The notes under the pieces are model-generated. The model saw only the letters and a list, made by a program, of their open reading frames with translations. It had not been told where the DNA came from and searched no databases. A stretch of DNA of 23,284 bases from a virus: positions 1 through 23,284 of IMG/VR virus record IMGVR_UViG_3300029798_000036, one strand, 5' to 3'. Positions within the stretch are counted from its first letter, which is position 1; each line of letters begins with the position of its first letter. Below, one piece after another: positions 1 through 23,284 of this stretch. Made by a program: the position numbers and the translations under genes.

Positions 1-1335
1 GGTCTTGGCTGCATCTGCCTGTATCCCTTCTAATTCCTTCTTAGCCTTTCCCTTCCGGGTTTCCTCATCTAAAGTTATCCGAGTTTTTTCCGATTCATAA
101 AAGGTAGTTATATCCTTCTCATCTGCTCCGGCTTTCTTATACTTTGCTACATCGGCATCAAGTAACTGCATTCTCTCAGTATAACTATTCTTTGCGTTCT
201 CCTGCTGTATCTTATCAAGCTTTCTGGCTAAATCGGCCTTAATCTGTCCGTTCTTTTGCTCATCTCCTACCTCATCTGTAAGAGTTTTAGCTTTAAACTT
301 TCCGTAATTAGTATCACTCTTTTTCTTTCCGTTATTCATTATCTCATTAGCTTTTATTATAGATGTTCCGTAATCCTCAAACCTTTTCTGCTCCTTCTTT
401 ACAAACTCATCTCCGGCCTTTCCTATATCCTTAAAATTAAGGGTTACTATATCCTTAATTACTCTTACCCCGGTTCTCATTATATCTATATTAAGCATAA
501 AGCTATTTACGAGTAGATTAACAAAGGAGGTTATACCAACTACTACTGGCTTAATTGTCTCTCCGAGTTCTACTAAGGAGGGAGATAACTGCTCACCTAT
601 AGCTCCAGAGCTATCCTCAAAAGCCTCTTTTAATTCAGTAGTAGTTTTAGCTAAGCTCTCCTCATTCTTAGCAGTATTAGGAAAGGAGTTACCTAAGTTA
701 TTTATCATCTCATTAACATCTTTACCCTGAGTTCCGAGCTTACCAAACTCAGTAAATAAAATCTTAGTTGCCCTTGAGCCTCCCTTCATAGCAGAGCCGA
801 GGGTGCCCATAACCTCCTCTAAGCTCTTACCTGTTCCTACCGAAACATTTTGAGCTATCTGCAGGAGCTTATAGCTCTGAGTAACATCTCCGGTATATTT
901 TAGAGCCTGAGTAAAACTCTTTTTAACCTGCTCATCTGTAAATTGAGTATTAGATTTTAAGCTCTCTAAATTAGATTCTATACTACCCCTAAGGCTATCA
1001 TAATTGAGGCCGAGGCCATTAACTACCGCTGCAACCTCTCTATTAAGTTTTTTCTCCTCCTCCCATTTACTTATCCCGGCAACTATCGTGCCTCCTACTA
1101 AGCCTATAGCTCCGGCCACCCCGGCAAATGCAGCTAAATCTACTCCGAGAGGAGCAGTAAGAGAGTTAAGGCCTTTCTCCATATCATTTAAACCGCCTGC
1201 AGTAGCTCCGGCCTTCTTACTGGTATCATTAATAGAGGTATTAAACTTCTTTAGCTTAGCATCTACTACCTCAAGCTGTTGAGTATCCGCATTTATTTTA
1301 ATCTTAATACTTAGGTTCTGAACTTCATCTGCCAT
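1..1335 (-). CDS. Tail tape measure protein, N-terminal part (cut by window edge)
   Basis: The frame is open from the ATG at 1335 to base 1 (445 codons) with no stop, so the gene continues outside the window. Tape measure proteins set tail length and act in DNA ejection. The sequence shows the family's character: Lys/Glu-rich helical stretches, a Gly/Ala-rich hydrophobic segment near residues 63-88, a second hydrophobic segment near 265-282, and a long charged coiled-coil-like region after about residue 330. A stretch near residues 168-200 (GTGKSLEEVMGTLGSAMKGG) resembles the TP901-type tape measure core. The ATG overlaps the previous gene by 11 bases and is preceded by GAGGTGG. Homology is judged by eye. 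The position at the downstream end of the tail genes supports it. Confidence 0.8.
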   Translation of the reverse strand, partial: MADEVQNLSIKIKINADTQQLEVVDAKLKKFNTSINDTSKKAGATAGGLNDMEKGLNSLTAPLGVDLAAFAGVAGAIGLVGGTIVAGISKWEEEKKLNREVAAVVNGLGLNYDSLRGSIESNLESLKSNTQFTDEQVKKSFTQALKYTGDVTQSYKLLQIAQNVSVGTGKSLEEVMGTLGSAMKGGSRATKILFTEFGKLGTQGKDVNEMINNLGNSFPNTAKNEESLAKTTTELKEAFEDSSGAIGEQLSPSLVELGETIKPVVVGITSFVNLLVNSFMLNIDIMRTGVRVIKDIVTLNFKDIGKAGDEFVKKEQKRFEDYGTSIIKANEIMNNGKKKSDTNYGKFKAKTLTDEVGDEQKNGQIKADLARKLDKIQQENAKNSYTERMQLLDADVAKYKKAGADEKDITTFYESEKTRITLDEETRKGKAKKELEGIQADAAKT

Positions 1336-1531
1336 TGTCAACCACCTCAATATCAATTTTACTCATAAAATCCGCAAGGTTCTCATTCGGAACTTTAAGC
1401 TTTTTTGTCCTCCATAATCCCCAGAGGATTATTGCTCCAGCATCCTCCGGCCTTTCAAGCTCCGGGAAGTATCCCTTTTCAAACTTTAGGAGGAGTTGCA
1501 TAGATTCTTTCTTACCTATAGTTATTACCAT
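1325..1531 (-). CDS. Small protein upstream of tape measure; possible tail assembly chaperone
   Basis: A 68-residue acidic/basic protein with no signal peptide or membrane segment. It overlaps the upstream gene by 7 bases and the tape measure start by 11 bases, which supports translation by coupling, since its own Shine-Dalgarno is weak (GGGGTGG far upstream). The middle (PEDAGAIILWGLWRTKKLKV) resembles short phage tail assembly chaperones, whose genes usually sit directly before the tape measure gene. I see no slippery heptamer producing the usual G/GT frameshift product. The function is inferred from position plus a weak resemblance, so an unrelated tail accessory protein is possible. Confidence 0.5.
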   Translation of the reverse strand: MVITIGKKESMQLLLKFEKGYFPELERPEDAGAIILWGLWRTKKLKVPNENLADFMSKIDIEVVDNGR

Positions 1532-1980
1532 GTTAGCACCGCCACCCCGGCTCTAAAGGTAATATCCTTACGGAGAACCCCATAGCTTATCCCGGCCTCG
1601 TAAATATCTGTTTTAAAGTTAATAAACCCTCCGTAATCTTTAAATACTCCGGTAACTTCTCCTCCAACTATAATAGAACTCTGGGAATATTTAGTAACCT
1701 CTTTCTCCGTGATAGTAGTTGTAGAGGTCTGAGTTATAGAGGTAGTATTTGTAATAGTAAGGTTAGTTCCTGATATGGCCGTGCCTCCGGGAGTAATCGT
1801 TGCGGAAGTAGCTCCGGTTACAGTGGAGTTGCTTACAATATACCTTATAACCTCTCTTACCTCTACCTTAGTTTCAATTTTAGTAACTACTTTAGGAAAG
1901 AGAAAATGAATAAGTAATACTACTCCTAAAGCTATTAGGAGAATAGGAAAGGCACCCTTTTTTATCTCATCTAAGTTCAT
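1525..1980 (-). CDS. Membrane-anchored protein with Ser/Thr-rich exported domain, spanin-like
   Basis: A 151-residue protein with one N-terminal membrane segment (about residues 10-29), followed by a predicted periplasmic part. After a charged Lys/Glu/Val stretch (30-48) comes a Thr/Ser-rich low-complexity region (50-90) and a beta-rich C-terminal domain with repeated aromatic and Gly residues. This N-in, C-out layout downstream of endolysin genes fits an inner-membrane spanin or another envelope-spanning lysis protein. However, the body is beta-rich rather than a coiled coil, so this is only a suggestion. The start overlaps the nuclease gene by 14 bases and has GGGAG upstream. I recognise no specific family. 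Confidence 0.6.
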   Translation of the reverse strand: MNLDEIKKGAFPILLIALGVVLLIHFLFPKVVTKIETKVEVREVIRYIVSNSTVTGATSATITPGGTAISGTNLTITNTTSITQTSTTTITEKEVTKYSQSSIIVGGEVTGVFKDYGGFINFKTDIYEAGISYGVLRKDITFRAGVAVLTW

Positions 1981-2287
1981 AGTTTATTCTCCCTACCTCA
2001 GCTATAACCTCATCTAAAGTTCTTACAAGGAGGTATCTACCGCCACCCCTCTCTATATCAGACTGAAAAGCTTTCTGGTGCTCACTCTGCGTTCCGTTCT
2101 TTTTCTTTATCTCTAAGAATACTACTACTCCCTTATAAATAAATATTCTATCCGGGATACCCTTATAGGCTCCCATACCCTGTAGGCAATAAAAGTTAAA
2201 GATATTCCGGGCATTAAGGTAATCCCTTATCTGGTGCTTTATATCCGTTTCAGAGGGAGTTGTAGGAGTTAATCTTAAGTTACTCAC
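1967..2287 (-). CDS. VRR-NUC domain nuclease
   Basis: A 106-residue protein that is essentially a stand-alone VRR-NUC domain (PD-(D/E)XK superfamily). Visible motifs are an early Glu in SETDIKHQI (E13), GIPDR (43-47) with the metal-binding Asp46, the paired acid/lysine FLEIKKKNG (E59, K61), and TQSEHQ (66-71). This matches the family pattern GxPD...ExK...QxxHQ. Such phage enzymes are thought to cut branched or flapped DNA during replication, recombination or packaging. Translation starts at GTG (2287) with GAGGAGG upstream, and the G is shared with the upstream gene's stop. It is odd to find a nuclease among lysis and tail genes. The family call is firm; the substrate is unknown. Confidence 0.88.
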   Translation of the reverse strand: MSNLRLTPTTPSETDIKHQIRDYLNARNIFNFYCLQGMGAYKGIPDRIFIYKGVVVFLEIKKKNGTQSEHQKAFQSDIERGGGRYLLVRTLDEVIAEVGRINYELR

Positions 2288-2910
2288 TAATCCTCCTCTA
2301 TTACTTTTATCTTAACATACTGAATTATTTTATTAGTATAGGCCTGTAGTAACTTGAGCTGAACCTCCCTATACCATATTAAATCTATTCCGCACTCTTT
2401 CTCTAAATCCTTACCGCCATCTATTAAGTATGCAGCGGTTTCATCTTTAATAGATTTTACCGAGTAACCCATCTCTGATATTAACTTAGCCTCTATCCTC
2501 TTAGTATTCTTATAGGCCTTAAGTATAGAGAGGATTTTTCTCCGGTAATTAGCATCTATATAGAATAATGCGTGGTGGAGTTCATGCTGCAAGGTGCTAT
2601 TATTTATACCGCAGATTATATAATACTTTCCCTCCGGGAGCTTTCTTAATCCATCTTTCTCCTCCCAGGTTAAGAGGCCTCGGTAGGCTTTTATAAAAGG
2701 TTCTACTACCTTACTCGGTATATTAAAGCCATCCCAGTAATCCATATAGTTTATTTTAAACTTCTTTTTCCACCAGTCTATAATCTTTTGCTGGCTGTTT
2801 ACCTTCCCGGAGAGTTCCGGGTTCTCATAGTATTCCTCAAGCCTCATAAATTGTAAAGACATTCTCTGCCGGGAGCTATACCTAAAGAATATTACCGGAA
2901 GTTCTTTCAT
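2287..2910 (-). CDS. HExxH-motif putative zinc metallopeptidase
   Basis: A 207-residue soluble protein with HELHHALF at residues 109-116, a classic HExxH zinc-binding helix (H109, E110, H113). DETAAYL at 156-162 could supply the third ligand (E157), as in gluzincin-like enzymes. There is no signal peptide or membrane helix, so it would act in the cytoplasm or virion. It begins with a 4-base overlap with the transglycosylase-like gene and has GGAGG upstream. The neighbours are lysis genes and a nuclease. It could process a virion or host protein, or the motif could be structural. The remaining sequence is not one I recognise. Confidence 0.65.
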   Translation of the reverse strand: MKELPVIFFRYSSRQRMSLQFMRLEEYYENPELSGKVNSQQKIIDWWKKKFKINYMDYWDGFNIPSKVVEPFIKAYRGLLTWEEKDGLRKLPEGKYYIICGINNSTLQHELHHALFYIDANYRRKILSILKAYKNTKRIEAKLISEMGYSVKSIKDETAAYLIDGGKDLEKECGIDLIWYREVQLKLLQAYTNKIIQYVKIKVIEED

Positions 2911-3566
2911 TCGGCCTCCTTAAGAGCCTCATAGAGCTTTATTACATCAAGCCGGGGTTTTTGTTTACCGGGTATTCCTCTCTCCCACTTAGTATATACC
3001 TTCCATACTCCGTATTCCTTCTGTTCTCCGAGCCAGAGGCTCCATACTGCTATGTTTTTCTCTACTGAGTAATCGGCTAAACCCTTAAGCTCCGGGTTAA
3101 TCCGTTCTACTCTCCTCCAGAGGTTCTTAGCTCCTTTCTCCTTATAGTGTATATTATTCATTTGCATAATCCATAAATCTATAGAGCCATCATCATTCTG
3201 CCTACAAATATAATCCTCTAAGGGATTAAAGGAGCTTTCATTAGCCAACCAGCATAAGTAAAAGTTCTCCGGGTTAATAGAATCATAATTATACTTCCGT
3301 GTTAGGTATCTATACCTCTCTCCAAAAGAAATTACCCGGTAAAGAAAATCAGGAGTAAGCCAGGGTTTTAAGCTCCCCTCTTTCTTATAGTGATTATAAA
3401 TTATCTTTACCTTTTTCCACTTTACTACCTCTCTCTCTACTAATACTTTCTCAGCGGTTATAGTCTTTACCTCGGCCTCTTTAGCTTTAATCATATCGTT
3501 AATCCTTTCAGTATCTCCTGCGTAACAGAGAGCCGGGATTATAAAGCCGAGATAAATTAACCTCAC
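2907..3566 (-). CDS. Exported lytic transglycosylase-like (SLT/lysozyme-fold) protein
   Basis: Read from GTG at 3566, this is a 219-residue protein. The frame is open further upstream, but that longer start (3698) lies inside the endolysin gene. The GTG has AGGAGG four bases upstream and gives a clean signal peptide (about residues 1-16, hydrophobic IYLGFIIPALCYA). A charged, probably coiled-coil stretch follows at 18-50. The catalytic-type motif NESSFNP (Glu110) followed by DLWIMQMNN resembles the lysozyme-like transglycosylase pattern ESxFxP...GLxQ, so it should cleave peptidoglycan in the periplasm. The usual Gly-Leu-Met-Gln is altered to LWIMQ. It ends in a 4-base overlap with the metallopeptidase gene. 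Confidence 0.65.
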   Translation of the reverse strand: MRLIYLGFIIPALCYAGDTERINDMIKAKEAEVKTITAEKVLVEREVVKWKKVKIIYNHYKKEGSLKPWLTPDFLYRVISFGERYRYLTRKYNYDSINPENFYLCWLANESSFNPLEDYICRQNDDGSIDLWIMQMNNIHYKEKGAKNLWRRVERINPELKGLADYSVEKNIAVWSLWLGEQKEYGVWKVYTKWERGIPGKQKPRLDVIKLYEALKEAE

Positions 3567-3574
3567 CCTACCTC

Positions 3575-3664
3575 CTAAGATACTAAAGTAGTTAAAACTG
3601 CCGGAACTATTACTACAAAGAGAGAGCAAAAGAAAGAGGCTATACAATCTGCTAAGAGTTCCAT
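3575..3664 (-). CDS. 29-residue single-span membrane peptide in the lysis cassette
   Basis: A tiny gene with an excellent ribosome binding site: AAGGAG eight bases before the ATG at 3664. The peptide starts MELLADC and then has an uninterrupted hydrophobic stretch (about residues 8-28, with IVPAVLTTLV near the end), enough for one membrane span. The start lies inside the last codons of the endolysin gene in another frame. Its stop (3577-3575) overlaps the Shine-Dalgarno of the transglycosylase-like gene, so the three genes look translationally coupled. Tiny single-span peptides act as holins, antiholins or spanin partners in other phages. No lipobox is evident. Coding is inferred from signals and hydropathy; no family is recognised. 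Confidence 0.55.
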   Translation of the reverse strand: MELLADCIASFFCSLFVVIVPAVLTTLVS

Positions 3665-4134
3665 CTATAAATCTCCTTAAGCCTCTGCATCCAGTCAAAG
3701 CAATAATTAGCTAAATGCGGATAGTTCTCTATACCCTCCCCGGCTTTAAACTTCTTTTCAATATCCTCTATGTATTTACACATTCTCCAAGAGTTAATCT
3801 TATCAAGGCTTATCTGTTCTCCTAAACCCTTAACCCACTCGGCCATTACTTCTTCTCCCTGATTTATAGAACCATCTAAAAGAGCTAAAGCAAGGTGGTC
3901 ATCAAGATTCTCTGCGTTAAGAGGGAGCCAGTATTTATTATAATAGAACTCCTTAGCATAAACTAAGGCATTAGCTTGGCTCATTACCTTCATAGCCTCT
4001 ACCTCTTTAGGCCAGTAGGCCGAGGCTATACCCCATATAGTTAAAGCTCCGGGGTCATTAGGGTCTGCAGTCCAGTAACCCTCTTTTTGTAGAACTACAA
4101 TATTTATAAGCTTATCAAACTTAAGGGAGGACAT
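3652..4134 (-). CDS. GH108 family endolysin (N-acetylmuramidase)
   Basis: A 160-residue soluble enzyme predicted to cleave peptidoglycan glycan strands at lysis. It matches glycoside hydrolase family 108: LQKEGYW (catalytic Glu18), then DPNDPGALTIWGI (about 23-35), the family's EGGY...DPxDxGGxTxxGI signature, followed by a Trp/Tyr-rich helical C-terminal half typical of the peptidoglycan-binding part. Length is near the family norm. I chose ATG 4134 because GGAAGGTG precedes it and the GH108 motif begins immediately afterwards. An upstream GTG at 4188 would add 18 residues lying within the holin-like gene. No signal peptide is visible, so it needs a holin. It overlaps the upstream gene by 14 bases. 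Confidence 0.85.
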   Translation of the reverse strand: MSSLKFDKLINIVVLQKEGYWTADPNDPGALTIWGIASAYWPKEVEAMKVMSQANALVYAKEFYYNKYWLPLNAENLDDHLALALLDGSINQGEEVMAEWVKGLGEQISLDKINSWRMCKYIEDIEKKFKAGEGIENYPHLANYCFDWMQRLKEIYRWNS

Positions 4135-4327
4135 TCGGCACCTTCCCGGAGAATAGAGGGACATTAGAGCCGAGTATAAGGCCTCCACTAAAAGCTAAGC
4201 CTATACTAAGGCCTCCCATATCTATAGCCTTTACCCATAGAGAGATAAAGGTTAAGAGCATTCCGATTAGGCCGATTAAGTCATGCTGGTCAAAAGTTAT
4301 ATCAAACTTTATATCAAACTTTATCAT
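4121..4327 (-). CDS. Two-span membrane protein, putative holin
   Basis: A 68-residue protein with a short charged N-terminus and two hydrophobic segments (about residues 16-33 and 38-58), separated by a tight Lys-Ala-Ile-Asp-Met-Gly-Gly turn. Size, topology and a 14-base overlap with the endolysin start fit a class II-type holin that releases the endolysin through the inner membrane. AGGAGG lies four bases before the ATG. The identification rests on topology and gene order only, because holins are poorly conserved. The 107-residue protein upstream is a competing or partner candidate. Confidence 0.6.
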   Translation of the reverse strand: MIKFDIKFDITFDQHDLIGLIGMLLTFISLWVKAIDMGGLSIGLAFSGGLILGSNVPLFSGKVPNVLP

Positions 4328-4335
4328 AGAGCCTC

Positions 4336-4659
4336 CTACTTAATAATCCCTATGCCCTTTAAGGCTAAAAATATTGTTGCCAGAGTTACAGCTAAATCCA
4401 TAATAGTTTTAGAGAGGGATTTATTCCCTGCTTTTAGAGCCTTTACTACTGTTAGCTCCGTTGCAATAGCTTTAATATCACTCTCATTACATCTTAGCCG
4501 GGTTACTATACAGGGTTGCCCATTATCTACATTTATTGTTCTATGTAGTAAATCTACTTTGCCTACAAGTAGAGCTTGCCCCATTTTTAGCTCTCCCTGA
4601 TTCTTTACTACCTCTCGGAGCAATTCAAAATCATCCACTCTCTTTATCTTATCCTGCAT
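4336..4659 (-). CDS. Small protein with C-terminal membrane helix; possible holin partner
   Basis: A 107-residue protein. The first 85 residues are charged and helical, with a predicted coiled coil around residues 5-35 and 60-80 and a single Cys pair (NGQPCIVTRLRCNE). A hydrophobic tail near residues 86-104 (LAVTLATIFLALKGIGI) would anchor it in the membrane with the soluble part in the cytoplasm. It is the first gene after the tail tube terminator and lies nine bases upstream of the putative holin, so it opens the lysis island. The AAAGGAGG site precedes ATG 4659. A tail-anchored layout like this occurs in phage lysis regulators and in small XhlA-like proteins, but I cannot assign a family. 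Confidence 0.55.
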   Translation of the reverse strand: MQDKIKRVDDFELLREVVKNQGELKMGQALLVGKVDLLHRTINVDNGQPCIVTRLRCNESDIKAIATELTVVKALKAGNKSLSKTIMDLAVTLATIFLALKGIGIIK

Positions 4660-4673
4660 ACTATCCTCCTTTT

Positions 4674-4714
4674 AAAAATAATCCTGCCTATCCTTTTTAA
4701 GAGACAGGCAGGAT
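4674..4714 (-). terminator. Intrinsic terminator after the tail tube gene
   Basis: On the minus strand, a 9-bp perfect stem (ATCCTGCCT at 4714-4706 with AGGCAGGAT at 4689-4681) closes a 16-nt loop and is followed immediately by TATTTTTA. It lies between the tail tube stop (4741) and the next Shine-Dalgarno. It probably lowers expression of the lysis island relative to the highly expressed tail tube gene, or requires antitermination. The loop is longer than usual, with a little extra pairing inside. Confidence 0.7.
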
Positions 4715-4740
4715 ATTTCCTGCACAACCAGTCTTTATGT

Positions 4741-5700
4741 TTAGTAACCTACCTCTGAATTAACCAGAGTAATTAGCATTGACTTCCCGGAGGCTATATT
4801 GTAGTATGCGTTAAATGCTACCGCACAACCTATAAGCCCATCAAGATTCCCGAAAGGGTAAGCCGTGTAGTGTATTTCTGGGATAAGAATATCTAATACA
4901 TTATGCACCCCAGATGAACCTATTTCTGCTCCGGTCATCGTAACCTGTAGGGAGGAGGCAGTATTAGCAAGGAACTTTGCTCTCTCTACCTCATCCTCCA
5001 TATAGATATTAAAACCGCCGGAGATAAGGATTTTACCTATAGCTAAAATATCCTTAATATCTTGGCTCTGATTTAAAGTTCTCTGAGCAAAGCTCTGATT
5101 ATCTATCGTTAGGCTCCAGTCCTTTACAACTGTAGAGGGAGAACCTGCAAGCTTAATAGCACTCTGAAAAAACATAAAGGGAGTAGGAGATGCCCATGTA
5201 GGAGTTGTAGGAGTAGGGTAGGAGTTTTCTGTCTGAAAGATAAAATCTATATCTCCCTTTACCTTCCCATCTACTGCCCCGTTTAGTGCTATAGTCTTTA
5301 CACAGGAGAGGTTATAGGCCTTAGCACTTATCCCTCTCTGCACAGCTATCGTATAACTCGGTAGAGATATTGAGGAGGGGTCACGCTGAAATGCGTGGGA
5401 GTAAACTCCGGTTGTAGGGGTAGTTGTAGTAACCTTACCGAGTAGGGAGTTAAGAATCTCCCCTATATTATCACTCTGAATATCTATCCCGGAGAGCTTT
5501 CCTGAGCCATCTTTTATCCCGGCCTGAGGGCCAAACCTTTCAAACATACCCCTTACATTTTCATCCTCAATAGGAGTTTCCTTATAGTCGGCCTCAGAAT
5601 CTGGAGCCACTGCTATATACTTTGTCGGAGGCAAGACAGCCGATCCCCTTGTGCCTTCTTTTGCCAGTCCTATCCATTTTTGTTCAATTGCGTATGACAT
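4741..5700 (-). CDS. Major tail tube protein
   Basis: A 319-residue protein resembling the Phage_tube_2 type of tail tube subunit. Its N-terminus (QKWIGLAKEGTRGSAVLPP) matches the family's W(I/L)GxxxExTxGTxxxP opening, which precedes beta-rich repeats. The long middle part alternates beta strands with Thr/Pro linkers (near 92-98 and 170-185). The final segment gives the usual closing strand pattern. Hexameric rings of such proteins stack to form the tube of long-tailed phages. No sheath gene precedes it, so the tail should be non-contractile. The ATG has AAAGGAGG upstream, and an intrinsic terminator follows. The final 28 residues may be an extra surface loop. Confidence 0.75.
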   Translation of the reverse strand: MSYAIEQKWIGLAKEGTRGSAVLPPTKYIAVAPDSEADYKETPIEDENVRGMFERFGPQAGIKDGSGKLSGIDIQSDNIGEILNSLLGKVTTTTPTTGVYSHAFQRDPSSISLPSYTIAVQRGISAKAYNLSCVKTIALNGAVDGKVKGDIDFIFQTENSYPTPTTPTWASPTPFMFFQSAIKLAGSPSTVVKDWSLTIDNQSFAQRTLNQSQDIKDILAIGKILISGGFNIYMEDEVERAKFLANTASSLQVTMTGAEIGSSGVHNVLDILIPEIHYTAYPFGNLDGLIGCAVAFNAYYNIASGKSMLITLVNSEVGY

Positions 5701-5710
5701 AAATCCTCCT

Positions 5711-6169
5711 TTATCGCTGAGTATCTTGTGAAATGTATTCTATCTCCATTGCTATCTCTGCAAACCTATTCGGAAAGTAATCAAAATGATAATCGCACCG
5801 AGGGAACTCAAACTTTAAAGCGGTGCCTGTTAGAGTTTTATCTATGCTTAAAAGGTTCTTTATATCCGTTACTATATTCATAATTCCTTTATTACTCCCA
5901 GTTCCTATTATCTGGCCGGATACTCCGTAATCTGCCATAAAGGGCATGATAGTTAATTCAAATACTCCCCGGATATTATAAGGAACTGAGTAACGAGTTT
6001 CCGGCTCTCTCGCAGGTTCTAAGATTATTACCGGGAAGGCCGGAATATCATCCCTGTTTTTCCAACCTTCATTTATAGCCTTAATATAACTAAGAGCCTT
6101 TGTAGGAGCTATAGCATCTGAAAGGATTTTATAAACCGCTTTATAGATATTTTCCGTATGATAACTCAT
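5711..6169 (-). CDS. Probable tail terminator protein
   Basis: A 152-residue mixed alpha/beta protein. An amphipathic N-terminal helix (IYKAVYKILSDAI) is followed by PAFPVIILEPA and a strand-rich C-terminal half ending in AEIAMEIEYISQ. This pattern is typical of gpU-like or gp17-like tail terminator proteins, which cap the finished tail tube and join it to the head. The gene lies between the tail completion gene (4-base ATGA overlap) and the tail tube gene, the usual place for a terminator. AGAGGGGAG precedes the ATG. The assignment comes mainly from gene order and length. Confidence 0.6.
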   Translation of the reverse strand: MSYHTENIYKAVYKILSDAIAPTKALSYIKAINEGWKNRDDIPAFPVIILEPAREPETRYSVPYNIRGVFELTIMPFMADYGVSGQIIGTGSNKGIMNIVTDIKNLLSIDKTLTGTALKFEFPRCDYHFDYFPNRFAEIAMEIEYISQDTQR

Positions 6170-6681
6170 ATACTCCCCTCTGCGTGCTTTCTTGTCTTTA
6201 GCCAGTCTGAGGCTATTTTAACTATTCTCTCCTGATACTCCGGCCTAAGAGTTAAGAAAGGCCTCGCAGGAACTCTACCCTTACCAAACTGGTGAACCCG
6301 GCCTATAACTGCCTCCTCTCCGTTTAATCCTACCACCGCAGTATTCTGTTCTACTTTCGGATAAATAGATGCCTTCATATACCCGGTATCCTGTAGAATC
6401 TTAGCATTAAAATCCGTTATAGGCCTCCCGGTAGTTTTCATTGCCCGGCCTATATTACCCTTTTTCCCTCTCCTCCGGGCCATTATAGTAAACGGAGAGA
6501 GAGCCTGCCACTTGCCTTTCTCATTACCCTGCTCTGCAAAGTTTTTCATAACTGACTGATAAAGTATTATAGCCATTTTAGCTAAGGGTGTCCGGGTATC
6601 CTTAAGAGCCTCTAACTGGTCTTGAACTCTCTCCCGGAGAGCCTGAGCCTCTTTCTTATCTATCTCATAGGATATTCTCAC
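6166..6681 (-). CDS. Phage virion morphogenesis (tail completion) protein, Mu gpG/P2 gpS type
   Basis: A 171-residue basic protein matching the phage virion morphogenesis family (PF05069). It has an N-terminal helical region, then NFAEQGNEKGKWQALSPFT (about 47-65), LQDTGYMKASI (96-106), HQFGKGRVPARPFL (130-143) and a terminal helix. The W-x-x-L-S-P, L-x-D-T-G and GRVPARPFL elements are the family's hallmarks. Members act at the head-tail joint to finish the tail or allow its attachment. It starts at GTG (6681), overlapping the previous stop as GTGA, with AGGTGAGCG upstream. It is slightly longer than the core family because of a basic loop at 67-90. Confidence 0.85.
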   Translation of the reverse strand: MRISYEIDKKEAQALRERVQDQLEALKDTRTPLAKMAIILYQSVMKNFAEQGNEKGKWQALSPFTIMARRRGKKGNIGRAMKTTGRPITDFNAKILQDTGYMKASIYPKVEQNTAVVGLNGEEAVIGRVHQFGKGRVPARPFLTLRPEYQERIVKIASDWLKTRKHAEGSI

Positions 6682-7193
6682 CGCTCACCTACCACCGATT
6701 CATCTGAGTTACTTTTATCTATATTCCAAGTTACAGGCTTGTCCATAGTTACTACCCTCTTAACCTCCGGGGTAGTAGTTAAAGCCTCATACCTCTTATC
6801 TGAATTAGTTTTCTGTATAATAGCTCCGTTAATATCTACCAACTGAGCTAAAGGCTTTTCCGGGTCAGTTAAGGCCTCTATCCGAGTATTAAAGGTATCA
6901 AGGAACTTCTGCCATACCTGCTCATTCCCTTCACTCGGAGCTATACCCTGAAAAATATCCCGGATAACCGCATACCTACAATAGAGGAGGCAGAGAGATT
7001 TAACTAAGGGAGCACCTAACATATCTCCTCTGGAATATCCGAGAGGAGCTAAGAGAACTTCAACCGTGTTCTCTGCCTCGGCTATATTTAGGCTTATAGC
7101 AGTAGTAGGGTAATTAGCCTCCGTTATCTTAGTAGCCAGAGGGAAATCTCCCTGCACCGTTGCTATACTTATGTAATTCCCATCTCCGGTCAT
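6678..7193 (-). CDS. Probable head-tail connector/adaptor protein
   Basis: A 171-residue, largely helical protein. The helix near residues 60-85 (GAPLVKSLCLLYCRYAVIRD) and the acidic connector region that follows (about 86-125) resemble adaptor proteins such as the DUF1320 or gp6-like families that form a ring beneath the portal. The C-terminal tail (from about 130) is Thr/Asp-rich and probably flexible. The gene is the first after the capsid-surface genes and directly precedes tail completion, the standard connector slot. AAGGAG precedes the ATG. The call is based on position and predicted fold rather than a diagnostic motif. Confidence 0.5.
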   Translation of the reverse strand: MTGDGNYISIATVQGDFPLATKITEANYPTTAISLNIAEAENTVEVLLAPLGYSRGDMLGAPLVKSLCLLYCRYAVIRDIFQGIAPSEGNEQVWQKFLDTFNTRIEALTDPEKPLAQLVDINGAIIQKTNSDKRYEALTTTPEVKRVVTMDKPVTWNIDKSNSDESVVGER

Positions 7194-7202
7194 TATTACT
7201 CC

Positions 7203-7508
7203 TTAATCTTTTGGATACTTTGCCTTGACTGCTTTGCATTTGTCAATATAAGCTTGTATCTGGGCTTGATCTCCCTTCACAATGCCATCGAGATAATCTG
7301 ACATCGGAGGATATTCGAGCCTCCTTTTGGCTTGATAGGTTGAGTTGATAGATACTCTAAAGAGCCGATCCTGTTCCTTTAAGATCTCCTCGGCGGAAGG
7401 CATCGGGATCTCCGGAGAGAGCCAAACGATGCTTTTGTAAGTCCTCCCGATGGTAAACCTTGCATCCGGCCGGAGGCTCTTTAGTGCTGTCTCAATATCG
7501 CTCGCCAT
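7203..7508 (-). CDS. Small virion-associated protein accompanying the LamG gene (imported module)
   Basis: A 101-residue protein whose C-terminal half (PPMSDYLDGIVKGDQAQIQ then YIDKCKAVKAKYPKD) follows a pattern common in phages: YPP-x-x-D-x-L-D-x-x-x-K-G followed by a helix ending V-K-x-K-Y-P-K. Such small proteins usually sit next to fibre, lectin or receptor-binding genes. Some act as assembly factors, but no activity is established that I can cite. TAGGAGAAG precedes the ATG. Base usage differs sharply from neighbouring genes: it carries 4 GATC and 2 TCGA sites, which are nearly absent elsewhere. It probably moved in together with the LamG domain of the preceding gene. Confidence 0.6.
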   Translation of the reverse strand: MASDIETALKSLRPDARFTIGRTYKSIVWLSPEIPMPSAEEILKEQDRLFRVSINSTYQAKRRLEYPPMSDYLDGIVKGDQAQIQAYIDKCKAVKAKYPKD

Positions 7509-7517
7509 AATCTTCTC

Positions 7518-8480
7518 CTACACCACTATATAAGGCATGGAGGGAGGAGTGAAGTCGGTTATCGCATCTCCCAGCCCATTAAGTATCCGGAGCTCATCCA
7601 TCTCTCCATTGCAGTCCAGATTACCTCCGCCCGGATTCCATGATCCGATCCAGAAGTCCTTTTCCGGATTATAGATAGATCCATCCAGAGCTGTGCCTCC
7701 GGGATTCAAGCAGATCCCATTGACAAAGAGATATACAAGCCCGGAAACACAGGAGATCTTTATATAGTAAAAAACTCCAGTATCAAAAGAGAAGGATGCC
7801 GAGATGATATTAACACTCGATCCATTATTATATCTAAATTGCAGTTGTGTTCCATCTTGAGTATAAACTACCCAGCCTTGTGAGGATTCATCCCCGGTAG
7901 ATAGAAGATGATGGTATGCTCCTCCGAGGGAGTGAAACTTAAACCTAAAATCTATCGTAAAATCCCCAGTAAAAACAAAATCAGAGGAGTATGGCAATGT
8001 TAAATAATACCCAAGGGAGGAGTCAAAGTCCGCCGATCCTCCTCCAAAAACATAACTCTCATGATCTATCACTACTCCATTATTTGTCGCGACATGAGCA
8101 CTCAAGGAGGAGTCGGAAAAGCCGGAGTCAAAGTGCATAAGGAGTTTAGTATAAGCAGAGGGAGTTGGAGTAAAATTAGTTATAATAATTGTTAATTGCT
8201 CCGAGTCAGTTCCAAAGATATTAGAGGCACTTATAGTTGCCTCTGTCGTTCCTGTGCTTGTCGGAGTGCCGGAGATTATTCCAGTTGCCGGGTCAAGGGA
8301 TAAATAACTCGGTAATGATACTGCTCCGTAAGAAGTCGGATTATTAGTTGCTATAATCTGGTATGATATAAAAGTTCCTGCTCCTCCTCCGGTAGTTAAA
8401 GAGCTTGTTATAACCGGAGGAGTGCCGGGAGTATAGGCTTTAACTTTTGGCTCTATCTTTCCTGTAATTATATTCCTCAT
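7518..8480 (-). CDS. Ig-like plus LamG-domain surface protein, probable capsid decoration or adhesion fibre
   Basis: A 320-residue protein with two domains. Residues 15-105 form a putative Ig/cadherin-like He_PIG repeat (LPSYLSLDPATGIISGTPT is diagnostic, with the preceding PPVITSS). Residues 108-312 form a LamG/concanavalin-like lectin domain (YTKLLMHFD opening, ADFDSS, FTIDFRFKF, YYIKISCVSGLVYLFVNG, MDELRI near the end). Such modules bind sugars and are displayed on virions. The position just downstream of the major capsid gene fits a Hoc-like decoration that sticks to host surface, mucus or particles. AAGGAG precedes the ATG. The LamG half is rich in GATC while the Ig half has none, suggesting a domain swap near 8100-8160. 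Confidence 0.75.
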   Translation of the reverse strand: MRNIITGKIEPKVKAYTPGTPPVITSSLTTGGGAGTFISYQIIATNNPTSYGAVSLPSYLSLDPATGIISGTPTSTGTTEATISASNIFGTDSEQLTIIITNFTPTPSAYTKLLMHFDSGFSDSSLSAHVATNNGVVIDHESYVFGGGSADFDSSLGYYLTLPYSSDFVFTGDFTIDFRFKFHSLGGAYHHLLSTGDESSQGWVVYTQDGTQLQFRYNNGSSVNIISASFSFDTGVFYYIKISCVSGLVYLFVNGICLNPGGTALDGSIYNPEKDFWIGSWNPGGGNLDCNGEMDELRILNGLGDAITDFTPPSMPYIVV

Positions 8481-8489
8481 AAATACTCC

Positions 8490-8906
8490 TTATTGATTCT
8501 CCGGGGTTATTCTATTTATAAAACCATTTACGGAGATTATACTACCTGCAGTAGCATAAGCGGATACTACTACTCCGTTATTAGCCATAAATCCCGGAAC
8601 TATAAGGCATAGGCCTTCTCCGTGGGGTATTTTAGCCTGTATCTTATCCGCCGGGTTAGAAGTTCCACCAAATAGAATCGTAAGGCTTACATCATTATTT
8701 AAATCCGTATTTACCGCATAAATCCATACCTCATCCATCTGGAGTATCCCGGCCACTGCGGTATGGATCGGAGTAGGAGAGTTAGAAGTAGTAGCAGTTA
8801 TTAAAATATTCTTTCCGTTAGTAGAACCGGAGAGCAACCCACGATTAGGGTGCTCTTTAAGTTGAGCATCTATATCGGCTAAGGATTCTATAGAACCGGG
8901 TAACAT
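8490..8906 (-). CDS. Small virion structural protein downstream of capsid gene
   Basis: A 138-residue beta-rich protein with no signal peptide. An N-terminal stretch (IESLADIDAQLKEHPNRG) is followed by TPIHTAVAGILQMDEVWIYA, an FGG turn, IPHGEGLCLIVPG and a closing ISVNGFINRI. The pattern 'IHTA...DEVWIYAxN...GLxxxVPG...GxxNRI' occurs in small phage virion proteins encoded near capsid genes. The likely role is as a capsid surface or vertex component, inferred from its place between the major capsid gene and the Ig-LamG gene. AGGAGGCCTGAT precedes the ATG. The exact function is unknown. Confidence 0.55.
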   Translation of the reverse strand: MLPGSIESLADIDAQLKEHPNRGLLSGSTNGKNILITATTSNSPTPIHTAVAGILQMDEVWIYAVNTDLNNDVSLTILFGGTSNPADKIQAKIPHGEGLCLIVPGFMANNGVVVSAYATAGSIISVNGFINRITPENQ

Positions 8907-8932
8907 ATCAGGCCTCCTTACTTCTTAGGGGT

Positions 8933-8960
8933 AGAGGAGGGGTAATCAAACCCCTCCCCT
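8933..8960 (-). other. GC-rich hairpin between capsid gene and next gene
   Basis: On the minus strand, GGAGGGGT (8957-8950) pairs with ACCCCTCC (8943-8936) around a 6-nt loop. A mismatch and two more pairs extend the stem to 8933/8960. It directly follows the capsid stop codon. No U-tract follows, so it is more likely an RNA-processing or 3'-stabilising hairpin that sets capsid mRNA abundance than a simple intrinsic terminator. Confidence 0.5.
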
Positions 8961-8973
8961 CCCTCCCTATTCC

Positions 8974-9903
8974 TTAAGAATTAGTTACTGCTGAAATCAG
9001 AGAGCCTGCATCGGGAGCCACTACATAGAACTGGTATTTGTCCGAAACCCTGACAAAATCCGATTCTACTGCCTCCTCTCTCCACTTCTTAACTTGCCTG
9101 TAACCCTGTTTCCTAAAGCAGAGGCCATAGGTCAGCTGCTTAATGCCAGGATTCGGAGCTACATAAAGCAGGGAGCAGTAGTTACCCCAGAGGTTAGCTA
9201 CTGAATCCGTCTGCCCTTCCGCATTGTTAAGGTAGATACCGCCAAGCACTATATAATTCTCTACCTCAAATGCAGCCTTTATCTGGTCAGGCATCAGCGT
9301 GCCTCCTCTCGTATATTTAAAGAGGTCAAGGAGCTGTGCGTGGCTCCGGAGAATCCTATGCGTATTCTCACTGACTATCATGGTATTAGGTTTCCGGCCT
9401 ATACCCTTCCTGATAAGCTCTTTCGCATAGTCTATATCATAAATAGGTGAACTTCCGGTAGAGGCATCCCACGCAGTAGTAGGAGTAAAGTTATTCCCGG
9501 AGGCATAGTTGCTTGCCTGCTTAAGGGTCTGAACTACATCATACTCCAACCTAAGGAGGAGGGCATTAGTAACCATCTCCACCGTGTCCGATTCATACTT
9601 AATCGGCTCATCTGCGTTATCCCTTACCTGGTCAATTATCTGGTCTTCAAGTGCGTGCTCTACAAGGGCATAAGTAGTAGAGGTAGCAATTGTCCATTCA
9701 AATCTTTTAGCTCTCGTTCCCGGAGCACGGGTATCATCGTAGGTTCTCCAGTCCTGCCTTCCGTAACGGAAGAAAGTATCTGAATCCTTTTTCACGGTGA
9801 TAACCGGAAAAATCTTATCGGCCACTAAGTCTGCGTTCTTATACTGAACGGAGACATTAGAGAGAGCCGAATCTATGTGAACTGATTTTGTATCTGGAGT
9901 CAT
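8974..9903 (-). CDS. Major capsid protein (HK97 fold)
   Basis: A 309-residue protein, the main shell subunit. It resembles the major capsid proteins of Mu-like phages. The N-terminal segment (VSVQYKNADLVADKIFPVITVKKDS) matches the 'xxVAdxvFPxVxVxK' opening of these capsids, followed by a Tyr/Arg-rich E-loop-like region (45-75). A helix at 108-135 forms the spine (MVTNALLLRLEYDVVQTLK). The A-domain follows with RKPNTMIVSENTHRIL. It is preceded by a protease/scaffold gene and a decoration gene, the usual order. AGAGAGGTGAG lies upstream of the ATG, and a strong hairpin follows the stop. The N-terminus appears short, consistent with a separate scaffold protein. Confidence 0.88.
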   Translation of the reverse strand: MTPDTKSVHIDSALSNVSVQYKNADLVADKIFPVITVKKDSDTFFRYGRQDWRTYDDTRAPGTRAKRFEWTIATSTTYALVEHALEDQIIDQVRDNADEPIKYESDTVEMVTNALLLRLEYDVVQTLKQASNYASGNNFTPTTAWDASTGSSPIYDIDYAKELIRKGIGRKPNTMIVSENTHRILRSHAQLLDLFKYTRGGTLMPDQIKAAFEVENYIVLGGIYLNNAEGQTDSVANLWGNYCSLLYVAPNPGIKQLTYGLCFRKQGYRQVKKWREEAVESDFVRVSDKYQFYVVAPDAGSLISAVTNS

Positions 9904-9924
9904 TTTAACTCACCTCTCTTTTTT

Positions 9925-10302
9925 TTAGTATTTTAATTTCTCAATAAACATCTCAAAGACATCATTTGTCGCTGCAGTTTCCAGAGCTATACCTATTGAA
10001 TCTACTCCGGTAGTAGCAGTAACAGTTACCAGAACTCCGTTAGCTCCCGGCATAAGTTTATTGCCCGGAACTATCGCACACCCGGCTACCGCTTTAGTTG
10101 TCCGGTCAATAGCAACTGCTACCGGAGCACCTGAAGGGCCAACCAAGGCCAGAATCCCTATTGCGTGATCACCTACCCCGGCAATTGCTATATTGCCGTT
10201 GGAGAGGAGCTTAACCGCTTTATAAAGGTTAGAGGAGGCTGACAAATCAGCTCCGGCTATAAACCTTATAGGATTAACCTGCGTGTCTTGTGACATAGTC
10301 AT
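9925..10302 (-). CDS. Capsid decoration/stabilisation protein (DUF2190-like)
   Basis: A 125-residue, beta-rich, Gly/Ala/Val-rich protein. Its repeating pattern (GHAIG-like turn near GDHAIGILAL, then GAPVAVAIDRTTKAVAG, GANGVLVTV, GIALETAATND and a final FEMFIEKL) matches the DUF2190 type of head-decoration proteins, which bind the expanded shell as trimers. It sits between the scaffold and capsid genes, the standard position. Two closely spaced Met codons (MTM) follow AAAGAGGTGA, and either could be used. One Cys (in GCAIVPG) may be buried. The role is inferred from family resemblance and gene order. Confidence 0.7.
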   Translation of the reverse strand: MTMSQDTQVNPIRFIAGADLSASSNLYKAVKLLSNGNIAIAGVGDHAIGILALVGPSGAPVAVAIDRTTKAVAGCAIVPGNKLMPGANGVLVTVTATTGVDSIGIALETAATNDVFEMFIEKLKY

Positions 10303-10328
10303 TCACCTCTTTATGTTTTAATTTACTT

Positions 10329-11696
10329 CTACTGCCTTAAGAGCTTAGAGGCCTTAACGAGAGCATCGCTATAAGCGATATTATCCCTTTTCTGAATCTT
10401 ACTCGCCATAAGCGATAATTCAGAATTAGTTACTCCGTGTTCCGGCACTCCTTCCTCTTTAAACTTAGATACATCTCCGGCAAGTTCCGCATCCGTTATC
10501 TCAACCGCTTTAGCACTCTCGGCCATCTTTTTCTCCGAGGTAAGCTCTGAAAAGATAACTCCCTTATGTTTAGTTATCTCCTCTAAGAAGGTATAAAATA
10601 ACTCCTTAAGAGATACCTGAGAATCGTCAAACTTAACCAGCTGGCTCTCCTCTAACCCCTCAGAGAAGGCCTTTACTATCCCATCAAACTTAGGGAGAAG
10701 TATCCCTCTGTTCTTATCAGAGAGAGTTTTAAGCCTCATATCAAAACTATCTTTCCTAAGCTTTTTAACTTCCTCATTAAGCTCTGAGAACTTCTTATCA
10801 GAGAGTATCTGCTCCGGGGTCTTTTCCTCCGGCTTAACTTCTTTATCCGGTATAGCCTCTCCCTTTCCCCACTTATGAGCAAACATAGAGTAGCAGGTAG
10901 TAACCGCTTTGGCCTCATCATCCGCATAATCCTTTCCTATCTCGGCCAAGCAGGAACTCATCCACTCTGCTGTAGGCTTTGCGTTATCATCCATAGCCTT
11001 AGGAGGCTCTTGGCCTTCTCCATCCTTCTTAGCTTTCTTAGCTTTAAACTCGGAGTATTCTCCCTGAACTTCTTTCTTGCCGTGTTTTTTTAGAAGGGCA
11101 TGCTCCTCCGGTGTCCAGTCTTTAGGGTCTTTCTTAGCTATACCCTTAACCTTTTCTTTCTCGGAATCATCTATTACCTCGGAGGCCTTAACTACCGGAG
11201 GAGTTTTATGCTTAGCAGTAACTTTCTTAACTCTCTCTTTCATCTGGTCAACCGCTTTCTTTTGGTCAGGAGTAACCTTATCCTTAGTAGTTTTAAACAT
11301 CTCATCACAGAGTTCATTCTCAAGCTCTACATCATACTCCGGGTTATCCGGGGTAGTAGGGGTAGGAGTAGCATCTGTGTTCTTTTGAATATCTACCACC
11401 TCGCACTTCTTAGAGGCCTCATTAAACTTCATTCCGGGAGGGCATACTTTCCGTATATCCTCCGGGTTAGTTCCGGGAGCAGTCTGGACATTTCCGGTAG
11501 GCTCACATATTGAGCCATTCCACTTAAACCCCTCCGGGCAGGCCGGGGTATCATCAAGCTTTATAGATTTAAGCTGTATAACCTCGGCCAACTGCTTAGA
11601 ATCTATAGAATCAAGTTTATTATCCTCCATAAACTTTATAGCCTCGGTATAGCAGCAAGGCACTCTTGCCTTTATCTCCTCTTTTGTCCATTTCAT
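10329..11696 (-). CDS. Nested in-frame scaffold protein (Mu gpZ-like)
   Basis: An internal ATG at 11696 (codon 204 of the protease gene, same frame) is preceded by AAGGAGG with a 5-base spacer, as good as any true gene start in this window. It would yield a 455-residue protein lacking the protease domain. Mu (I/Z) and lambda (C/Nu3) make their scaffolds from nested in-frame starts in the same way. The product begins MKWTKEEIKARVPCC and contains the Cys repeats, charged region and coiled-coil tail. It overlaps the parent gene by design. Use of this start is inferred from the site. Confidence 0.7.
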   Translation of the reverse strand: MKWTKEEIKARVPCCYTEAIKFMEDNKLDSIDSKQLAEVIQLKSIKLDDTPACPEGFKWNGSICEPTGNVQTAPGTNPEDIRKVCPPGMKFNEASKKCEVVDIQKNTDATPTPTTPDNPEYDVELENELCDEMFKTTKDKVTPDQKKAVDQMKERVKKVTAKHKTPPVVKASEVIDDSEKEKVKGIAKKDPKDWTPEEHALLKKHGKKEVQGEYSEFKAKKAKKDGEGQEPPKAMDDNAKPTAEWMSSCLAEIGKDYADDEAKAVTTCYSMFAHKWGKGEAIPDKEVKPEEKTPEQILSDKKFSELNEEVKKLRKDSFDMRLKTLSDKNRGILLPKFDGIVKAFSEGLEESQLVKFDDSQVSLKELFYTFLEEITKHKGVIFSELTSEKKMAESAKAVEITDAELAGDVSKFKEEGVPEHGVTNSELSLMASKIQKRDNIAYSDALVKASKLLRQ

Positions 11697-12305
11697 TGTA
11701 TCCTCCTTAAAATCAGTTTCGGAGAAAGTAACAAGTGCCATACTCCCTTCCGAGTAGAATATCTTATGTATATCTCCTAAGCCTTTAACTGCCGGGACAT
11801 CTGCACCGAGTAAGGCAATAGCTCTTATAACCTTCCCTATATTCTCATTAGTTCCGGGATATTTAAACTCATCATAAAGCTCTATACTTACCTTGCTATA
11901 CCTCTTACTCTTTATAAGGTCATTAACCATATCCGGGAGGTTAGTAAAATCGGCATAAAGGGTATCTCCTACCCGGTAAAAATTAGTTCCATACCCGGCA
12001 GAAGGGAGGCCATCATTCTTAAGGAGTTCCTGATTTTCATTGTGTCCGAGCTTGAGAGGAGGGGTATGTATATCTGAGCGGATTAGAGCATTTGTATTCT
12101 TAGCCATCTCATCAAGGTCTGCCTGAGTATATTCCTTACCCTTCCAGTTTCCTATCTTAAATACCGGAACTGCCCTGATAGTATCCGGGGTATCATCATT
12201 CTTTTTAACTTTCTTAAGGCCTCCGGTAACATGGACAGAGGCAGGAGAGGGTGATATAAACTCTTTCTTTTTAGCTATCATCTTATCGTAATCAGCTTTA
12301 TTCAC
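10329..12305 (-). CDS. Mu I-like prohead protease fused to scaffold
   Basis: A 658-residue protein. Residues about 42-180 form a Mu gpI-like prohead protease: IRAVPVFKIGNWKGKEYT, KLGHNENQ (probable catalytic His88) and KVSIELY (probable Ser140). The enzyme should cleave scaffold and itself during capsid maturation. From residue 204 a second coding unit begins. It contains two Cys-loop repeats (C256-C267, C288-C301), a Pro/Thr linker, a highly charged Lys/Glu region, a WMSSCL...CYSMFAHKWG segment (448-479) and a coiled-coil C-terminal scaffold part (about 500-600). It starts at GTG (12305) with AGGAGG five bases upstream. The long Lys/Glu-rich insertion makes it larger than simple Mu I proteins. 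Confidence 0.85.
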   Translation of the reverse strand: MNKADYDKMIAKKKEFISPSPASVHVTGGLKKVKKNDDTPDTIRAVPVFKIGNWKGKEYTQADLDEMAKNTNALIRSDIHTPPLKLGHNENQELLKNDGLPSAGYGTNFYRVGDTLYADFTNLPDMVNDLIKSKRYSKVSIELYDEFKYPGTNENIGKVIRAIALLGADVPAVKGLGDIHKIFYSEGSMALVTFSETDFKEDTMKWTKEEIKARVPCCYTEAIKFMEDNKLDSIDSKQLAEVIQLKSIKLDDTPACPEGFKWNGSICEPTGNVQTAPGTNPEDIRKVCPPGMKFNEASKKCEVVDIQKNTDATPTPTTPDNPEYDVELENELCDEMFKTTKDKVTPDQKKAVDQMKERVKKVTAKHKTPPVVKASEVIDDSEKEKVKGIAKKDPKDWTPEEHALLKKHGKKEVQGEYSEFKAKKAKKDGEGQEPPKAMDDNAKPTAEWMSSCLAEIGKDYADDEAKAVTTCYSMFAHKWGKGEAIPDKEVKPEEKTPEQILSDKKFSELNEEVKKLRKDSFDMRLKTLSDKNRGILLPKFDGIVKAFSEGLEESQLVKFDDSQVSLKELFYTFLEEITKHKGVIFSELTSEKKMAESAKAVEITDAELAGDVSKFKEEGVPEHGVTNSELSLMASKIQKRDNIAYSDALVKASKLLRQ

Positions 12306-12323
12306 TCTCTCCTCCTAATAAAA

Positions 12324-12389
12324 AAGAGTATTAACCTTGTATCTATCCGGAGCTGCCCGGTCTGCCATAAGCAGAAGGTTAATACTCTT
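12324..12389 (-). ncRNA. Branched structured RNA (leader/attenuator or small RNA) upstream of head operon
   Basis: A perfect 15-bp inverted repeat (AAGAGTATTAACCTT on the minus strand at 12389-12375, pairing with 12338-12324) encloses 36 nt. Inside are two small hairpins: CTGC/GCAG with a 5-nt loop (12374-12362) and CCGG/CCGG with a 6-nt loop (12360-12347). The 3' arm runs into TTTT, giving a U-tract. A near-consensus promoter ends just upstream, so a transcript would begin at or within two bases of the stem. The head operon's Shine-Dalgarno follows the U-tract. It may be a terminator/attenuator, a 5' stabiliser or a roughly 70-nt small RNA. Confidence 0.65.
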
Positions 12390-12396
12390 ACTGGGG

Positions 12397-12425
12397 ATTA
12401 TACTAAATGTTTTTTAATTTGTCTA
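12397..12425 (-). promoter_or_regulatory. Near-consensus sigma70-type promoter for the structured RNA and head operon
   Basis: On the minus strand, TAGACA (12425-12420; one mismatch to TTGACA) and a perfect TATAAT (12402-12397) are separated by exactly 17 bases. The -35 box overlaps the TAG stop of the glycosyltransferase gene. The predicted start is at 12391-12389, at the 5' base of the branched hairpin. This would drive the capsid genes separately from the terminase/portal genes. Confidence 0.75.
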
Positions 12426-14510
12426 TAGCTTAAATCTTTTCTTAATATCCGCATAGGTTTTTCTCTCCTCATCTAATACTCCCTTAGCATATAGATTCTC
12501 TAAGTTAACAGTAGTTGAGGTAAAGTGAACTATAAAATTACTTACTACCTTAACTATCTCCTTATGTTTCCTTAATACCGCCATATCATAAATCCAGTTA
12601 TCTCCGCAGAATATCTTAAGCTCCTCCGGTATAGGCTCCCAGTTCTCTTTCCGGCCAAAGATAAACCAACCGCCTGAAACATCCCGGAGAGAGACATGAA
12701 CCGCAAGAACCTCCTCCGATTCTGAACCCTTTTTAAAGTAATCCTCCGGGAGCTTATTCTCTGTTAAGTAGGTTACTACCCCTATCTCTGAGTGGCTTTC
12801 TAAGAGAGCTACGCACTCGGTTATTATCTCCGGCCTTACTAAAACATCATCATTAAGGAGGAGGTAGTAGGGAGTATCCGTAAGCTCTAAGCCAAAGTTC
12901 CAAGCCGGGTTAACATACCGATTAGCTCCGGTAAAGATATTAACCTTATCACTCCACTTCCGAGGGTGTTCTTTAAGCTTTCCGCTTTCCGTATTATCTA
13001 ATATGTTAATAGTTTTTATACAGGAACTCTTACTAAGCTCCATAACCGCTTTCTCAAATAACTCCATATTACATTTAGCTAAGGTAGGGATAACCACTGT
13101 AACGGAATTAGAGGGAAGTAACTTACCTTTAGCTGTAGTAGTCTTTAGGTATTCTCTCTCCCCTAAGAACTTATCTACTCTCCCGGCAACCTCCGGCTTA
13201 GCCTCTCTAATTGCATCTCGGAGCATTAGCAGGTGTTCTGCTGAGGCCTCCTTAAAGTAAATCTCTAACCCCTTATCCTCTTTACCAAAGTTAATATAAA
13301 CATCGGCTAAGTGTAACCTATTATTTAGAGTATCCTCAAACTTAATAGCCATCTCTGCAAACCTTTCCGCAAGCTCCGGCCTATAGTCTATAGCATAGGT
13401 TCTTGCTAAGAGGTTTATTATAGTTGTATTCTTAGGAGATTCCGTAAGAGCTAATTTAAAGCAATCTATAGCTCTCTGATACTTCTTAGCCTCTAAGTAA
13501 ATCTCTCCCTTAGCTATATAAGGCCTCCAAGATACTTGAGCTAAATCGTAGGTTACTAATTTATTTGCGTTCTTAGAGTTATCTATAGCCTTATTAAATA
13601 GCTCTAAAGCTATCTCTGAGTGGCCTTCATAATCATACCAGAGGCCGAGGTTATAATAATAGCCGGGGTTAATAGTTTCAATAGCCTTAAACTCCTCCAT
13701 CCTCTCTTTCTTTCCGGCTCTCATACAGCTCACCAGTAGGCCTTCATAGATAGTAGGGGTATAAATCTTATGTATATTCTCCGAGTTCTCTTTTATAAAG
13801 GCTAAGAACTTCTCATAATAGGCTATACTTTTTTCATACTCCCCTATTCCGTAATACTGAACTCCGAGATGATAAAAGAAGTAAGGCTCATCTGGGGTAA
13901 GCTTAATCTGTTTTTCTAAGAGCTTTATATTCCGGTTATCCGTTCCTTTCCGTGCCTTCTCCCTTCTTAAATACCCGGTATGGTGTATTACTAAGCCTCT
14001 ATTACGGAGCTTAGGATACTTACCCGGAATACCCTTAACCATATCCTCTCCGGGATTATTTATATTCTCATGGACAATAAAGTGGTATTTAATTTCCGGG
14101 TCATTAGGGAATAAGCGGTAGTTACTTGATATAGCAGGTTCAGGTAGGCCTTCCATTTGAGAGGCTATAGTAACTAAGTATAAAGCTCTCTCCTCCTTAT
14201 CTAAAATCTTTTTAATAGTTTCATTACAGGATTCTGTTAGAGTTTCATCACAATCTAATTGAAAGATATAATCACCTGTAGCATATTTTAAGGCCTCATT
14301 CCGAGCTGCAGAGAAGTCTATATTATCCTCAGTAAAGGGAAAGGAGTAAACCTTATCGGTATATCTTTTAGCAATCTCTATTGTATTATCCGTGCTCCCG
14401 GTATCTATTACTACTATCTCGTAAGGGTATGCTCCTATACTTCCGAGGCAAGCCGGGAGGTTCTTAGATTCATTCTTAGCAATAATACAAAAGGTTACTG
14501 ATTTTCTCAT
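12423..14510 (-). CDS. Bifunctional glycosyltransferase: GT2 - TPR repeats - GT2
   Basis: A 695-residue cytosolic protein with three regions. Residues 1-195 form a GT2-family GT-A domain (TFCIIAKNESKNLPACLGSI, VVIDTGSTDNT and the metal-binding DCD at 86-88). Residues about 200-440 form tetratricopeptide-like helical repeats (e.g. YFYHLGVQYYGIGEYEKSI), a protein-binding scaffold. Residues about 470-695 form a second GT2-like domain (VTVVIPTLAKCN, AWNFGLELTD, LLLNDDVLV). GT2-TPR proteins typically glycosylate proteins or glycans. Lying between portal and capsid genes, it probably modifies virion proteins, though modified DNA or host glycans cannot be excluded. AAAGGAG precedes ATG 14510, and a promoter and hairpin follow the stop. 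Confidence 0.85.
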   Translation of the reverse strand: MRKSVTFCIIAKNESKNLPACLGSIGAYPYEIVVIDTGSTDNTIEIAKRYTDKVYSFPFTEDNIDFSAARNEALKYATGDYIFQLDCDETLTESCNETIKKILDKEERALYLVTIASQMEGLPEPAISSNYRLFPNDPEIKYHFIVHENINNPGEDMVKGIPGKYPKLRNRGLVIHHTGYLRREKARKGTDNRNIKLLEKQIKLTPDEPYFFYHLGVQYYGIGEYEKSIAYYEKFLAFIKENSENIHKIYTPTIYEGLLVSCMRAGKKERMEEFKAIETINPGYYYNLGLWYDYEGHSEIALELFNKAIDNSKNANKLVTYDLAQVSWRPYIAKGEIYLEAKKYQRAIDCFKLALTESPKNTTIINLLARTYAIDYRPELAERFAEMAIKFEDTLNNRLHLADVYINFGKEDKGLEIYFKEASAEHLLMLRDAIREAKPEVAGRVDKFLGEREYLKTTTAKGKLLPSNSVTVVIPTLAKCNMELFEKAVMELSKSSCIKTINILDNTESGKLKEHPRKWSDKVNIFTGANRYVNPAWNFGLELTDTPYYLLLNDDVLVRPEIITECVALLESHSEIGVVTYLTENKLPEDYFKKGSESEEVLAVHVSLRDVSGGWFIFGRKENWEPIPEELKIFCGDNWIYDMAVLRKHKEIVKVVSNFIVHFTSTTVNLENLYAKGVLDEERKTYADIKKRFKL

Positions 14511-14533
14511 CTTTCTCTCCTTTAAGGTAGGCT

Positions 14534-16852
14534 TTACTTCTCTCCGGGTTTATTAAATCCTTTATCCGGGGTTATATTCTTAGGAGGTAACTCCGATTCA
14601 GTCCAAGTATCATCGGAGGTAATCGGAACCACCATACATCTGCAGTTATAGCCATTAGGAGGCATCCACATTTTCCATATAGGGTTATTAACGGAGTAAG
14701 TCTTTCCATCCATCCAAGCATGATTAGGCCTTACCCGATCATCAAGTATAGCCGAGTATTGATAAGCTACTACATAATCATCCAGTGCCGGGTCTTCAAA
14801 AAAAGCTTTCCGGCCTTGATTAAGGGCATCCATATAATTAGTCCTTACTATCGTTTCAATTCTCCCTCCTACTACATCCTCAGCTATAGAGGCATCATTT
14901 GCTTCAAGGTTTATGTAAACCTCCATATTTGAATCTATCTCACTTATAGTATCCTTTAAGGTGGCTCCGGTCTTTATCGCATTTAAGAGTATATCCTTAA
15001 TTTTACTCTCGATAGCTGACTTCTCAAACCCGGCAAGCCTATAGATTTTCTGCCTAAAATATTCTATAGCCTCTACCGGAGTTACATCCCTTAAATCTAC
15101 TGAGGCAAATATCTTAACCTCACTAAAGTTCCTATAATCCCGGAACTTAAGAGCTTTCTTTCTCCCGGTAGTTTCCTTCCGGCCATCCCTCATACCTTTC
15201 TTAAAGGCATCTGTAAGAACCTTCTCAAACTCCTGCTTAATATCTCCTACATACTTAAGCTGTAGGGTATTTATAGCCTTTATATTCTTATCCTGTAGAA
15301 TCTTTTTCCGGCCTATATCGTCAATAAGCTCCTTAACTCCATCCTGAATAATCTTAGCTATTTTAAAGGAGGAGCTTAAAGTATCCTCTCTCTGTATCTG
15401 TCTAATCTCCGCAAAATCTACAAATACCTCATAGGGAGTAAACTCTCTCCGCTGAACTCCGGTAAAGAGAGTATCAGAGAACTCTGAGTAATCCTCCTCA
15501 ATATTATCTACCGGAGTAGGAGTAGGTGTAGGCTCTGGGGTAGGGGTATTATAGGTAGTTTCCGGGGTTATAAGTTTATCGGCCTTATAGGGTAGGTGCA
15601 TCCACTCCCTCAAGAACTTTTCATCCTCCGGTATCGGTTTAATAGTTCCGTTAGTTACTCCAAGATAGTAGAGGTTAATAATTTTCTCTCTATCCTCCTG
15701 AATAAGAGGTTTAAATCTAAACTCCGGGTATTCCGTAACATTCCTATAATTATAATCTACAAGCCTCTTAATAATTTGAGGGTTAATAGCCTTCTCTGCT
15801 ATATCTATCCCTAATTGCTCCTCAAACATCATGAGCACATCCATGTGAACCTGTCCGAGTGAATAGCTCCCTACCTTCCCGGCCTCTGCAGAGAGGCTCT
15901 GGCCGAGTATTACCTTTCTAATCTGAGTATTGAACCAGTCAAGCCCAGCGGTGTAGGGGTCTTTCCCTCCCTGACTCTGAGCCTCTTTAAGCTCAAACTC
16001 TATCGTATTAGGTATAACCATTCCGGTTTCAATTCTTATCTGCCTAATCATATTTAGAATACTATTTTTAGCTTTATCGTCTATATTCGGAGGAACTTTA
16101 ACTACCGGGAAAGGGTGCCCATACTTCTCTGTATAAATACCCCAGGCTCTTACAAATACCTGCTTAAGATACCAGTAATCATAGAGGGTAATTATTCGGC
16201 TCTTACCAAACACATTCTCATATTGTTTCTGCCAAGTATAAACTACAAACTTGCTTATATCGTATTCTCCGCCATACTCCATAGAACTTCTATTTATAAT
16301 CTGGAGAGGATTATCAAAGTCATCAGTAAAGACATTAAAGTATTTCGGGTTACGAGCCTTAAGAGCCTTTAGGTTAATCTTTCCGGCCCACTTCCCATCT
16401 GGGATAATATCCCATACTAATTCGGATAAGCTCCAACCCATAGCAACCGCATCTAACATTTCATTCAGGTCATCATCAAAAGAACCGGAGATATAATCAA
16501 AGTTATATTCTACAAACTCCCTAATCTCCTTAGCTCTATCGGATTCATCTGAGGCTATAATCTCCCACCCGGAGGAGAGCCGGATAGTTTTAAAGGTGTT
16601 AATAGCTCCGGAAATTTCCGGGTCATCCATCATCCTTTGTAGTATGCTAAAGTCTTTTCTCTTTAGGAGGTCATCCGGGGTATAAGGAACTAATTTTAAC
16701 CGCTTATAAATAGCAGAATCATCTATACCAAACTCTGCGGATAATATCGGGGTATCTATCTTAGTTTTTTCTGATGTCTGTCGCTGAAATATCTTGCCGA
16801 GAAAAGAGAAGTTAGTATGTTTCGGGGTTTTTAAATCCGGGGTATCAGGCAT
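14534..16852 (-). CDS. Portal protein (DUF935, Mu gp29-like) fused to MuF/SPP1 gp7 domain
   Basis: A 772-residue fusion. Residues about 35-425 match the Mu gp29-like portal family: ILQRMMDDPEISGAINTFKT, WSLSELVWDI, the KYGHPFP segment and the QSLSAEAGKVGSYSLGQVH motif near the crown. A Pro/Thr-rich linker (about 433-450) leads to a helical region and then a MuF-like head morphogenesis domain (about 640-755). That domain has TIVRTNYMDALNQGR, YSAILDDRVRPNHAWMDGK and the NCRC near the end. The portal is the DNA-entry ring; MuF proteins act in head assembly or are injected. In Mu these are separate genes, so the fusion is distinctive. AGGAGG precedes ATG 16852. Confidence 0.87.
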   Translation of the reverse strand: MPDTPDLKTPKHTNFSFLGKIFQRQTSEKTKIDTPILSAEFGIDDSAIYKRLKLVPYTPDDLLKRKDFSILQRMMDDPEISGAINTFKTIRLSSGWEIIASDESDRAKEIREFVEYNFDYISGSFDDDLNEMLDAVAMGWSLSELVWDIIPDGKWAGKINLKALKARNPKYFNVFTDDFDNPLQIINRSSMEYGGEYDISKFVVYTWQKQYENVFGKSRIITLYDYWYLKQVFVRAWGIYTEKYGHPFPVVKVPPNIDDKAKNSILNMIRQIRIETGMVIPNTIEFELKEAQSQGGKDPYTAGLDWFNTQIRKVILGQSLSAEAGKVGSYSLGQVHMDVLMMFEEQLGIDIAEKAINPQIIKRLVDYNYRNVTEYPEFRFKPLIQEDREKIINLYYLGVTNGTIKPIPEDEKFLREWMHLPYKADKLITPETTYNTPTPEPTPTPTPVDNIEEDYSEFSDTLFTGVQRREFTPYEVFVDFAEIRQIQREDTLSSSFKIAKIIQDGVKELIDDIGRKKILQDKNIKAINTLQLKYVGDIKQEFEKVLTDAFKKGMRDGRKETTGRKKALKFRDYRNFSEVKIFASVDLRDVTPVEAIEYFRQKIYRLAGFEKSAIESKIKDILLNAIKTGATLKDTISEIDSNMEVYINLEANDASIAEDVVGGRIETIVRTNYMDALNQGRKAFFEDPALDDYVVAYQYSAILDDRVRPNHAWMDGKTYSVNNPIWKMWMPPNGYNCRCMVVPITSDDTWTESELPPKNITPDKGFNKPGEK

Positions 16853-16858
16853 TAGTTC

Positions 16859-16876
16859 CTCCTATTTAAAAAGGAG
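16859..16876 (-). promoter_or_regulatory. Small hairpin covering the portal Shine-Dalgarno
   Basis: CTCCT (16876-16872, minus strand) can pair with AGGAG (16863-16859), which is the portal gene's Shine-Dalgarno, across an 8-nt AT loop. This weak 5-bp hairpin in the 38-base gap could reduce portal translation relative to terminase. It may be chance. Confidence 0.3.
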
Positions 16877-16890
16877 TATATACTAATAAT

Positions 16891-17691
16891 CTAATTTTGT
16901 AAAGAGGTTATATTCTGGGTAATAGAGATAAAGTTATTTAACATCTCCTCTGCTGACTTCCCTCCGTAATGCTGTAGGTATTTCTCCCGGTATTCCGGTA
17001 TCTCCTCTCTGGCGGTAGGCCTCACTTCCGTGCCTATAGAGATACCCTTAAGGCTTAGGCTATCAAGCTTATAGGGAGAGTTATTAGGGATATAAACAAC
17101 CGGGGTATTACAGAATAAGGCCTCAGAGATAAGAGAAGTTAAACCATCATAGGTATAAAAGGCCTTACTCCTCTTAAGAAGGGTAGCAACCTCCTCCCTG
17201 CTCTCCGGGTAGTTATATGTAATCTCTATAGCCGGGAGAGTATCCGCAAACTTATCCCTAAACCCTTTCCCTACCCAAAGGGTGTTTATATCCCTCTCCG
17301 GGAGATTTAAGCGGTTAAAGAGGTTATGCTCTATAAGGTCAAAGCATAGGAGCTTATCTGCTCCCGGAAACCCGGAACTCCAGTAGAACTTAGTAGGGAT
17401 ATTACTCCCTCTATCCGGGCCAAGATTCCATAGAACTGGCCTTAAGGCCTTAAGCTCATTAAAAGGGATTATATCAGGATAAACTACTATAGCTCCCTTA
17501 GCTATCATCTCTCTCATTCCCGGTATATCGGAGGCTAAGGAGGGAGCATTAAAGGTATGCGGTAATCCTATAGGAGAAAACATATAAGCCTCTCGGCCTC
17601 TTTCCCGGAGCTTATTACAGAGCATAAATAAAGCTTTAACTCCGGCATTACAATTCCTATAGGCCGGAGATACAATTATATAGGGTATCAT
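16891..17691 (-). CDS. GT-B fold glycosyltransferase-like protein
   Basis: A 266-residue soluble protein. It resembles a compact GT-B glycosyltransferase. The N-terminal half has a Rossmann-like start (IPYIIVSPAYRNCNAGVKAL) and a helix (LFMLCNKLRERGREAYMFS). The C-terminal half (from about 175) has SKAFYTYDGLTSLISEALFCNTPVVYIPN, matching the nucleotide-sugar-binding pattern in which a Glu (E199) sits before a 'xxGxPVV'-type strand. Length is below the usual 350-400 residues, so the acceptor domain is small. It lies between terminase and portal, an odd place for a glycosyltransferase, and probably acts with the GT2-TPR protein. AAAGGAG precedes ATG 17691. The acceptor is unknown. Confidence 0.7.
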   Translation of the reverse strand: MIPYIIVSPAYRNCNAGVKALFMLCNKLRERGREAYMFSPIGLPHTFNAPSLASDIPGMREMIAKGAIVVYPDIIPFNELKALRPVLWNLGPDRGSNIPTKFYWSSGFPGADKLLCFDLIEHNLFNRLNLPERDINTLWVGKGFRDKFADTLPAIEITYNYPESREEVATLLKRSKAFYTYDGLTSLISEALFCNTPVVYIPNNSPYKLDSLSLKGISIGTEVRPTAREEIPEYREKYLQHYGGKSAEEMLNNFISITQNITSLQN

Positions 17692-17700
17692 AGCTCTCCT

Positions 17701-19170
17701 TTAATCCGGTAGGTTATAAAGTTCCTCTCTTACCCTCGGCAACTCTCTGGCGGTTTCAACCTTTCCTGCTCCGGTAAACCATAGGCTATTACTATCTACC
17801 TCTCCCGGCTTATTAAATCCCTTAGAGAAGGTTACAGCTAAGGCCTCAGCGGTATTAGGAGAATCTATACCCTCTAACTTAAGCTCCTGCTTACTTTTCA
17901 TCTGAACCTTCCCGGAGCTATTAAACTTCCATTTATTATCGGCTATCTCATCAAAATCCGGGTTATCCTCTAAAGCTCCTCCGGCTTCTAACCAGTCTTT
18001 AAGGTTCATATACATCTCGGCCTTTACATTAAGGAACTTTGAGTAATATTCTCTCTTTCCGTTTATAACCTTAAACTCCTGCGTAGGCCTATCTCCTGCT
18101 CCTACCCGGTTTATATATACCCCTAATTCCTCTAACCTATCACTTACTCCCTCTCCTATCCCTAATGTATCTATAAAGACATCCTGCTGGGGTATTCCCT
18201 CCTCCTTCATAATCCTCTGAGTTTTTTCTACATTCACCATAAGATTCTTTATATTATCCTTATCCTTAACATAAGCATAGTTATCCGTTCTTATAACATA
18301 TACACTCTCATCTCCTCCGTGGCCGGGGTCAATTCCTAAGAGCTTTCTCCCGGTAGGCCTTACCCTCTTACTCCGAGCCTGCTCTATTAAGTCTAAGGAG
18401 GCTAAAGGCCTCCAACCTAAATTATCAATATCATTCCCGGTAGGGAACTTACACTCATAGAGGATAGAGTAAAAGGCCTCCTTACTCATCTCAGCAAGAT
18501 ACTCCTTACTAAACCTCCCCTCCTTAAGAGCCATCTTATCATCTATAAATATCTTATCCTTAGAGGATTTAAAGGCCTTATAAAAATGATTCCGGTTAAT
18601 CGGGTTTCCTGTCTCAAGCATAAAGTTATCCTGAGAGCCTCCGAGCATCCTCTTAACCATAGCATAAACCTCATCGGAAAGTAAGGGAGATTCATCTAAG
18701 ATAATATTAGGAGAACCGAAAGAGAGGAGGGCATCCATCATAGCCTTCCGGTTCTTAGTCTGAGCCGAGAGTATAAATACCTCCCCTCCGTTCTTATAGG
18801 TTATTCTATCCTTTGACTTCTCCTGCTTAAGTCTTTCTAAGGATATGTTCCCGGCAATCTCTGAAAAGAATAGAGGATTATCAAATAGGTGCTGTAATAC
18901 ATAATTCATTATTACCCGGCTCTTTTTATCGGTGGCTCCGATTATACACCACTTCTCGTGCTTAACAGTGCTCCGGGCAACTACTCCGCAGGCACAGGCC
19001 TCCGATTTACCATACTGAGTAGGAGTTACTACATAGAGCCTCTGAGGAGTTTTACAGCAAATAGAATTAAAGATTTTCTTTTGGCCTTCATAGAAGTGGA
19101 AGGGAGAGCCATCCTCCCTCTTAAAGAGCTTACTTAAGGCTAAGGAGGCCGAGTGCATAGTCTCAGGCAT
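17701..19170 (-). CDS. Terminase large subunit (ATPase/nuclease)
   Basis: A 489-residue DNA packaging motor. The N-terminal ATPase has a Walker A-like VTPTQYGKSE (48-57) and Walker B NIILDES (155-161). LETGNP (185-190) is the coupling motif. The C-terminal RNase H-like nuclease begins at LLGIDPGHGGDESVYVI, with the first metal Asp at 281, and a further acid lies in VFIDTLGIGEG (about 341-351). The nearest type is the Mu gp28/Terminase_6-like group. Length is normal. It starts at ATG 19170, overlapping the small subunit by 8 bases, with GGAGTAAGA upstream. The preceding TerS gene and the portal downstream confirm the packaging operon. Confidence 0.92.
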   Translation of the reverse strand: MPETMHSASLALSKLFKREDGSPFHFYEGQKKIFNSICCKTPQRLYVVTPTQYGKSEACACGVVARSTVKHEKWCIIGATDKKSRVIMNYVLQHLFDNPLFFSEIAGNISLERLKQEKSKDRITYKNGGEVFILSAQTKNRKAMMDALLSFGSPNIILDESPLLSDEVYAMVKRMLGGSQDNFMLETGNPINRNHFYKAFKSSKDKIFIDDKMALKEGRFSKEYLAEMSKEAFYSILYECKFPTGNDIDNLGWRPLASLDLIEQARSKRVRPTGRKLLGIDPGHGGDESVYVIRTDNYAYVKDKDNIKNLMVNVEKTQRIMKEEGIPQQDVFIDTLGIGEGVSDRLEELGVYINRVGAGDRPTQEFKVINGKREYYSKFLNVKAEMYMNLKDWLEAGGALEDNPDFDEIADNKWKFNSSGKVQMKSKQELKLEGIDSPNTAEALAVTFSKGFNKPGEVDSNSLWFTGAGKVETARELPRVREELYNLPD

Positions 19171-19579
19171 TCTTACTCCGTGCCTCTTTCTGCATATCGT
19201 CTAAGGCCTCGGCTAATACTTTCTTTCCCTCCTCTATCTCTTTAGAGAAGGTAAGAACTTGGTGATTAACGGATTTAAACCTATCGGGAGCTTTATTACA
19301 GAGGAGAAAGATTAACATAGTAGGATTCCCACCTCTTGCGGTTCTTACTGCTGCATCCTCTAAGCTCTGAATAAGAGTCTGCTCTGACTTCTTAACTGCC
19401 TCTTTAAAAACCTTATCCTCTTTAAGCCACTTATAGTAGGTAGTATAACTCTCTACTCCTGCAGCCTCTAAAGCCTCACCTATCGTAGTGCCATTACTAA
19501 GGCTCTTAATAATAGCCTCTTTCTGCTTAGGCTGATTTTCCTTTTTGTAAGTCTTTTTAACCTTTTTCTCTTTTTTCAT
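19163..19579 (-). CDS. Terminase small subunit
   Basis: A 138-residue DNA-binding protein. A highly basic N-terminus (KKEKKVKKTYKKENQPKQK) precedes a helix-turn-helix region (about residues 21-55: IGEALEAAGVESYTTYYKWLKEDK), a fold typical of terminase small subunits that recognise the pac or cos site. A helical oligomerisation region follows (MLIFLLCNKAPDRFK near 88-102). It overlaps TerL by 8 bases. The start ATG lacks a properly spaced Shine-Dalgarno, because the nearest GGAGG is 22 bases away. A putative promoter lies so close that the transcript could be leaderless. Confidence 0.85.
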   Translation of the reverse strand: MKKEKKVKKTYKKENQPKQKEAIIKSLSNGTTIGEALEAAGVESYTTYYKWLKEDKVFKEAVKKSEQTLIQSLEDAAVRTARGGNPTMLIFLLCNKAPDRFKSVNHQVLTFSKEIEEGKKVLAEALDDMQKEARSKNA

Positions 19580-19585
19580 AAAAAT

Positions 19586-19614
19586 ATATTAACCTAATTT
19601 TCCTCCGTTGTCTA
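19586..19614 (-). promoter_or_regulatory. Putative promoter for the terminase operon
   Basis: On the minus strand, TAGACA (19614-19609) lies 17 bases from TAATAT (19591-19586). The -35 context CTATAGACAA is identical to that of the strong promoter at 12397-12425. The predicted start falls at about the TerS ATG (19579), implying a leaderless message. The -10 match is modest. Confidence 0.4.
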
Positions 19615-19636
19615 TAGGCTAATACTCAAAACCAAA

Positions 19637-19671
19637 TAAAGCTCCGGTAAAGTAATCCTTATAGAGCTTTA
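19637..19671 (-). terminator. Possible weak terminator after the methyltransferase gene
   Basis: TAAAGCTC (19671-19664, minus strand) pairs with GAGCTTTA (19644-19637) across a 19-nt loop, followed by TTTGGTTTT. It lies in the 132-base gap between the methyltransferase stop and TerS. The same bases include a short 18-codon open frame with weak signals, which I do not call. Confidence 0.35.
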
Positions 19672-19711
19672 ACATATCCTTCTCCACTCCCCTGCTTAAT
19701 AACTTTTAGTA

Positions 19712-20839
19712 TCATCTCTCCCTCCCCGGTAAATCCTTTAGAATCGTAGAATAAATATGCTCAGCAATAGCCTTCATCATTAACGGAGGAACTGCCCGGC
19801 CTATCCTTTCCCATTGCTGTTCAAATGTTCCTATTAACTTAAAATCATCCGGGAAGGAGCTTACCCTTCTTAACTCCTTTATTGTAAGCTTTCTATTCTC
19901 TGTAGGGTGTATAGTATTACAGGCTATTCCGGGAGCACCGTGACTCTGCTGTATAGTGCTTACTGGCTTATCCCACTCTAACCGGGAAAGGCTAAAGTAA
20001 CTCCCCTTAGGGTTATACTTACTACCGCATTCTCCCTCTTTCATTTGAATAATATACTTGTATATCTCATACTTTTCTTTAATCCGAGCCTCCTCAAGCT
20101 CTTTAGGGTCATTCTCTAATCCCTCTACTCCCTCCCTTAAGGTTATATAGCTTGATACTTTCCTCTCCGGGAAAGTAGGCCTCTTACCTATATCTTTCCT
20201 TACTCCGAGTATTATAAGCCTCCTCCGAGTCTGAGGCACTCCAAACTTAGCCGAGTTAAGAACGGAGTAGGCAACATTATATCCGCAATCTATAAACTCA
20301 TCTATTATAGTTCTTGGCCTATCCGCAAATAAGTTATCCTGAGTAGAGCCTAAGATACTATTAGCTCCTCCTAAAGTAAGGCCTTCTACATTCTCACAAA
20401 TAAAACATCTCGGCTGTATCTCCTTAAGTAACCGGGTAAACTCAAAGAATAAATCATCTGTTCTCTGTTTAGTATCTGAATACTTCCTAACCTTTCCCCA
20501 TCCCTCCTCTCTACTCCCGGCCATAGAGAAAGAGCAACACGGAGGAGAGCCATCAAGTATATCAAGCTCTCCCTTCTTTATCCCGGTTAATTCAAATATC
20601 TCCCCTGCGGTTACTTTCCTAATATCCTTAGCTATAACCGGAGTAGTAGGATAATTAGCCTTATAGGTTTCAACTGCTTTCTCTATAAACTCGTTAACAG
20701 CTAATATCTTTCCTCCGGCTAATCTATACCCGGTAGAACTCCCTCCGCATCCGGCAAAGGTAGATACTACTGTAAATAGAGCCTTAGCCTCTCCTGCGTA
20801 TACATCGGCCATAGTAGGGAAAATATCATTATACTTCAT
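19712..20839 (-). CDS. C5-cytosine DNA methyltransferase with Arg in motif X; candidate DNA carboxymethyltransferase
   Basis: A 375-residue enzyme with all core C5 methyltransferase motifs: I, FAGCGGSSTGYRLAGG (28-43); IV, GSPPCCSFS (catalytic Cys101); VI, ENV (149-151); VIII, QTRRR (203-207). A target recognition domain of about 100 residues follows, then LTIKELRRVSSFPDDF (318-333) as motif IX. Motif X reads IGRAVPP (346-352) instead of the family's GNAVPP: the near-invariant Asn is Arg348. In M.MpeI the engineered N374K change at the corresponding Asn lets the enzyme use carboxy-SAM. The gene overlaps a CmoA-like CxSAM synthase by 4 bases (ATGA), with GGAGGG before the ATG. No restriction endonuclease gene is adjacent. 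Carboxymethyl transfer is inferred; methyl transfer remains possible. Confidence 0.9.
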   Translation of the reverse strand: MKYNDIFPTMADVYAGEAKALFTVVSTFAGCGGSSTGYRLAGGKILAVNEFIEKAVETYKANYPTTPVIAKDIRKVTAGEIFELTGIKKGELDILDGSPPCCSFSMAGSREEGWGKVRKYSDTKQRTDDLFFEFTRLLKEIQPRCFICENVEGLTLGGANSILGSTQDNLFADRPRTIIDEFIDCGYNVAYSVLNSAKFGVPQTRRRLIILGVRKDIGKRPTFPERKVSSYITLREGVEGLENDPKELEEARIKEKYEIYKYIIQMKEGECGSKYNPKGSYFSLSRLEWDKPVSTIQQSHGAPGIACNTIHPTENRKLTIKELRRVSSFPDDFKLIGTFEQQWERIGRAVPPLMMKAIAEHIYSTILKDLPGRER

Positions 20840-21486
20840 TTACCCTCCTTAATAACTATTATCCCTACAAAGTTATAACTCCTCCAAAATAGTTCCGGCT
20901 TACCTATCGGAGCAAGGAGAGCCATTAACTCCTCAACTGTCCTTAGCTTAAGGGATTCTCTTAGCTCCCTCTCCTTAGTAAGTATCTCCGAGTCCGTAAA
21001 GCTTTTCTCTTTATACTCATAATATTTAGAGGTAATAATATCCTGTAGCATAGCAGAGGAGCTATAAACTTTCTCGCAGAGTATAAAAGCTCCTCCCTGA
21101 TTTAAGCCTCGGTTAATCCTCTCTATTATCTCCTCTGCACTCCTCCGGGGTAAAAATTGAAGGGTAAAGATACTTGTTATAAAGGAGGCACCCTGATAGT
21201 TAGTATAGCCTGTAAGGTCTGCATTAATAAATGATAAGTTACCCTCCGAGGCCGGGAGTAAGGTAGAGTTGTCTATCCCATAAAACTTAGCTTTAGGGGT
21301 TAGTATCTCCTTTAAGAATCTCCCACTTGAGCACCCTATATCAATTACATTTGTTCCCTCATCTATAAAATACTTAGCATACTGCTTAACCTCCTCTATC
21401 AACCAGCTATAATTCGGAATTGATAGATTTATATGCTTATCAAAACTCCCTTCCTCCGTAAACTTATTAAAATCAAATTTGCTCAT
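20836..21486 (-). CDS. CmoA-like carboxy-SAM synthase (SAM-dependent, class I fold)
   Basis: A 216-residue Rossmann-fold protein resembling CmoA, which converts SAM and prephenate into carboxy-SAM and phenylpyruvate for tRNA modification. CmoA-specific segments line up with E. coli CmoA as I recall it: IPNYSWLI (VPGYSNII), VIDIGCSSG (VYDLGCSLG), GIDNS (AIDNS), FTLQFL (identical), LNQGGAFILCEK (LNPGGALVLSEK), and ELFWRSYNF near the end (ELWFQCFNF). It is about 30 residues shorter than CmoA. The Arg that binds the carboxylate (Arg199 in E. coli) falls at KER (171-173), where alignment is ambiguous. No CmoB partner is seen; the overlapping partner is a DNA methyltransferase. AAGGAGG precedes ATG 21486. 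Confidence 0.8.
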   Translation of the reverse strand: MSKFDFNKFTEEGSFDKHINLSIPNYSWLIEEVKQYAKYFIDEGTNVIDIGCSSGRFLKEILTPKAKFYGIDNSTLLPASEGNLSFINADLTGYTNYQGASFITSIFTLQFLPRRSAEEIIERINRGLNQGGAFILCEKVYSSSAMLQDIITSKYYEYKEKSFTDSEILTKERELRESLKLRTVEELMALLAPIGKPELFWRSYNFVGIIVIKEGK

Positions 21487-21510
21487 CTGTTCCTCCTTCC
21501 CTTTCGGGAT

Positions 21511-21675
21511 TTACTTACTCTCTGTATTTAATCTCTTAGCCACCTCTATTGCTATTACTTCTCCTCCCTCTAAATCTAAACCTATTAAAATATCCCGGAA
21601 CTCCCTCCCCTCTATCATAAGCTTTACCCACCATACTCCCCAGAAGTCTTTTGAAGTTGTAGCTATTATTCTCAT
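21511..21675 (-). CDS. 54-residue protein of unknown function
   Basis: A small protein starting MRIIATTSKDFWGVWWVK, with an aromatic N-terminal part and an acidic C-terminal half (DLEGGEVIAIEVAKR), probably a single alpha/beta unit. I chose ATG 21675 because GGAGG lies five bases upstream and it overlaps the previous gene as ATGA. An ATG seven codons earlier lies deeper in that gene and is less likely. It precedes the CmoA-like gene by 24 bases and may be co-expressed with it. I recognise no family. Confidence 0.6.
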   Translation of the reverse strand: MRIIATTSKDFWGVWWVKLMIEGREFRDILIGLDLEGGEVIAIEVAKRLNTESK

Positions 21676-21980
21676 ATCTCCCTCCTCATAGGGCATTTAC
21701 CGCATAGCTCCGGGAGGAGTATAGCCTTACAATCTCCTCTCCTCTCATAGTTCTCCTCTACCTGCCTCTTAAGCTCCATAGTTCTCTCCCGAAGTTCCTT
21801 TTTAATATCCGAGTTCTCGTGCTCTGCCGGAGTTAACATAGCAAAGAGAGCCGGGCAGCATTTAAGTATCCCTACCCTTCCCCATATATGGTGTATCTGC
21901 CTTCCGTAATTTACCGGGAGTATATGCAGGTATTCCTTCCAAAAATCATAAGCATTATTTATTCGGTTCTGCCACTTCAC
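21672..21980 (-). CDS. HNH-like small nuclease or zinc protein
   Basis: A 102-residue protein with HHIWGR at 30-35, Cys41-Cys42, HENSD at 54-58, and a C-terminal cluster DCKAILLPELCGKCPMR with three Cys. The order His-His...His-x-Asn resembles a short HNH/treble-clef nuclease, and HNH genes often lie just upstream of phage terminases, where they support packaging. However, the central HNH Asn is unclear and the Cys cluster could simply bind structural zinc. It starts at GTG 21980, with AAGGAGG six bases before it and a 26-base overlap with the zinc-ribbon gene. The catalytic role is unproven. Confidence 0.5.
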   Translation of the reverse strand: MKWQNRINNAYDFWKEYLHILPVNYGRQIHHIWGRVGILKCCPALFAMLTPAEHENSDIKKELRERTMELKRQVEENYERRGDCKAILLPELCGKCPMRREI

Positions 21981-22131
21981 CCTTATCCTCCTTTATCTCG
22001 GCAACTCCGTTAACAAATATTACTAATTGCTCTGCTCCGCAGTTCCGGCAAATATAGGTTCTGGCTCTCTTATCCTTAGTTCTAAATCCGGCCTTCTTTC
22101 CGCATTTGATACAAGTTAAGTTATTCGGCAT
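21955..22131 (-). CDS. 58-residue zinc-ribbon protein
   Basis: A tiny gene with an excellent AAGGAGG site seven bases before ATG 22131. The peptide starts MPNNLTCIKCGKKAGF and has CxxC at 7-10 and 28-31 (CRNCG), a standard zinc-ribbon spacing with basic residues between, suggesting nucleic-acid binding. A charged tail follows (AEIKEDKGEVAEPNK). It overlaps the HNH-like gene by 26 bases and lies two bases after the previous stop. A transcription- or modification-related role is possible but not shown. Confidence 0.7.
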   Translation of the reverse strand: MPNNLTCIKCGKKAGFRTKDKRARTYICRNCGAEQLVIFVNGVAEIKEDKGEVAEPNK

Positions 22132-22133
22132 CG

Positions 22134-22397
22134 TTAATCCTCCTTAAACTTTTCCGCATCTGACTCTGCCTCTGCGTAAAGGTCTTTAAGATTCCTCTTA
22201 CCTAAACTATCTACATCTATCTCCCCTATCTCGTGCTTTCCCTTCTCTATCATTAAAGATAAGCTCTTAATTCCACTCCCGGCCACCCTATCCTCCGGGT
22301 CATCATAGGCATAGAATACATAGGACAAGGTATATTTAGCTCCAAACTTTACATAACTTACTGAGGTTCTTTCCTCGTAATCGTAACCACCGCTCAT
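22134..22397 (-). CDS. 87-residue protein of unknown function
   Basis: A small acidic protein. The N-terminal half is Tyr/Val-rich and probably beta-structured (SVSYVKFGAKYTLSYVFYAY), followed by an acidic turn (DDPEDR) and a helical C-terminal tail rich in Glu and Lys (LKDLYAEAESDAEKFKED). It starts at ATG 22397 with AAGGAGGAAAA upstream and overlaps the preceding gene as ATGA. It belongs to the run of small genes before the DNA-modification pair. No motif is recognised. Confidence 0.65.
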   Translation of the reverse strand: MSGGYDYEERTSVSYVKFGAKYTLSYVFYAYDDPEDRVAGSGIKSLSLMIEKGKHEIGEIDVDSLGKRNLKDLYAEAESDAEKFKED

Positions 22398-22618
22398 TTT
22401 TCCTCCTTAATCTCCGAGGCCTGGGGTAACCTCCAAAGGTGCTCCGGGTCTGATATAAACTGCAGGGCCATACATCCGTTTACTGGCTGCTGCTGTCCTT
22501 TATCTAATATACTCTGTTTCATTAAAACATTAAACATTAGGGTATTCCTTACTAACCAACCGCCATATACCGGATACCTCTCTAACCTTGCCTCCTCACT
22601 CACTACTTCCCATTTCAT
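22394..22618 (-). CDS. 74-residue protein of unknown function
   Basis: Starts MKWEVVSEEARLERYPVYGG and contains GGWLVRN (19-25) and FISDPEHLWRL (54-64). The combination 'GGWLVR ... FxxDPxHxW' is one I associate with small phage proteins of unknown role. It has no signal peptide or membrane segment. The ATG overlaps the previous stop as ATGA, with AGAGGAGGG a few bases upstream. Probably soluble; function unknown. Confidence 0.65.
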   Translation of the reverse strand: MKWEVVSEEARLERYPVYGGWLVRNTLMFNVLMKQSILDKGQQQPVNGCMALQFISDPEHLWRLPQASEIKEEK

Positions 22619-22794
22619 CTTATTACCCTCCTCTTTAGAATCTTAGGTATATAGTATCCGCACCTCCGGCCTTTACCCGGATTTAAAAATATCTTTCTTA
22701 CATCACAAAGGAGGTCTATAGTTAAGTTACTCTCCTTTCCGAGCTTACACTTCTTACAGCATACCTTTTTTATTATCCCTGTCTCGTTACTCAT
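22615..22794 (-). CDS. 59-residue Cys-rich basic protein
   Basis: A small gene with AGGAGG five bases before ATG 22794. The peptide has VCCKKCKLG (Cys12, 13, 16), Cys30 and Cys45 (GRRCGYYIP) and a strongly basic C-terminus (KILKRRVIR). The spacing suggests one zinc site binding nucleic acid. It overlaps the upstream gene by 8 bases and the downstream one by 4. Coding is supported by its start signal and by coupling on both sides. No named family is recognised. Confidence 0.6.
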   Translation of the reverse strand: MSNETGIIKKVCCKKCKLGKESNLTIDLLCDVRKIFLNPGKGRRCGYYIPKILKRRVIR

Positions 22795-23122
22795 CCTGGC
22801 CTCCTATTACTTCTCTCTCTCCGGGTAACTCATTTAGCTCCGGGATATTCTCCGGGTTAAATCTCTTTTTACTCCTCCGAGCCGGAGAGATTATAGGCTC
22901 TAAGTCATCTATAGGAATTATCCTTAAGGTTACAGAACCGCACCGCTGTATAGGGTAAGTAAGAGCCTTCTCCCGGCTTATAGTATATTTACCCGGATAT
23001 AACCGCTTTCCCTCCTTAGTTTTATAATCTATCTCTATTCTTATATCCTTACATAACTTATACTCGGCTATACCTATACTCCTTGTTTTCCATATCGGTG
23101 CGTGAATCTTAACTGTTCTCAT
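22787..23122 (-). CDS. 111-residue protein of unknown function
   Basis: A basic protein with a beta-rich N-terminal two-thirds (VKIHAPIWKTRSIGIAEYKL; KEGKRLYPGKYTI; SVTLRIIPIDDLEP) and a charged, Pro-rich tail. The 'YPGKYTIS' turn suggests a small beta-barrel. It starts at ATG 23122 with AGGAGGGAAAAA upstream, overlapping the previous stop as ATGA. No catalytic motif is seen. Confidence 0.6.
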   Translation of the reverse strand: MRTVKIHAPIWKTRSIGIAEYKLCKDIRIEIDYKTKEGKRLYPGKYTISREKALTYPIQRCGSVTLRIIPIDDLEPIISPARRSKKRFNPENIPELNELPGEREVIGGQDE

Positions 23123-23277
23123 TTTTTCCCTCCTTTTTTCTCCCCTCTCTCTATCTCCCGGCCTAATTCTACTAACCTCATAGCTAAATCCTCTACTATA
23201 AACCTTGATACAAAACTCTCCTTTTCAAACTTTACTAACATATTATCTACCCTTTCCCTTATCTGCTCTTTAGTCAT
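23119..23277 (-). CDS. 52-residue charged helical protein
   Basis: Starts MTKEQIRERVDNMLVKFEKE and continues as one or two amphipathic helices, ending in a basic GEKKGGKK tail. An in-frame TAA lies directly before the ATG, so the start is not upstream of the window. Only GGGG is visible before the ATG because the window ends at 23284. Its stop overlaps the next start as ATGA, supporting it as the first visible gene of this operon. Function unknown. Confidence 0.55.
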   Translation of the reverse strand: MTKEQIRERVDNMLVKFEKESFVSRFIVEDLAMRLVELGREIERGEKKGGKK

Positions 23278-23284
23278 TTACCCC

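Follow-up and report, generated by a model that had tools for sequence, protein, structure and literature searches.

An uncultivated tailed phage (IMGVR_UViG_3300029798_000036) carries, directly before its capsid genes, a near-consensus promoter that points into a branched hairpin with a U-tract. The stretch that we analysed, referred to below as the window, covers positions 1 to 23,284 of this record (23,284 nucleotides); the late genes and all parts of the leader lie on its minus strand, and the phage's early genes are not included. Judged from the DNA, the promoter-hairpin unit is a real leader that probably limits expression. For the more specific reading, in which the element would be a promoter-proximal attenuator (leader terminator) of the capsid operon giving a terminated RNA of ~66-72 nt and read-through to the capsid genes, we consider the chances to be even.

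The promoter and hairpin in the window

The late genes are arranged in the order small terminase, large terminase, a glycosyltransferase-like gene and a fused Mu-type portal/gpF protein, followed by a GT2 glycosyltransferase with TPR repeats (12423..14510), the head maturation protease (10329..12305, GTG start), a cement protein and the major capsid protein. The protease is thus the first gene of a protease-cement-major capsid unit. It was assigned by matches to phrog_976 (E 1e-25) and phrog_3894 (E 5e-19), and in tblastn its product matches phage head maturation proteases. The leader lies within the 117 nt that separate the GT2 glycosyltransferase stop codon from the protease GTG. A GT2 glycosyltransferase with TPR repeats is also found between portal and protease in the relative L012 (5128-7176). 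Because other relatives hold different genes at this place (a promoter-ORF-terminator arrangement in L106 and other genes in L007, L010, L018 and L186), the portal-protease slot looks like an insertion hot spot.

The promoter is of the sigma70 type, TAGACA-17-TATAAT (12397..12425), with the -35 element at 12425-12420 and the -10 element at 12402-12397, and the -35 element opens with the stop codon that ends the upstream glycosyltransferase gene. It had been called the best promoter of the window from the letters alone, and indeed no other promoter-like site in the whole window reaches its 11/12 matches when scored against the sigma70 consensus. Since the total number of promoter-like sites in the window equals that given by shuffled sequence, the promoter score alone is not strong evidence. 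A second promoter-like site with the TAGACA-17 arrangement, TAGACA-17-TAATAT (9/12), was observed at 19614-19586 on the minus strand, directly before the small terminase gene. From the spacing to the -10 element, transcription of the leader is predicted to start at 12389..12392. The canonical start, 7 nt past the -10 element, is 12390 and lies 1 nt outside the stem, which itself begins 8 nt after the -10 element. The proposal of a predicted start at the foot of the stem is therefore supported, the start being placed within about 3 nt of the hairpin.

The hairpin comprises 66 nt (12324..12389). Its outer arms, AAGAGTATTAACCTT (12389-12375) and AAGGTTAATACTCTT (12338-12324), pair over 15 bp, of which only four are G-C pairs, and they enclose inner hairpin 1 (12362..12374, with a CUGC UUAUG GCAG core) and inner hairpin 2 (12347..12360, CCGG ... 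CCGG). Pair probabilities are about 1.0 for the two inner hairpins, and about 0.9-1.0 when the core pairs of the outer stem are included. The stem is directly followed by the U-tract UUUUUUAUU (U6-A-UU, 12317..12325), the first two U of which are paired in the stem and which is the predicted 3' end of a ~70-nt RNA, and then by the Shine-Dalgarno (SD) sequence AGGAGG (12311..12316). For the 102-nt transcript the minimum free energy is -29.5 kcal/mol (z = -2.8), a value that 2 of 200 shuffles equalled or bettered. All parts that the sequence-only reading had described, from the 15-bp stem with its two inner hairpins to the SD of the head operon, are thus present. A stable stem running directly into a U-tract is the arrangement of an intrinsic (Rho-independent) terminator, and the terminator score of the window hairpin is positive (d = 9.2, computed with the published formula). 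When the whole contig was scanned for a promoter of at least 10/12 followed by a perfect stem of at least 9 bp abutting a T-tract, a single occurrence was found in the window, at the leader. Elsewhere on the minus strand, genes 4741-5700 and 4336-4659 are separated by a gap in which a terminator-like stem of 13 bp (ATCCTGCCTGTCTC...), followed by a TATTTTT tail, was noted at 4714-4681.

Other functions of the hairpin were also considered. The sequence-only reading had suggested that CTGC/GCAG pairing between the loops could let the RNA switch. This pairing exists in the letters, but it reaches -24.0 kcal/mol compared to -29.0 kcal/mol and leaves the outer stem intact. Moreover, the stem has no RNA ahead of it from which an anti-terminator could form, which makes a riboswitch-like switch unlikely. 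A leader peptide inside the hairpin (in the window MADRAAPDRYKVNTLFY, ending just before the SD) was rejected; it has no SD of its own, and the corresponding frames of L105, L052 and L180 run for 2-9 codons only. By eye, the loops were not convincing as an anti-SD. The inverted repeat might also act as a protein operator; its letters are not conserved.

Leaders before homologous protease genes

The only close relative of the window is a twin contig, IMGVR_UViG_3300025162_000138, which is 99.95% identical and uninformative for covariation. Divergent relatives were found with a portal alignment and more of them with protease and capsid alignments. The same order of promoter, branched hairpin, abutting U-tract, SD and homologous protease start is present in five of these (L012, L018, L098, L105 and L052). 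Their letters are unrelated, which indicates that the outer stems were replaced as pairs. The check on homologues that the sequence-only reading had named does not refute it: the architecture is kept in these five. The hairpin is also patchy among the homologues as a whole. The folding z-scores of the homologous leaders are -4.5, -3.4, -3.8, -3.8 and -6.8, and each leader beats nearly all its shuffles. No relative of the protease was found in the genome collection, and the leader DNA was not found among isolate phages.

Where the stem begins relative to the -10 element differs between the leaders (5 nt after it in L012, 11 nt in L018, 9 nt in L098, 30 nt in L105 and 53 nt in L052). In the window and in L012, L018 and L098, no more than about 5 nt separate the predicted start from the stem, and this bears on the main rival to the attenuator, a 5'-terminal stabiliser in which the hairpin caps the mRNA against 5'-end-dependent decay and the U-rich stretch merely aids ribosome loading. 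We consider this rival unlikely, though to be taken seriously. It explains both a promoter upstream of the hairpin and unblocked expression, and the aprE leader of B. subtilis works in this way, its stem-loop standing at the extreme 5' end ahead of the SD, as in the window; removal of that stem-loop cuts mRNA stability from >25 to about 5 min (PMC11805744). However, a hairpin at the 5' end is seen in the four leaders just named and not in L105 and L052: the stem lies about 23 nt from the predicted start in L105, 46 nt in L052 and 150 nt in L106, and the U-tract still abuts it. An aprE-type stabiliser has no need for a U-tract touching the stem, whereas a T-tract abuts the stem in seven of the eight hairpins noted before protease homologues, the exception being L016. 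With the stem at the 5' end in only four leaders and the T-tract abutting in seven of eight, the shared feature is terminator geometry. In addition, terminator scores were above 0 in all nine leaders tested.

A blind scan of whole contigs (promoter of at least 10/12, then a T-tract hairpin with at least 9 perfect pairs) returned one unit per contig, at the protease only, in the window and its twin, L012, L098, L105 and L052. The unit of L018 was found once the stem threshold was relaxed, and a looser scan of all loci also gave a few coding or antisense chance matches. Promoter and hairpin occur together at 5 of 16 protease starts and at 0 of 91 other late-gene starts in the relatives (Fisher p 4e-5, with rows that are not independent of the tree and thresholds set after some of the cases had first been seen).

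The complete unit is absent from 11 of the 16 protease homologues, which counts against the attenuator. On the protease tree it is scattered, with about five changes and no clustering. Since the hairpin is patchy, it is not indispensable to this head operon. Promoter-like sequences occur at the same place without a hairpin in L014 and L017, and weaker ones in L095-L097, so the promoter slot is common and the hairpin an optional module. In L106 a terminator hairpin of 22 bp precedes the protease SD, with a small ORF separating it from the promoter, and L016 has a hairpin before the protease that lacks a U-tract. In translations read by eye, the products of the portal gene of L016 (7968-11219) and the large terminase gene of L186 (2084-4369) each look interrupted near conserved motifs by an intein-like insertion. 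In L013 (2830-2910), a consensus promoter with an 11-bp hairpin and U-rich tail at about +1 was observed ahead of a small ORF close to the terminase genes.

A promoter, a structured RNA and a terminator together make up a complete small-RNA gene, and a hairpin loop of the UAUG type can be drawn in the window, L018 and L098. A stand-alone ~70-nt RNA acting in trans, by protein binding or base pairing, might accordingly be the main product. We regard this as very improbable, because the RNA is almost wholly paired, no letters are conserved and the element always lies directly before the SD of a head gene. Moreover, a comparison with Rfam 15 gave no match that reached the gathering threshold, either for the window or for eleven related loci, in line with the earlier remark that the RNA resembles no known family.

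Comparison with other leaders

A pattern scan of viral contigs revealed a separate lineage of near-copies (L180, L186, L229 and L172) that encodes a portal, a Peptidase_S78 protease and an HK97-type capsid (Phage_capsid). In its leader, TTTACA-18-TATAAT is followed at about +1 by a branched hairpin that encloses two inner hairpins; UUUUUUAUUAGGAG and the ATG of the protease come next. This promoter-hairpin-U-tract unit before the protease of a lineage with an HK97-type head counts in favour of the attenuator. Among the 80 matches of the scan that were listed, it was the one clear further family; most others were distal terminators or chance matches.

A different, alignable terminator-type hairpin precedes the portal gene in eleven more distant portal relatives (L037, L044, L053, L054, L057, L067, L074, L082, L083, L085 and L087), several of which have a clear promoter ahead of it. 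One of its stem pairs shows a compensatory change from G-C to A-U in 4 of the 11 rows. About 100 nt upstream of the portal gene, this leader carries GAGC[N]CC together with a hairpin (GAGAGCCA), a U-tract and an SD region able to pair with GAGCNCC; the N position forms several pair types with the SD and is broken in 4 of the 11 rows. From these letters, the portal-gene leader is possibly one that sequesters the SD.

In the late leader of phage lambda, pR'-tR', a strong late promoter fires into an intrinsic terminator before the late genes, which gives a short terminated RNA and is overcome by Q antitermination. The window leader resembles it, in geometry only, in that a promoter is followed by a terminator-like hairpin before late genes. 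It differs in the place of the hairpin, which spans about +1 to about +70 and sits midway along the late operon, ahead of the protease. The put RNA of HK022 promotes antitermination and has no U-tract after it, and RNase III sites need none. These systems, the latter represented by the T7 RNase III sites, share with the window a structured RNA soon after a phage promoter (compared by sequence through Rfam only), but the window hairpin has a U-tract. Both pR' and tR' were used in PMC4604602.

In position, the window promoter matches PI of phage Mu, which serves gene I and is needed for the synthesis of heads (PMC4461284). Both PI and the window promoter are dedicated internal promoters just before a head maturation protease/scaffold gene, which is followed by the major head gene. 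Mu late promoters have non-consensus -10 and -35 elements and need protein C (PMC4461284), whereas the window promoter is near consensus (11/12). The Mu record also shows a terminator-like hairpin with a U-rich tail between genes G and I, just upstream of PI, so that the order is hairpin, PI, gene I. By analogy, the window hairpin might mainly terminate the upstream portal/glycosyltransferase transcript, with the promoter overlapping it by chance, and that the slot is a common insertion site (a glycosyltransferase in the window, varied genes in L106, L007, L010, L018 and L186) would suit such an operon boundary. We nevertheless find it distinctly unlikely, since an insulating terminator should precede the promoter and the promoter lies upstream of the hairpin in six lineages. 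This promoter-before-hairpin order is the reverse of that of Mu and is the unusual feature of the leader.

Predicted attenuation of the capsid operon

Under the attenuator reading, the strong internal late promoter would start RNA at the hairpin foot. The nascent RNA would fold into the branched hairpin with the U-tract directly after it, and a fraction of polymerases would be released with a ~66-72-nt RNA. Those that read through would go on to the SD just past the U-tract and to the genes for the protease, cement and major capsid proteins, and transcripts from the portal genes upstream would meet the same hairpin. The discrete RNA of about 66-70 nt, or regulated leader, that had been proposed before follows naturally from the predicted start, the hairpin and the U-tract, and stands as a prediction. 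A scan of the window for minus-strand promoters of at least 9/12 found none from the hairpin to where the protease gene ends, so that most capsid transcripts must cross the hairpin. Since a fully efficient terminator right after the promoter would silence its own operon, partial or regulated read-through must be assumed; read-through may simply be incomplete, or a phage factor may raise it late in infection, as Q does in lambda. Termination at the leader may in this way set the dose or timing of the capsid genes. The branched hairpins, at 53-76 nt, are unlike a textbook short-loop terminator, which counts against this reading, as does the low G-C content of the window's outer stem.

The leaders could, more speculatively, belong to a recurrent class of capsid-operon leaders, in which a late promoter fires into a branched terminator and a phage factor overrides it late in infection. 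Such a class would have arisen or spread in unrelated Mu-type and HK97-type head modules because production of the capsid protease and shell is delayed or metered. We think this rather doubtful. A literature search found no paper describing such a leader, with older journals thinly covered.

If termination is real, RNA structure at one site would set the ratio and timing of the protease, scaffold and shell proteins, and the ~70-nt phage RNA would be an easily testable by-product. That the unit recurs with unrelated letters, in head modules of two kinds, would then suggest a design general to phage late operons and at present missed by annotation pipelines and Rfam.
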